From an uncultured Sulfolobales archaeon (lineage in GTDB: Archaea; Thermoproteota; Thermoprotei_A; Sulfolobales; NBVN01), in the NCBI GenBank assembly GCA_938083005.1, contig CALKCU010000014.1, positions 1-49,073 on the forward strand: a DNA stretch of 49,073 bases, given 5' to 3'. The notes under the pieces were generated by a model. That model had not been told where the DNA came from, did not search any database, and worked only from the letters and a program-made list of their open reading frames with translations. Position numbers and translations under genes: made by a program. Shown in pieces: positions 1 through 49,073 of this stretch (positions are counted from its first letter, which is position 1; the number at the start of each line of letters is the position of its first letter).

Positions 1-2
1 CT

Positions 3-935
3 CCCCCGCTAGAGCTGGTCGGCGGGTACCTGGGGATAGTGTTCGTGGCGAGCGTCATGTATGGCGGGAGTTGCCGCTCGGAGGCCTCCGGAGTGGAGCT
101 GAGGGCCTACGTGACTTACCATCCAACTAGGGACATGACGAGGCTCGAGGCTAAAAGACGCGAGAGGGAGAGTGCCATGGAGGTTCTGAAGAGAAAGGAT
201 AGGGGTGAAGCGCTCTTCGACGTCCTGGTCCTGGACGGGGAGGTAGTTCCGAGACTCTCGCCGAGGATACTCTACGGAGAGAGCAAGGAGGCCGAGATTG
301 CTAAAGAGATAGTAAATCTCACGGACGTCATGGTCCTCCTGGCCGAGAAGACGAGGACCCCCGTGGTAGGGGTGCTGAAGAGGAGCTACTCTAAGGACGC
401 GCTAGCCGTGCTGGGACGCTTCATCGAGGTCGACCTCAGCGACAGGGCCTTCATGACGTACGTCCTGGAGCCGGGGGAGTTCACGGTCGTCGGGGACTAC
501 CGGACCATAGCCCGGGCCTACGAGGGGCTGGTCCGCGAGTACGGTGAGGCGTTCCCCCGGGAGGTCTCGCCCGCTAAGTATAGGCTGGCCTGGCTTAGGT
601 GGATGCTTAGAAACCTGAACGCCGCCGGCAGGATGAGGATGGCCCTCTACAGGCCGCGCGCGGGCTTCATCAGCACGGCGGTCAAGGTGGAGTACGACGC
701 GGCCGGGCTTAGCGATGAGGAGCTCATCTCCTCCGCGGCCTCCGTGAGTGAGGCGACCGGTTTCCCCGCGCCGGTCGACTACGCCGACGCGCTGTCCCAG
801 ATATCGGGTGACGCTAGGTTCACGGTCTACCAGCTGGTGCTTCAGAGGATAGGCGAGAGGAACCCGGAGGTCGCGGAGAAGCTGTTCACGCTCGCGAACC
901 CTCAGAAGCTAGGATCCATCGGTCTCAGGACGTAG
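3..935 (+). CDS. nurA: NurA 5'-3' nuclease, 5' end cut off by window
   Basis: NurA is a Mn-dependent nuclease that works with the HerA helicase and Mre11-Rad50 in resecting DNA double-strand breaks. The frame is open to the left edge: the codons before the first GTG (39) read PPLELVGGYLGI and run into VFVASVMYGG, as inside NurA proteins, so the gene starts upstream. Visible family marks are VLVLDGEVV (about residues 60-70 after the GTG), the GVLKRSYSKD motif, and the C-terminal alpha/beta part with FTVYQLVLQRIGERNP. The first catalytic DGS aspartate motif should lie outside the window. The gene ends just before a convergent gene at 941. herA, mre11 and rad50 are expected to the left but cannot be seen. 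Family call is fairly sure; the N-terminus is unknown. Confidence 0.8.
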   Translation, partial: PPLELVGGYLGIVFVASVMYGGSCRSEASGVELRAYVTYHPTRDMTRLEAKRRERESAMEVLKRKDRGEALFDVLVLDGEVVPRLSPRILYGESKEAEIAKEIVNLTDVMVLLAEKTRTPVVGVLKRSYSKDALAVLGRFIEVDLSDRAFMTYVLEPGEFTVVGDYRTIARAYEGLVREYGEAFPREVSPAKYRLAWLRWMLRNLNAAGRMRMALYRPRAGFISTAVKVEYDAAGLSDEELISSAASVSEATGFPAPVDYADALSQISGDARFTVYQLVLQRIGERNPEVAEKLFTLANPQKLGSIGLRT

Positions 936-940
936 GGTCC

Positions 941-2119
941 TCAGCGGCACAGCCTGTAGTACCTGACCTTACGTCCTCCCCTGGACCTTACCTCGCTGTA
1001 GATCTCGCCCCTCCTCTCCATAGCCTCCAGCAGCTTGTACGTTCCGCGGAGCGTGTAGACGGGAAGCCTCTTCCATATCTCGTACGCCGTGGCCTCTCCG
1101 CTGCTCCCGAGTATGCGGACGATCTCCCTGCGCAGACCTACGTTTCCCGATCTCCCGCTCAAGGGGGCCCTGAAGCCTATGGTGACTATAGCTACCGAGC
1201 TACCCAAGCTCTCGGCTACGGTAAAGGCGGAGGCGGAGAGGGGCTTCGTCGTCACGCCCCTTCTCCACAGCCTCACGAGAGACTCCAGAACCTCTCCCCC
1301 GTCCACCTCAACTATTCTGACAGACCTAGCGAGATCGAGGACGCGGGGTCTTTCGGCGCCCTTGACCGAGGCGGCCACCACCTCGTAGTGAGGCTCCGCA
1401 CCGGCCTCCTCAAGGTCCCCGAACCCCTTCCAGATGGAGTAGGCGAGGAGCCCCGTCCTCGCGGGGACCACGACCCTCTCCACTCCTAGCCTCCTCTCGT
1501 ATATCTCGAAGGCTATCGTCTTCAGCCCCTCCACGGTGAGCGGGTTTAGGTAGCCGAGGTGGATGGAGTCCGGGGAGCCTTCTCCGCAGGTCAAGCGCGC
1601 GCTCCTCGCCCTGATCAGGGAGGCTACGTCCGAGTAGTCCAGGGAGAGGGGGTCGTCCACCACCACCTCGACGGTCGAAATCCCGTCGAGGTAGTGGACG
1701 AGGGAGTTAGAGAAGTCCTCTTCGAACCTCGTCCTAACCCCCGGGATGCCTCTGGAGAGCACGTAGCTCGCGATAACCGAGGAGGCCCTGTCCGAGTACG
1801 TGCCCGTGGGGTTCCGCTGCTCGTTCTTGATGAGCACGCTCTCGAGCCTGCTCACCGGGGTCAGCCCCTCTCCCTTGGAGACCACGCTCTCCAGCTTAGG
1901 GAGGAGGGATCTATACCTCCAGATTCCTGGCCCCCTCTTATCGATGCTGAACCTGCCGTCGGGATACCTGAAGACCGTGGGCCCTCCGCAGCTGGGGCAA
2001 GTGAAGACCTCCCCGTCGTACACTCTCCCGCAACTGGAGCAGACGAGCAGAGTCGAGGGTCCTTCCCTACCCAAGCCTGGGCTCCGCCACCCCGAGCGTG
2101 CGGTGGAAAATATCGTCAC
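941..2119 (-). CDS. threonine synthase-like protein, PLP lysine lost, with C-terminal winged helix
   Basis: The first half looks like threonine synthase (fold type II PLP enzyme): an N-terminal zinc ribbon (CSSCG, then CPSCGG) followed by the family loop NPTGTYSDRASS. In true ThrC this reads NPTGSFKDR, with the lysine bound to PLP; here codon 109 (1793-1795) is TCG, serine. The glycine-rich phosphate loop is also eroded (VVVPARTGLLAYSIWKGFGD). The last ~65 residues (REIVRILGSSGEATAYEIW to the end) form a predicted winged helix, which ThrC lacks. I infer a non-catalytic sensor or regulator, perhaps of amino-acid metabolism. The GTG at 2119 is the longest start; a TTG at 2074 is equally possible because GATATTTTCC at 2105-2114 could be the promoter box. 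It is divergent from the aldehyde oxidoreductase gene, with a long inverted repeat between them. Confidence 0.7.
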   Translation of the reverse strand: MTIFSTARSGWRSPGLGREGPSTLLVCSSCGRVYDGEVFTCPSCGGPTVFRYPDGRFSIDKRGPGIWRYRSLLPKLESVVSKGEGLTPVSRLESVLIKNEQRNPTGTYSDRASSVIASYVLSRGIPGVRTRFEEDFSNSLVHYLDGISTVEVVVDDPLSLDYSDVASLIRARSARLTCGEGSPDSIHLGYLNPLTVEGLKTIAFEIYERRLGVERVVVPARTGLLAYSIWKGFGDLEEAGAEPHYEVVAASVKGAERPRVLDLARSVRIVEVDGGEVLESLVRLWRRGVTTKPLSASAFTVAESLGSSVAIVTIGFRAPLSGRSGNVGLRREIVRILGSSGEATAYEIWKRLPVYTLRGTYKLLEAMERRGEIYSEVRSRGGRKVRYYRLCR

Positions 2120-2293
2120 GGCCTGACGCGTCGTTGCGGGTCAGCTCTGCCCCCATTACGCTGGACTCTCTCCCCTCTATCATGGAGAGGCCCTCGAGGC
2201 GAGGGGGCCCGTGTTTACCCACATTAACTAGAAAGACGCGCCGCTTTCTTTGGGAGCCTTCAACTCCCCAGTCGCGTACGTCAAGCTCGACGG

Positions 2294-2326
2294 TAATACG
2301 CTTTAACGGCGTTAAAAGCAGTATTA
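2294..2326. promoter_or_regulatory. long imperfect inverted repeat in divergent promoter region
   Basis: Left arm TAATAC-GC-TTTAACG (2294-2308) faces right arm CGTTAAA-a-GC-a-GTATTA (2310-2326). All 15 left-arm bases pair, with two extra A bases in the right arm. It sits in the 355-base gap between the ThrC-like/winged-helix gene and the aldehyde oxidoreductase gene. A second AT-rich box (GCTTTATACC, 2338-2347) follows. It could be an operator; the ligand protein is unknown. Confidence 0.5.
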
Positions 2327-2442
2327 CTTGCGACGTTGCTTTATACCGCTGTATCACGTAATACCTAATGTCGTCTCCACCTTGGAGCAGACCTGTTCTC
2401 ATCGAGAATTACGTTGCCCGATCGTACCAGATCTTCGAGACT

Positions 2443-2452
2443 GATATATTTT
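2443..2452 (+). promoter_or_regulatory. TATA box of aldehyde oxidoreductase gene
   Basis: GATATATTTT, centred about 28 bases before the GTG at 2475, which is the spacing of a leaderless archaeal transcript. No Shine-Dalgarno site lies before the GTG, in agreement. Confidence 0.6.
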
Positions 2453-2474
2453 CCTCGTTATCAGAAAAGCGACG

Positions 2475-4382
2475 GTGGTATCTCTGCCTCCTCAGAGGCT
2501 CTACGGCTACACAGGGAGGATTCTCGAGATAGACCTCACGCATAAGAAGGCCATCAAGATCGAGACGCCCAGGGAGCTCGCTCGCGACTTCATCGGGGCC
2601 AGGGGCTTCGGAGCCAAGATCCTGTGGGACAGGATGAAACCCGGTACCGACCCCCTGTCCCCCGAGAGCGTCATGGTCGTCTCGTGGAGCCCCTTCACGG
2701 GCACCTCGGCCCAAAGCTTCCACAAGGTATTCGTCATGTTCAAGTCCCCGCTGACCGGTGCGTACTTCAGGTCCGTCGGCGGGGGCTTCTTCGCTGCCGA
2801 GGCCAAGTTCGCGGGCTACGACGCGATAGTGATAACCGGGAGAGCTGAGAAGCCCACCTACGTATGGATACGCGACGACGAGGTCGAGTTCAGGGACGCT
2901 ACGCACATGTGGGGAGCCACGGTCGATGGCGCTGTCGAGATGATAAGGGACGAGACCGATAAAGAGGCGAGGGCGCTAGCCATAGGTCCAGGCGGAGAGA
3001 GGCTGGTGAAGATAGCCTGCGTCGTGACCGACGACTACAGGACTCCCGGTAGAGGGGGTAGCGGGGCCATCTGGGGCGCCAAGAACCTCAAGGCGATCGC
3101 TGTCAGGGGCACCAAGAGGCCCGAGCTCTTCAAGCCGGACGAGTTCGGAGAGCTCGTTAGAGAGCAGGTCGAGGTGTTCAAGAAGAGCCCACTCCTCGAC
3201 CCGTTCCAGAGGCTCGGCACCAACTCTATAGTGTACCAGTTCTACACTCTCGGCCACCACCCGACCTACAACTTCAAGAACATCGAGCTCGAGAACGCCG
3301 AGGTCTGGAGGCCCGAGGTCCTGGAGAAGTACATAGTGAAGCACGTAGGCTGCTTCGGCTGCATGATCAGGTGCGGGAAGAGGTGGAAGCTGACCAAAGG
3401 ACCCTTCGCGGGCCTGTACCACGACTTCCCGGAGTACGAGACTCACTGGTCCATGGGTTCAACGTGCGGAGTCACCAACCTGGAGGCCATAGCGTACGCT
3501 AACATGCTCTGCGACAAGTACGGTATCGACACGATATCCGCCGGAAACCTGGTAGGGTTCGCCATGGAGCTCTACGAGAAGGGCATAATATCGGAGAGGG
3601 AGGCGGATGGCCTTAGGCTCAGGTGGGGCGACCCCGACGTACTCGTCGAGCTCGTGAGGAAGATAGCTCTGAGGGAGGGTATAGGCAACGTACTGGCCGA
3701 GGGTGCGGTCAGAGCCGCTGAGATAATCGGCAGGGGCGCTGAGAAGTACGCGATGCACTCGAAGGGCCTAGAGCTGCCGGCCTACGATCCGAGGGCCGCC
3801 AAGTCCCACGGGCTGAGCTACGCTACGTCCAACATAGGGGGTAGCCACATGATTGGATGGAACAAGTACGAGATCCTGGGAATGCCGGAGAAGGTCGACC
3901 CGCTGACCGTTGAGGGTAAGGGAGAGCTGACGAAGAGGGTCCAGGACCAGATAGCGGCCTACGAGGCAGCTGGCTGGTGCGCCTTCGCCGAGCTCGTCCA
4001 GACAGCCGGCTACGGGAGCGTGGAGAAGACCATGGACTGGATGGCCAGGGCCCTCTACGCCGCCACGGGCGTAGAGGAGTTCAAGGACCCGAAGCACATC
4101 TGGCTAGTCGGTGAGAGGGTATACAACCTAGAGAGGGCCTTCAACGTCCGCGAGGGCTACACCAGGAAGGACGACTGGCTACCCGAGAGGTTCCTCAGGG
4201 AACCGTTCCCGAGGGCCCCCGCGAAGGGACAGATATTCGAGCTCGACAGGCTACTCGACGACTACTACACCGTTAGAGGCTGGGACTTGAAGACCGGCAC
4301 ACCGACGAGGAAGAAGCTCGAGGAGCTGGGGCTCAAGGAGGTAGCAGACGAGCTCGAGAGACTGGGGAAGCTCCCAGCTTAA
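2475..4382 (+). CDS. tungsten-containing aldehyde:ferredoxin oxidoreductase family
   Basis: Oxidises aldehydes to acids and passes the electrons to ferredoxin, using a tungstopterin and one [4Fe-4S] cluster; cytoplasmic. At 635 residues it has the family's normal length. The N-terminal beta-rich domain is clear (LYGYTGRILEIDLT, GARGFGAKILWD). Cluster ligands are C293-x2-C296-x3-C300 (GCFGCMIRC) and C502 (AAGWCAF), matching the CX2CX3C...C pattern of P. furiosus AOR. Start chosen at the GTG about 28 bases after a TATA box. A MoaD/ThiS-like gene follows 78 bases later, fitting pterin cofactor supply. Which subfamily (AOR, FOR, GAPOR, WOR) it belongs to cannot be decided by eye; with peptide-degrading genes nearby, aldehydes from 2-keto acids are a reasonable substrate guess. 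Confidence 0.9.
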   Translation: MVSLPPQRLYGYTGRILEIDLTHKKAIKIETPRELARDFIGARGFGAKILWDRMKPGTDPLSPESVMVVSWSPFTGTSAQSFHKVFVMFKSPLTGAYFRSVGGGFFAAEAKFAGYDAIVITGRAEKPTYVWIRDDEVEFRDATHMWGATVDGAVEMIRDETDKEARALAIGPGGERLVKIACVVTDDYRTPGRGGSGAIWGAKNLKAIAVRGTKRPELFKPDEFGELVREQVEVFKKSPLLDPFQRLGTNSIVYQFYTLGHHPTYNFKNIELENAEVWRPEVLEKYIVKHVGCFGCMIRCGKRWKLTKGPFAGLYHDFPEYETHWSMGSTCGVTNLEAIAYANMLCDKYGIDTISAGNLVGFAMELYEKGIISEREADGLRLRWGDPDVLVELVRKIALREGIGNVLAEGAVRAAEIIGRGAEKYAMHSKGLELPAYDPRAAKSHGLSYATSNIGGSHMIGWNKYEILGMPEKVDPLTVEGKGELTKRVQDQIAAYEAAGWCAFAELVQTAGYGSVEKTMDWMARALYAATGVEEFKDPKHIWLVGERVYNLERAFNVREGYTRKDDWLPERFLREPFPRAPAKGQIFELDRLLDDYYTVRGWDLKTGTPTRKKLEELGLKEVADELERLGKLPA

Positions 4383-4460
4383 CCCCCTTTAGCCTTTAGC
4401 TAGACAGACCTTAACAAATCTTTTTACCCTCCCTAAGCGCCTACCTGCTGGGGACCAGCT

Positions 4461-4736
4461 GTGAGAGTCTATGTGGAGTTCTTGGGCTACGCGGCCGAGA
4501 AGGTGGGCAGGAGGTGGATGTGGCTTGAGGCGGAGACTGGTTGCACCCTGGGGGATCTCTTCGCTAAGCACCTGGGCTCGACCATAGGAGCAGAGCTGGC
4601 CAATGCTCTTACCGAGGCGTTCACGCGCCGGGAGCTGGCGGTGGCGGTTAACGGAAGGCTCGTAGACCGCTTGGAGCACGTCCTGGAGGACGGGGATAGG
4701 CTTCTAGTGTTCCCCATAGCGGCCGGGGGAGCGTAA
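4461..4736 (+). CDS. MoaD/ThiS-family ubiquitin-like sulfur carrier
   Basis: A 91-residue beta-grasp protein (MRVYVEFLGYAAEKVG at the start, VNGRLVD and LEDGDRLLVFP later). MoaD carries sulfur as a C-terminal thiocarboxylate for molybdopterin/tungstopterin synthesis. Its position right after a tungstoenzyme gene suggests that role; SAMP-type protein tagging is an alternative. Oddity: the protein ends in AAGGA, so the usual terminal Gly-Gly is followed by one alanine that would have to be removed before adenylation. The GTG start lies about 35 bases after a CTTTTTACCC box (4420-4429), which may also act as a T-rich terminator for the gene before. Confidence 0.75.
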   Translation: MRVYVEFLGYAAEKVGRRWMWLEAETGCTLGDLFAKHLGSTIGAELANALTEAFTRRELAVAVNGRLVDRLEHVLEDGDRLLVFPIAAGGA

Positions 4737-4836
4737 GAGAGCGGAGAGCCCCGCAGATCGCGGACCGTCGCTTTACGCTCGCTTACCAAAGCCGACGTAC
4801 TTAAGCCTCGCTCCGCAGATCCTGGGGTAGCGGGGC

Positions 4837-5472
4837 TTGGGCGCTCCGGGTGCGGAGATCCTGAGAGGGATCCACCTCATCAGGGGGAGAGTATCGAACA
4901 TCTACCTGGTGGAGACGACCTCTGGCGCTCTGCTGGTCGACGCAGGCACTCCCGAGGACCCGGAGGGGGTACTGGGCTATCTGAGGGCTATGGGGCTCGA
5001 GGTCGGAGTGATCTTCGTGACCCACGCGCACTGGGACCACGTGGGGGGCCTAAAGAGGCTCAGGGACGTCACGGGAGCGAGGGTGGCCGCTCACAGGGAA
5101 GAGGCCCCCTACGTGCGCGGCGGGGGTACCGCGAGGAGGAGGTTCGAGCCCGTCGACGTAGACGTAGAGGTTGAGAACGGGACCGATATCCTGGGACTCC
5201 TCGTTATACACACTCCGGGGCACACTCCTGGAAGCTCGTGTCTTCTCGATGGAAAGAAGAGGGCCATTCTCGTGGGCGACCTGGTCTACGAGGAGGGGGG
5301 AAGACTCTACGAGATGCACCACCACTACTCGCGCGACCCCCACATGAACAGGAAGTCCATAGCCAGGCTGCTGGAGTACGACTTCGACCACGTGCTGCCC
5401 AGCCACGGGAACCCCCTGCTAGGCGAGGGCAAGGACGCTCTGAGGCGCGTGGTCGAGAGCTTCTCGCAGTAG
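4837..5472 (+). CDS. metallo-beta-lactamase fold hydrolase
   Basis: A 211-residue zinc hydrolase with all main metal motifs: THAHWDH, then TPGHTPGS with the metal-binding histidine, the bridging aspartate in VGDLVY, and the last histidine in PSHGNP. The family includes glyoxalase II-like thioesterases; the exact substrate cannot be read. No signal peptide or membrane segment, so cytoplasmic. TTG at 4837 is taken as start because GTACTTAAGCC (4797-4807) lies about 35 bases upstream and the next residues (AEILRGIHLIRG) start the fold. It converges on the M20 gene at 5570. Confidence 0.8.
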   Translation: MGAPGAEILRGIHLIRGRVSNIYLVETTSGALLVDAGTPEDPEGVLGYLRAMGLEVGVIFVTHAHWDHVGGLKRLRDVTGARVAAHREEAPYVRGGGTARRRFEPVDVDVEVENGTDILGLLVIHTPGHTPGSSCLLDGKKRAILVGDLVYEEGGRLYEMHHHYSRDPHMNRKSIARLLEYDFDHVLPSHGNPLLGEGKDALRRVVESFSQ

Positions 5473-5484
5473 GGGTCCTGGGCC

Positions 5485-5502
5485 GTCGGGAACGTTCCCG
5501 AC
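5485..5502. repeat. perfect 18-base palindrome between convergent genes
   Basis: GTCGGGAACGTTCCCGAC is identical to its reverse complement. It lies 12 bases after the stop of the metallo-beta-lactamase gene and faces the M20 gene. No T-run follows, so it is not an ordinary archaeal terminator; it could be a protein-binding site or a fold in both 3' UTRs. Confidence 0.5.
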
Positions 5503-5569
5503 AGCCCGGGGTCCCGAGCCTCGGTGCCCTAGCTAGAGAGAAAGGGGGTTAAGCTCGGCGCGGAGCTTT

Positions 5570-6763
5570 CTAGACTCGGCTCGCCGCTAAGTAGTCATAC
5601 GCGAGGAGGGCGTAGAGAGCCGTACCCTTCCACAGCACCTCCTCGTCGACGTCGAACCTGGGGTGGTGGTGCGGGTAGACTACCCCCCTGCTCTCGTTCC
5701 TAATACCGAGGATCACGAATGCCCCCTGAGCCTTCTGCAGGTAGAAAGCGAAGTCCTCGGCGCCCATGCTCATGGGGGCCTCGGCCGTCGGCCCGAGCTT
5801 GCTCGCGACCCTCATGACGAAGTCGGCGAGCTCCGGCGTATTCACTACGGGGGGATACGAGATCCCGGCGATCTCTACGCTTCCCTCGCACTCCCAGGCC
5901 GCCGCGTAGTGCTTAACCACGGACTCTATCCTGGCCAGCAGCCTATCCCTCAGCCCTAGGTCGAAGACTCTGAGGGTCCCGTGGATCTCGACCACGTCAG
6001 GTATCACGTTGGCTGCTCTGCTCGCCTCTATCCTGGGCGTGGAGATGACCGCGGGAGTGAACGCGTCCACGTTCCTTGTCACTATCTTCTGGATCGCGTT
6101 GTATATGTCCGCGGCCGGTACCGTGGGGTCCCTCGCCAGCTCTGGGTGAGCCGCGTGACCCCCCTTACCCCTTATCCTTATCACGAACCTCGTCGAGGAC
6201 GCGTTCATGGGTCCCCTCTTGGTGGCTATGACTCCCGAGGGGAGCTCGGACCAGACGTGGATCCCGAAAACCGCGTTAACGTCGTCGAAAAACCCCTCCT
6301 CCACTATCCTCTTCGCGCCGGCTCCGCCCTCCTCAGCCGGCTGAAAGACCAGCTTAACTGTGCCCGCGAGCCTGTCCCTGATTGCCGACAGCACTCTGGC
6401 GGCCCCGAGGAGCATGGCCACGTGAGCGTCATGACCGCACGCGTGCATCTTCCCGGGGACCCTGGACCTGTACGGGACGTCGCTCTCCTCCTGTATGGGG
6501 AGAGCGTCCATATCCGCTCTCAGCGCCACTACCCTGCCCCCGCCCGCCCTCATCATCCCGACGACGCCAGTACCAGCTGCCCTATGTACCTCGAAGCCGA
6601 GCCTCATCAGCTCTTCCTCGACCAGCTTCGCGGTTCTGTGCTCCTCGAACGCCAGCTCCGGGTAGGAGTGTATATCCCTCCTGATACTGACGACGTAGTC
6701 GCTGAGGGATCTCGATAGCTCTACCACCCTCTCCTCCACCGGGTCCAGATCCACTTTAACCAC
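5570..6763 (-). CDS. M20 family amidohydrolase/carboxypeptidase
   Basis: A 397-residue zinc amidohydrolase of the IAA-amino-acid hydrolase/CpsA type, which removes an acyl group or C-terminal amino acid. Motifs in order: [14 protein letters not shown] near the N-terminus, [24 protein letters not shown] (metal-binding Cys/His), [10 protein letters not shown] (catalytic Glu), KGGHAAHPE, and [11 protein letters not shown] near the end. No signal peptide. The GTG at 6763 lies about 26 bases after CCTTATTACT read on the minus strand (6785-6794). A second, more distant M20 enzyme sits at 10705. Substrate not decidable. Confidence 0.85.
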
Positions 6764-6810
6764 AAGGAAAGGTTTTGGTCTGAGAGTAATAAGGGCTCGA
6801 AAGGAGGGCT

Positions 6811-6925
6811 GGAGCCCGGCAGATCACGCCACCGGGGACTAAGGGTGGGGACCCCCTCAAGACCTACCATGCCTGGCGGAGAGGCGCGTCTCCCGGGTCA
6901 GCCGACCTAACCACGCCGGGGCTCC
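6811..6925 (+). ncRNA. possible folded RNA element
   Basis: Gene-free stretch before the dehydrogenase. GGAGCCCGG (6811-6819) can close on CCGGGGCTCC (6916-6925) with one bulged G. Inside are CCACC/GGTGG (6829-6833, 6844-6848) and GGAGA/TCTCC (6878-6882, 6889-6893). The box AGTAATAAGG (6785-6794) would start transcription near 6811. It lacks the conserved core of 5S, SRP and RNase P RNA. GC-rich DNA folds easily, so this is weak evidence. Confidence 0.25.
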
Positions 6926-7055
6926 CGGTTATGGTTGTGGTAGAGCGTTAAGCCTCCCGGAGATGCGGGTTACGGTTTTCCGCGATGCCGGGCTGGACAC
7001 CGAGGCTCCAGGAACCTATCGAGAGCGTCCGGTATCCCGACCGTCCCCCGAGCCC

Positions 7056-7079
7056 GACCAGCCAGCTTATTAGCTGGTC
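7056..7079. promoter_or_regulatory. inverted repeat over the TATA box of the dehydrogenase operon
   Basis: GACCAGC (7056-7062) and GCTGGTC (7073-7079) are perfect inverted arms that flank CAGCTTATTA, the likely TATA box, about 27 bases before the GTG at 7096. A repressor bound here would block TBP. Confidence 0.45.
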
Positions 7080-7095
7080 GCTCGGTGGAGAAACG

Positions 7096-8088
7096 GTGGA
7101 GTACTTGAAGATCGGAATCTACGGGTTCGGAGCCGTCGGGAGGCTAGCCTCCAGGCTCGCGCTCGAGAGGGGGCACGAGATAGTGGGGGTCGTAGACATA
7201 GACGAGAGGATAGTCGGTAAGGACGCTGGAGAGATCCTGGGGGTTGGCAGACTCGGTGTCGAGGTGACGAGGGACGCGGAGGAACTCGCCGACGCCGACG
7301 TGGTGCTCCACGCCACTGGTTCCTACCTCGACAGAGTCTTCGACCAGATAGCGTCGGTGGTGAGGATGGGGGTCCACGTGGTCTCGACGTGCGAGACCCT
7401 GTCCTACCCCTACTACAGGTACCCGGTCCTCGCTCTGAGGCTCGACGAAATCGCGAGAGCGTACGGAGCCGTCGTGATAGGGACCGGCATAAACCCCGGC
7501 TACCTCCTGGATTCTCTAGTCGTGGTTCTCGCAGCCTCCGTCCCGACCGTCAGGAGGGTAAGGGCTCTCAGGAGCCTAGACGCGGCCAGGAGGAGGGAGC
7601 CGTTCAGGAAGAAGATAGGCGTCGGGGAGGACCCGAGGCTGGTCGAGGAGAAGCTCGCGCGGGGCGAGATAACGGGTCACGTAGGCTACGCCGAGTCAGT
7701 CTACCTCGTAGCCCTCGCTGGAGACCTCAGCCTCACTAGGGTAGTGGAGCACCAGGAGGCCGTCCCTGCCGAGAGTGACGTCGAGTCGGCCGGGATCAGG
7801 GTCTCTAAGGGCATGAACAGGGGGATCAGGGGCTACGGAGCCGGCTTCGTCGGAGACCGAGAAGTGGTAAGGATAGAGTTCGAAGCCTACGTCGGAGCTC
7901 CCGAGTACGAGGAGATAGAGATAGAGGGTCAGGAGTACTCGGTCAAGTGGAGAAGCACGGGAACTCCCGGAGACCTCGGCACGGTCACTGTAGCCCTGAA
8001 CGTGGCCGAGAGGGTTCCTTACATGATGCCGGGGCTCAGGCTAATGACCGACATGCTACCGTTCAAGATCAGGTTCGCTGGAGGATAG
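7096..8088 (+). CDS. NAD(P)-dependent dehydrogenase, 2,4-diaminopentanoate dehydrogenase/DapB-like
   Basis: A 330-residue Rossmann enzyme: LKIGIYGFGAVGRLA at the N-terminus, VVDIDE, then DVVLHATGSYLD and GTGINPGYLLD. This pattern is that of the dihydrodipicolinate-reductase-like family that contains 2,4-diaminopentanoate dehydrogenase of ornithine fermentation. A longer frame opens at 6985, but those 37 residues are proline-rich filler; the GTG at 7096 sits about 27 bases after CTTATTA and directly before the fold, so I chose it. The next gene, a PLP aminomutase-type enzyme, starts four bases after the stop, so both probably act on the same amino acid. True substrate unknown. Confidence 0.7.
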   Translation: MEYLKIGIYGFGAVGRLASRLALERGHEIVGVVDIDERIVGKDAGEILGVGRLGVEVTRDAEELADADVVLHATGSYLDRVFDQIASVVRMGVHVVSTCETLSYPYYRYPVLALRLDEIARAYGAVVIGTGINPGYLLDSLVVVLAASVPTVRRVRALRSLDAARRREPFRKKIGVGEDPRLVEEKLARGEITGHVGYAESVYLVALAGDLSLTRVVEHQEAVPAESDVESAGIRVSKGMNRGIRGYGAGFVGDREVVRIEFEAYVGAPEYEEIEIEGQEYSVKWRSTGTPGDLGTVTVALNVAERVPYMMPGLRLMTDMLPFKIRFAGG

Positions 8089-8092
8089 CGGC

Positions 8093-9460
8093 ATGGGGGA
8101 CTATTCGATCATAGAGGAAAGGCTAGGCGGCCTGATCGGGGGTCTCGAGAGCGAGTACACCAGGAGGACGCCGAAAAGCAGGGAGCTCTTCGAGAAGTCG
8201 AAGAAGCTCATGCCCGGAGGAGTCTCCTACGCCATCAGGTACTTCAGGCCCCACCCAGTGTTCGTCCGGAGGGCCGAGGGGACGAGAGTCTGGGACGTAG
8301 ACGGGAACGAGTACGTCGACTACTGGATGGGGCATGGGACCCACGTCCTGGGGCACTCACCGAGCTTCGTTCTCGACGCCGTCGGGGAGGCCCTGAGGGT
8401 AGGAACCCACCTAGGCTACGAGAACCCCTACGCTCTCGAGTACGCCGAGCTGCTGACGAAGGTGGTACCCGGGCTCGAGATGGTTAGGTTCACCAACAGC
8501 GGGACCGAGGCCAACATGTACACCCTCAGGCTGGCCAGGGCGTTCACGAAGAGGAGGTACGTGGTCAAGATCGAGGGGGGTTGGCACGGGGGCTACGACG
8601 CTCTCCACACCGCGGTTTCACCGCCGTTCACAGGCCCCGAATCGGCTGGGCTACCCGAGGAGTACTTGAAGTATACTCTCGCAGCTCCCTACAATGACTC
8701 GGAGGCCGTTGAGGATCTGCTGAGGAGGTACCCCGTCGCGGCAGTGTTTGTCGAGCCAGTCCTCGGAGCGGGGGGCTGCGTGGGGCCGGTGGAGGGCTAT
8801 CTCAGGGAGCTCAGGGAGCTCACGTACAGGTACGGCTCCCTGCTCGTCTTCGACGAGGTGATAACCGGGTTCAGGCTGGCCCCGGGAGGAGGGCAGGAGT
8901 ACTTCGGGGTGAGGGCCGACCTAGTGGTCCTCGGTAAGGTGGTCGGCGGTGGACTAGCGGGCGCCGGAGCCTTCGGCGGCAGAGCAGAGATAATGGAGAT
9001 GCTGGACCACCTGAAGATACCGGACCCGAGGTCTAGAGCGTTCCACGGCGGGACCTTCGTCGGCAACCCGGTCAGCATGATCGCCGGTTACACGCTGGTC
9101 AAGCGCCTCTCCGAGAGCAGGTCCCTATACGAGACCGCCAATAGCCTGTGGGATGAGTTCAGGAGGGGAGTGGACAGGGTCTGCGAAGAGCACGGAAGTA
9201 TATGCTGGACCACCGGAGCGGGCACTATGACTGGGATACACTTCACGAGGGTCAGGCCGAGGAACGGCAGGGAGGTCTACGAGCTCAGATGGAGCAAGCT
9301 GGTGGAGTACGCGTTCCACCTCTACGCTAGGCTGAGCGGACTACTCTACATCAGTGAGAAGCTAGTGCACCTGCTACCCTCTCTGATCCACTCCAGGGAG
9401 GAGATAGAGCTGTTCGCTAGGACCTTCGAAGGCTTCCTAGGCAGGATATCCAAGGCGTGA
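8093..9460 (+). CDS. class III aminotransferase, glutamate-1-semialdehyde aminomutase-like
   Basis: A 455-residue PLP enzyme of the GSAM/omega-aminotransferase family. Motifs: LMPGGVSYAIRYF, VDYWMGHGTHVLGHSP, NSGTEANMYTLRLARA, DEVITGFR with the PLP-pyridine aspartate, and LGKVVGGGLAGAG with the Schiff-base lysine. It differs from HemL at the active-site loop (WHGGYDALHTAV), so a heme role is doubtful; a catabolic transaminase or aminomutase acting with the preceding diaminopentanoate-dehydrogenase-like enzyme fits better. The ATG at 8093 is preceded by GGAGG (8081-8085) inside the tail of the upstream gene, a clear operon-internal ribosome site. An N-terminal stretch of about 30 residues precedes the usual family start. 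Confidence 0.8.
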   Translation: MGDYSIIEERLGGLIGGLESEYTRRTPKSRELFEKSKKLMPGGVSYAIRYFRPHPVFVRRAEGTRVWDVDGNEYVDYWMGHGTHVLGHSPSFVLDAVGEALRVGTHLGYENPYALEYAELLTKVVPGLEMVRFTNSGTEANMYTLRLARAFTKRRYVVKIEGGWHGGYDALHTAVSPPFTGPESAGLPEEYLKYTLAAPYNDSEAVEDLLRRYPVAAVFVEPVLGAGGCVGPVEGYLRELRELTYRYGSLLVFDEVITGFRLAPGGGQEYFGVRADLVVLGKVVGGGLAGAGAFGGRAEIMEMLDHLKIPDPRSRAFHGGTFVGNPVSMIAGYTLVKRLSESRSLYETANSLWDEFRRGVDRVCEEHGSICWTTGAGTMTGIHFTRVRPRNGREVYELRWSKLVEYAFHLYARLSGLLYISEKLVHLLPSLIHSREEIELFARTFEGFLGRISKA

Positions 9461-9533
9461 AGGCGGGAGAGGCTTCGCTGCTTCAGCGCCACGATCCGTT
9501 GGCCTTCTTATACCGCTGGCGAGAGGATGCTCG

Positions 9534-9836
9534 GTGAGAGAGCTGGAAGCGGAGGTCTTGAGGGTCAAGAGGCTCGAGGGAGGCATCTTGGGATTCGAGG
9601 TCAGCTTGCCCAACTCTCCGCCCCTCATAGTCGTCCTGGGTAGAAGAGCCTTCGTGGCTTGCGGACTCCTAAACATAGAAGTCGCTGAGAGGCTGAATGT
9701 GCCGTGCGCTCGAGTGGTCGGAGTGAGGAGCGTGGAGGACGTGCTGGAGAAGGAGATAGCCGAGGCGACCACCAGAGCCAGAGAGCTCGGGATATTGCCT
9801 GGGCTTAGGGTCAAGGACGTCCTGGACAAGCTGTAG
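9534..9836 (+). CDS. DUF1805 (YunC-like) protein
   Basis: A 100-residue protein whose core (PPLIVVLGRRAFVACGLLN, VGVRSVEDVLEKE, ARELGILPGLRVKDVLD) matches the DUF1805 family of archaea and Bacillus YunC. Function unknown; no enzyme motif is visible. The GTG is 24 bases from the box CTTATAC (9507-9513), so leaderless. It is monocistronic, with a 124-base gap before the convergent thymidine kinase. Confidence 0.7.
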   Translation: MRELEAEVLRVKRLEGGILGFEVSLPNSPPLIVVLGRRAFVACGLLNIEVAERLNVPCARVVGVRSVEDVLEKEIAEATTRARELGILPGLRVKDVLDKL

Positions 9837-9960
9837 CCCGCTGAAAGGGCCCCAGCAGCTCGTCCGTTCTTGAGCCCTTCAGCCTCTGGGTAGACGCAGC
9901 TTATCCGCAGTTCTCGCTCGGACTCTCCTAGAGCGAAGTCTCGATCGCGGCTACGAGGGG
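9837..9960. other. short gap between convergent genes
   Basis: 124 bases between the DUF1805 gene and thymidine kinase. I see no ORF, TATA box or strong hairpin. Confidence 0.4.
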
Positions 9961-10566
9961 TCAGCGGGGAGCCTTCGGCACCACGTGGTGCCTCTTGCAC
10001 CTAGCCTCGTAGCTCTCTCGACCCCCCACCATGACCCTGGGGCTTTCGTAGGGAGCTGGTCTGCCGTCGAGGAGCCTCTGGGTCCTGGTAGCCGGCCTAC
10101 CGCACTTCCTCCCGCGCTCGTCCGTGTAAGTGCAGACAGCCCTCAGGACCCTTATGTCGTCGGCATAGGGCAAGATCTCCTTGACTATCTCCCAGGGCTC
10201 GCCCCTGAAGTCCAGGTTGAGAGCGGCCACTATGACCAGCCTCCTCTCGCTAAGCTCCAGCAGGAACCGCGACAGCTCCCGAGAGTGCTCGAAGAACTGG
10301 AACTCGTCTATCCCGATCACATCGTGCTCGAGCAAGAGGTCTGCCACTCTAGAGATCCCCGCGTAGCTAGGCTCCACGACCAGAGCCTCCATCTCGAGCC
10401 CGTCGTGACTGACCACCTTCTGTACAGAGTACCTGGTGTCCGTAGAAGGCTTGACGAGGATCACCCTGTAGCCTGCTATCGCGTACTTCCTTAGGACCCT
10501 GAGGAGCTCCGTAGTCTTGCCCGAGAACATGGGGCCCACGATCGCGCGTAACCCCTCCGGCAACAC
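9961..10566 (-). CDS. tdk: thymidine kinase, type II
   Basis: Salvage kinase that phosphorylates thymidine with ATP. The 201 residues show the P-loop GPMFSGKTTELL at the very N-terminus, the Walker B-like IGIDEFQFF, and the zinc lasso: two cysteines in VCTYTDERGRKCGR and the pair CKRHH near the end. GTG at 10566 is the start since the P-loop begins ten residues later; a minus-strand box CGTTTTAAGG (10595-10604) lies about 33 bases upstream. It is divergent from the M20 peptidase gene. Confidence 0.9.
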   Translation of the reverse strand: MLPEGLRAIVGPMFSGKTTELLRVLRKYAIAGYRVILVKPSTDTRYSVQKVVSHDGLEMEALVVEPSYAGISRVADLLLEHDVIGIDEFQFFEHSRELSRFLLELSERRLVIVAALNLDFRGEPWEIVKEILPYADDIRVLRAVCTYTDERGRKCGRPATRTQRLLDGRPAPYESPRVMVGGRESYEARCKRHHVVPKAPR

Positions 10567-10664
10567 TCCCCCAGCTTCGCTAAGCGGGGTCTCCCCTTAA
10601 AACGGTGCTGGCTCCAGACCCTTCCCGAACTCAGCCGCGCGGACACCGAGCCCGGACTCGGGGG

Positions 10665-10674
10665 CATATATTTT
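10665..10674 (+). promoter_or_regulatory. TATA box of M20 peptidase gene
   Basis: CATATATTTT, about 35 bases before the ATG at 10705. The stretch ATATATTTTCC is nearly the same as in front of the aldehyde oxidoreductase gene. Confidence 0.55.
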
Positions 10675-10704
10675 CCACCGCGATAGACCGCCGCGGCTAC
10701 GAAC

Positions 10705-12108
10705 ATGAGCGCGGAGAGGACCTCGCAGATCAAGTCCAGGTCCCTAAGGTTCGCGGAAGAGAACTACGAGAAGTACCTGAGGATGCTCGGGGAACTAGTG
10801 TCCTACAGGTCCGTCTCGGCCTGGGAGGGCGAGGACGTTAAAGCTTGCGCCGAGCACTTAGCGGAGCTGCTCCGCGAGAGAGGCTTTAAGGCGTTCCTGA
10901 GGTCGGCCGGAGGAGCTCCGGTAGTCCTCGCCGAGGCCGGTGCAGGCTCTAGGACTGTCCTCATGTATAACCACTACGACGTTCAGCCGCCGGATCCTCT
11001 CAAGCTGTGGGAGACGGACCCCTTCAGGCTCACCCTCAGGGACGGGCTAGTCTTCGGTAGGGGGGTCGCGGACAACAAGGGGAACATAGTAGCCAGGATA
11101 GCCGCCCTCGACTCCCTGGCCGACCACCTAGAGGAGCTAGACCTGAGGGTGAAGCTCTTGATAGAGGGTGAGGAGGAAGTGGGGTCCCCGACTCTCCGCA
11201 GGGTAATCGAAGAGAATCTCGACTGGGTCAGAGCCGACGGAGGCATTTGGGAGACCGCGTACGTCGGGAGGAGCGGTTCCCTCAGGATACCTCTCGGATT
11301 CAAAGGAATGCTCTACGTCGAGATACTGCTCAGGGGACCCTCCAGGGACGTCCACAGCGGCAGCGCGCCGCTGATCCCCAGCCCCGTGTGGAGGATGGCC
11401 AGGCTCCTGACGAGCCTGAAGACCGAGGACGGGATCGTCCGGATACCAGGGTTCTACGAGGACGTCGACGGGGAGTTCCTGAGGGAAGCCGAGGAGCTGA
11501 TAAAGAGGATGAGCTATGGGGAGCTGGAGGAGCTTAAGAGGGAGCTGAACCTCAAGGAGTTCGTGAGAGGCCTAAGCGGGGAGGAGGCCCTAAGGGAGCT
11601 CTACACGAAGCCCTCCCTGAACGTCTCCGGGTTATACTCCGGGTACACAGGAAGGGGGTCCAAGACCATAGTGCCCTCGGTAGCCGGGGTCAAGATAGAC
11701 ATAAGGCCGGTCCCCGGTCAGAAGCCCGAGAGGATCCTGGAGAGGCTCAGGGAGTATCTAAACTCCCTCGGGTTCTCGGACGCCGAGGTGGTGGTCCATA
11801 GCATGTACCCGGCGGGCTACACGAAGCCCAGCGAACCCGTAGTGAGAGCGTCAGCAGAAGCGGCTATGGAGGTCTACGGAGCGGACCCGGAGCTCGCGCC
11901 ACTCTCGGGGGGCTCCGGTCCCATCTACATCTTCACCGACGTAGCTCGCGTGCCTATGACGGGGGCTGGCGTGGGCTATTACGGTTCCAGAGCACACGCG
12001 CCAAACGAGAACATCAGAGTGAGGGACTTCATTCTGGGAATAGAGCACGTGGCCCTGACACTGGCGAACTTCTCGTCGCTCGCCTCGAGAGGAGCCAGGG
12101 AGGTTTAA
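10705..12108 (+). CDS. M20 family dipeptidase/deacylase
   Basis: A 467-residue di-zinc peptidase of the DapE/ArgE/carnosinase branch. It shows the metal site MYNHYDVQPPD, RGVADNKGNI with the bridging aspartate, LIEGEEEVGS with the catalytic glutamate, the lid-domain motif RDVHSGS, and a C-terminal metal histidine in SRAHAPNENI. No signal peptide, so intracellular, probably finishing peptide breakdown. The start is an ATG about 35 bases after a TATA box. It is monocistronic; a 128-base gap with no recognisable feature follows before the convergent SIS gene. Confidence 0.85.
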   Translation: MSAERTSQIKSRSLRFAEENYEKYLRMLGELVSYRSVSAWEGEDVKACAEHLAELLRERGFKAFLRSAGGAPVVLAEAGAGSRTVLMYNHYDVQPPDPLKLWETDPFRLTLRDGLVFGRGVADNKGNIVARIAALDSLADHLEELDLRVKLLIEGEEEVGSPTLRRVIEENLDWVRADGGIWETAYVGRSGSLRIPLGFKGMLYVEILLRGPSRDVHSGSAPLIPSPVWRMARLLTSLKTEDGIVRIPGFYEDVDGEFLREAEELIKRMSYGELEELKRELNLKEFVRGLSGEEALRELYTKPSLNVSGLYSGYTGRGSKTIVPSVAGVKIDIRPVPGQKPERILERLREYLNSLGFSDAEVVVHSMYPAGYTKPSEPVVRASAEAAMEVYGADPELAPLSGGSGPIYIFTDVARVPMTGAGVGYYGSRAHAPNENIRVRDFILGIEHVALTLANFSSLASRGAREV

Positions 12109-12236
12109 AGGGTCTCACCGACTCGGAAAGGAGCAGCGCTAGCCGAGGGACCTATCACGACCCCCTAGAGGCTTTCCACCGGGGTCTTCTTCAATGTAGG
12201 GCTCCGCGAATCAGAGAGGCTTTCACGAGGGCACTG

Positions 12237-12995
12237 CTAAAGGTACCTCAGTACGCTCCTGTACTTCCTTAGGTAGAGCTGGTTCCTCTCCCTACCGCCC
12301 GGGACGTTGACGCTGGTCCAAACCTCCGGCTCGTAGCCTCGGTCTACGAGGAGCTCGACTGCTCGAGCGTTTATCGCGTGGACTACGAACGAGTTCACGA
12401 TGGTGGACACCGGAAAGACGCGCGGACCCCCGGGTATCTCGTAGGCGGCGTCGCCCTCCGGGACCTTATTGTCCACCACAACGTCGACCACCTCGTAGAG
12501 CCTCTTCCCGTAGGGGTTCTCGGGTGGTAGCCTCCTGGAGTACTCGAGGGAGGTCACTCCCACGACCCTCATCCCCCTAGACTTCATCTCGAGGGCCATC
12601 TCCACGGGCCCGGAGTTCTTCCCCGAGTTACTCACGATTATACCTACGGAGTTCGGGACCACGTCTATGGACTCGATGAGGGCTCTAGCATAGCCGGGGA
12701 CCCTCTCCAGGTAGCTGGCCCTGGTGGCCGACGGTATCCCCATGAGGGAGAGGTCCACTATCGGGAGCGCTCTGACCAGGCCGCCGGCCCTGAAGAAAGC
12801 CTCGAGGGCTACCAGCGCGGAGTGCCCAGTCCCGAAGAGGTACTCCAGACCGCCTGACGCCATCGCTCCCGCCACAGCCTCCGAGGCCCTCTCGAGGCTC
12901 TCCGCCTCCTCCGCTACCACGCGCGAGATTATACCTGTGACCAGCTCGGCCAAGCGCTCTGCCGTGCCTAGCTTTCCTGCCACCATGGATGGCAC
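12237..12995 (-). CDS. SIS-domain sugar-phosphate-binding protein (UPF0309-like)
   Basis: A 252-residue SIS domain: LFGTGHSALVALEAF binds the phosphosugar and IIVSNSGKNSGPVEMALEM forms the second loop. Proteins of this family bind or isomerise phosphosugars. It lies 59 bases downstream of nagA on the same strand, so an amino-sugar phosphate is the likely ligand. A minus-strand box CTCTTTACCT (13016-13025) suggests a promoter of its own; an ATG at 12986 is then as plausible a start as the GTG at 12995. Confidence 0.75.
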   Translation of the reverse strand: MPSMVAGKLGTAERLAELVTGIISRVVAEEAESLERASEAVAGAMASGGLEYLFGTGHSALVALEAFFRAGGLVRALPIVDLSLMGIPSATRASYLERVPGYARALIESIDVVPNSVGIIVSNSGKNSGPVEMALEMKSRGMRVVGVTSLEYSRRLPPENPYGKRLYEVVDVVVDNKVPEGDAAYEIPGGPRVFPVSTIVNSFVVHAINARAVELLVDRGYEPEVWTSVNVPGGRERNQLYLRKYRSVLRYL

Positions 12996-13054
12996 ACGTA
13001 TAGACGCGCTCGAGAGGTAAAGAGCCCGAGGTTACGTAAGCGAGTGCGCGGACT

Positions 13055-14251
13055 CTACCCCCTCGCTACAGAACCGGCGAAATCCTCCCGAGCGTAGACG
13101 AGCCTCCCCCCGACGAAGGTAGCCGCGACGCTCATGTCGCTTCCCAGAATGACCAGGTCGGCCCTCCTCCCCGGCGCTATAGTGCCCAGCTCCGACGCCA
13201 TCCCCAGGGACTCGGCTGGCGCCCTCGACGCCATGTAGAAGGCCTGGTCGAGCCGGTACCCCAGGGAGAGGACGTTCCGAAAGGCCCTATCCATGGTCAG
13301 GGTGCTACCAGCGAGGATCTCCTTACCCGCTAACCTAGCTATGCCACCCGCGACCTCTACTCTCACGTCCCCCAGCTCGTAAGTGCCGTCCGGGAGCCCG
13401 GTCGCGGCGATGGAGTCCGTCACGAGCACCACCCTGCGGTGCCCGGCGTAGTCTATGGTGAAGCCAACGACCTCGGGCACCACGTGGACGAAGTCTACTA
13501 TCAGCTCCAGGTGGGCGTTGTCCGCCCTGAGCAGCGCGAGGGCCGCTCCCGGAGATCTGTGATGGATCCCGCTCATGGCGTTGTAGAGATGGGTCGCTTT
13601 TGACGCTCCCGCGATTAGAGCCTCGACCGTCTTGGAGTACGTGGCCTTCGTGTGCCCTATCTGAACCACTATGCCTTTCACAGCCGCGCTCCTTACGAGC
13701 TTCAGGGCTCCGTCCACCTCGGGCGCCACGGTTACGGATCTCACCAAACCTCCCGAAGCCTTCACGAGCTCCTCTAGCTCGCTCACGTCCGCGGGCCTCA
13801 CGTACTCCGGATTCTGAGCTCCCGCCATCTCCGGGTTCAGGAACGGGCCCTCCAGGTGAATCCCTAGGATCCTCGCGCCTCCCGCACGTCCAGACGCCTC
13901 CAGGACCCTGCGGCAGAACCTCACTAAGTCCTCCCGGGGGAGAGCTACCGAGGTCGGAACGAACGAGGTGACACCGAACCTCGGTAGCTCCTCGGAAAGC
14001 TTAGCGATCTCTTCCACGGTGGCTTTGACTAGGTCGACCCCGAGGGCGCCGTGGATGTGAGTATCTATGAACCCGGGACCCACGGTGAGGCCACCGAGGT
14101 CGAGCTCCTCTAGCCCCTCTGCGGACCTGTAGGGCTCCTCCCCTACGCTGGTTATCACCCCACCCTCGATAACCACGTACCCAGATCGTATGAGCCCGTG
14201 GGGGGTCACGACCGCGGCCCTCCTCAGGACCACTCCTCCGGGGTCCGGCAC
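13055..14251 (-). CDS. nagA: N-acetylglucosamine-6-phosphate deacetylase
   Basis: Removes acetate from GlcNAc-6-phosphate in amino-sugar catabolism. The 398 residues carry the amidohydrolase marks: GPGFIDTHIHGALGVD, GIHLEGPFLNPEMAGAQ (metal Glu), GHTKATYSK, KATHLYNAMSGIHHR, VTDSIAATGLPDG (catalytic Asp) and LAGSTLTMDRA. The GTG at 14251 lies four bases beyond the stop of the PhoU-type gene, so the two are co-transcribed. The SIS protein downstream would bind the product or a related sugar phosphate. No glucosamine-6-phosphate deaminase is visible. Confidence 0.85.
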   Translation of the reverse strand: MPDPGGVVLRRAAVVTPHGLIRSGYVVIEGGVITSVGEEPYRSAEGLEELDLGGLTVGPGFIDTHIHGALGVDLVKATVEEIAKLSEELPRFGVTSFVPTSVALPREDLVRFCRRVLEASGRAGGARILGIHLEGPFLNPEMAGAQNPEYVRPADVSELEELVKASGGLVRSVTVAPEVDGALKLVRSAAVKGIVVQIGHTKATYSKTVEALIAGASKATHLYNAMSGIHHRSPGAALALLRADNAHLELIVDFVHVVPEVVGFTIDYAGHRRVVLVTDSIAATGLPDGTYELGDVRVEVAGGIARLAGKEILAGSTLTMDRAFRNVLSLGYRLDQAFYMASRAPAESLGMASELGTIAPGRRADLVILGSDMSVAATFVGGRLVYAREDFAGSVARG

Positions 14252-14255
14252 GGAG

Positions 14256-15215
14256 CTACCACCTGTAGGACGTGATGAGTGCCGCCTCTAGCACGTCCTC
14301 AACAAGCGTCACCGCTATCTCTACCTCGGAGAGGAGTGGAAGGAGAGGTGGTACGGATACCGTCATCAGCTCCTTCAGCTCTCCCCTAAGCTTCGAGGCC
14401 CTAGCGAGGTTCGAGAGTATGTGGTCGGGAGAGCATCCGTATAGGTAGCACTCGACGGCTTCGTGGCTCAGATCCCTGACCCTGGCGTAGAGGTCCGCAT
14501 AGTCCTTAGAGATCGCGGAGAGCTCCTTGATGCGGTGCGCGGATCTATCAACGCAGTCGGAGAGGTCTTCGAGGGCCTTGGCTACCAGCACGTCTAGGAT
14601 GCTTTTAACGAGGACCTCGCTCTCTAGCCCCTTGCTCAAGGCCTCCGCTACGACCCTTTTTACCGTGAGCCTGATCGCGAGGTGCGCCATGGCGTCGAGC
14701 TCTTCCTCTATCCTGTGAATCTCCTCCCACACCTCCGCAGAGAGCCCCCCCAGGTTCTCGGAGAACAGCTTGAGGGCTTCCCCGACCCTCCCGACCATCG
14801 CCTCGAGCACCTCCTCCGGGCTCGCGCGAAGCTCCCTGAAGCTGATGGCGGCTCCGCTCCGGGTCGGCTCGACCGAGGCTAACTCGTTTGGCACCGAGGT
14901 TGAATCTAAGGACTCTCCTGGGCTGAGAGTGACGCTGGTTAGGCCGGCCGAGTATAGCGCTAAAATCACCTTGGAGACCAACCTGCCGTCCAGCCCCCGG
15001 GGAAGACCAACGCTGGCGCTCAGCTTGGGCGGGGCTCCCCGAGGAGTTCTGAGAGGAGCTATGGTGAGAGTACCGTCGTCGTTCAACACCGCGTAAACCG
15101 AGTCCCCGGGGTTTATCTTGAGGAGGTGAACCCACTTCTTAGGTATAACAACCGCGTAGGATCTCTTTCCCACTCTCACGACCTTCCTGACAGCAGACCT
15201 CAAGAGCAGCCCCAC
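14256..15215 (-). CDS. AbrB-domain plus PhoU-domain regulator
   Basis: An N-terminal AbrB/SpoVT swapped-hairpin DNA-binding domain (VVRVGKRSYAVVIPKKWV, then GDSVYAVLNDDGTL) is followed by helical PhoU-like repeats (residues ~110-320). Archaeal AbrB-PhoU fusions are thought to be regulators, often of phosphate or metal metabolism. The frame is open to 15320, but the first 35 residues look non-coding. I chose the GTG at 15215, about 23 bases after the minus-strand box CGTTATTACC (15232-15241); a TTG at 15203 is an alternative. It heads the operon with nagA, so it may control amino-sugar use. Confidence 0.75.
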   Translation of the reverse strand: MGLLLRSAVRKVVRVGKRSYAVVIPKKWVHLLKINPGDSVYAVLNDDGTLTIAPLRTPRGAPPKLSASVGLPRGLDGRLVSKVILALYSAGLTSVTLSPGESLDSTSVPNELASVEPTRSGAAISFRELRASPEEVLEAMVGRVGEALKLFSENLGGLSAEVWEEIHRIEEELDAMAHLAIRLTVKRVVAEALSKGLESEVLVKSILDVLVAKALEDLSDCVDRSAHRIKELSAISKDYADLYARVRDLSHEAVECYLYGCSPDHILSNLARASKLRGELKELMTVSVPPLLPLLSEVEIAVTLVEDVLEAALITSYRW

Positions 15216-15384
15216 CCCCTCTCGCAGACCAGGGTAATAACGTGTCTTATCCCCAGTCCGGGACCGGCCGCGGGAGGGCCCGCACGAGTCTGTAGTAGCT
15301 GGGAGAGCTGACGACAGCAAGCCCTGAAGCTTCTCTGAGCCCTCACGACCGCCAGCACCGAGGGTTGCGAAACCTGGAGCGCCG

Positions 15385-15393
15385 CTTTAAATT
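15385..15393 (+). promoter_or_regulatory. TATA box of the DapA-type aldolase gene
   Basis: CTTTAAATT, centred 26 bases before the GTG at 15415; leaderless spacing. Confidence 0.55.
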
Positions 15394-15414
15394 CTGTGGC
15401 GTGTCGCGTGTTCG

Positions 15415-16296
15415 GTGGTCAGATTGCCGGCCAGGTTCACGGGAGTGGTTCCCGCGCTGGCCGTTCCATTCAAGGGACACGAGATAGACTTCGACCTACT
15501 AGCCGAGCACCTGGACAGGCTCGTCAGGGCCGGCGTCGACGGGTTCTTCACCATCGCGACGACCGGGCTCGGCCACGCCATGGGGATAAAGAGCAAGCTC
15601 GAGCTCGTGAAGTACGTGGTCGAGAACAGGGGCTCGGCGTTCGTCATAGTCAACGTGGCCTCCATAGAGTTCGAGGAGATAAAGGAGCTCGTGAGGGCTT
15701 CGGAGAAGTACGGCGCCGACGCGGTGGCGTCCAACGTCATGTACTACTTCAGGGTCGACGAGGAGGGCGCTCGCAGGTTCTTCACGAAGGTGGCCTCCCT
15801 AACCGAGCTCCCGTTCTTCGTCTACAACATACCACAGAACACGGGCTACAACGTAGATCCTAGGCTCGTAGGAAGACTCAGAGGGGAGCTGAGGAACCTT
15901 GTGGGAATCAAGGACAGCTCGGCGAACATCCTCCAGGTGGCCGAGCTCGCCGCGATAGAGGGATTGGCAGTCTTTAACGGGGCCGACGAGCTCACGCTCC
16001 CGGCGCTGGTCGCTGGCGCCAGGGGGTACGTGTCCGCTCTGGCTAACGTATATCCCGAGCTCTTCGTAGAGCTTTACAGGGCTTACACCGAGAGGGACTA
16101 CGGTAGGGCCCTAGAGCTCTACAGAAGGATCCTGTCGGTAGCCGTGGACCTGAAGGCTTTGCCCCTGAGCCTCTCCGTGTACGGTAGCCTCTCCGCCGTC
16201 TACGGTAGAGAGTTCGGCCTGATGGAGGTGTTTAGGCCGCTGAGGGAGGACGAGGCTAAGAGGATCGCGAAGGTCGTTGGAGAGAAGCCCCGGTAG
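15415..16296 (+). CDS. class I aldolase/lyase of the DapA-NAL-KDG aldolase family
   Basis: A 293-residue TIM-barrel lyase that forms a Schiff base with pyruvate. The lysine is K166 in VGIKDSS and the proton-shuttle tyrosine is Y137 in FFVYNIPQN; the GVDGFFTIATTGLG segment replaces the usual G(T/S)TGE motif, so it is not a standard DapA. N-acetylneuraminate lyase or 2-keto-3-deoxygluconate aldolase activity is possible. It is divergent from the PhoU-nagA-SIS operon (199 bases between the starts), which favours a sugar-acid or amino-sugar substrate, by inference only. Leaderless GTG start. Confidence 0.75.
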   Translation: MVRLPARFTGVVPALAVPFKGHEIDFDLLAEHLDRLVRAGVDGFFTIATTGLGHAMGIKSKLELVKYVVENRGSAFVIVNVASIEFEEIKELVRASEKYGADAVASNVMYYFRVDEEGARRFFTKVASLTELPFFVYNIPQNTGYNVDPRLVGRLRGELRNLVGIKDSSANILQVAELAAIEGLAVFNGADELTLPALVAGARGYVSALANVYPELFVELYRAYTERDYGRALELYRRILSVAVDLKALPLSLSVYGSLSAVYGREFGLMEVFRPLREDEAKRIAKVVGEKPR

Positions 16297-16454
16297 CCGC
16301 GTACTCTGGGTGTCAGCCCACGAGAGCCAGCAACAGCGCTGGGCGAGCCTTTGCCAGACCGTAGTGGTTCTCCGCAAGCTACAGATGAGGCTGTCGAGGG
16401 CGCTATCCACCGGCGAACAAAAACTGCTCGAGAGGTCTCGCAGCTCAGAGAAGC

Positions 16455-16682
16455 TCATTCGGGCTCGAGGGATATGGCTCCAACGGGGCAGGCAGTCCTC
16501 GACTGCTCGGCGCAGTCCTTCAGGTCGTCCGGTATCCTCCCCTCGTTGGGTTGAGCGCCCCTGAACTCCCTGACTATCTGAGCCTTCCCGTCGGGACCCG
16601 CCTCGAAGACCCGTGGGCACAGAGCATAGCAGACCCCGTCGGCTATGCAAAGGCCCCAGTCTATCCTAACCTTTAGGGGCAT
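16455..16682 (-). CDS. single-cluster ferredoxin, P. furiosus type with Asp ligand
   Basis: A 75-residue electron carrier. Cysteines and the key aspartate stand as C12-x2-D15-x2-C18-x3-C22-P, then C57 and C65-P. In P. furiosus ferredoxin the same positions (C11, D14, C17, C56 as ligands; C21-C48 as disulfide) give a cluster that interconverts between [3Fe-4S] and [4Fe-4S]. By analogy C12, D15, C18 and C65 bind the cluster and C22-C57 could form a disulfide. It is a likely partner of the aldehyde oxidoreductase and the hydrogenase in this window. ATG start, with AT-rich box GCTTATTTA (minus strand, 16713-16721). Confidence 0.85.
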
Positions 16683-16781
16683 TTTCTCACCGACACAAAC
16701 TCTCGGCTGGACTAAATAAGCTTTCGGGCCCCCTCTGGACCCGCGCTACCCGCCTCGCCGCCTCCCCCCTTCAAGGATCGA

Positions 16782-16791
16782 GCTTATTAGG
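16782..16791 (+). promoter_or_regulatory. TATA box of EF-2 gene
   Basis: GCTTATTAGG, centred 22 bases before the GTG at 16808. Confidence 0.55.
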
Positions 16792-16807
16792 TAAACCACG
16801 GAGAAAT

Positions 16808-19042
16808 GTGACTGGGCTGGAGCGGGATATGCCTAGGTACAAGACGGTCGAGCAGATACAGACGATAATGGGGAACATAGAGCAGATCAGGAACATAGGG
16901 ATAATAGCGCACGTGGACCACGGAAAGACGACCACGTCGGACCTCCTCTTGGCAGCCGCCGGGATAATCTCGATGAAGATCGCCGGCGAGGCGCTAGCCC
17001 TCGACTACCTCGACGTAGAGCAGAGGAGGGGGATCACGGTGAAAGCCGCCAACATCAGCCTATACCACGAGTACGGTGGTAGGCCTTACGTCATAAACCT
17101 GATCGACACTCCGGGTCACGTGGACTTCAGCGGCAAGGTGACGAGGTCCCTGAGAGTCCTCGATGGCGCTCTCGTCGTCGTCGACGCGGTCGAGGGAGTA
17201 ATGACCCAGACCGAGACCGTCCTGAGGCAGGCTCTCGAGGAGAGAGTGAGGCCGATACTCTTCATAAACAAGGTCGACAGGCTCATAAGGGAGCTGAAGT
17301 TCAGCGCGCAGGAGGTTCAGCAAAGGTTCGTGGAGATAATCAAGACCATGAACTCCCTACTGGCCGAGTACGCGGAGCCTGAGTTCAGGGAGAAGTGGGT
17401 CTTCGACCCAGCCAAGGGCACGGTGATCTTCGGGGCGGCCAGGGACAAGTGGGGGATAACGGTCCCGATAGCCCAGAAGAGAGGGATAAGGTTCAGCGAC
17501 GTCGTAGGAGCCTACGAGAAGGGGAAGGAGGGAGTCGAGGAGCTGGTCAAGACCGCGCCCCTGCACGAGGCGATACTCGACACGGTCATAAAGTTTGTCC
17601 CGAACCCTAGGGAGGCCCAGAGCTACAGGGTACCGAAGATATGGAGGGGCGTCCTGGATAGCGACGTCGGGAAGGCTATGATGAACGCCGATCCGTCGGG
17701 TCCGCTCGTCTACTTCATAAACGACATGAGGGTCGACCCGCACGCCGGCCTCGTAGCGACCGGCAGGGTGTTCTCGGGAACCTTAAGGGCTGGCGAGGAG
17801 ATATGGCTTCTCACGTCCAGGGCTAAGGGGAGGATACTTCAGGTGAGCCTCTACATGGGCCCGATCAGAGAGGTGGTAGAGAGCGTGACCGCGGGCAACA
17901 TCGCCGCCACGCTAGGGCTCGAGATGGCGAGAGCTGGCGAGACGGTGGTCCGGATAGCGTACAAGGACTCGGTGGCCCCGTTCGAGAGGCTGAGATACGT
18001 CTCCGAGCCCGTCGTTACCATGGCCGTAGAGCCGAAGAAGACTGCTGACCTGCCGAAGCTCGTGGAGGCCCTAAGGAAGCTCAGCATAGAGGACCCGAAC
18101 ATTCTAGTGAAGATAAACGAGGAGACCGGCGAGTACCTGATCTCCGGGATGGGTCCGCTACACCTAGAGATAGCCCTGACGTTCCTGAAGGAGAACTACG
18201 GGGTGGAGGTGGACACTTCTCCGCCCCTGGTCGTCTACAGAGAGACCTGTAGAGCTTCCTCGCAGGTGATGGAGGGTAAGTCCCCCAACAAGCACAACAG
18301 GCTCTACATAAGCGTGGAGCCTCTCAACGAGGAGACCGTAAGGCTGATCCAGCAGGGCGTGGTGGTGGAGGACATGGACGCTCGGGAGAGAGCGAGGATT
18401 CTGAGGGACCAGGCTGACTGGGACTACGACGAGGCCAGGAGGATATGGGCCATAGACGAGAACATAAACGTTTTCGTAGACAGAACTGCGGGAGTGCAGT
18501 ACCTCAGGGAGGTCAGAGACACGATAATACAGGGCTACAGGCTTGCTATGAAGGAGGGACCTCTAGCCATGGAGCCTGTCAGGGGAGTGAAGGTTGTGCT
18601 ACACGACGCCGTCATACACGAGGACCCGGCGCACCGGGGTCCGGCGCAGCTCTACCCAGCCACTAGGAACCCCATTTACGCCGGGATACTGACGGCCAGG
18701 CCAACCCTCCTGGAGCCCATCCAGAAGCTCGACGTCAGGGTACCCGCGGACCTGATAAGCGCCGTCATAAGCGTAGTCTCCCGGAGGCGAGGCAAGGTGA
18801 TGGACGTCGTCTACACGTCCCCGACCTCGGCTAGGGTTATAGCAGAGCTACCGATCGCGGAGTCCATGGACCTGGCAAGCGAGCTCAGGAGCGCGACGGC
18901 CGGGAGGGCCTTCTGGGGCACCGAGTTCAGCAAGTGGCTCCCGGTACCCGAGCAGCTGCTGCCGACAGTGATCAGGTCCATAAGGACCAGGAAGGGCTTG
19001 CCTCCCGAGCCTCCGAGGCCCGAGGACTTCATGCCCACTTAG
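16808..19042 (+). CDS. fusA: translation elongation factor 2 (aEF-2)
   Basis: GTPase that drives ribosomal translocation. The 744 residues show G1 [14 protein letters not shown], switch motif [10 protein letters not shown]3 DTPGHVDF, G4 FINKVDR, and domains II-V. The modified diphthamide residue should be H609 in [13 protein letters not shown], confirming an archaeal/eukaryotic-type factor rather than EF-G. Two starts are possible: the GTG at 16808, matching leaderless initiation from GCTTATTAGG, or the ATG at 16829, which has GGAG a few bases upstream and gives the usual archaeal N-terminus MPRYKTVEQ. Followed 28 bases later by a GPN GTPase. Confidence 0.95.
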
Positions 19043-19070
19043 CTCCAGTCTCAGTTGGTACGCTAGGGGT

Positions 19071-19841
19071 ATGCCGAGACCCTCGGTAGTCTTTATAGGT
19101 CCAGCGGGATCGGGGAAGACTCTGCTGACCTGGGCTCTCGGAAGATGGCTCGAGCGGGAGATGGGCCTCTCAGTGAACTACGTAAACCTGGACCCCTCGG
19201 TCGAGTACCTGCCGTACGAGCCGTCGTTCGACTGCAGGACCCTCGTCAGAGCGCGCGAGGTCATGGAGAAGGAGGGGCTCGGCCCCAACGCGGCCATAGT
19301 CAAAGCAGTCGAGATCCTTGCCGAGAAAGTCGAGGAGCTCCGCGAAGCCTTCGCGGAACTACGGGGGGACTACGTTCTGGTCGATACCCCGGGACAGATG
19401 GAGATAGTTCTCTTCAGACCCTCGGGAGTCAAGCTAATGCGAGTGGTGAGGGAGGCATCACTCCCGATAGGGGTCTTTCTACTCGACTCGACCCTCGGTA
19501 GACACGAAGCCAACGCGGCCATCTCGGTCCTCTTGGCGACGGTCGCTCAACTGAGGCTGGAGGTACCGGTAGTCCCGGTGCTTAGCAAGGCGGACGCCGC
19601 CGGTATCCGCGGGGGACTGGTATCTCACAGCATGCACCTCGAGGTCGACGAGGTGGTGAGGAGCCTGAGCGAGAGCGACCTGGGAGCGTTGTCCGAGATG
19701 CTCTCGGAGTCCATGACCTTGGTCAAGAAGTATCTGAAGTCCGGGAGGCTGATCGCGGTCTCCTCGGTGACGGGGGAGGGGCTGGAGGAGCTCTACAAGG
19801 TGCTTCACGAAGTCTTCTGCGCGTGCGGAGACCTCACGTAG
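19071..19841 (+). CDS. GPN-loop GTPase
   Basis: A 256-residue homodimeric GTPase of the XAB1/GPN family. It shows P-loop FIGPAGSGKTLLTWALG, the family-defining Gly-Pro-Asn insert in GLGPNAAIVKA, G3 VDTPGQMEI, and G4 VPVLSKADA. Eukaryotic relatives help assemble RNA polymerases; the archaeal role is unsettled. ATG start 28 bases after EF-2, so probably in one operon with it. The PTPS-like gene follows. Confidence 0.85.
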   Translation: MPRPSVVFIGPAGSGKTLLTWALGRWLEREMGLSVNYVNLDPSVEYLPYEPSFDCRTLVRAREVMEKEGLGPNAAIVKAVEILAEKVEELREAFAELRGDYVLVDTPGQMEIVLFRPSGVKLMRVVREASLPIGVFLLDSTLGRHEANAAISVLLATVAQLRLEVPVVPVLSKADAAGIRGGLVSHSMHLEVDEVVRSLSESDLGALSEMLSESMTLVKKYLKSGRLIAVSSVTGEGLEELYKVLHEVFCACGDLT

Positions 19842-19885
19842 GGCTGGCTATATTCCCGCTGGTCGGGGCTTTCAGCGGGGGCCTC

Positions 19886-20242
19886 GTGAGATACAGGGTC
19901 TGCGTGTCTGGGGTCTTTAGCGCCGCCCACGCGATAAGGTCCCACGGGGGCTCCGGGAGGCGCCTGCACGGCCACGACTTCAGAACTAGAGCCTGCGCCA
20001 GAGAAGAGGCTCTCCGCGGAGGGAACATCGCGGTAGACCTGGAGGTCCTCGAGTCGGCTCTCAAGGGGGTCCTGGAGAGCCTGGATCACAGGTACCTGAA
20101 CGAGGAGCTAGGAGTCGAAGACCTCTCTATGGAGTACCTGGCTCGGTACGTCCTGGAGAGGCTCAGAGAACTGGTACCGGGAGTGGATACGGTCGAGGTG
20201 TGCGCTGGAGAGGGGAGGTACTGCGTAGAGGTGTCGGAGTAG
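19886..20242 (+). CDS. 6-pyruvoyltetrahydropterin synthase/QueD-like protein
   Basis: A 118-residue T-fold protein. The three zinc histidines are visible (H15 in FSAAHAIR, H28 and H30 in RLHGHDF), with LDHRYLNE and the C-terminal CAGEGRY containing the substrate-binding Glu. The catalytic cysteine of QueD (C-x3-HGH) or of mammalian PTPS (C-x5-HGH) is absent: the loop reads RSHGGSGRRLHGH. C37 lies after the HGH, in an unusual place. The frame opens at 19823 inside the GPN gene; I chose the GTG at 19886 because GCTATATTCC (19847-19856) stands 30-39 bases upstream and the fold starts there. Pterin, archaeosine or folate roles are open. Confidence 0.75.
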   Translation: MRYRVCVSGVFSAAHAIRSHGGSGRRLHGHDFRTRACAREEALRGGNIAVDLEVLESALKGVLESLDHRYLNEELGVEDLSMEYLARYVLERLRELVPGVDTVEVCAGEGRYCVEVSE

Positions 20243-20352
20243 GGCCTCGGGCCATCGTTTCGTTTGAGAGAGCTTGCAAGTCCTCGCTGGTGACCGCGAA
20301 GGGAGAGTGGTGTTCCGGTTGCTCCATCTCTTCAACAAGACAATGGTCCGGG

Positions 20353-20362
20353 CTTTTTAATG
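20353..20362 (+). promoter_or_regulatory. TATA box of the MoxR-DUF58 operon
   Basis: CTTTTTAATG, about 30 bases before the ATG at 20388. The five following genes overlap one another or lie within a few bases, so this is probably the promoter of the whole operon. Confidence 0.5.
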
Positions 20363-20387
20363 TCCTCGCGAATAGAACGCGGATAGC

Positions 20388-20906
20388 ATGCCGGAAATCC
20401 CGAGATACTTCCCCCTGCCGGACCTCGGGGCGAACGTCACCGCGCCCTGGGTAGAGAACCTCAGCACTGTGGTTAACAGGACCTCCTCACCCCCTCTTCT
20501 GCGGTCTACCCTAACGCTGTTTGAGCCCCTAGCAATCCCCCTGGTAGTGCTGGCGGCGAGCGTGCTAGTAGCGATAACGCTCCTCCTACTACTGACCGTG
20601 TGGTACGGCAGAGAGATCCCAGCGCCCGTGAGGTACCTTACGATCACGAGGAGGCGGCCGGAAGGCCTTCCGGTAGAGCTCTTCGAGTATGCGTACGCTG
20701 GAATGAAGCTCGTCCTGAGGGGGTATTACCTGAGGCTCAGGGAGGCGCTGGGGTGCAAGAGGTGTACCCCGAGGGAGCTGGCAACGATGTCCGGCAGGTG
20801 GGAGCTCGAGAAGTTCGCTAAACTCTACGAAGACGTGGTCTACGGGTCCAAGGAGGCGGGCCCCGAGAGCGAGGAGATCCTGGCGAGGCTCGATGGTGCC
20901 CTCTAG
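20388..20906 (+). CDS. membrane protein with C-terminal DUF4129-like domain
   Basis: A 172-residue protein: an outer N-terminal stretch (1-45), one membrane segment (about 48-72, LAIPLVVLAASVLVAITLLL), and a cytoplasmic domain with CTPRELA and AKLYEDVVYG, the hallmark of DUF4129. Such domains occur in MoxR-DUF58 operons across archaea and bacteria, sometimes fused to transglutaminase-like domains, which are absent here. First gene of the operon; its end overlaps the next start by 14 bases. Confidence 0.7.
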   Translation: MPEIPRYFPLPDLGANVTAPWVENLSTVVNRTSSPPLLRSTLTLFEPLAIPLVVLAASVLVAITLLLLLTVWYGREIPAPVRYLTITRRRPEGLPVELFEYAYAGMKLVLRGYYLRLREALGCKRCTPRELATMSGRWELEKFAKLYEDVVYGSKEAGPESEEILARLDGAL

Positions 20907-21852
20907 GGTACTGGCACTGTCTCTAGTCGCACTGTGGCTCGCTCTTCTCTCAACGGCGCAAATACCCCTAGTGCAGTCCCTAATGGGGGACCCCCCGTCT
21001 CTCCATAACAGGGGCGATGGAGGGCTATCGGAGCTCCTATCAGCGATGACCGTTTACAGGAGGGTCAAGGTGATCGCGAACCTTGACGACCTCTGGCAGT
21101 ACGATCCGGGCTCCTCGGTCCTGGTCCTCTCGGGTCTCGACTCTCCCCCTGCGGAGCGCGAGGTTCTCCAGGCCCTGAGGTGGGTCGAGAGCGGGGGCAA
21201 GATTCTCGTGCTAGACGAGTACGAGACCCCGAAGCCCCTCCTCGCTAGGCTCGGAGCGAGCTTCGGACCGCTGGTTGCGGAGATATCTGTCGGAGAGTGC
21301 CGCGTGGGTGGTAGCGAATACCAAGTTCTCTTCAACGTATACAGGGGGGTCGACGGGGGGACCCCGATCTGCTGGGTCGGCGGCACACCGGTAGCTGCTC
21401 AGGTCTCTCTCGGGAGCGGTAGTGTGGTAGTTCTCGGGGACTCTAGCCTGTTGATCAACGAGCTCATGAGGTCCAGGTACAGGCAGGCCCATCTCTTGCT
21501 AGCCCTGGCGTTACTGGACCGAGGCACGGTCGTCTTCTACGAGGGCGGGCGGAGGACGGCCGTGGCCCTGTTCTCGCCCGGCGTGCTCGTGAAGGTTCCC
21601 TACTATCTGGGCAGGCTCGCCAGCTACGCCCTGCTCGAGGACTCTCCGGCTGGCGCCGTCAGGCTCGTGGCGGTCGGGCTACTGATCCTCGCTCTGACCT
21701 CCCCGAGGTCCCTGGAGGCGCTGGCCGAGCTACAAAGGCACGTATCGCGGTACAAGTACGGAAGGAGGAGAGAGGGGCGTCCCGCGGTAGACGCGCTGTT
21801 TAAGGGCTCGGTCAGGGCGTGGATAGAGTGGGTGGAGAGGCTTGGAAGATAG
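20893..21852 (+). CDS. DUF4350-type membrane protein
   Basis: 319 residues: an N-terminal membrane helix (RVLALSLVALWLALLS), a GATase-like DUF4350 domain (VLVLSGLDSPPAEREVL, GGKILVLDEYE, VVVLGDSSLLINE) and a second membrane helix near 255-275. DUF4350 proteins accompany DUF4129, MoxR and DUF58 in many genomes; their role is unknown, perhaps in assembling a surface structure. ATG start inside the preceding gene; its end overlaps moxR by 11 bases, so translation is coupled. Confidence 0.7.
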   Translation: MVPSRVLALSLVALWLALLSTAQIPLVQSLMGDPPSLHNRGDGGLSELLSAMTVYRRVKVIANLDDLWQYDPGSSVLVLSGLDSPPAEREVLQALRWVESGGKILVLDEYETPKPLLARLGASFGPLVAEISVGECRVGGSEYQVLFNVYRGVDGGTPICWVGGTPVAAQVSLGSGSVVVLGDSSLLINELMRSRYRQAHLLLALALLDRGTVVFYEGGRRTAVALFSPGVLVKVPYYLGRLASYALLEDSPAGAVRLVAVGLLILALTSPRSLEALAELQRHVSRYKYGRRREGRPAVDALFKGSVRAWIEWVERLGR

Positions 21853-22783
21853 GGTAAGAGCGCTCTCCGAAGCCGTAAGGAGGGTCGTCGGCGAGGTCGA
21901 GAGGAAGATCGTGGGGAAAAGGAGGGAGATAGAGCTCATCCTCGCGACGCTGCTGTCCGAGGGTCACGTGCTCCTGGAGGGAGTCCCGGGAGTCGCGAAG
22001 ACCCTCCTCGCCAAGACCGTTGCCAGCGCTCTGGGCTTGAGGTTCAAGAGGGTGCAGTCCACCCCCGATATGCTGCCCTCCGACATCATAGGCGTGATGG
22101 TCTACGACCCCAGGACTTCCGACTTCAGCTTCAGGAGGGGTCCCGTGTTCACCAACGTGCTCTTCGTCGACGAGATCAACAGGGCCCCTCCGAAGACCCA
22201 GTCTGCCCTCCTCGAGGCAATGCAGGAGAGGCAGGTGACCGTCGAGGGAGTCAGCCACAGCCTTCCCAGACCCTTCCTGGTGATAGCCACCATGAACCCC
22301 ATAGAGACGGAGGGCACGTTCCCCATGTCGGAGGCCCAGGTGGACAGGTTCCTGGCCAAGGTAGAGATAGGCTACCCCTCCGCAAGCGAGACGGTCGCGA
22401 TCCTCGATAGGTACTACGAGATCACGTCGGAGCCCGTGAAGCCCGTCCTCGAGCCTAGCGACGTGACGACTCTCATAGAGATCGTCAAGGAGGTGAGCGT
22501 CGACCAGAACGTCAAGAAGTACATCTCCGCCATAGTCCAGGCCACCAGGGAGCACCCCATGGTCAAGCTGGGGGCGTCGCCGAGGGGAGCCATAGCCATG
22601 TACCTCCTCTCCAAGGCCGTAGCCGTAATGAGGGGGAGAGACTACGTGACCCCGGACGACGTTAAGTACGTGGCCCAGCCGGCGCTATCCCACAGGCTGA
22701 TCCTGAGGACCGAGGCCAGGATCTCCGGGGTGAGGGCGGAGAACGTGGTAGCCGACGCGCTGGAGAGGGTGGAGGTTCCCTGA
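21842..22783 (+). CDS. MoxR-family AAA+ ATPase
   Basis: A 313-residue chaperone-like ATPase. Walker A is LLEGVPGVAKTLLA, Walker B is NVLFVDEINRAPP, followed by QSALLEAMQERQVTVEG and the sensor IATMNPIETEGTFPMSEAQ, all typical of MoxR. MoxR proteins are thought to mature partner proteins with von Willebrand-like domains, here the DUF58 protein that follows. TTG start, overlapping the DUF4350 gene. Confidence 0.9.
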   Translation: MEDRVRALSEAVRRVVGEVERKIVGKRREIELILATLLSEGHVLLEGVPGVAKTLLAKTVASALGLRFKRVQSTPDMLPSDIIGVMVYDPRTSDFSFRRGPVFTNVLFVDEINRAPPKTQSALLEAMQERQVTVEGVSHSLPRPFLVIATMNPIETEGTFPMSEAQVDRFLAKVEIGYPSASETVAILDRYYEITSEPVKPVLEPSDVTTLIEIVKEVSVDQNVKKYISAIVQATREHPMVKLGASPRGAIAMYLLSKAVAVMRGRDYVTPDDVKYVAQPALSHRLILRTEARISGVRAENVVADALERVEVP

Positions 22784-22785
22784 GG

Positions 22786-24042
22786 CTGACCCTCAGAGGC
22801 TTCTCGACAGTCCTCGCGACGCTCGCGCTACTGCTCCTGGGCTTCAGAACGGAGAACGTGGTAGTCGTATCGCTCGCACTATCGATGCTCCTGCTCGTAT
22901 ACTACGACTACTCCCGTCTATCGGAGCTCGAGAGCCTCGCCGGGAGCATATCGGTGACCCGCGAGAGCCCGGGGATAGTCTCGGAGCTCGAGAGCGCGGA
23001 GATCCGAGTGCTCGTCGAGAACCCCAGCGGCAGGGACGTGCCGCTGGCCGAGGTGGTGGACCACCTGCCGAGGTCTCTAGCCCCGGTGGGGAGACCCGGG
23101 GCATCGATGGTGCTCCCGAGGGGCTCCGCGGCGGCCTTCTCCTACTCGGTGAGGCCTCTGCTGCCAGGAGCCCACGTCATGAGGAGCCTCGAAGTGCGCG
23201 TCTACGGTCCCCTCGGGTTCTTCGTAACCCGGAGGACGGTCTCCAGCACCACCGCGATCACGGTCTTGCCGTACTACAGCGAGGCGGTGATGCCTCTGAA
23301 GAGCGTCGAGAGGCTCTGGGGCCTGGTGATCCGGGGCAAGGCCACCGGAGGCATGTTCGACCTGGCAGACCTCCGGGAGTACGTCCCCGGGGACGACTAC
23401 AGGAAGATAGTCTGGAAGGCCTTCGCGCGGACCGGGAGGGTGTACGTCAGGGAGGATTTCGGTGAGGTCGCGGCTAGGGTCCTCGTGATGCTGGACCTCA
23501 GAGCGTGGGACTGGACCCTGGGGGAGTCACCTAATACCCTGGCTTCCGTGGAGCTGAGGGCCCTGAGATCGATAGTCCAGGGGTTGGCGAGGTACGGAGT
23601 CCCCCTGGACGTGGCCGTGTGCTGCGGCAGCGCGGTCAAGGTGGTAAGGGGGGTTACCGAGGACGTCGCGAGGGCCCTGGCCGACGTGTTCTCGTACGTG
23701 GAGCCCTACTGCCGCTGCGAGCTACACATGGACGCGTTTGCCTCCGCTCCCCTATACATGGGGAGGTCTACCAGCGACTACGCCGCGGCTCTCCTCATCA
23801 CGAACCCCATCTCGCTAGCCGCCGAGAGCCCGGCTAGGTTCTTCGAGCTCTCCAGCGCCTTCGGGGGCAGGCTCAGGGTCCTGGTGCCCAGGTTCGACTA
23901 CGAGCTCTACGTAGACCGAGAGGGGCTGCGGAGGCTGTACAGAATCGCCTCCGACCTCCTCGAGAGAGCGGGAGGAGCCCTGGAGGTGCTCGAGGAGAGC
24001 CTGTTCGTGCGACCGATCGAGGGGACCCGGAGGTGGGGGTAG
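22786..24042 (+). CDS. DUF58 membrane protein, probable CTG start
   Basis: The DUF58 signature is plain: GMFDLADLREYVPGDDYRK, then VWKAFARTGRVYVREDF. The nearest standard start, GTG at 22858, would cut off a first membrane helix that is open in frame upstream (RGFSTVLATLALLLLGF). No ATG, GTG or TTG precedes that helix, but GGAGGT (22771-22776) stands nine bases before the CTG at 22786, which I take as the start (418 residues, two N-terminal helices as usual for the family). The rest is a cytoplasmic vWA-like domain, the supposed MoxR client. Confidence 0.7.
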   Translation: MTLRGFSTVLATLALLLLGFRTENVVVVSLALSMLLLVYYDYSRLSELESLAGSISVTRESPGIVSELESAEIRVLVENPSGRDVPLAEVVDHLPRSLAPVGRPGASMVLPRGSAAAFSYSVRPLLPGAHVMRSLEVRVYGPLGFFVTRRTVSSTTAITVLPYYSEAVMPLKSVERLWGLVIRGKATGGMFDLADLREYVPGDDYRKIVWKAFARTGRVYVREDFGEVAARVLVMLDLRAWDWTLGESPNTLASVELRALRSIVQGLARYGVPLDVAVCCGSAVKVVRGVTEDVARALADVFSYVEPYCRCELHMDAFASAPLYMGRSTSDYAAALLITNPISLAAESPARFFELSSAFGGRLRVLVPRFDYELYVDREGLRRLYRIASDLLERAGGALEVLEESLFVRPIEGTRRWG

Positions 24043-24698
24043 CGGAGTACGCGCTCTACCTGGCCGTCATGCCCCCCTCGCTTCTGCTCACCCGCCTGGT
24101 GCGGCGCGACCTCGTCTCGGTCTCCGCGGCCGCTCTGGCGGCGTACTACGCGTCTGCGGGGAGCGTGGGCCCCTCGGTGCTCTCAGCCCTGACCGTAGTG
24201 CTCTACCCTCTGGTCAGGATGGCCCTCACCGGCCCGGGCGGGGATAGGAGAGCGGTCTCGGTGAAGCTCAGGCACACGTGGGTCTCTCTAGCCGTGCTCT
24301 GCTCCTCGATCCCGATAGCCTACATAGCCCTGGGAGCGGCCCTCTACCTGTCGCCGCCCGAAGCCGTGCCGTTGGCCATAGTCGCGGTCCTCTCGCTGCA
24401 CGCTCTAGTCGGCGTGGTGATCTCCGGGAGGCTGTCGATCCTAGTCCACCCCGGGCTATGGAGAGCGCTGAACCTGGAGGTCCTCGAGAGGGCCCTGTGG
24501 AGAGTCGGCGTTCTGCTGGGAGCGGCCATCATGATGGCCAACGTAGTCGTGCACGGAGTCCTCGGGCTAGCCCTTATGCTCGCGTTCGTCGCCTCGGTGC
24601 TCGTCTCCAATAGGCTCGGGAGACCCGCCTCCGGCATCCTCGTGAGCGCGGTGGTGTGCGCGGGAGCCGCGGTGGTGTACATCGTTGGCTACCTGTAG
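24033..24698 (+). CDS. polytopic membrane protein, last gene of MoxR operon
   Basis: 221 residues with about six or seven membrane helices (for example WVSLAVLCSSIPIAYIALG, ILVSAVVCAGAAVVYIVGYL). No motif I recognise. The GTG start overlaps the DUF58 gene by ten bases, so it belongs to the operon. It may anchor or export whatever this system assembles. Confidence 0.65.
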   Translation: MGVAEYALYLAVMPPSLLLTRLVRRDLVSVSAAALAAYYASAGSVGPSVLSALTVVLYPLVRMALTGPGGDRRAVSVKLRHTWVSLAVLCSSIPIAYIALGAALYLSPPEAVPLAIVAVLSLHALVGVVISGRLSILVHPGLWRALNLEVLERALWRVGVLLGAAIMMANVVVHGVLGLALMLAFVASVLVSNRLGRPASGILVSAVVCAGAAVVYIVGYL

Positions 24699-24756
24699 CC
24701 GCTGTCGCGCAGCTACCGAGCAGTAGCTGCGCCGAAAGCCGTCGAGGCGGAGCGCT

Positions 24757-24830
24757 GCGGTGATGCACCCCGCATCGGGCGCCTCATGGTGTGTCCACTC
24801 GGCTAGCTACTTAGGAACCGCTGTTAAGCC
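24757..24830 (+). repeat. diverged intergenic element, copy A
   Basis: Two blocks recur at 44691-44808. Block 1 (24757-24785, containing CCCGCATCGGGCG) differs from copy B at about four of 29 bases. Block 2 (24815-24830, TAGGAACCGCTGTTA and an AT-rich end) differs at one of 15 bases. The blocks are 15 bases apart at the start of GGCTAGCTAC here but about 62 apart in copy B. CCCG-CAT-CGGG can form a small hairpin. It may be a promoter-linked or RNA element; no coding sense. Confidence 0.5.
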
Positions 24831-24896
24831 CCCCACTCCACGGCAGCAGCGCCGGGAGCCAGGTTTGCAATGGGACGCTGGTGATCGTTCCACAAG

Positions 24897-24905
24897 GCTT
24901 AAATC
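24897..24905 (+). promoter_or_regulatory. TATA box of ABC importer genes
   Basis: GCTTAAATC. Predicted transcription start near 24926, upstream of the binding-protein gene. Confidence 0.45.
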
Positions 24906-24963
24906 GGTCGTCGACCTCTCGACAGGGTGACGGTGGACGAGGGCGTCCCGCCTGGCAGCCCTG

Positions 24964-26325
24964 GTGATCGCAGTCCTGCTCGCCGGTACCATGGCCGCCT
25001 ACCTAGCTCTGACGAGGGTGAGCGGGCCGACCGAGGTCCAGCCCGCGAAAGAGGTCGTTCTCACGGTCGTCACTAGGCTTGCGCCGGACGAGGGGGAGGC
25101 TCTGCGGAGCAGGTTCCTGAGCAGCAGCGTGGCTGCCGAGTACAACATAAAGGACGTGGTGTTCTTGAAGGAGGACGTAGCGAAGTGGTCCATATACGCC
25201 GAAGAGGGCAGGGCCGACGTCTTCTTCATCGGCGGCTACGCTCTCTACAGAGACCTCTGCGAAAGGGGCCACCTGAGGCCCATAGCCGACGAGGGGCTCC
25301 TCAGGAGGGTCTCCGAGCTCGGCGCCTACGCCTACAGGCTCCCGAACGGGAGCGTCTGCTTCATCGCCGTGTCCAGGACGGTCTTCAGCTACACGGTCAA
25401 CCGGGACTTCCTCGACAAGTACGGGCTCGAGCCCCCGAAGACCTGGGGAGACATGTTCTCGGCCAGCTACTCGACCCCCCTACTCTACGGAGAGAGCTTG
25501 GTGTCCTTCCCGAGGCCCACGAAGAGCACTACGGCTGCCAGGACTATCCAGCTAGTGCTACAGAAGTACGGCTGGAACGAGGGCTGGGTCCTCCTCTCGG
25601 TGGTCGGGGCCAACTCGTACATAGTGGAGAGCTCGGAGAAGGCCAGGGACGACGTCGCGCTCGGAGTAGCGGGCCTGGCCCCGACGGTCCTCGTCTACGG
25701 TATTAGGGCCGAGGAGCTGAGCGGCGGCAGAGCCAGGTTCTACCCGGCGGTGGGAGAGGTCTTGCCGGACTTCTCCCCCGTGGCCGTGGCCAGGAACACG
25801 CGCAACGAGCGGGAGGCCCTGGCGTTCATCGGGTGGCTCCTGAGCCCGGAGGGTCAGAGAGCCCTAGCGGAGCTCTTCTACTACCTGCCCTACGTCAAGC
25901 CGGAGGGGACGGCCCTCGAGAGGGTATACGAGGAACTCGAGGATAACATCTTCGACTACGACCCCGAGGATGCGGCTACGTGGGAGAGGGCCGCGGTATA
26001 CTACTTCGAGGCCGCCATAGCCGACCCCGACGCTAACACGCTCCTGAAGGAGGTCTGGTCTCTGGCGGTGAGCCTCTACAGCAGGGGTGTGCTATCGGAG
26101 ACCGGGCTGCTCGAGGTGGCGCGCAGGCTGGGGAGCCCCCTCCAGGTGAGCATCGACGGGGAGCCCAGGGAGTTCTCCAAGGACTTCGCTGCGGAGGTGA
26201 ACAGGCAGGTCGCAGAGGACCCCGTGTTCAGGTCGAAGTTCTTCGACGCCGTCAGGAGCGCTGCCCTCGCTAGGTACAGAGCCGTCCTGAGCGAGCTGAG
26301 GGAGCTAGGGGGCCAGCCCCGGTGA
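24964..26325 (+). CDS. ABC transporter extracellular solute-binding protein
   Basis: A membrane-anchored binding protein of the iron/thiamine/putrescine type. The N-terminus is a signal anchor (VIAVLLAGTMAAYLAL) followed by the two-lobed binding domain (VVTRLAPDEGEALRSRF, GRADVFFIGGYALYRDL, VSRTVFSYTVNRDFLDKYGL, PPKTWGDMFSASY, SPEGQRALAELFYYLPYVK). The GTG at 24964 leaves no charged residues before the helix; the frame is open back to a stop at 24928, and a non-standard start such as the CTG at 24952 would add the basic residues usually found there. Ligand unknown. Overlaps the permease gene by four bases. Confidence 0.75.
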   Translation: MIAVLLAGTMAAYLALTRVSGPTEVQPAKEVVLTVVTRLAPDEGEALRSRFLSSSVAAEYNIKDVVFLKEDVAKWSIYAEEGRADVFFIGGYALYRDLCERGHLRPIADEGLLRRVSELGAYAYRLPNGSVCFIAVSRTVFSYTVNRDFLDKYGLEPPKTWGDMFSASYSTPLLYGESLVSFPRPTKSTTAARTIQLVLQKYGWNEGWVLLSVVGANSYIVESSEKARDDVALGVAGLAPTVLVYGIRAEELSGGRARFYPAVGEVLPDFSPVAVARNTRNEREALAFIGWLLSPEGQRALAELFYYLPYVKPEGTALERVYEELEDNIFDYDPEDAATWERAAVYYFEAAIADPDANTLLKEVWSLAVSLYSRGVLSETGLLEVARRLGSPLQVSIDGEPREFSKDFAAEVNRQVAEDPVFRSKFFDAVRSAALARYRAVLSELRELGGQPR

Positions 26326-28070
26326 CGGCGGGTCGAGCGAGAGCCCTGGCCCTATTTCCGATACTCTTCGTGGTAGTGTTCCTGCTGGTCCCACCAGCGT
26401 CCCTGGTGGGGGTCCTCGCGAAAGACCCCCTCGGCGGCCTCGGGTGGCTGCTTAACGCGAAGATACCGCCCGATGGGGAGGTCTTCAGGGTCTACGAGGT
26501 CAGGGGCACCAGGATAGTATCGTTCACGGGTCTCGACTTCGGGCCCGTCCTCAACACCCTCCTCCTGGCCTCGACCGTCTCCCTGACCGCAACGCTCCTC
26601 GGCCTCTTCTCGGCAGTGTCCTGCCTCGGGCTCAGGGGCAGGCCCAGGCTCCTCGTAGGCTACGCACTGCCCCTCCTGGCGTCCCTCCCGACACCCTTCA
26701 TCTCGGCGTACGCCATGACCCACCTCTTCCACAGGGAGTTCGGTCTGCTAAACGTAGTCCTGGAGAGGCTGCTGGGGTTCAGGGTGGCTCTCGAGGGCAT
26801 CATCGGCGTCCTTGTCTACCAGCTCCTCAGCTTCCTCCCCCTCTCGCATCTCATCGTGATGAGCTATATAGACCTCGTGGACAGGAGCCTGATAGAGGCC
26901 GCCAGCAACCTGGGCGCCAGGGGACTCGAGGTACTCAGGAGCATAGTCGTTCCGCTGGCGAGGCCCGCCCTCGTCGTCAGCGGGACGCTCACCTTCGTCC
27001 TCTCGGCGGAGGACCTCTCGGGGCCGGCCGCGTTCAGCAGGTACAACTCCGCCAGGAACCTGATGGCCTACGTGGCATACTACGACTTCGTGTCGGAGTA
27101 CGGGTTCACGGTGAGCCTCAGGTCGGTCGCGTACGTGCTGGCCCTCTCGCTCGCGGCATCGGCGGTATTCGCGGCCCTCTGGAGGAACCTGAGGACCTAC
27201 AGGTACCCGGTGGTCTCAACGAAGGCGGTTTACGTAGAAGCGGGGATCCCCGGACTGATCATGGCTGCCGCGGCCACGGCCCTCCTCGCCTTCTCCCTCC
27301 TGCCCAAGGCGTTGGTCCTGGCGTACTCCGTGACCGAGGGGTGGTACGGGTACTACCTCCCCAGGGGCCTCACCCTGGGCAACTACCTGGCGGTGCTCGC
27401 GACTCCCTACTACTCGCGCGCGCTCGCGAACACGGTGGTCTACAGCGTCCTGTCGGTGCTCCTCGTGATGCTCGTCTCCTCCCTCGCGGCCTACGCGAGC
27501 CTCAGGCTCAGCTCGAGGCTCTCCCCCGTAGTCGAGGCCCTGACGGCCCTGCCTCTGGTGATCCCCGGCATAGCGGTCGGGATAGGGTACTTCTCGGTGT
27601 TCCACGAGGTCTGCAAGAGCGTGCCCCCCCTAGACCCGATGGTGAACCCGGCCCCCTACCTAGTCCTCGCCTACGCGGCCAGGAGGCTGACCTACGCCGC
27701 GAGGCCCCTCTCCGCAGCCCTCCAGAAGGTGCCGAAGGACGTCGAGGAGCAGGCCCTCAACCTGGGAGCGGGTCACGCGCTCGTGCTGAGGACGGTCACT
27801 CTGCCCCTAGTCTCGAGCGCCTTCCTGGTCGCCGCTGCCCTGGCTTCGCTGCACACCTCCACCGAGTTCAGCGTCTCCCTCGTGCTCGCCGGGGGCTACG
27901 GCGTATCAGCGTCCCACCCGGCACCGGCCATCCCGGTGATCGTGAACATGTTGACCTACAACCCGGCCTCGATACACGTGGCCTCGGCACTGCTGGTGCT
28001 CTCCTCGGCGATCTCCGTCGCGAGCTCTGTGGTCTTGGCCGCGGCCGTGCTCAGGCTGCTCCGCGCATGA
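26322..28070 (+). CDS. ABC transporter permease, two fused domains
   Basis: 582 residues with about twelve membrane helices and two copies of the EAA loop that contacts the ATPase: EAASNLGARGLEVLRSIVVP (about residues 190-209) and EQALNLGAGHALVLRTVTLP (about 477-496). This is the fused layout of ThiP/FbpB-type importers. GTGA overlap with the binding-protein gene and ATGA overlap with the small gene behind it show a three-gene operon. No ATPase gene is in the window, so it is encoded elsewhere or shared. Confidence 0.85.
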   Translation: MTAGRARALALFPILFVVVFLLVPPASLVGVLAKDPLGGLGWLLNAKIPPDGEVFRVYEVRGTRIVSFTGLDFGPVLNTLLLASTVSLTATLLGLFSAVSCLGLRGRPRLLVGYALPLLASLPTPFISAYAMTHLFHREFGLLNVVLERLLGFRVALEGIIGVLVYQLLSFLPLSHLIVMSYIDLVDRSLIEAASNLGARGLEVLRSIVVPLARPALVVSGTLTFVLSAEDLSGPAAFSRYNSARNLMAYVAYYDFVSEYGFTVSLRSVAYVLALSLAASAVFAALWRNLRTYRYPVVSTKAVYVEAGIPGLIMAAAATALLAFSLLPKALVLAYSVTEGWYGYYLPRGLTLGNYLAVLATPYYSRALANTVVYSVLSVLLVMLVSSLAAYASLRLSSRLSPVVEALTALPLVIPGIAVGIGYFSVFHEVCKSVPPLDPMVNPAPYLVLAYAARRLTYAARPLSAALQKVPKDVEEQALNLGAGHALVLRTVTLPLVSSAFLVAAALASLHTSTEFSVSLVLAGGYGVSASHPAPAIPVIVNMLTYNPASIHVASALLVLSSAISVASSVVLAAAVLRLLRA

Positions 28071-28369
28071 TGATTGCCCGTCGGAGAGCCGAGACGGGGC
28101 GCTCCCAAGCCCTGGCCCTCGCGGCCCTGCTCGCGGTACTCCTGGTCGCGGCAGTAATGTTCTCCCACGGTGCTGCGGCCTCCGGGAGCGGGTACGTCGA
28201 GGAGAGGACGGTCAGGGTAGAGCTGTCAGACGATATGATTACCGTCGATGGGGAGCACCACCGCATCTGCGAACCCGAGAGGGTAAAGCCTGAGGGAATC
28301 GCGGTTATGCGCGTACTAGAGCTGCCGGAGGAGGAAGAGGGGAGAAGGGGAGAACGGTCTACCACATAA
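28067..28369 (+). CDS. small membrane-anchored protein coupled to ABC permease
   Basis: 100 residues: basic N-terminus (MMIARRRAETGR), one hydrophobic segment (LALAALLAVLLVAAVMF, about 17-33), then a mostly acidic exported or cytoplasmic tail ending in EEEEGRRGERSTT. Its ATG shares ATGA with the permease stop, a sign of translational coupling and a real gene. I do not recognise a family. It could be an accessory subunit of the transporter. Confidence rests on the overlap and on the clear signal-anchor shape. Confidence 0.55.
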   Translation: MMIARRRAETGRSQALALAALLAVLLVAAVMFSHGAAASGSGYVEERTVRVELSDDMITVDGEHHRICEPERVKPEGIAVMRVLELPEEEEGRRGERSTT

Positions 28370-28623
28370 GCGTAAGCCTGGTGCCCGTAGACCCGAACCA
28401 GGTAGAGGATGTGCTCATCTACGCTCCGTGCGCGGACGTTATCCTACAACCGTCGGCAGTCTTTATCGTCGTCACGCACTATACCTCCGCCTCGTGCCAC
28501 CTCTATGGTTCTGGTAAGGAGTCTTTAAAGTGCTTCGTCCGGACGCGAACAGGGACGTTCCCGACCCCTAGCAGAGGGCTCCTCCGGAGATATCGCGGCA
28601 CCCTCCTCGGAGCGCGGGAGAAA
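28370..28623. other. gene-poor gap before the RHH gene
   Basis: About 250 bases. Frames are open but read as non-coding. AT-rich boxes TCTTTATCG near 28456 and TCTTTAAAG near 28519 might start small transcripts; GGGACGTTCCCGAC near 28551 resembles half of the palindrome at 5485. Nothing firmer. Confidence 0.3.
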
Positions 28624-28633
28624 GCTTTATATT
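28624..28633 (+). promoter_or_regulatory. TATA box of RHH gene
   Basis: GCTTTATATT, about 40 bases before the start codon and directly before the palindrome at 28640. Confidence 0.55.
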
Positions 28634-28639
28634 GTCTGA

Positions 28640-28653
28640 CTAAACTAGTTTAG
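28640..28653. promoter_or_regulatory. perfect 14-base palindrome, probable operator
   Basis: CTAAACTAGTTTAG is its own reverse complement. It covers the predicted transcription start between the TATA box and the ribosome site of the ribbon-helix-helix gene, the usual place of a self-repressing operator. No direct test possible here. Confidence 0.6.
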
Positions 28654-28667
28654 GCGAGGTGTATAAA

Positions 28668-28835
28668 TTGGTGCTGACAGTGCGCCTCAGCGACAGGGCC
28701 GCGAGCCTCCTCGACGGGCTCGCGGAGAGGCTGGAGTGTCTTCTGGGGAGGAGACCAACGTACGAGGAGCTAATAGAGATGCTGCTGGACAAGCTCGAGT
28801 CTCTCGGCTCTCTCCCGGAGGGAGTCTGGTACTAA
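28668..28835 (+). CDS. small ribbon-helix-helix DNA-binding protein
   Basis: A 55-residue gene (TTG at 28668; a GTG at 28671 is an alternative). The protein begins with a beta strand, VLTVRLSDRAASLLDGLAER, followed by two helices (LLGRRPTYEELIEMLLDKLE), the MetJ/Arc ribbon-helix-helix layout; such proteins bind palindromes as dimers. GAGGTG (28656-28661) is a fitting ribosome site. The palindrome in front is the likely autoregulatory site, and a T-run follows at 28848. No toxin gene adjoins it, so it looks like a stand-alone repressor rather than an antitoxin. Its short length makes it easy to overlook. Confidence 0.7.
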   Translation: MVLTVRLSDRAASLLDGLAERLECLLGRRPTYEELIEMLLDKLESLGSLPEGVWY

Positions 28836-28847
28836 GCAGGGACTGGC

Positions 28848-28852
28848 TTTTT
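28848..28852 (+). terminator. T-run after the RHH gene
   Basis: CTTTTTCTG thirteen bases after the stop codon; archaeal terminators are usually simple T-runs like this. Confidence 0.4.
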
Positions 28853-28891
28853 CTGTCCTCGCCTTCCGCGCGGTCTGAACAGCTCCGGCTC

Positions 28892-29095
28892 TCAGCTCGC
28901 GGAGTCCGAGAGCTCTCTGAGCACCCCCAGGGCGCTGCTCAGGAGTATGAGGCCCGAGGTGAGGGAGAGGAGGGAGGGCACGTACCTCTCCGCGTAGGCC
29001 AGCCAGACGGACAGAGCGAAGAAGGCTACCGAGGCGGCCAGCAGCACCGAGGAGGCTGTTCGGCCTATCTTCGTGCTCCCACCCGCACCCCTCAG
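28892..29095 (-). CDS. small two-helix membrane protein behind MATE gene
   Basis: Frame of 67 codons starting right after the MATE stop. It reads KIGRTASSVLLAASVAFFAL and later LLSLTSGLILLSSALGVLRE, two hydrophobic helices joined by VWLAYAERYVPS. No ATG, GTG or TTG stands at its head; GGAGG at the end of the MATE gene is eight bases before a CTG (29095). A GTG at 29047 would give only 51 residues. Family not recognised; it may assist the exporter. The residue pattern is clearly membrane-protein-like. Confidence 0.4.
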   Translation of the reverse strand: MRGAGGSTKIGRTASSVLLAASVAFFALSVWLAYAERYVPSLLSLTSGLILLSSALGVLRELSDSAS

Positions 29096-29096
29096 T

Positions 29097-30560
29097 CTAC
29101 GATCCTCCGGAGACCTCGTCCACCTCCCTCTTCTCGCATCTCGGGCTCGGCGGTGCCGCAGCGACCGTCACGGGCCTCGCGGGACCCACCTCCACTACCG
29201 GGCGAGCCCAGTTCCCCAGAGCTACCCAGGCGAGAGACAGGACTCCGCCCCCCACGTTGCTCACGGCCATGGCCAGCCAGATCCCGAGGGGGCCCATCCC
29301 GAGGCCCAGCGCCAGGAGGTAGCCGAGGCCCACCCTCAGCCCCCACAGCCTCGCGAAGGCTATGGCGGACGGAACGTACGTGTGGCCGGAGCCCCTGCCT
29401 ACGGCGAAGCCCACGAAGAATACAGCGAAGAAGGGCACGGTTAGCCCGAAGTACTCCACGAACCTCGCAGCCTCCTCCAGGATCTCGGGGCTGGCGGTGA
29501 ATACGGAGGCTATCGGGTACCTGAACAGGTAGACGAGGACGGCGCTGACTCCGGTGACCGCGCCAACGAACAACGAGGTCAGGAGGGCGGACTTCCTGGC
29601 CTTGCCGAACAGCTGGGCCCCTATCAGCTGGCCGACCACTATGGCCGTGGACTGCGAGAAGCCCCACATGGCCGCGTCGGCTATGTCTATTACGGTGAAG
29701 CCTATGGAGTAGGCCGTGGCCACGACCTTCCCGAACATGTTGACGAGCCTCAGCTGGGCCATGAACGCCAGGGAGTTGCTCATCTGGAGAGCTGCCAGGG
29801 GGAGGGCTATCCTGACCGACCTGAGGATCCACGGCCTGTCGGGCTTCACTATAGACAGCCTGATCCCCCTGAACCCCCCGACGAACATCTTGACCGCGAC
29901 AGCCGCGACCAGAGCTCTCGACAGGACAGTCGCCAATGCCGCCCCCTTGACGCCCATTGCCGGGAAGCCGAACCACCCGAAGATCATTATCGGGTCCAGG
30001 ACCATGTTGAGGAGGGCTCCCGCTACGCTAACGTAGGTCGGAGTCCTCGTGTCCCCGACGGCCTGGAGCACCGTGGTGAACGCCATGCCCAGGTACGCGA
30101 ACGCTACGTCGAAGACCATGATCCCCGAGTACTCCACCACGTCGTCGTAGAGCTCGGGCGGTACCGTGGTGATGTGCGAGAATATGTACGGCCTGAGGAT
30201 CAGGTAGGCGGAGCCCACCGCTAGGGCTAGGGCCAGGTTTAATGTGAAGAGCTTCGATGCTGTCCTGCTGGCCTCCCCGTACCTCTCTGCCCCCACGTAC
30301 TGGGAGATCATGGCTAAGTTCGCGGACGAGAGGGACATCGCTATTACGTAGAAGAGCATGAGGGTCGGCCACACCTGCCTCGGAACGGCCAGGGCCCCCT
30401 CGTAGAGCCTGCTCAGCCACAGAGCGTCGACCAGGTTGTACGATACGTGGACGAGCTGCGCGACCACCAGGGGAGCGGCTAGCCAGAGGACTACCCTGAG
30501 GGGGTCTCCCCCAACTATCCTCTCCCTGTACTTCTCGGCTACCCCCATCCTCTCGGGCAC
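29097..30560 (-). CDS. MATE-family multidrug/metabolite exporter
   Basis: 487 residues, about twelve membrane helices, Na+ or H+ coupled efflux. Family patterns: PLVVAQLVHVSYNLVDALWL in helix 1, the matching second-half segment PLAALQMSNSLAFMAQLRLV, and VVGQLIGAQLFGKA (the conserved GQ-x-GA). A proline/basic tail of about 30 residues follows the last helix. GTG at 30560 gives the longest form, ATG at 30548 a slightly shorter one. The AT-rich box at 30616-30625 could serve both this gene (about 30-base leader) and the plus-strand gene at 30650. Confidence 0.85.
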   Translation of the reverse strand: MPERMGVAEKYRERIVGGDPLRVVLWLAAPLVVAQLVHVSYNLVDALWLSRLYEGALAVPRQVWPTLMLFYVIAMSLSSANLAMISQYVGAERYGEASRTASKLFTLNLALALAVGSAYLILRPYIFSHITTVPPELYDDVVEYSGIMVFDVAFAYLGMAFTTVLQAVGDTRTPTYVSVAGALLNMVLDPIMIFGWFGFPAMGVKGAALATVLSRALVAAVAVKMFVGGFRGIRLSIVKPDRPWILRSVRIALPLAALQMSNSLAFMAQLRLVNMFGKVVATAYSIGFTVIDIADAAMWGFSQSTAIVVGQLIGAQLFGKARKSALLTSLFVGAVTGVSAVLVYLFRYPIASVFTASPEILEEAARFVEYFGLTVPFFAVFFVGFAVGRGSGHTYVPSAIAFARLWGLRVGLGYLLALGLGMGPLGIWLAMAVSNVGGGVLSLAWVALGNWARPVVEVGPARPVTVAAAPPSPRCEKREVDEVSGGS

Positions 30561-30615
30561 TGGCTGCTACCCCGCGCCGCGATCCTCTTTCTCGAATAGC
30601 TTCTGTCGTGGTCCG

Positions 30616-30625
30616 AAATATATAC
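30616..30625. promoter_or_regulatory. shared TATA region of divergent genes
   Basis: AAATATATAC. It is about 29 bases before the GTG at 30650 (leaderless). On the minus strand GTATATATTT lies about 60 bases before the MATE start. Confidence 0.5.
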
Positions 30626-30649
30626 ACGTGGTGCCAGGACGCTCTCTAG

Positions 30650-31000
30650 GTGGTAGCGGCGGAAGCCTTGGTCGAGTACGTCGTCGAGTGGCTTAGGAGG
30701 ACCGGTTACAGGGCTGTCGGCAGGAGGGCCGGCGAGTGCTACCTGGTGTCCGCTCAAAGAGGGGACAGGGTCTACGTGATGAGCTTCGCTAGAGGCTCTA
30801 TGGCTGACGTATACGTAGCCAAGGTGACCATTCCCGAACTCCTACCGAGCCCCGAGTGGAGCTGCGAAGTCCTCGAGTACTCTCCGCACGGTTACTACGT
30901 CCTAGAAGGGGAGCCGGGAAAGTTGCTTTCGGCCATCCTGAGGAAGCTCGAGCTGCTAGACAGAACCTACCGGGAGCCGGGAGCTACTCCTGTGGGGTAA
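30650..31000 (+). CDS. hypothetical soluble protein
   Basis: 116 residues, no membrane segment, family not recognised. Begins with a helix (EALVEYVVEWLRRTGY) followed by an alternating beta pattern (CYLVSAQRGDRVYVMSF, DVYVAKVTIPELLP). Two cysteines are isolated. The leaderless GTG spacing, the codon pattern and the lack of an overlapping gene support it as real. It might be related to restriction-endonuclease-like or small regulatory folds, but nothing decisive is visible. Confidence 0.55.
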   Translation: MVAAEALVEYVVEWLRRTGYRAVGRRAGECYLVSAQRGDRVYVMSFARGSMADVYVAKVTIPELLPSPEWSCEVLEYSPHGYYVLEGEPGKLLSAILRKLELLDRTYREPGATPVG

Positions 31001-31128
31001 GCTCGCGAGCCTGCGCGTGTATACCGATCGGAGGCGCGCTGTGCCCAGCGTGTGTAAGGGCTCTGCTGGACCAAGCATCGATGCTCGGCTCTCTCTGGGT
31101 TCGTAGAGAGCCCTCCCCGAGAGCGGGG
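31001..31128. repeat. cluster of palindromes and hairpins
   Basis: GCTCGCGAGC (31001-31010) follows directly after the stop codon. AGCATCGATGCT (31074-31085) is a perfect 12-base palindrome. GGCTCTCT/AGAGAGCC (31087-31094, 31105-31112) and CCCCG/CGGGG (31115-31119, 31124-31128) are perfect stems. A box TGTATACC (31019-31026) stands before most of them. It may be the 5' part of one transcript with the next element. Confidence 0.4.
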
Positions 31129-31130
31129 TA

Positions 31131-31242
31131 GATGTGGGAGTCCCAACCGTTGTCGCGTAGTCAACACTTTACGACTACGCGTTCCACCTCGGCCCTGGAG
31201 GCCTCGGTGGCCTTCGGGGGCAACGGTAAAGCACCCCACATC
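31131..31242. ncRNA. candidate structured RNA with closed multibranch fold
   Basis: Closing stem GATGTGGG (31131-31138) with CCCACATC (31235-31242); second stem ACCGTTG (31146-31152) with CAACGGT (31221-31227). Inside them is a nine-pair hairpin CGCGTAGTC/GACTACGCG (31154-31162, 31173-31181) and a hairpin CCACC-TC-GGCC/GGCC-TC-GGTGG (31184-31194, 31200-31210). Four nested perfect stems in 112 bases of gene-free DNA are hard to explain by chance. Strand is unknown; it is not a tRNA (no T-loop) and I see no SRP or RNase P core. Confidence 0.5.
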
Positions 31243-31345
31243 CCGGGCACGCTCATCTCACCACCGTGCTAGTGTTTGCTGTCCAGAAACCGCGTCCGAA
31301 ACCCGCACGCCCGAACGCCTCCCGTGGGGACGGAGGGGATCCGCG

Positions 31346-32137
31346 CTACGGAGGTGACATCGTTGAGGTAGCGGTCGGGCGAGGGCGTCGGGACCCGAGG
31401 AGCCCGGCTATATGACCTACCACTTGTCTGTCCACCTCGCGCGAGAACCTGGTCGACAGGAGCCTTCTCGGGTCTCCTACGGCCTCTTCCACCTCTCCGT
31501 CGTAGGGCAGAGCGTAGACGGGCACGCGCTCCCCCAGGCCCTCGGGTCTTCGCGAGCTGGGCTCTCCTTCTGAGCACATGTTCAGCACCAGCGCCTCGAC
31601 CCTGGAGCCCAGGACTTCGCTGAGCCTGGCCGCGGACTCGAGGGCCAGGACGGAGGGAGTGGAGACGACCATAGCTCTGAACCTCCCCGCGTAGGTCAGG
31701 AGCTCGAGCAGCTCGTCGCTCATCCCCGGCGGGGTGTCCACGACGAGCGCGTCCACTCCGACCCACCTCGTTATCGACAGCACCTCGCGTATCGCCGAGG
31801 AGACGTACTCTCCTCTCAGCGGCGCAGCTCTGCCCTGGGTGAAGAAGGTGGGAGACATGAATCTCACCCCGGAGACCTCGGGCGGCACCAGGCCCCTCTC
31901 CTCCACAGGCCCGACCCTCGCCGGGTCTACGCCCAGGACGAGGTGGGCCGTAGGGTTGGTGATATCGAGGTCTAGAAGGCCGACTCCTACACCCCTCCTG
32001 CTGAGGAGCAGCGATGCCGTGACGGAGAGCAGGGTCTTCCCGACACCCCCCTTGCTGCTCGCGAAGACTATCACCTCCCCGACCTCCCTTAGCCTCTCCG
32101 AGACAGCCTCGAGCCTAGGGTCTGCCGGAAGCCTCAA
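31346..32137 (-). CDS. hypB: MinD/Mrp-type ATPase, archaeal HypB-like nickel chaperone
   Basis: 263 residues of the SIMIBI class: deviant Walker A FASSKGGVGKTLLSV, LLDLDITNPTAHLVLGVDP, and VDALVVDTPPGMSDELLELL. It overlaps hypA by four bases. In Thermococcus kodakarensis a Mrp/MinD-type ATPase beside hypA acts as HypB and controls nickel transfer to hydrogenase; the same arrangement suggests that function here. No classical G-domain HypB is present. Without the context it would be called a ParA/Mrp ATPase, so the symbol is inferred from synteny. The tail after residue 245 is low-complexity. Confidence 0.65.
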   Translation of the reverse strand: MRLPADPRLEAVSERLREVGEVIVFASSKGGVGKTLLSVTASLLLSRRGVGVGLLDLDITNPTAHLVLGVDPARVGPVEERGLVPPEVSGVRFMSPTFFTQGRAAPLRGEYVSSAIREVLSITRWVGVDALVVDTPPGMSDELLELLTYAGRFRAMVVSTPSVLALESAARLSEVLGSRVEALVLNMCSEGEPSSRRPEGLGERVPVYALPYDGEVEEAVGDPRRLLSTRFSREVDRQVVGHIAGLLGSRRPRPTATSTMSPP

Positions 32138-32529
32138 TGCACCACACCCAGGATCCTGATCCCCCTGCCCCTAGCGACCGAGAAGTCGGGAGAACCGCAC
32201 CTCGGACACCTCACGTACGCGTAGGCGGCCTCCGGGAGGAAGTGTATGGCCTCGCGCACCTCGTCCGAGAGGGCCAGGTCTCCAAGTCCCCAACTGAAGC
32301 CGCAGGCTCTGCACTCGAAGAGGGCCTCCTCGGTCACCAGCTCGTAGCTCTCCACCTCCAGCCCGTGCAGCTTGAGCGACTCGCCGAGGGCCAGCTCGAA
32401 GACCTCCCTGTCGACGGCCTGCAGCTCTCCCAGTCCCAGCACGAGGCGCTTGAGCCTCCCGATCCCGGCCTGCTTCGCGTATCTGGACAGCGCTAGGGCG
32501 ACCGCCTCCGCCAGGGCCCACTCGTGCAC
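32134..32529 (-). CDS. hypA: HypA hydrogenase nickel-incorporation protein
   Basis: 131 residues. The start GTG-CAC-GAG at 32529 gives Met-His-Glu, the N-terminal nickel site of HypA (His2); a longer frame to 32604 would bury it and is rejected. GGAGAG stands six bases before the GTG. The zinc domain is FECRACGF with VRCPRCGSPD (two CxxC). LKRLVLGLGELQAVDREVFE is the family's beta-helix core. It delivers nickel to [NiFe] hydrogenase; a group 4 hydrogenase large subunit ends at the right edge of the window. The minus-strand box CCATTTTTTCC (32559-32569) is a likely promoter. Confidence 0.85.
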   Translation of the reverse strand: MHEWALAEAVALALSRYAKQAGIGRLKRLVLGLGELQAVDREVFELALGESLKLHGLEVESYELVTEEALFECRACGFSWGLGDLALSDEVREAIHFLPEAAYAYVRCPRCGSPDFSVARGRGIRILGVVH

Positions 32530-32604
32530 GCTGCTCTCCCGCCCGGACTTGCCTCTCCCGGAAAAAATGGACGAGCTTCGCACCGGGCTTAAAGGCAGCC
32601 CCAA

Positions 32605-32789
32605 ACGGTCAACTCCGTAATATCCTTACCGCATAGCGGTGGAGGGGCCGTAGAGGGGTCGCCGGCGTGCCCGGTACGTGACAGGCGTGGCAGGAGAGTA
32701 GCACCGAGCGAACGCACAGAGGAGAGCCCGGAACGCAGGGAGCTGTCAAACGGTGGCCACGCGACGGCGGTCGACCGAGGAGGTCTCAG
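32605..32789. other. gene-free leader region
   Basis: About 185 GC-rich bases between the hypA promoter and the next TATA box. I see no ORF or strong hairpin, apart from an AT-rich patch GTAATATCC near 32618. Confidence 0.3.
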
Positions 32790-32797
32790 TTTTTATG
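32790..32797 (+). promoter_or_regulatory. TATA box of sRNA candidate/helicase gene
   Basis: TTTTTATG. Predicted transcription start near 32817-32820, immediately before the box C motif of the sRNA candidate. Confidence 0.5.
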
Positions 32798-32817
32798 CTC
32801 CAGAGGAAGTACAGCCT

Positions 32818-32876
32818 GCAGGTGATGAGAGTCCCGACTGCTTCTCAGAGGTGACGAGGCGGTGGCTGTCTGATGC
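32818..32876 (+). ncRNA. C/D-box sRNA candidate overlapping helicase start codon
   Basis: Box C GTGATGA (32822-32828), box D'-like CTCA (32844-32847), box C' GTGACGA (32851-32857), box D CTGA (32870-32873). Spacers are 15 and 12 bases, the archaeal size; GCA/TGC (32818-32820, 32874-32876) can form the terminal stem. A TATA box sits at the right distance. If real it guides 2'-O-methylation by fibrillarin through the 12-base guide before box D. D' deviates from CTGA at one base. The target cannot be found without rRNA sequence. The A of box D is the first base of the helicase ATG. Confidence 0.5.
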
Positions 32877-34675
32877 GCTTCCCCTACCCGTCGTTCAGGA
32901 GGGGTCAGCTGGAGGCCGTGGAGTTCGTGAAGTCCGGGCTCGGAGGGTGCCTGGCCCTCAGGGCCCCGACGGGCTTCGGCAAGACCCTCGTCGCCCTGAT
33001 GGGTCACGCCGGCAGGGGCAGAGTCCTCTACGTCGTGAGGACTAGGAACGAGATCAGCCCCGTGGTCAGGGAGGCCAGGGGACTCGGGATGCCGTTCACC
33101 CTCGTCTTCAGCGGGAGGAAGATGTGTCCCCTGCTGAGGGGGGCCGAGGTGCCGCCCGAGGACTTCTGGCTCAACTGCAGGCTCCTCAGGCTCAAGAGCA
33201 TGTGCCCCTACTTCGCGAACCTGAGACGGGTATCCGAGGGCGAGCTGGCGGAGCACCTGGAGAGATCGGGAGAGACAGACCCCCACAGGCTGGCCGTCTC
33301 CATAGCCCGGGCGTTCTCCGCGTGTCCCTTCTTCGCCCTCACGGGTCTGGTCGAGAGAGTGGGGCTCGTGGTCGCCACGTACCCCTTCTTCTTCAACGAG
33401 AGCGTGTACTCCCTGGCTTTCCCGGATGTGGACATTGACCAGTTCTACGTGGTCGTAGACGAGGCCCACACCCTGGTCTCTCCCCAGTCTGTGCTCTCCG
33501 ACCACGTCGACCTGTCCACCCTGAGGGGGTGCTCTGGCGAGCTCTCGAGGATCGGCTACGCCGACCTGGCGCAGCGGGTCAAGAGGATGGAGGAGCTGCT
33601 GAGCAGGGTCGACTCCAGGTGGCTGGTCAGGGTCTCGAAACTCGAGGCCGGCGTCGACCGGGAGCTCGCGGTCGGGCTGGAGGAGGTGCTGCAGGAGGTG
33701 AGGCTGAAGGCGCTCTCGTCTCTTCGGAGGGTGAGGGTCGAGGAGTTCATGAAAGTCTCCTCGCCGGTGAGCAGGGTTGCCAGGTTCCTCGCCCTAGCCT
33801 CGAGGGGGGCCTTCTCCCTCTACGCACAGGCCTCCGGGGACGTCCGGAGGCTCCACGCTCTCCCGCTGGGCTACGAGCCGATAAGGGAGAGGCTCAGGCT
33901 ACCGCGCGGAGTCCTGCTGATGTCCGGGACCCTCCCACCGGAGAGAGTCCTGGAGGGGGTCGTCGGGAGGGCCACGAGGTATCTGGACGTCGAGTCCTCG
34001 TACGGTCCCGTGTTCCCCCGGGAGAACGTCTTCTACGCGGTCTACACCCCGGTGACGACGAGCTACCCGCTGAGGTCCGCTGGGATGTTCGCGGAGTACG
34101 CCAGGCTCGTGCGCTCGGTCTACGAGAGCGTCGGCGGGGCCGTCCTGGCCGTCTACCCGAGCTACGAGGTCATGAGCGAGGTCGTCGCCCAGCTGGGCGG
34201 ACTGGAGAGCCTGTACGTGGAGAGGGGGGACACGAGGGTGGGGGAGGTCGCGGAGAGGCTTTCGCGAAGCCCACACACCCTCGTCAACGCCGTGGCGGGA
34301 GGGAAGATAGTCGAGGGGGTGGAGTTCAGGAGCAGATCGGGAGTCTCGCTGATCAGCTCGGTGGTGGTCTGCGGCGTGCCGTACCCCTACCCGGACGATT
34401 ACGTCGAGGACTTCAGGAGAGCTGTCAGGAGTGAGCTGGGAGAGGAGGCCGGCTCCCTGGTCATGGACTCCCAGGCCGCCATCAGAACGGCCCAGGCGTA
34501 CGGTAGGGCCATCAGGTCGGAGAGGGACAGGGCCTTCATAGTCCTGGCGGACAGGAGGTACCTCAAGAAGAAGTTCAAGGAGCTGCTCGGTATAGAGTAC
34601 GACGCTGTCTTCTCCGACCTGCGCAGTCTGCTAGACAGGCTCGAAGAGTTCCTCGGGTCTCACCGACCGGAGTAG
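32873..34675 (+). CDS. XPD/Rad3-like DNA helicase with FeS cysteines
   Basis: 600-residue superfamily 2 helicase, 5'-3' polarity in the family, for repair or R-loop/DNA unwinding. Motif I is RAPTGFGKTLVAL, motif II VVVDEAHTLV, motif VI QAYGRAIRSERDR. Four cysteines between motifs I and II fit the [4Fe-4S] domain: C85, C102, C111 (KSMCPYF) and C151 (SACPFF); the spacing C102-C111 is wider than in Sulfolobus XPD. The start is the ATG at 32873, eight residues before RRGQLEAV. The 3' end overlaps the convergent membrane-protein gene by 45 bases. Confidence 0.85.
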   Translation: MRFPYPSFRRGQLEAVEFVKSGLGGCLALRAPTGFGKTLVALMGHAGRGRVLYVVRTRNEISPVVREARGLGMPFTLVFSGRKMCPLLRGAEVPPEDFWLNCRLLRLKSMCPYFANLRRVSEGELAEHLERSGETDPHRLAVSIARAFSACPFFALTGLVERVGLVVATYPFFFNESVYSLAFPDVDIDQFYVVVDEAHTLVSPQSVLSDHVDLSTLRGCSGELSRIGYADLAQRVKRMEELLSRVDSRWLVRVSKLEAGVDRELAVGLEEVLQEVRLKALSSLRRVRVEEFMKVSSPVSRVARFLALASRGAFSLYAQASGDVRRLHALPLGYEPIRERLRLPRGVLLMSGTLPPERVLEGVVGRATRYLDVESSYGPVFPRENVFYAVYTPVTTSYPLRSAGMFAEYARLVRSVYESVGGAVLAVYPSYEVMSEVVAQLGGLESLYVERGDTRVGEVAERLSRSPHTLVNAVAGGKIVEGVEFRSRSGVSLISSVVVCGVPYPYPDDYVEDFRRAVRSELGEEAGSLVMDSQAAIRTAQAYGRAIRSERDRAFIVLADRRYLKKKFKELLGIEYDAVFSDLRSLLDRLEEFLGSHRPE

Positions 34676-35203
34676 GTCGTAGGCCAGATAGACCATGCCG
34701 AAGAGTATCATCGAGGAGTACGGTAGGGAGGCTGCGACATAGAGGAGGCCGCCGTAGGTTACGAGCTCCAGCGGACTGGAGGCCCACTCCCTAGAGAGCT
34801 CCTCCAGTGCCGGTTGCGACGCGCCGAGGGCGTAGACCAGCACGGCCGAGACCGCCGCGAGGACGGCAGCTCCCGCAACACCGATCCCACTCCTCAGCAC
34901 GAACAGCTTGCTCTCCACGTAGACCATGAGGATGGAAAACGCGGAGAGCGTGACTCCCAGCAGTAGCGAACCAGGAGACTCCAGCGCTAGCGCCTCCGAG
35001 AGGAAGTAAAGGCTCACCAGGCTCGCGAGGATCTGGGCCGGGAACACCAGCACCGCGATCCTCGACTTCCCCAGAGCTATGGCCAGGCTCAACACTCCAA
35101 AGACCGCGGCCAGAAACGAGGCTCCGGGTGCGAGGAAGAAGCTCACGAGCGAGAGCAGGCCGACGGTGAGCGCCGCGAGCCTGAGGCCCTGCCCTCCCGT
35201 CAA
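34631..35203 (-). CDS. integral membrane protein, unknown function
   Basis: 190 residues with five or six membrane helices (LAALTVGLLSLVSFFLA, VAGAAVLAAVSAVLVYALG, GLLYVAASLPYSSMILFGMV). No recognised motif. Its start overlaps the stop of the flavin-reductase-like gene by four bases, so both are in one operon. The C-terminal 15 codons overlap the helicase gene on the other strand, which is unusual and argues that both ends are compact rather than mis-called. Confidence 0.6.
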   Translation of the reverse strand: MTGGQGLRLAALTVGLLSLVSFFLAPGASFLAAVFGVLSLAIALGKSRIAVLVFPAQILASLVSLYFLSEALALESPGSLLLGVTLSAFSILMVYVESKLFVLRSGIGVAGAAVLAAVSAVLVYALGASQPALEELSREWASSPLELVTYGGLLYVAASLPYSSMILFGMVYLAYDLLRSVRPEELFEPV

Positions 35204-35730
35204 AGGACCACCGAGCTGTTCGAATTCGTGGTGTACTCGCTACCGCCCACGTGAAGCACGAACCTGTGCTCCGAGACTCTCGGCCTGGGCTCGAAGCCCT
35301 CGCTCACCTCGACCCCGACCACGTCGAGGAACACTGCGTCGTGGTCTCCCATGCTCAGGGAGCTCCTCAGCCCGCAGTAGAGGACCGCGAGCGCGCCCTC
35401 GATCTTCGGGTAGCCGTCGACGGTCGAGATCCTGAGCCCCGAGCGCGCCATCTTGTCGGGGTCTCTGGAGAGGCTCCTCGTCCCCAGGTAGTGGAGCCTC
35501 TCCAGCATGTCCCAGCCGAGCACGTTTACCGAAGCCCTCCCGGAGGACTTGATCAGCGCGTACGTGGCCCTCCCGGGTGCCAGGGCCACCATAAGTATCG
35601 GTGGCCGCCTGGAGACCGGGGTGACCCAGGCAGCCGCCAAGCAGTCTATAACTCCTCCGGCGGAGGAGCAGACGGCGTAGGCCGGTCTCGGGTGGAGTAT
35701 GTAGACCCAGTCGCCGGTGGCGGAACCCAT
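35200..35730 (-). CDS. flavin reductase-like FMN-binding protein
   Basis: 176 residues with the split-barrel flavin-binding pattern: PAYAVCSSAGGVIDCLAAAW near the N-terminus, PPILMVALAPGRATYALIK, ASVNVLGWDMLERLHYLGT, and VLYCGLRSSLSMGDHDAVFL with the conserved G-D-H. It may reduce flavin with NAD(P)H or be an uncharacterised FMN protein. The ATG at 35730 is about 30 bases after the minus-strand box CCTTATTAGC (35755-35764). Coupled to the membrane protein downstream. Confidence 0.7.
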   Translation of the reverse strand: MGSATGDWVYILHPRPAYAVCSSAGGVIDCLAAAWVTPVSRRPPILMVALAPGRATYALIKSSGRASVNVLGWDMLERLHYLGTRSLSRDPDKMARSGLRISTVDGYPKIEGALAVLYCGLRSSLSMGDHDAVFLDVVGVEVSEGFEPRPRVSEHRFVLHVGGSEYTTNSNSSVVL

Positions 35731-35866
35731 AGCCCACGCTTAGAGCCCGCTGAAGCTAATAAGGTCGCGAACCCACCAGCGCCCTGGAACGTCCCCCGAA
35801 GGTCCGATTCTAGCTACCGGACGGCAGCTACGCGACAACGGTATTAATAGGGCGCAACCGTAGCAG

Positions 35867-35992
35867 GTGCTGGGACCGACGGCGCGGAGGTGCTCGTTCG
35901 TGTGCGGAGGCTTGTGCTCTGAGGACGTCCCGGGGATACTACCCCACACCAGCCGTCCCGGTGAGCGCCGTGATACCCAGGTACGCGGTTGA
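35867..35992 (+). CDS. possible leaderless 41-codon upstream ORF
   Basis: GTG at 35867 is 22 bases after GTATTAATAG (35841-35850), the strongest TATA box in this gap. The frame encodes MLGPTARRCSFVCGGLCSED and stops at 35992, overlapping the start (35961) of the HTH regulator in another frame. The cysteine trio CSFVCGGLC is notable. Ribosomes reading this ORF would run over the regulator start, which could tune its translation. It may equally be a chance frame. Confidence 0.25.
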   Translation: MLGPTARRCSFVCGGLCSEDVPGILPHTSRPGERRDTQVRG

Positions 35993-36680
35993 CGAGGTCA
36001 GGAAGAGGATAGCCGGAGACATAGTCTTCAGCGAGAACCCGGGTCAGGCTATCAGGAAGTGGAGGACTACCTTCGGTCTGAGCCAGGTGGAGCTAGCGAA
36101 GTACCTGGGGATGGCGTCCAGCGTCGTCAGCGACTACGAGAAGAGCAGGAGGAGGCCCGGCATGAAGTTCGTCAAGTCCTTCATAGAGGCCCTGATGAAG
36201 CACGACGAGGCCTCGGGCTACGCGGTCACCAAGAGCCTGGCCCAGAGCATGGGTCTGCTGATAGTCGGCGTCGTGGATATGAGGGAGTTCGGCCGCCCGG
36301 TAAGGCTGGACGAGCTCGTCACGGCCGTCGAGGGCTACGTGGTGAACTCGAGGTTCGTGATCCTACCCATATACGGCTACACGATAATCAACAGCTACGA
36401 GGCGATAGAGGGACTAAGGGGCAGCGAGTTCTGGAGCATCATGGGGCTCACCAGCGTCAGGGCCCTGGTGTTCACCGCCGTAAGCACCGGGCGCTCACCG
36501 ATGGTGGCCGTTAGGGTGGCCCCCACGAAGCCCGCGGCTGTGGTCGTCCACTCACCGAAGGCGGTCGACGTCCTCGCGATAAGGCTGGCCGACAGGGAGA
36601 TGCTGCCCCTGGTGGTGTCGACCCACCCGACCGTGGACGACCTCGTGAGAGCTCTCAGGTCGAGGCTGCCTCCCGGCTAG
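35961..36680 (+). CDS. HTH (XRE-type) transcriptional regulator with ligand-like C-domain
   Basis: 239 residues. An XRE helix-turn-helix stands at about 28-75 (WRTTFGLSQVELAKYLGMAS, then VVSDYEKSRRRPG). The C-terminal ~150 residues form an alpha/beta domain (RFVILPIYGYTIINSYEA, MVAVRVAPTKPAAVVVHSP) as in archaeal predicted regulators of the COG1709 kind. Target genes unknown. GTG at 35961 has no ribosome site; the nearest strong TATA box is about 115 bases upstream, leaving a leader that holds a possible small ORF. Confidence 0.75.
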   Translation: MSAVIPRYAVDEVRKRIAGDIVFSENPGQAIRKWRTTFGLSQVELAKYLGMASSVVSDYEKSRRRPGMKFVKSFIEALMKHDEASGYAVTKSLAQSMGLLIVGVVDMREFGRPVRLDELVTAVEGYVVNSRFVILPIYGYTIINSYEAIEGLRGSEFWSIMGLTSVRALVFTAVSTGRSPMVAVRVAPTKPAAVVVHSPKAVDVLAIRLADREMLPLVVSTHPTVDDLVRALRSRLPPG

Positions 36681-36716
36681 GCCCCCGCGAGTCTCGAGAC
36701 CGTGACGGCCGCGCGG

Positions 36717-37073
36717 CTAGGTCCCGGAGCGCCTGGCCTCCTGGAGCCTGAGGACGGCCCTGGCTATGTCGCCCTTCTCCTCGACCAGCGCCCTGAGGGC
36801 CTCCTCGCGCGCCGCGCCGGTCTGCTCCATCACGAAGAGCACGTCCTCCTCCGAGATTCCGGGGCTCTCCCCATAGGGCCTCTCTATCTTCTCGAACCCG
36901 GAGCACACTATCTGGATCAGCTTCTGCTGACCGAGGTCGAGCACCGCTACCTGTGGGTTCTCCACCACCACGTCGTACCCCTCGGCCGATATGGTCACCC
37001 TCTTCACGCCCTCGAGCTCTTCCACCTCGATGCCGTACTTCTTGAGCATCCGCTTGAGGTCCCTCAAGTTCAT
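36717..37073 (-). CDS. nac: nascent polypeptide-associated complex (NAC) protein
   Basis: A ribosome-associated homodimer that contacts emerging peptides. The NAC beta-barrel (GVKRVTISAEGYDVVVENPQ, VAVLDLGQQKLIQIVCSG) is followed by a C-terminal UBA domain (GISEEDVLFVMEQTGAAREE). Starts MNLRDLKRMLKKYGIE at the ATG 37073, 23-33 bases after the minus-strand box GGATATTAAGC (37096-37106); a GTG at 37082 gives three extra residues but is too close to the box. Divergent from the beta-CASP nuclease. Confidence 0.9.
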   Translation of the reverse strand: MNLRDLKRMLKKYGIEVEELEGVKRVTISAEGYDVVVENPQVAVLDLGQQKLIQIVCSGFEKIERPYGESPGISEEDVLFVMEQTGAAREEALRALVEEKGDIARAVLRLQEARRSGT

Positions 37074-37134
37074 AGGCAGCACGAACAGGCACCCGGCTTA
37101 ATATCCAGAGGGCGAATAAAAAGAGGAGCGGGAA

Positions 37135-38403
37135 GTGGGTAGAGCTGCGATCAGAGTGCTCGGCGGAGGGCTCGAGGTGGGCAGGGCAGCGGTCTTGGTG
37201 TCCTCGGGGAACAGGGCCGTGCTGATGGACTACGGGGTGAACTTCTCGGAGAGCGACACGCCGCAGCTGCCCGAGCACGTCAGGCCCTCCGAGGTCGACG
37301 CGGTCCTGATAACCCACGCTCACCTAGACCACGTGGGAGCGGTTCCGTACCTCTACACGAGTAGTCCCCACCCACTCCTGGTCATGAACAGGCTGACCAA
37401 GGCCGTGGCCGAGGTCCTCATAAAGGACTTCGTCAAGATCTCCGGCTACTACCTACCCTTCGACGAGAGCGACTGGTTCAGGAGTGTGGAGAGCGTCCGG
37501 TACCTCGAGGTGGGCGAGGAGGCCGAGTTCGGTGACCTCCGAGTCAGGAGTGCGCACTCCGGGCACATACCGGGGAGCCAGGCGTACGTGGTGGACCTGG
37601 GCTCCGCCAGGGTGGCGTACACGGGGGACGTAAACACCGTGGAGACGAGGCTCGTCAGAGGCTACGACACCACAGCCACCATCAGTGCGGACGTCCTGGT
37701 CGTGGAGGGCACGTACGCCGACGTAGATCACCCGGACAGGAGAGAGGTCGAGAAGGAGTTCGTCGAGGCCGTGGAGGAGGTCGTGGGGAGGGGAGGCAAC
37801 GTGCTGGTCCCCTGCTTCAGCCTGGGCAGGTCGCAGGAGATACTCTCGCTCCTCTACGAGAGGTTCAGCGGGGGCGACGTGTACTACGACGGCATGATCA
37901 GGACTCTCAACAGCGTCCTGGTCAGCTACCCGGAGTACATAAACAGGTTCGAGCTCCTCCTGAGGGCGGTCAGGGAGTTCAGGGAGGTCAGGTCGGCGGA
38001 CCAGAGGAGGAGGATAGTGAGGGGTGAGGGGAACGTGGTGGTGGCATCCGCCGGGATGCTCAAGGGGGGTCCCGCGGTCTACTACCTCAAGAAGATGTAC
38101 GACGACCCGGGGAACGCGGTCTACCTCGTGTCCTACCAGGCTCCCTCGACTCCCGGGCGTAGGATACTGGAGGAGGGGTCGCTCGAGGAGCTGGGACCCG
38201 TGAGGGCCAGGGTCGAGTGGTTCGACTTCTCGAGCCATGCGGGGTTCAGCGAGCTCCTGAAGGTTGTGAAGTCCTTCAGAGACCTCAAGGCGGTGGTGGT
38301 AGTGCACACCGGTGAGCAGGCGTACCGCCTCTCGGAGGAGCTGAGGGAGCGCTACGAGGTCTACGTCCCCAGGACAGGGGACTCGATAGAGGTAGAGTTC
38401 TAG
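37135..38403 (+). CDS. beta-CASP metallo-beta-lactamase ribonuclease (aCPSF2/aRNase J-like)
   Basis: 422-residue RNA-processing nuclease without KH domains. It shows LGGGLEVGRAAVLV, the zinc motif THAHLDHVGAVPYLY, SAHSGHIPGSQAYVV, TGDVNT, beta-CASP motif A (VVEGTYAD), motif B-like VLVPCFSLGRSQEIL and VASAGMLKGGP, and motif C SSHAGF. Archaeal relatives act as 5'-3' exonucleases or endonucleases in RNA turnover. GTG at 37135; the AT-rich stretch GAATAAAAAG (37113-37122) is close upstream, so a later GTG at 37156 cannot be excluded. Confidence 0.85.
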   Translation: MGRAAIRVLGGGLEVGRAAVLVSSGNRAVLMDYGVNFSESDTPQLPEHVRPSEVDAVLITHAHLDHVGAVPYLYTSSPHPLLVMNRLTKAVAEVLIKDFVKISGYYLPFDESDWFRSVESVRYLEVGEEAEFGDLRVRSAHSGHIPGSQAYVVDLGSARVAYTGDVNTVETRLVRGYDTTATISADVLVVEGTYADVDHPDRREVEKEFVEAVEEVVGRGGNVLVPCFSLGRSQEILSLLYERFSGGDVYYDGMIRTLNSVLVSYPEYINRFELLLRAVREFREVRSADQRRRIVRGEGNVVVASAGMLKGGPAVYYLKKMYDDPGNAVYLVSYQAPSTPGRRILEEGSLEELGPVRARVEWFDFSSHAGFSELLKVVKSFRDLKAVVVVHTGEQAYRLSEELRERYEVYVPRTGDSIEVEF

Positions 38404-38425
38404 CGCCCTGCGGCGGTCTCGGCAC

Positions 38426-38443
38426 GATACGTAGGATACGTAG
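38426..38443 (+). repeat. tandem 9-base direct repeat
   Basis: GATACGTAG occurs twice in a row in the gap between the beta-CASP gene and the subtilase. Short; meaning unknown. Confidence 0.35.
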
Positions 38444-38618
38444 GCTTGTCGGATACTCCCTCCCGTCACATCGCAGTCCGGCTAGAGCGGCCGTTTCCGC
38501 CTCTGCGCGGATCGTCCCGGCGGGGCTCAGCGCTGTCCCCGTTGTCGATAAGCCCTCGTTGCCCAGCTCCGCGAAGCCCCGGTTTTGATAGATGGAGAGG
38601 GTGAGGTGAGGTGTGCAG

Positions 38619-38634
38619 AGCGGTATATACCGCT
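38619..38634. promoter_or_regulatory. 16-base perfect palindrome centred on TATATA
   Basis: AGCGGTATATACCGCT, flanked by GTGC and GCAC a little further out. It lies about 105 bases before the subtilase start. It could be a symmetric operator or a bidirectional TATA element. Confidence 0.45.
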
Positions 38635-38693
38635 GCGCACCGGAGCGCGAGCTCTGAGGTATCGGCTTAGGTCTCGGACAGCGCGCAGAGAAG

Positions 38694-38728
38694 CAATACT
38701 TATATTGTTTAGAACATATTAAGTATTG
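38694..38728. promoter_or_regulatory. inverted repeat around subtilase TATA box
   Basis: CAATACTTA (38694-38702) and TAAGTATTG (38720-38728) are perfect nine-base arms separated by 17 bases. The left arm overlaps the TATA box CTTATATTG; the transcription start would fall just after the right arm. A good candidate site for regulating the secreted protease. Confidence 0.5.
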
Positions 38729-38739
38729 AGGGTGACCTC

Positions 38740-41700
38740 TTGAGATCTGAATCTCCGTTCAGAAAGCTCTCCGTGATCGTGCTAGCGGTGCTCCTGCTAG
38801 TGCCCTTCGCAACGGCACCGGTCACCGCCAGCCCCAGTAGCCCACTGGTAGACCGCGATCTACCCGGAAAGGTCTCGTGGACCCTGGAGCCGCTGGCTGG
38901 CAGTGACGAGTTCTTCAGGGTCACCCTGCTCCTGCCCAGAGACATGTCCGAGGGGGACGTCCGGGAGATAGTCCGAAGGCTCGAGGGCAGGACCTTCACC
39001 TACTACGGCGAGGAGTTCAGCATCCTGGTGAGTAACAAGGTCAAGACAACGGATAGGGGCTACGCTATCAGGCTATGGGGACCCGGCAAGCTACTCTACG
39101 AGGAGCTCTCGAAGCTGTCCGAGATAGCGGTGGGGATCGGAATTCACCCCCTGCCTAGCATCGTACCCGTGCTTGAGGGTCTTGAAGAGTTCTCCGAGAG
39201 GATCGTAGAGCCCAACACCTTCTACATCAGGGAGCTGATAGGGGCGGCTAGGGCCGAGGAGGAGTTCGGGACGACCGGCGAGGGCGTGGTCATAGCCGTA
39301 GTCGACACCGGTGTCGACTACGGCCACCCGGACCTGTGGGACAAGCTGGTCTACTACGAGGACACGTACTACAACGCGTACCGCGGACGGTGGGAGCACA
39401 TCAGGGAGCCCCTAGTCCTCGACGCCGACCAGATGCATGTCATGATCCTCGTGCCCTTCGAGGCCGTGGGCGGCAGGATCTCGGTGGGCGGCAGGACCTA
39501 CGTAGTGCTTGACCCCAGCGTCCGGCGCATCTCGCCGCCCCACAGCGTCTACGACGTGTCCCTGGTTGAGACCTCGGCCAGCGGGTACTACAGGTTCGGC
39601 GTTACGAACGTCTACCTACCGGCCTACAGGGTGTGGTTCAGGGTAGGAGCGCTAATGGTCGACCCGGGGGAGCCCGGGGTCTACACGGTCCTCTACATAG
39701 ACGCCAACAACAACGGGATCTTCGGAGACCTCGACGACATAAGGGCGACCTACTACGGCAACAGGATACTAGTCCCGCAGAGGACGTTCGTGACGGGAGA
39801 GTGGCCGTGGATTAGCCTCAGCGTAGCCGGAGGGTTCTTCTTCGATGTAGCGCACTACTTCACCCAGGGCAACGTACTGCCAGGGTGGGACTTGGGAGGC
39901 GAGTACCTGAGCATATTCTACGACTACGACGGACACGGAACCTCCTGCGCCTCGGCCGCTGCCGGTACTCTGATAAACGGCATAGCCAGGGAGGCCAAGA
40001 TCCTGGGAGTCAAGGCTCTCTGGTACGGCAACACCGAGGTGGGGATGCTGTGGGCTGCCGGCTTTGACATAGACGAGAACCAGATGCTGTACTACACCGG
40101 ATCCAAGAGGGCCCTGATCATCAGCAACAGCTGGGGCATCAGCGGCTTCACGTACGGCATAGGCGGCTTCGGCTACGACAGGATGTCGATACTCGTCAAC
40201 GCTCTGACGGTACCGGGCTTTCTGGACCCGAACTTCCCTGGGATCCTGGTGGTCCATGCAGCGGGCAACGGCGGGCCCGGCTTCGGCACTATGACCGCTC
40301 CAGGAGCAGCCGTGGGCGCGCTGACGGTCAGCGCTTCAACCTCTACGCATTACGCGGCGATAGATTACGGGTTCGGCGGCTGGACAGAGGACGAGATCAT
40401 AGCGTGGTCCGCCAGGGGACCCACGCCGGTCGGCTACGTAAAGCCCGACGTGGTAAACGTCGGAGCCTACGGGTACACCGCAGCTCCCGTAGGTGTAAAC
40501 TGGAGGATATTCAGCGGCACGAGCTATGCCACCCCGCTAACGGCGGGCGCGGCGGCCCTGGTATACGAGGCCGTAGCTAGGACTCAGGGCTTCGAGGCCG
40601 CGCACGACATGCCGCCTTCCAGGGTCAAGAGCATCATAATGTCCACCGCGAGGCATCTGGGCTACTCGCCGTTCGAGCAGGGCGCCGGGAGGGTCGACGC
40701 CTACGCTGCCGTTAGGTTCGTGTTCGAGGGCAGGGACATTTACATCGTGTCCGACACTCTGTACACCGGTACCTACAGCAAGCTCGAGAACCTCTGGCAC
40801 TGGTTCTTCGCTGACTACCTGCAGTACCTCTTCTTCGAGTTGTGGTACGGCTTCCTGACGCCTCACGTAGGCTCCCTGGTGTACCCGGCGAGCATACCGA
40901 GGACGTGGCTCGAGCAGACCGCCCCGGTGATCTACGTGCCCGACGTGAGGCAGGGGTCCTCGAAGCCCTTCAGCTTCACCGTAGTCAACCCGACCCCCGA
41001 GAATGTCAGAGTGACGGCGGACGCCGTGACGTCGGCCATGTACGGGTCTTCTAGGACTTGGTGGCTCACCGTACCGTTGCCGAGCGGTGTCACCGCACGG
41101 GACGCCTGGATCTACCTGACTGCGGACGAGCTGCCCAGGGTGGCCAACTTGACCACGTTCGAGGTCCACATACCCTACTCGGTGTTCGACGGTGACAACG
41201 ACTACAGCGCCGACTACTGCGTCTGGGTCAGAGCGTACGTCTGGATAGACGACTACAACGGGAACGGCATCATGGAGTGGAGCGAGTCCGCCGTGGTCAA
41301 CCTGGGCACCTCCCTCTCCAACCACAACATGATCCAGATAAGGAACCCGTGGGCCCTGCTGAACAGCTTCGGGCCCAGGGCTAGGCTGGCCATAAGAGTG
41401 ACTCTGCGCAGGGGCGACGACACGACTCCGGCCAGACCAGAGCTGGTCAGGCAGCCTGTCGCCCTAGTCATGACCAACTACGTCTACAGCGCCGACACCA
41501 CCGTCCGGACGACGATAACGGGGACGTGGGCTACCGTGGCTCCCGGAAGCAGCCTGAGGGTTGTAGGCTACGTAACAGCGGCCTCCGGGGCCGCACCGAC
41601 GGTCTACCAGGGCTACATAAGGATCAGAGCCGTCTACAGCAGCGGAGCGACCAAGACCTACCTCGTGCCCTACAGCTACACGGTCGTTGCCACCCTGAGG

Positions 41701-42582
41701 GCCGGCGAGTCGAGGGTGCTCAACTCGGGGATCGATTCGCTTAACAGGCCTTACTCCTGGAGGTGGCTCAAGGGAGCCAACGCCTGGGACTGGAGGTACG
41801 AGGCCGGCGACTGGAGGGTGTTCTACGTAGAGGTCGCCGACCCGTCCACGTGGTTCCTGAGGGTGACGGCCTCGTGGAGCAACCCTGATACCTCCCTGAT
41901 AACCTACACTCTAGGTCCCGACGGACAGTTCGCCGGCTTCTGGTTCGGCGCCGGAGTCTCGCACCACCGGCACTTGGGCACGGGCAGGTTCGAGTGGCAC
42001 GGCACCGGCTCCCCGACCGAGCCAAACAGGAGGATGGTGGTCACGTTCCCGGCGGTCACCTACAGGGACTACTACCCGACCAGGAAGCCGAACCTGGGAG
42101 TGTTCACCATAGTCGTCAGGACGGCTCTGTTCGACGGCTCCACACTGCCGGAGAGCTTCATGCTCTGGGTAGCCGGCGTGGGCGGAACCACCCTGCTGCC
42201 CAACGCACCGCAACCGGCCTCCGGCAGCATCAGGGTTACGGTGAGGCTCCCGTTCAGGATCATGAGGATAGACGCCTCGCCAAGGTACGTGCGATATCCG
42301 TGGTTCACGTACCAGGGCATGTGCAACTTGCTAACCGTATCCCCACCGTACTACTACACCGGCGACTACATGTTCGTGCCGTACGACTTCACGGTGAGCT
42401 GGACGAACCGTTGCTACCCGTGGAGAGACGATGTGCAGATCGTCTACTACGTAAGGGTCCCAGACATGCCGGTCTACTACAGAAGCAGGGGGACGTACTA
42501 CCTGCGGGCGGACACCTACGTATTCCAGGACTGGATGCAGGTAGGTGGGGAGTACCTCTGGTGGATCGTACTCACAGACTAA
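38740..42582 (+). CDS. secreted pyrolysin-like subtilisin-family protease
   Basis: 1280 residues. A signal peptide (KLSVIVLAVLLLVPFATAP, ending near ATASPSS-like residues 28-32) is followed by a pro-region of about 150 residues and the S8 catalytic domain: D189 (VVDTGVDYGHPDL), H399 (YDGHGTSCASAAAG), oxyanion N510 (AAGNGGPG) and S595 (GTSYATPLTAGAAAL). The 210-residue insert between Asp and His is large, as in pyrolysin and tripeptidyl peptidase II. The 600-residue C-terminal part is beta-rich and full of Tyr/Trp, with no membrane anchor. TTG start with GGTG eight bases before it. It would digest external protein to feed the peptide-catabolic genes in this window. A T-run follows the stop. 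Confidence 0.9.
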   Translation: MRSESPFRKLSVIVLAVLLLVPFATAPVTASPSSPLVDRDLPGKVSWTLEPLAGSDEFFRVTLLLPRDMSEGDVREIVRRLEGRTFTYYGEEFSILVSNKVKTTDRGYAIRLWGPGKLLYEELSKLSEIAVGIGIHPLPSIVPVLEGLEEFSERIVEPNTFYIRELIGAARAEEEFGTTGEGVVIAVVDTGVDYGHPDLWDKLVYYEDTYYNAYRGRWEHIREPLVLDADQMHVMILVPFEAVGGRISVGGRTYVVLDPSVRRISPPHSVYDVSLVETSASGYYRFGVTNVYLPAYRVWFRVGALMVDPGEPGVYTVLYIDANNNGIFGDLDDIRATYYGNRILVPQRTFVTGEWPWISLSVAGGFFFDVAHYFTQGNVLPGWDLGGEYLSIFYDYDGHGTSCASAAAGTLINGIAREAKILGVKALWYGNTEVGMLWAAGFDIDENQMLYYTGSKRALIISNSWGISGFTYGIGGFGYDRMSILVNALTVPGFLDPNFPGILVVHAAGNGGPGFGTMTAPGAAVGALTVSASTSTHYAAIDYGFGGWTEDEIIAWSARGPTPVGYVKPDVVNVGAYGYTAAPVGVNWRIFSGTSYATPLTAGAAALVYEAVARTQGFEAAHDMPPSRVKSIIMSTARHLGYSPFEQGAGRVDAYAAVRFVFEGRDIYIVSDTLYTGTYSKLENLWHWFFADYLQYLFFELWYGFLTPHVGSLVYPASIPRTWLEQTAPVIYVPDVRQGSSKPFSFTVVNPTPENVRVTADAVTSAMYGSSRTWWLTVPLPSGVTARDAWIYLTADELPRVANLTTFEVHIPYSVFDGDNDYSADYCVWVRAYVWIDDYNGNGIMEWSESAVVNLGTSLSNHNMIQIRNPWALLNSFGPRARLAIRVTLRRGDDTTPARPELVRQPVALVMTNYVYSADTTVRTTITGTWATVAPGSSLRVVGYVTAASGAAPTVYQGYIRIRAVYSSGATKTYLVPYSYTVVATLRAGESRVLNSGIDSLNRPYSWRWLKGANAWDWRYEAGDWRVFYVEVADPSTWFLRVTASWSNPDTSLITYTLGPDGQFAGFWFGAGVSHHRHLGTGRFEWHGTGSPTEPNRRMVVTFPAVTYRDYYPTRKPNLGVFTIVVRTALFDGSTLPESFMLWVAGVGGTTLLPNAPQPASGSIRVTVRLPFRIMRIDASPRYVRYPWFTYQGMCNLLTVSPPYYYTGDYMFVPYDFTVSWTNRCYPWRDDVQIVYYVRVPDMPVYYRSRGTYYLRADTYVFQDWMQVGGEYLWWIVLTD

Positions 42583-42587
42583 ACCAC

Positions 42588-42592
42588 TTTTT
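42588..42592 (+). terminator. T-run terminator after subtilase gene
   Basis: TTTTT five bases after the stop codon, followed by a pyrimidine-rich stretch, between convergent genes. Confidence 0.5.
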
Positions 42593-42652
42593 CCCCTCCC
42601 TCCCGTCAAGCGCGAGCTCGAACTCTCGGAGCCCGGCGAGACTCTTTCTCGG

Positions 42653-44116
42653 CTAGGCTGAACAAGAGCAGCCTTTAGGGGCGCTCCTCCCACTCCTCCT
42701 CTTGTACCCCAGGAACCCGCCCCTCAGGCTGTACGCGCGGATCCCCGCTTTCCTCATCTCGACAGCGGCCAGCAGACTGGCGGACCCGTAGTCGCAGTAC
42801 AGCACTATCGGTGAGTCCGGGCGCGGCTCTAGCTCCGATACGTGGATGGCTCCCGGTATGCGCTCCTCCAGGAACCTCTCGCGGCTCCTCATGTCCACGA
42901 GGACCCAGCCCTCGGGGACCTCGTCGATCTCCACGTCGGCCCCTACCCCCTCCGGCAGGACGCCCGGCGGTAGCTCCGCGAGCCTGTAGACCCTGGCGCT
43001 GGACACCACTCCGTTCACCACGTCCCTGCTGATCAAGGAGAGGGCCTCCTCGACCTCCCCGATGTCGGCCCTGGTCTCGACTGGCCCCTCGGCCAGCCCG
43101 CAGACCTCCTCCACCTTGACCACGTGGTCGTAGAGGCCCAGCTCCCTTACCCTCCCGACCACCTCCTCCTTGTCCGCTCCCGAGAGGGGTCTCAGCAGGG
43201 CTACCCTGGGCTTTACGAGAGCGTCCACTACCCTGAGGTTCCTGAGGGTCTGGGAGGAGGCCTGGCCGACGGACTCTCCGGTTACGAGGGCGTCGTACCC
43301 CAGCCTCTCGGAGAGGGCCTGGCCGACCTCGTGCATCAGGACTCTCAGGACGACCTGCCTCAGCCTCCCCTCGACCTTCTCCCTTATCTCGGCGAGTATC
43401 GGGACGAAGTTCGCTACGACTACGGAGGGCTCGTGCGGTGAGACCAGGTCGGCCAGCCTCCTCGCCACCTCGACAGCCGCCAGGGTCGCCTCGGCAGACC
43501 CCATGTAGTAGTGGAGGAAGTCTGCCCGGGCCCCCCTCTTCGAGGAGAGCACGTATGCCAGCGTCGAGTCGAAGCCGCCCGAGAACATCACGAGGGCCCT
43601 GCCCTCGGTCCCCACGGGGAGCCCCCCGGCCCCCCTCCAGCAGCCGAGGGCGTAGTAGGCCCTGGAGCCCCTGATCTCTATCCTGACCTCGACCTCCGGC
43701 GACTCCAAGTCGACACCGGCCGAGTGCTTCAGGAGCCTGGTACCGACGGCCCTCGCGACCTCGACCGACGTGAACGGGTGGTCTCCGTACCTCTTCACCC
43801 TCACTGCGAACCTCTTCCCGGAGACCGCGTCCCTGAAGAGCTCCTCGGCCCTGGCGGCCACGTCCTCCAGAGAGCCGAACTCGTGGGGCACCACTTCGCA
43901 GAAACTGCGTACCCCGAAGATCCTCTTCAGGAGCTCCGATACGTCGCGGTCTACCTCGAGGAGGAGGACGCCCTGGGAGCTCTCGAGCCTGAACTGCGCT
44001 CCGACCCTCCTCAGGGAGTGCTCTATGGCCCTGCGGAGGGCTCTCTCGAACCCCGGGCGAGTCCTCCAGGACTTCAGGGCTATCTCCGGAGACTCCTTGA
44101 CTAGGTAGTATCTCAT
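42653..44116 (-). CDS. thiI: ThiI: tRNA 4-thiouridine synthetase with rhodanese domain
   Basis: 487 residues. Domains: N-terminal ferredoxin-like fold and THUMP (to about 165), PP-loop adenylation domain with VMFSGGFDSTLAY, GESVGQASSQTLRNL and C339 in VEEVCGLAEGP, then a C-terminal rhodanese domain with the persulfide cysteine C441 in VLYCDYGSAS. The enzyme thiolates U8 of tRNA and may serve thiamine synthesis. C339 and C441 match the E. coli disulfide pair (C344/C456). Many archaeal ThiI proteins lack the rhodanese domain, so its presence is worth noting. Starts at an ATG (MRYYLVKESPEIALKS). Confidence 0.9.
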   Translation of the reverse strand: MRYYLVKESPEIALKSWRTRPGFERALRRAIEHSLRRVGAQFRLESSQGVLLLEVDRDVSELLKRIFGVRSFCEVVPHEFGSLEDVAARAEELFRDAVSGKRFAVRVKRYGDHPFTSVEVARAVGTRLLKHSAGVDLESPEVEVRIEIRGSRAYYALGCWRGAGGLPVGTEGRALVMFSGGFDSTLAYVLSSKRGARADFLHYYMGSAEATLAAVEVARRLADLVSPHEPSVVVANFVPILAEIREKVEGRLRQVVLRVLMHEVGQALSERLGYDALVTGESVGQASSQTLRNLRVVDALVKPRVALLRPLSGADKEEVVGRVRELGLYDHVVKVEEVCGLAEGPVETRADIGEVEEALSLISRDVVNGVVSSARVYRLAELPPGVLPEGVGADVEIDEVPEGWVLVDMRSRERFLEERIPGAIHVSELEPRPDSPIVLYCDYGSASLLAAVEMRKAGIRAYSLRGGFLGYKRRSGRSAPKGCSCSA

Positions 44117-44194
44117 CTCCGCAGACTAGCGAGCGCTGAGCGGTTTAAGCTGGCTGAAGAGCCGAGCTCCCAGCGGACACCCCGCGCGTGCGGC

Positions 44195-44204
44195 GCTTAT
44201 ATAG
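44195..44204 (+). promoter_or_regulatory. TATA box of DUF4870 gene
   Basis: GCTTATATAG, 31-40 bases before the GTG at 44235. Confidence 0.55.
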
Positions 44205-44234
44205 GGAGCCGACCGCTAGTTTCGGTGTCCAACA

Positions 44235-44585
44235 GTGAGCGCGCCCAGCGAACCCGTTAGCGAAGAGGAGAAGCTGTGGGGCTTCATCGCCTGGCTGCTC
44301 TCGATAGTGGGAGCGGTGCTCGCCCTCGTCCTGAAGCCCGGCTACAGGTACGCCAGGTACTGGGCCTACCTGTCCGCGGCTTACTTCATAGTGATCGTGG
44401 CTGCCTGGGTAGTCTCCGCCATCCTAGGCTTCATACCGATAGTCGGATGGGTCTTGGGAGTCCTGATCTCGCTGGCCGTGTTCATCGTGTGGATCGTGGG
44501 GATACTCAAGTCCCTGAGCAAGGAGTATTGGAGGCCTCCGCTAGTATACGACATCGCGAAGATGCTCGGCATAGAGAAGGTGTAG
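44235..44585 (+). CDS. DUF4870-like membrane protein
   Basis: 116 residues with three membrane helices (LWGFIAWLLSIVGAVLALVL, YFIVIVAAWVVSAILGFI, VLISLAVFIVWIVGILKSL) and the basic loop KPGYRYARYWAYLSAAYF, the pattern of DUF4870/Tic20-like small membrane proteins. Function unknown. Monocistronic, GTG start, with a strong TATA box. Confidence 0.7.
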   Translation: MSAPSEPVSEEEKLWGFIAWLLSIVGAVLALVLKPGYRYARYWAYLSAAYFIVIVAAWVVSAILGFIPIVGWVLGVLISLAVFIVWIVGILKSLSKEYWRPPLVYDIAKMLGIEKV

Positions 44586-45447
44586 CCTTAGTTAGCGCGA
44601 GCGTCGGAGCTCCCGTGCACCCGTTTTCGACACTGCCTCCTTGTAGACCATGAGAGCCCGAGCTCGGGCTTCATAGATGGCTTTCGGACAGCGGTAGAGC
44701 ATCCCGCATCGGGCGTCTCGCAGCGCGTTCCGCTCAGTCTACTCGCTGATGGCCTCTCCGCTACTACGCGGTCAGGAGGTTGGCTATCTAGGAACTGCTG
44801 TTATATCCAGACGAGCTCGCCGGCGATAGCCACAGCTGGAGAGCGCAGCCGAGACCTGCGCTACCACACGTAGCTGCACGTCCAGCGGCTCCAGACGGAT
44901 TTCCCACGAGGCGTCGAGTGCAGATAGGTCACCGCTCCGGCCCCCGGCAGCTAGGAGCCCCGTCCCACAGGGCAGCGGGGCTCGGCCAGGTATCCGCCCG
45001 CGTCGCGCTTCCAAACGGCGTCACCTCTCTCGCCGCGACGTCGTCCGCGGTCAGAAGCGTCTGGCAGTGCGGTAGTCGTCGACTCTCCCGCGCGGACTAC
45101 CTCTCCCACTCGAAGCTCTCCCGAAATGTCGAACGGTGGCGGAGCATCCCCTCGTGGCTCTACCACAGCTTACCGCCCTCGCCGAGAGCGTGAAGTCCCT
45201 ACCCCGGACCGTCTATGCGCGCCGAAGCGGTCGGTAGCTCATCTGCCAGGAGGCGGTCACCTCCTCCCTCACTACTAGTGTAGAGCGTTAGATGTCGGCA
45301 TCGTAGCGAAGACCTGCGAAGCGGTTCAATTCATTAAGGCGCGGAGGACAAGGCCTAGGATCTAAACGCTTAGCTCAGAACTCCAGCACACCGCTTGTTC
45401 GTACGAAAGCTCAAATAGGTGAAGCAGGTAAACGGCGCGGCGGTCGT
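44586..45447. other. 862-base gene-free region
   Basis: No convincing ORF on either strand. It contains element copy B (44691-44808) and strong hairpins, for instance GAGCCCC/GGGGCTC (44956-44983) and AGGAGG/CCTCCT (45249-45266). It has no CRISPR pattern and no recognisable tRNA, 5S, SRP or RNase P core. AT-rich boxes occur at TTATATCC (44801-44808) and TCATTAAGG near 45331. Length and structure suggest one or two untranslated RNAs or an eroded insertion. Confidence 0.4.
44691..44808 (+). repeat. diverged intergenic element, copy B
   Basis: Shares two blocks with 24757-24830: GCGG..GCATCCCGCATCGGGCG (44691 onward) and TAGGAACTGCTGTTA (44788-44802). Here the blocks are about 47 bases further apart. 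Both copies end in an AT-rich patch that could be a TATA box. Confidence 0.5.
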
Positions 45448-46434
45448 ATGGGCGATGGAAGGGGGCTGACGCTACTAGATAAGATTCAGCCGGCGGCGTT
45501 GATACTCTCGATAGCTGTTGGGCTGTTCGTCGCTCGGCTCTTTCCGCAGATCGCCGCGTCGCTGGGGCTGTTCGTCGCTCCCGGGATCTTCGTAGTCATA
45601 TACAGCGTGTTCGTCGGCACGGAGCTAGGGGAGGTTCTTAGGGCCTTCAGGAACGTGAAGCCCACCCTCATCGCGCTCTTCGTGAACTTCGTGCTAGTCC
45701 CCCCGTACGCGTGGCTCCTGGGGTACGTCTTCCTGAGGAGCTACGCCGACGTCTGGGTCGGACTGATCCTGTACCTGATCACGCCCTGCGTCGGCTGGTA
45801 CCTGATCTTCACAGACCTGGCCGGAGGCAACGTCTCCCTCGGCGTGAGCCTGCTGGCCTGGAACGTCCTCCTGCAGATAGCCCTGATGCCCGTCTACCTG
45901 TACTTCCTGGCCGGCAGGATCATCTTCATCGACTTCTCGCAGATCCTGGCGAGCGTCGGGATGTTCCTAGTCCTGCCGCTCACGCTCGGCTGGGCGACCA
46001 GGAGGCTCGTGCTGAGGGCTAGGGGGAGCGAGTACTTCCGCATGTCCGTCAAGCCCTTCCTGTCTCTCCTGAAGTTCTCCGCTCTGCTGCTGGTGATCGT
46101 GGCCATGTTCGCTTCGCAGGGAGTCCACCTGCTGGAGAACTGGTCCGTGCTCGCCCTCGTGTTCTTGCCGACGCTCGCGTACTTCTTCTCCGTGTTCGCC
46201 CTGAGCCTCTCGCTCGGGAGGGCGTTCGGTCTGCCGTACGGCGACACGGCACTGCTGGCCTTTACGACCACGGCCAGGAACTCCGAGGCATCGGTGGCCA
46301 TAGCGGTCTCCGCTTTCCCGGCCAACCCTCTAGTCGCCCTGGTGGTAGCTATCGGGCCGAGCATAGAACTGCCTGTCCTAGTTTTGCTGCTGCAGATCCT
46401 TCTGTGGATGAAGAGGAAGACCCGGACCCCGTGA
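45448..46434 (+). CDS. Acr3/bile-acid:Na+ symporter superfamily transporter
   Basis: 328 residues, about ten membrane helices. The segment YLITPCVGWYLIFTDLAGGN recalls the Acr3 motif around its essential cysteine (PC followed by a polar helix), and LAFTTTARNSEASVAIAVS matches the conserved second-half motif of the superfamily. Arsenite efflux is possible but the pattern is not a strict Acr3 match; other organic-anion transport remains open. The ATG/GTG choice is uncertain; ATG at 45448 fits the first helix. No arsR gene adjoins it. Confidence 0.65.
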   Translation: MGDGRGLTLLDKIQPAALILSIAVGLFVARLFPQIAASLGLFVAPGIFVVIYSVFVGTELGEVLRAFRNVKPTLIALFVNFVLVPPYAWLLGYVFLRSYADVWVGLILYLITPCVGWYLIFTDLAGGNVSLGVSLLAWNVLLQIALMPVYLYFLAGRIIFIDFSQILASVGMFLVLPLTLGWATRRLVLRARGSEYFRMSVKPFLSLLKFSALLLVIVAMFASQGVHLLENWSVLALVFLPTLAYFFSVFALSLSLGRAFGLPYGDTALLAFTTTARNSEASVAIAVSAFPANPLVALVVAIGPSIELPVLVLLLQILLWMKRKTRTP

Positions 46435-46639
46435 TCGGACTGGGACGAGCGATTATATGAAGAAGGGGCTTTCTCTTCTTCGCCTCGTCCCGGTACGGCC
46501 TACCGCCTCTCTACGCGCTGCTACCGCTAAGCTAGGCCGCCGTCGAAACGGATACGAGCGAGGAGACCGCGGCCGGAGGCACCTCAACGATCCCCGCCGC
46601 CGTCCGGCCGCGGATTTCGCGTCTGCGCGTCGACCTTGA
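46435..46639. other. gap after transporter
   Basis: About 205 bases. An AT-rich box CGATTATATG (46450-46459) could start a transcript. The frames here read as arginine-rich filler, so I call no gene. Confidence 0.3.
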
Positions 46640-46798
46640 ATGGCTCCTGCCCTGTCCCCGCGATGGGACTGGCGGTTCACCGGGGCTTCCGGAGAAGCAG
46701 CTCTTATCGTGCTCCTGCTCCTCAAGCAGCACCCGATAACCGTTATAGGGGTTTCTGTAGCACTGAGCTTGGTGGCCAGGTATGTGCTGGGCATTTGA
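46640..46798 (+). CDS. possible 52-residue membrane protein
   Basis: ATG at 46640 opens a frame reading MAPALSPRWDWRF, then a hydrophobic run (EAALIVLLLLKQHP, ITVIGVSVALSLVARYVLGI). Size and one or two membrane helices recall Sec61-beta-like or other small membrane proteins, but I cannot match a family. No ribosome site is visible and the first half is bland, so it may be chance. It ends ten bases before the tRNA half. Confidence 0.3.
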   Translation: MAPALSPRWDWRFTGASGEAALIVLLLLKQHPITVIGVSVALSLVARYVLGI

Positions 46799-46805
46799 GG
46801 AAGCC

Positions 46806-46843
46806 GGTGGACCTGCCGGGACTCGAACCCGAGACCTCAGCTG
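46806..46843 (-). tRNA. tRNA 3' half (split tRNA or integration-site remnant)
   Basis: Minus strand: AGCTG (anticodon-stem 3' strand), variable loop AGGTC, T-arm TCGGG-TTCGAGT-CCCGG, acceptor strand CAGGTCC and discriminator A, followed by CC. The matching 5' acceptor GGACCTG and the matching anticodon strand (CAGCT) are not found within about 120 bases upstream or 200 bases downstream. The upstream TGGTGTAAGG (46870-46879) resembles a D-arm but cannot be fitted. GCGC-ac-GTGG and CCACGCGC can pair as a leader hairpin. It is either a trans-spliced half gene or the short att copy left by an integrated element. Confidence 0.5.
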
Positions 46844-46978
46844 CGCGTGGACGCGATGTGGCCAACATCCCTTACACCACGTGCGCACCGCACGGCCCGC
46901 ACTATAGGGCCGCATCAGCCGTGTCGAAGTTGGTGACGAGAGGGCCGCTTATCTGTCATACTTGAGAGGACACATGGG

Positions 46979-48265
46979 ATGATTAAGTTGATGGACTACC
47001 GGCCGGTTGTCGGTCTATTGGTCATGCTGTACCTCGCGATAGCCCTCATATTGAGGAGCAGGAGAATATCGATACCTGTATGGAGCCTGATGGCGTTTTC
47101 CTCTTTCGTTGTCGTCGTAAGCGGACTCATAAGCGTGGATGAGCTAAAGGAGGTCGTTGACATAGATGTAATTATGTTCCTCATAGGGATGTTCAGCATT
47201 GCGAGCCTAATGGAGACTTCCGGACTATTAGGAGCTATATCCTACTGGTTCGTTGGGAGATTTAAGAGTAGGGTGAAGATACTCATCGCTTCCGCTTACC
47301 TCTTCGGATTGCTTGCCGCCATCGCAGTCAACGATACGATAGCGCTAATGGGACCTCCAATAGCTATCCTAATAGGCAAGGTCGCCGGGATAGATTACAG
47401 AGCAATGACGGTCCTGCTAATGTTCTCGCTGACGATAGGTTCCGCGATGACTCCTATCGGAAACCCGCAAAACGTCTTAATAGCGATCGGCTCGGGAATG
47501 CCTGCCCCGTTCACGCACTTCGTAACTAAGCTATTCGTCCCCACTATGATAAACCTGTTCTTAACGGCTCTGATCGTAAAGAAATACTATGGGATTGTCG
47601 ATGCCGAATTGAGTGTAAACCTCATTCCGCACGAGGAGATTAGGAGCAAGAGAGATGCCGCGTTAGGGGCGATAGGCTTGGTGCTAACGATCGCTGTCCT
47701 GATTATAAACGACGTTTTAGAGCTCTACGGCTATCCCCACATAAGTGAAAGAGGCTTCATCCCATTCATAATCTCGGCCGGCATCTACCTCCTAGCGTCT
47801 AACCCCAGGAAGCTTCTCTCGAGCATAGACTGGGGCACCATAGTTTTCTTCATAACGATGTTCATAACCATGGCTGGGATATGGAAGAGCGGCGTCATAG
47901 AGCCCATGTTTAAACTCTTCTCGTTGGGTATGAACGATAAGCTCACGATCATCCTCGGCATAACTTTAACATCGACCATAGTTAGTCAGTTGTTAAGCAA
48001 CGTTCCATTCGTAGGGCTGTATCTCAACTATTTGAGAGGCCTAGGTTTTGCCGGCGACGATGTCTCAGCCTGGCTAACCCTTGCCGCGACCTCAACAATA
48101 GCCGGCAACCTCACTCTTCTCGGAGCGGCATCAAATATCATAGTGTTAGAGGCGTTAGAGAGTAGATACAACGTTACAGTGGGCTTCGCGGATTTCATCA
48201 AGATAGGGAGTATAGTGACGGCCGTAAACGTCTTAGTGTATATCCCATTTCTGTATCTAGTCTAG
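46979..48265 (+). CDS. ArsB/NhaD/SLC13-superfamily anion transporter, foreign-looking
   Basis: 428 residues, about eleven helices. The two hallmark re-entrant loops are present: SAMTPIGNPQNVLIAIGSG (first half) and STIAGNLTLLGAASNIIVLE (second half). IAVNDTIALMGPPIAIL also fits. The substrate could be arsenite, a dicarboxylate or sodium/proton. Codon use differs sharply from its neighbours: TTA leucine, AT-ending codons and AAC/ATA runs are common, so recent transfer is likely. It starts at an ATG after the box CTTATC near 46948 and lies beside a tRNA half, a typical entry point for integrated DNA. Confidence 0.8.
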   Translation: MIKLMDYRPVVGLLVMLYLAIALILRSRRISIPVWSLMAFSSFVVVVSGLISVDELKEVVDIDVIMFLIGMFSIASLMETSGLLGAISYWFVGRFKSRVKILIASAYLFGLLAAIAVNDTIALMGPPIAILIGKVAGIDYRAMTVLLMFSLTIGSAMTPIGNPQNVLIAIGSGMPAPFTHFVTKLFVPTMINLFLTALIVKKYYGIVDAELSVNLIPHEEIRSKRDAALGAIGLVLTIAVLIINDVLELYGYPHISERGFIPFIISAGIYLLASNPRKLLSSIDWGTIVFFITMFITMAGIWKSGVIEPMFKLFSLGMNDKLTIILGITLTSTIVSQLLSNVPFVGLYLNYLRGLGFAGDDVSAWLTLAATSTIAGNLTLLGAASNIIVLEALESRYNVTVGFADFIKIGSIVTAVNVLVYIPFLYLV

Positions 48266-48350
48266 CTCCGCGACCTACAGTTAATCAGTGACCGGGCTTG
48301 CTGGAGACCTGGAGAACTTACAATAACGGTGGCTGCGCGCGACGGTAAAG

Positions 48351-48863
48351 CTAGTGGGGAGACGCCCTGCGGGGATGAGCTCTGGCTAGGGTGCTCGCGA
48401 AGAGAGTGCTCCTGCAGTCCGGACAGAGCTGCAGCACTCTCTTAAGAGCCGGCGCGACCTCACACGCGGCCTCCACGGCTCTCTCGGCTCCCACCGGTCT
48501 GCCGCAGACGGAACACGAGGCTGCCTCCACCTCCGTTCTAGACTTTAGGTCCTCCAGGCTGTCCGATGCCAGCTCGAACCTCCTGGTCACGGTTATGGCC
48601 TCCCGCGGACACGCCTCGGCGCACCTCCCGCAGAATATGCACCTGCCGACGAAGTACTCCAGGTAGACGGCTCCACTAGTGGAGCCCGCGGTCAGAGCGT
48701 TGGGCGGGCAGGCCAGAGCGCACGCTCCACAGCCCCAGCACCTCTCGGGGTCTATCTCTATGGGGCCCCGGAAGCCCTCCGCTACTAGGGGTTCCTCCGC
48801 CGGGTACCTCCGGGTCACCCTGCCGGTCTTCAGGGCTACTCCGAGCAGCCTTAGGTAGCTCAC
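48351..48863 (-). CDS. two-[4Fe-4S] ferredoxin-like subunit of group 4 hydrogenase
   Basis: 170 residues. Two cluster motifs, CWGCGACALACP and CIFCGRCAEACP, identify the NuoI/HycF/MbhN-type polyferredoxin that links ferredoxin to the hydrogenase core at the membrane. The C-terminal part has two more CxxC pairs (SCSVCGRP, QLCPDCRS), a zinc-ribbon-like tail seen in some HycF-type subunits. The GTG at 48863 shares GTGA with the stop of the large-subunit gene; the longer frame to 49064 is a shadow of that gene and is rejected. Last gene of the operon in this direction. Confidence 0.85.
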   Translation of the reverse strand: MSYLRLLGVALKTGRVTRRYPAEEPLVAEGFRGPIEIDPERCWGCGACALACPPNALTAGSTSGAVYLEYFVGRCIFCGRCAEACPREAITVTRRFELASDSLEDLKSRTEVEAASCSVCGRPVGAERAVEAACEVAPALKRVLQLCPDCRSTLFASTLARAHPRRASPH

Positions 48864-49073
48864 GCCCGCCCACCTCCCACCGGGCTCCGGAGGTCTAGCT
48901 TCCTGAGGGTGTCGCTGTGTATATCGTAGTAGAGGACTCTGTCCGTACACGAGAAGCAGGGGTCTATGCTGGCTATCGTCAGGGGTGCGTCCGCCAGGGG
49001 GGCTCCCCTGAGCATGGCCCTGAGGGCCGGTATGTTCTGGTAGGTTGGCGCCCTGACCCTCCACCTGTAGGGC
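48860..49073 (-). CDS. group 4 [NiFe] hydrogenase large subunit, C-terminus only
   Basis: 71 codons at the window edge. The protein reads PYRWRVRAPTYQNIPALRAM, LADAPLTIASIDPCFSCTDR, the C-terminal nickel-binding CxxC motif (DPCxSC) of HycE/MbhL/EchE-type large subunits; the two cysteines bind NiFe, so this is a catalytic hydrogenase rather than a complex I NuoD. About 28 residues follow the motif and lack the usual sharp cleavage site of group 1 enzymes. The rest of the operon lies to the right of the window. The enzyme would make H2 from reduced ferredoxin and pump ions. Confidence 0.85.
   Translation of the reverse strand, partial: PYRWRVRAPTYQNIPALRAMLRGAPLADAPLTIASIDPCFSCTDRVLYYDIHSDTLRKLDLRSPVGGGRA

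Follow-up and report, generated by a model that had tools for sequence, protein, structure and literature searches.

The window, by which we mean the whole 49,073-nucleotide stretch of DNA from an uncultured Sulfolobales archaeon analysed here, contains a gene with a GTG start codon whose product combines a zinc ribbon, a threonine synthase (ThrC) core of fold-type II and a C-terminal winged helix (wHTH), in that order. The features of this locus and of an ABC transporter operon elsewhere in the window (24964-28067) are collected in Table 1.

Table 1. Positions of the genes, protein segments and candidate sites discussed in the text (window coordinates)
Feature	Position	Strand	Remarks
NurA-domain nuclease, open at window edge	3..935	+	Pfam NurA; convergent neighbour
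Regulator candidate (ThrC-like, Lys-less, C-terminal winged helix)	941..2119	-	392 aa; proposed B6/PLP regulator
Winged helix, residues 324-392	944..1150	-	AlphaFold topology H-H-H-E-E; PadR/HTH_11 Pfam matches in relatives; profile against solved wHTH
Former Schiff-base loop N103-PTGTYSD-R111	1787..1813	-	Ser109 codon 1793-1795, Lys expected
Zinc ribbon C27-x2-C30 ... C41-x2-C44	1988..2041	-	Cys conservation in 45 relatives
Inverted repeat GTAATAC...TTTAACGGCGTTAAA...GTATTAC	2293..2327	.	35 bp, between regulator and AOR gene
Aldehyde ferredoxin oxidoreductase (AOR)	2475..4382	+	Pfam AFOR; divergent neighbour
Diverged operator-like site GTGATCGTTCCA, then ACAAGG-CTTAAA	24881..24892	+	Upstream of ABC binding-protein gene
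ABC solute-binding protein (SBP_bac_8/6)	24964..26322	+	Candidate regulon member, candidate B6 importer
ABC permease, BPD_transp_1	26322..28067	+	Same operon as binding protein

A threonine synthase homologue without its catalytic lysine

Database comparisons of the window protein revealed kinship with threonine synthases at a considerable distance. PALP was the sole Pfam family above cut-off (E=6e-14), and the top NCBIfam models were threonine synthases, all far under cut-off, with 25 bits against a cut-off of 167.1 for TIGR00260, the curated ThrC equivalog, and 103 bits against 421 for NF004170. An AlphaFold2 model built from a 45-sequence alignment reached a mean pLDDT of 89.9, the low-confidence parts being the N-terminus (residues 1-18) and a linker (320-325). 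Searched against the PDB with Foldseek, the model had its best matches among threonine synthases (2c2b from Arabidopsis, E=3e-15, and those of Thermus, Aquifex and Bacillus), followed by other fold-type II PLP enzymes, so that Pfam and structure place the core in the same fold. The zinc ribbon is also kept, with C27, C41 and C44 invariant and C30 nearly invariant in 45 relatives, in agreement with the first-pass annotation of this DNA, which had proposed a retained ribbon and ThrC fold. Its third structural claim, a winged helix at the C-terminus, was borne out as well: Pfam detected no wHTH in the window protein itself, and the model predicts a helix-helix-helix-strand-strand wHTH at about residues 324-390, relatives match PadR (1e-12 in L112) or HTH_11/PadR, and the C-terminal profile weakly resembles solved winged-helix regulators, for example PadR-type proteins and PH1932.

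Close homologues (the short family), found both within the window's order and outside it, comprised 14 full-length proteins in 41 genomes and about 45 proteins in GTDB contigs labelled as Sulfolobales, Desulfurococcales, Acidilobaceae, Fervidicoccus, Thermoproteus, Caldivirga and unclassified Thermoproteota. The same architecture is seen in a sister group of longer proteins (about 440-500 aa). In an unrooted tree the short family forms one clade with support of 100, and a single branch with support of 82 sets off the active ThrC proteins.

As had been noticed from the sequence, the loop NPTGTYSDR of the window protein carries Ser109 where ThrC (NPTGSFKDR) has the lysine that forms the Schiff base. 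Serine is not fixed at this position: across 40 short and 20 long homologues the residue there can be A, S, V, I, L, T, Y, M or F, and lysine is always absent. All 20 members of NF004170 examined have arginine, giving no lysine in any of 80 wHTH-fused homologues, in contrast to 10 of 10 true ThrC proteins of the same order. This rules out a sequencing error, because lysine never occurs at this position in the 60 homologues or the 20 NF004170 members, and the loss of the catalytic lysine is, judging by these alignments, ancient and permanent. By the lysine test the window protein is thus not a threonine synthase, and a true ThrC with NPTGSFKDR is encoded at C15 of the window's genome.

The remainder of the old active site presents a mixed picture. 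In the short family the ThrC phosphate loop PVGNGGN is eroded to P-A-R/E-T-G-L-L, leaving a single glycine, whereas in the longer sister family the loop is still glycine-rich and largely kept; the suggestion that the phosphate-binding glycines have decayed therefore holds for the short family and not for its sister. Other pocket residues are conserved, with E84, T87, K98, E100, N103, D110 and R111 invariant in all 60 short and long members, and the loops EGxTP and NPTG(S/T)(F/Y)xDR, apart from the lysine, are held in common with ThrC. In ThrC a threonine contacts the PLP ring nitrogen and an asparagine contacts O3'; among the same 60 proteins the former position is T or S in 59 and the latter is Asp in 49. 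The pocket glutamate of EPxSA is replaced in the short family by lysine (33/40; Lys292 in the window protein) or arginine. Outside the lysine and the phosphate loop, most pocket residues are thus conserved to the same degree as in active enzymes, as would be expected if the binding pocket had been retained, and PLP binding by the short family is not certain because its phosphate loop is eroded.

Linkage to pdxST and a palindrome in pdxS promoters

Clustering of the neighbour genes around 48 family loci revealed a recurrent link to vitamin B6 synthesis. PdxT and PdxS, identified by the Pfam families SNO and SOR_SNZ, are each encoded in 19 of the 48 loci on the same strand as the regulator gene, mostly touching it or each other, usually in the order pdxS-pdxT-regulator and sometimes as regulator-pdxS. 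In the metagenome-assembled genome G009, pdxS (G009:C12:27427-28426) is split into two overlapping frames by an assembly error or a frameshift. A regulon for threonine or homoserine phosphate was considered and rejected, as no threonine-pathway genes are among the recurring neighbours.

In the window and in its nearest relative, the sister genome G006, the adjacency to pdxST appears to have been lost by rearrangement, because the window's NurA/HerA-like/AOR region recurs in the nearest relatives with a pdxST operon (L063, L065 and L067); pdxS is still present elsewhere in the G006 genome. The NurA neighbour, syntenic in L062, L063, L065 and L067, is incidental, and so probably is the AOR neighbour, whose gene directly adjoins the regulator only in the window, G006 and L071 and lies elsewhere kilobases away on the other side, probably by rearrangement. 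Several Thermoproteota members (L088-L099 and L118) have other neighbourhoods without pdxS. Divergent members among them (L088, L090, L092, L094, L095, L098, L099 and L118) adjoin corrinoid-protein-like, acyl-CoA dehydrogenase, ETF-like and MoaA/C/E-like genes, some have an ABC permease gene about 2 kb downstream, and no pdxS was found in those of their genomes that were searched.

In family-bearing genomes the pdxS promoters contain T(A/G)TTGAACGTTCAA, after which come a BRE-like A-N-(T/C)-A-A and an AT-rich stretch resembling a TATA box; the BRE/TATA assignment is our own reading of these promoters. With up to 2 mismatches, an event expected by chance in about 0.7% of such regions, the palindrome TTGAACGTTCAA lies upstream of pdxS in 16 of 17 family-bearing genomes, the exception being L100/G057, which has pdxS without the palindrome. 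In all 10 genomes with pdxS that lack the short family, the best match in the pdxS promoter has at least 4 mismatches (16/17 versus 0/10, Fisher p=1e-6, with genomes that are not independent and no correction for phylogeny). The motif is rare genome-wide, with zero to a few copies, and matches inside coding regions (G000:C16, G048, G007:C2 and others) were counted as chance. Its symmetric variants TTGAAGCTTCAA and TTAAACGTTTAA are as expected of a site for a putative dimer. Sites of the TTGAACGTTCAA type also precede a radical-SAM gene in G031 and a nucleotidyltransferase-like gene in G043. This operator motif and the direct-repeat motif described below were defined after the promoters had been viewed, making their statistics post hoc; the sites at ECF and ABC transporter genes, found after the motifs had been defined, support both.

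The first-pass annotation had instead put forward the inverted repeat at 2294-2326, upstream of the window's own gene, as the operator. This is probably not the case, since only the core TTTAACnCnGTTAAA of the repeat is shared with G006 and the site common to the family is TTGAACGTTCAA, of which the window contains no match with up to 2 mismatches.

Importer genes and the longer sister families

Exact copies of the palindrome were found at genes for ECF-type importers. In G032 and G046, both without pdxS, the palindrome lies 49-55 bp upstream of a gene for an ECF S component, which is followed by an ATPase gene, and G011 has a copy between the regulator gene and an ECF S-component gene. The S component at these sites is PF07155, and its profile had a single significant match in the PDB, 4hzu_S (E=6e-9). 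This is HmpT, whose preferred substrate has been reported as pyridoxamine (PMC4860826). ECF-S and pdxS genes tend to exclude each other (14 genomes with pdxS only, 15 with ECF-S only, 6 with both and 6 with neither; p=0.013, uncorrected for phylogeny).

Among genomes lacking pdxS, the palindrome can also precede an ABC binding-protein gene, as in G004 and G003, and the window encodes a protein 41% identical to the G004 protein whose gene has the palindrome. Upstream of the window's gene, the diverged site GTGATCGTTCCA has 3 mismatches to the consensus, a match that about 5% of promoters would show by chance by our own estimate, and it can be aligned gap-free to the sites in the orthologous promoters of G004 and G003: with respect to the TATA-like element, the window's GTGATCGTTCCACAAGGCTTAA is placed just as TTGAACGTTCAGTAAGGCTTAA is in G004 and ATGAACGTTCCACAAGACTTAA in G003. 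Tentatively, these matches suggest that the ABC system of the window, G003 and G004 may carry B6. No pdxS, ECF-S gene or exact palindrome was found in the window's genome, the assembly of which is 83% complete. We infer that this species uses the regulator on its own ABC importer and probably also on an unassembled pdxST.

The longer Lys-less proteins appear to have comparable targets. Their genes lie directly upstream of ECF-S and EcfA genes in 8 genomes of the window's family and order, and a direct repeat, TAKTGAA-N4-ATABTG, occurs upstream of ECF-S (8 genomes) or pdxS (G023), with 25 genome matches for the pattern against 3 for a reversed control. The half-site TATTGAA is common to this repeat and the short-family palindrome. 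Among the long regulators (L221-L228, L231, L232), many have a divergently oriented NUDIX-hydrolase-like gene beside them, and some a small thioesterase-like gene in the vicinity. In G010:C112 and G018:C93 (L303, L312), which have neither pdxS nor ECF-S, the direct repeat stands at the start of an AIR-synthase-like gene, a possible further regulon member.

Proteins of NF004170 (PRK05638) belong to the same Lys-less sister group as the window protein, sharing the ThrC-like core and C-terminal wHTH and differing in the arginine that replaces the lysine and in the score given above. In a sample of 20 (L272-L291, 18 of them over cut-off), the C-terminal extensions match wHTH families, and 15 of the genes lie directly upstream of an ECF-S/EcfA operon. 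Their promoters contain an inverted repeat, CTTAAAG-N6-ACTTTA, overlapping the TATA box; as CTTAAAG-N6-ACTTTATA it was seen upstream of ECF-S in L272, L274, L276-L280 and L284-L287, a third operator type at the same target. This overlap would favour repression in the NF004170 branch. The "threonine synthase" NF004170 thus appears to be a misnamed branch of Lys-less regulators, and genomes annotated with this label would be assigned an enzyme of the threonine pathway in error.

A candidate regulator of vitamin B6 supply

Loss of the lysine, fusion to a wHTH, linkage to B6 genes, conservation of the operator and the structural relationships found for core and importer lead us to propose, with a probability of about 0.8, that the window protein acts as a one-component transcription regulator that senses a B6 vitamer and controls vitamin B6 synthesis and import in these hyperthermophilic archaea. 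The earlier idea that an inactive enzyme fused to a DNA-binding domain would act as a ligand-sensing transcription factor is thus well supported. Of the ligands offered with it, PLP is favoured by the pdxST operon and by the HmpT-like ECF importers that share the palindrome, and by the pocket; threonine and homoserine phosphate are not. In the proposed mechanism, a duplicated threonine synthase would have lost its PLP-anchoring lysine, and with it the ability to catalyse, and gained a C-terminal wHTH. The old active site would now sense a B6 vitamer through reversible binding, PLP being the most likely ligand. A putative dimer would bind T(A/G)TTGAACGTTCAA next to the BRE/TATA region of pdxST, or of a B6 importer of ECF or ABC type in genomes without pdxST, tuning transcription to the PLP level. 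We lean slightly towards PLP as a co-repressor, because the sites abut or overlap BRE/TATA. The opposite sign, with the apo form activating, seems somewhat less probable and is raised by analogy, because bacterial PdxR works as an apo-activator for which PLP is the anti-activator (PMC5320631).

Several other readings were weighed against a B6-sensing regulator. The protein could regulate B6 genes while sensing an amino acid or phosphate ester (threonine, O-phosphohomoserine or serine) rather than PLP, in keeping with the (near-)invariant pocket elements EGxTP and NPT(G)xYxDR beside an eroded PLP phosphate loop. We regard this as improbable, given that the linkage is to B6 synthesis and import, that threonine-pathway genes are missing from the recurring neighbours and that the sister family has kept the loop. 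It is rather more doubtful that another, unlinked regulator binds the palindrome and that the ThrC-like protein is simply co-regulated: the pairing of wHTH and operator is drawn from sequence, but the presence of the site follows that of the protein, and the sister families have distinct operator types in front of the same targets.

Two readings in which the protein would not regulate transcription were judged very unlikely. Membership in a pdxST operon would equally be expected of a pseudoenzyme that binds PLP to buffer or carry it, with a wHTH that is structural or serves protein contacts; the palindrome, however, tracks the protein rather than pdxST alone and also marks importers, which calls for a DNA-binding partner. 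There is similarly little chance that the protein is still a PLP enzyme, working through another lysine or none. Candidates would be K292, in place of the pocket glutamate, and the invariant K98 and K200 nearby in sequence; however, K98 and K200 are just as invariant in active ThrC and so are not replacements, K292, the only core lysine specific to the short family, is absent from the sister family, and the genome has a true ThrC.

A B6-sensing regulator of this kind resembles known vitamin regulators in some respects. RbkR, the archaeal riboflavin regulator, likewise fuses a wHTH to a vitamin-related enzyme domain and differs in that this is an active CTP-dependent riboflavin kinase, serving another vitamin and having another fold. 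With bacterial PdxR/MocR the family shares a sensor derived from a PLP enzyme, a wHTH, association with pdxST or with genes for B6 salvage and transport, and conserved palindromic or direct-repeat operators (PMC5320631). MocR proteins, which are stated to be absent from Archaea (PMC5320631), have a fold-type I aminotransferase domain and an N-terminal GntR wHTH, neither of which is present in the window protein, with its fold-type II core and C-terminal wHTH. The best reading of these comparisons is an archaeal PLP/B6 regulator analogous to, and not homologous with, bacterial PdxR. It is likely that in Thermoproteota fold-type II ThrC gave rise to a PLP sensor for pdxST and B6 importers, a second and independent invention of the PdxR/MocR kind.

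A search of the open-access literature, outside of which most subscription journals lie, found neither a ThrC-like wHTH regulator nor an archaeal B6 regulator, and PMC9997740 omits regulators, naming only the bacterial PdxR type. The family would illustrate how an enzyme can become a sensor through the loss of a single catalytic residue, and predicts that the archaeal ECF S component PF07155, and perhaps also the ABC system, imports B6. For archaeal B6 supply, for which as far as we found no regulator has been described, it would provide a candidate regulator together with an operator and target genes.

What the first reader, a model, noticed from the sequence alone, without database searches (positions are those of the whole stretch)
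46806..46890. Orphan tRNA 3' half
T-arm, variable loop and acceptor strand are perfect but the 5' acceptor and anticodon strands are missing nearby. A leader hairpin precedes it. Either a trans-spliced split tRNA, known in a few Thermoproteota, or the short att copy of an integrated element.
Basis: partly seen in the sequence, partly recalled or inferred. Interest (0 to 1): 0.58.

Follow-up and report, generated by a model that had tools for sequence, protein, structure and literature searches.

The report
Decayed alanine tRNA gene remnant
The orphan half of a tRNA is the broken leftover of an alanine tRNA gene beside the tail of a lost neighbour gene, so it is ordinary here; checking it showed that the same archaeon appears to make its glutamine tRNAs from separately encoded pieces elsewhere in its genome.

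Summary
In detail: on the minus strand, 46853-46806 is tRNA-derived (3'-half model 30.0 bits, next best in the window 13.1) and no 5' half lies in cis. The interpretation mostly fails. The fragment matches tRNA-Ala(CGC): 40/48 to the intact copy on contig C31. It sits where relatives keep an intact tRNA-Ala(CGC), tail-to-tail with a chromate-transporter-like gene; a 140-nt block covering both gene ends aligns to relative L166 (76%, E 1e-20). Only 33 codons of that gene remain (46700-46798). The anticodon stem is broken, U33 is lost, no tRNA-type TATA box precedes it, and none of 30 other family genomes has a counterpart. It is most likely a dead remnant. Old integration remains a rival for how it was cut; a split tRNA is very unlikely. 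A convincing split tRNA does exist elsewhere in this genome: two 5' halves of tRNA-Gln (CTG on C20, TTG on C40) share one 3' half on C70, with 15/15 paired leader bases; the 3' half with its leader occurs in 7 of 7 genomes of the genus searched. That side result is worth more than the finding.

The parts
46806..46853 (-). Remnant of tRNA-Ala(CGC): positions 28-73 plus CC
   Evidence: 40/48 identical to intact tRNA-Ala(CGC) at G000:C31:11934-12007 and 39/48 to that of L166; 3'-half model 30.0 bits
46808..46837 (-). Preserved part: variable loop, T-arm, acceptor 3' strand, A73
46838..46854 (-).
   Evidence: position-by-position comparison with the intact gene; pairing read by eye
46700..46798 (+). 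Last 33 codons, stop included, of a chromate-transporter-like gene, truncated; convergent with the tRNA remnant as in relatives
   Evidence: 29/33 residues identical to L166 and 27/33 to L167; tblastx 82-84%
45448..46434 (+). Flanking gene, SBF/bile-acid symporter family
   Evidence: PF01758; closest in genus g10 (79-81%), no full-length match in the six other genomes of the own genus
46979..48265 (+). Flanking gene, CitMHS transporter, low GC (46-51%) in a 62% GC contig
   Evidence: PF03600; closest in other genera (74-82%, g10 and g7) against at most 56% in the own genus; GC profile

Best explanation
It is a non-functional remnant of a tRNA-Ala(CGC) gene. The ancestor of this stretch had the arrangement still seen in relatives: tRNA-Ala(CGC) on one strand, its 3' end a short distance from the end of a convergent chromate-transporter-like gene. 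In this genome both genes were broken. A breakpoint near tRNA position 28 removed the 5' half and upstream flank, another removed all but the last 33 codons of the transporter, and the tRNA piece decayed. Decoding is done by the intact tRNA-Ala(CGC) on contig C31, in the place usual for the genus. Shown: homology, synteny, broken stem, intact paralogue, lack of a tRNA-type promoter. Inferred: loss of function, order of events, and that rearrangement or lateral import (both flanking genes look nearest to other genera) did the cutting.
For: 140-nt block 46718-46853 aligns to the tRNA-Ala(CGC)/transporter junction of L166 (76%, E 1e-20) and in two pieces to L167, the same contig as G015:C68 by its length. 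8 of 48 sites differ from the own intact gene, which itself differs from L166's at 2 of 76 columns; changes include 33, 37, 39, 42 and 67. All three tRNA-Ala isoacceptors are intact elsewhere. The sis-kin genes upstream of tRNA-Ala(CGC) on C31 are also upstream of it in 5 of 23 named loci; the transporter is adjacent in 2 of 23. Best TATA score 4.15 bits against 6.0-15.5 for 38 tRNA genes. The sequence above 46853 does not resemble the tRNA 5' half.
Against: T-arm and acceptor strand look clean for a pseudogene, and the anticodon CGC survives. The transporter tail changes mostly at third codon positions (13/33 identical against 32/33 at second positions), so that gene was under selection until recently, and the tRNA must have decayed next to a working gene or been cut separately. 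The relic is in no other genome of the genus searched, so whether it was inherited or imported is open. One of the two tRNA-Gln 5' halves also scores low on the promoter model (5.95), so that test is not clean.
Confidence: 0.87

Rival explanations
1. Old attachment-site remnant: an element integrated into a tRNA-Ala(CGC), leaving the original 3' half joined to the transporter, and the rest has since decayed or been rearranged. This is a version of the remnant explanation that names the cause of the cut, so its confidence overlaps with the best explanation.
For: The fragment runs from the anticodon arm to the 3' end and keeps host downstream DNA, as att fragments do; tRNA fragments made by integration are described as common in archaea (PMC9897764, passages). 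The neighbouring CitMHS gene is low GC and nearest to other genera.
Against: Longest run shared with the intact tRNA is 9 nt. The intact tRNA-Ala(CGC) is flanked by genes unlike those at the G015 locus on both sides. No second copy in the window (best other site 27/48). No PF00589 integrase in the assembly, although that assembly is 83% complete and other integrase families were not searched. Of 28 window ORFs scanned with Pfam none matched a mobile-element family; the rest were not scanned.
Confidence: 0.25
2. 3' half of a trans-spliced split tRNA whose 5' half lies in the unassembled part of the genome.
For: This genome does have a split tRNA-Gln, so the machinery is presumably present; the assembly is 83% complete; the 3' half is well kept.
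Against: No matching 5' half; neither orphan tRNA-Gln 5' half suits it (acceptor ends differ; trans-folding gain -4.6 and -7.6 against -15.2 and -16.6 kcal/mol for the true pairs). No tRNA-type TATA box. No counterpart in 30 other family genomes. All tRNA-Ala isoacceptors are present intact. Its synteny with an ordinary tRNA-Ala(CGC) explains it without a split.
Confidence: 0.02
3. Intron-containing or permuted tRNA gene in cis.
For: Many tRNAs of this genome have introns; a weak full-length RF00005 alignment exists (13.6 bits); GGGCC at 46898-46894 could pair with GGTCC.
Against: Cis search at or below shuffle level. The D-arm-like stretch near 46540 is noise (10.8 bits, 12th of 39 hits). Homology to relatives stops at 46853.
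Confidence: 0.01

Closest known systems
tRNA gene fragments in archaeal genomes (PMC9897764, passages read)
   Same: A partial, non-functional tRNA sequence in addition to an intact gene for the same tRNA.
   Different: The cases in the passages read come from element integration or a CRISPR spacer; here neither an element nor a near-identical intact copy was found.
Intact tRNA-Ala(CGC) beside a chromate-transporter-like gene in L166 (CALIBI010000040.1) and L167 (JAJHQR010000005.1)
   Same: Same gene order and orientation, 76% identity over 140 nt to L166.
   Different: There both genes are complete; here both are truncated and the tRNA stem is broken.
Split tRNAs of Nanoarchaeum, Caldivirga and Desulfurococcales (PMC3218864 and PMC4033280, passages)
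   Same: A tRNA 3' half with no 5' half beside it.
   Different: No complementary leader, no partner, no promoter, no conservation. The tRNA-Gln halves on C20, C40 and C70 of this genome do fit the class.

Membership tests
tRNA pseudogene / gene remnant | Derived from a known tRNA gene | tested here: met
   40/48 to own tRNA-Ala(CGC); 140-nt syntenic match to L166
tRNA pseudogene / gene remnant | Structure broken | tested here: met
   5' half absent; three of five anticodon-stem pairs lost, U33 lost (and reading)
tRNA pseudogene / gene remnant | Intact copy elsewhere | tested here: met
   tRNA-Ala(CGC) at G000:C31:11934-12007
tRNA pseudogene / gene remnant | Not expressed | not testable with these tools
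   Only indirect: best TATA score 4.15 bits, below all 38 tRNA genes scored
Split (trans-spliced) tRNA | A matching 5' half exists | tested here: not met
   Pattern 0 hits; 5'-half model shows as orphans only tRNA-Gln halves and an Arg-like gene at a contig end, plus hits at noise level; assembly 83% complete, 150 of 1712 candidates scored
Split (trans-spliced) tRNA | Leader and trailer base-pair | tested here: not met
   No partner; with the tRNA-Gln 5' halves the gain is -4.6 and -7.6 against -15.2 and -16.6 kcal/mol for the true pairs
Split (trans-spliced) tRNA | Bulge-helix-bulge splice motif | not testable with these tools
   Needs the partner strand
Split (trans-spliced) tRNA | Own promoter for the half gene | tested here: not met
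   4.15 bits against 15.5 for the tRNA-Gln 3' half
Attachment-site copy of an integrated element | Near-identical 3' half in an intact tRNA at the other end | tested here: not met
   Best intact copy 40/48, longest shared run 9 nt, unrelated flanks
Attachment-site copy of an integrated element | Integrase gene | tested here: inconclusive
   PF00589 none in the assembly; other integrase families not searched; assembly incomplete
Attachment-site copy of an integrated element | Fragment joined to the tRNA's old downstream flank | tested here: met
   Transporter tail ends at 46798, 7 nt from the fragment

The most novel reading that the evidence does not exclude
The 3' half is still used: a recently formed split tRNA-Ala in a lineage that already trans-splices tRNA-Gln, its 5' half hidden in the unassembled part of the genome, so that tRNA splitting is still spreading in this genus.
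Probability: 0.02. Interest if true: 0.65.

Novelty: new member of a known kind. Interest (0 to 1): 0.22.

Why it matters
Little for the fragment itself: tRNA gene remnants are ordinary, and this one removes a false lead. It shows that an orphan 3' half cannot be called a split tRNA without a partner, a leader match and conservation, and this genome offers a matched positive control. That control, a split tRNA-Gln in which two 5' halves share one 3' half that is kept in every genome of the genus searched, while other genera keep intron-containing tRNA-Gln genes, would let the origin of tRNA splitting be placed on a tree.

Tried and rejected
Intron-containing tRNA in cis: cis search to 600 nt upstream, rejected. 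Permuted tRNA with the D-arm-like sequence near 46540: 5'-half model 10.8 bits, 12th of 39 noise hits. 5'-half pattern built on GGACCTG: 0 hits in the genome. 3'-half patterns in genome contigs and viral contigs: 0 hits. BLAST of the 181-nt region first pointed to tRNA-Val, Arg and His, probably because the tRNA-Ala matches lack a long exact word; ungapped comparison corrected this. Decayed 5' half in place: alignment no better than shuffles. Repeats in 46400-47000: none. Misassigned contig: the window's first 40 kb is about as close in tetranucleotides to other stretches of this genome (0.10-0.16) as they are to each other (0.085-0.19); 40-49 kb is 0.155-0.248 from them, against 0.229-0.309 from g10 stretches, so it is less clear-cut.

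Full report
What is there. The minus strand at 46837-46808 carries a variable loop, T-arm, acceptor 3' strand and A73. ARAGORN and Rfam at gathering threshold find no tRNA in the window. A model of tRNA 3' halves built from 23 of this genome's tRNAs gives 30.0 bits, against 13.1 for the next site in the window and 35.6 or more for all 41 cloverleaf tRNAs of the genome. So the sequence is tRNA-derived but weaker than every cloverleaf gene.

No cis partner. I scored ways of completing a tRNA from up to 600 nt upstream with introns allowed. The locus scored -1.7, 7.9, 8.5 and 14.9 for 110, 200, 330 and 600 nt; shuffles averaged -0.4 (110 nt, 300 shuffles, 183 at least as good) and 9.8 (330 nt, 120 shuffles, 77 at least as good); ten real tRNAs scored 36.5 to 50.5. 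No shuffles were run for 200 and 600 nt, and the profile had been trained on tRNAs that include several of the controls. The D-arm-like stretch near 46540 is noise.

Which tRNA. Among 58 distinct T-loop-anchored sites in fetched loci, the query itself included, the closest other is the genome's own tRNA-Ala(CGC), 34 of 40. Extended to 48 nt it is 40 of 48, with changes at positions 30, 33, 37, 39, 42, 49, 59 and 67. The anticodon CGC is still in place, but pairs 27-43, 28-42 and 31-39 are lost and U33 is A (read). The 'leader hairpin' is this damaged arm.

Synteny. In G015 the intact tRNA-Ala(CGC) lies tail-to-tail with a 186-aa chromate-transporter-like protein (a name from recall; no family search was run on it). 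In the window, 46700-46798 encodes the last 33 codons of the same protein (29/33 residues identical to L166, 27/33 to L167), and the block 46718-46853 aligns to L166 at 76% over 140 nt. Upstream of 46853 and below 46700 no homology was found. A pattern scan of genome contigs gave 23 loci with tRNA-Ala(CGC): the transporter adjoins it in 2 of 23 (L166, L167), and the sis-kin genes (my labels) that precede the intact copy on C31 precede it in 5 of 23 (L155, L160, L162, L170, L173). L160 shares its contig length with G002:C5 of the own genus. So the place on C31 is found in at least one other genome of the genus, and the window holds the broken end of the other arrangement.

Timing. The transporter tail differs from L166 mostly at third codon positions (identical 25, 32 and 13 of 33 at positions 1, 2, 3), while the tRNA remnant differs at 9 of 48 sites from L166's tRNA. 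The tRNA therefore appears to have decayed while the transporter was still selected, and the transporter was truncated later. This is inference from few sites (Fisher p 0.04 for second codon positions against the tRNA).

Origin of the neighbourhood. The flanking SBF and CitMHS genes are nearest to other genera: 79-81% for SBF (g10) and 74-82% for CitMHS (g10 and g7), against no full-length match and at most 56% in the own genus. The CitMHS gene is 46-51% GC in a 62% GC contig. Tetranucleotides place the first 40 kb of the contig with this genome; the last 9 kb is less clear-cut. Lateral import of the neighbourhood is likely, but whether the remnant came with it is open.

Function. The tRNA promoter motif of this genome, GCTTATAAGC about 33 nt upstream, scores 6.0 to 15.5 bits at the 38 tRNA genes used (3 of 41 left out, at or near contig ends); the best in 120 nt above the remnant is 4.15, within shuffle range. 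The tRNA-Gln 5' half with TTG scores 5.95, so a low score alone proves little. Conservation is stronger evidence: there is no counterpart in 40 other genomes with a 181-nt query nor in 30 other family genomes with a 543-nt query, beyond T-arm similarity to ordinary tRNAs and the G015 transporter tail.

The split tRNA that holds up. Models of tRNA halves showed two orphan 5' halves, C20:2511-2544 (CTG) and C40:12463-12496 (TTG), and one other orphan 3' half, C70:21842-21871. Their trailers pair with the C70 leader at 15 of 15 positions each, one of them G-U. The joined product is accepted as tRNA-Gln by ARAGORN. The 3' half with leader and a TATA-like box is in 7 of 7 genomes of the genus, and ARAGORN finds no tRNA in the 3-kb loci of the other six. 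ARAGORN calls a cis tRNA-Gln at the match in loci of other genera, with short introns in the 11 printed whose ends resemble the split junction; in some loci of other genera it found none or an unnamed type. The 5' halves were checked only in this genome. Published relatives: a split tRNA-Gln(UUG) in Nanoarchaeum joined at 32/33, and a tRNA-Glu 3' half shared by two 5' halves there (PMC3218864 and PMC4033280, passages). In the papers listed by six literature searches and the passages read I saw no split tRNA-Gln in Thermoproteota; that is a limited search of open papers.

Verdict. The finding is the remnant of a tRNA-Ala(CGC) gene, real but ordinary. Old integration may have made the cut. A split tRNA at this locus is very unlikely.

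Noticed in passing
L102 (G000:C20:2511-2544 +), L103 (G000:C40:12463-12496 -), L104 (G000:C70:21842-21871 +): Split tRNA-Gln: two 5' halves (CTG, TTG) share one 3' half; leader and trailers pair at 15 of 15 positions; 3' half with leader present in 7 of 7 genomes of the genus, cis intron-containing tRNA-Gln in other genera.
   Followed up: partly
L105 (G000:C44:36975-37009 +): A tRNA with anticodon CCT (Arg-like) begins at a contig end and is interrupted after the anticodon; intron-containing or split cannot be told from 54 nt.
   Followed up: no
window 45448-48265: SBF and CitMHS genes nearest to other genera, the latter low in GC: likely laterally acquired.
   Followed up: partly
G000:C31:53-126 and G000:C51:6031-6104: Identical tRNA-Thr(CGT) copies with the same few flanking bases, both at contig ends: probably one gene duplicated by contig overlap.
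   Followed up: no
G000 (whole assembly): No PF00589 tyrosine recombinase at E 0.001, not even a XerA-type one; probably incompleteness.
   Followed up: no
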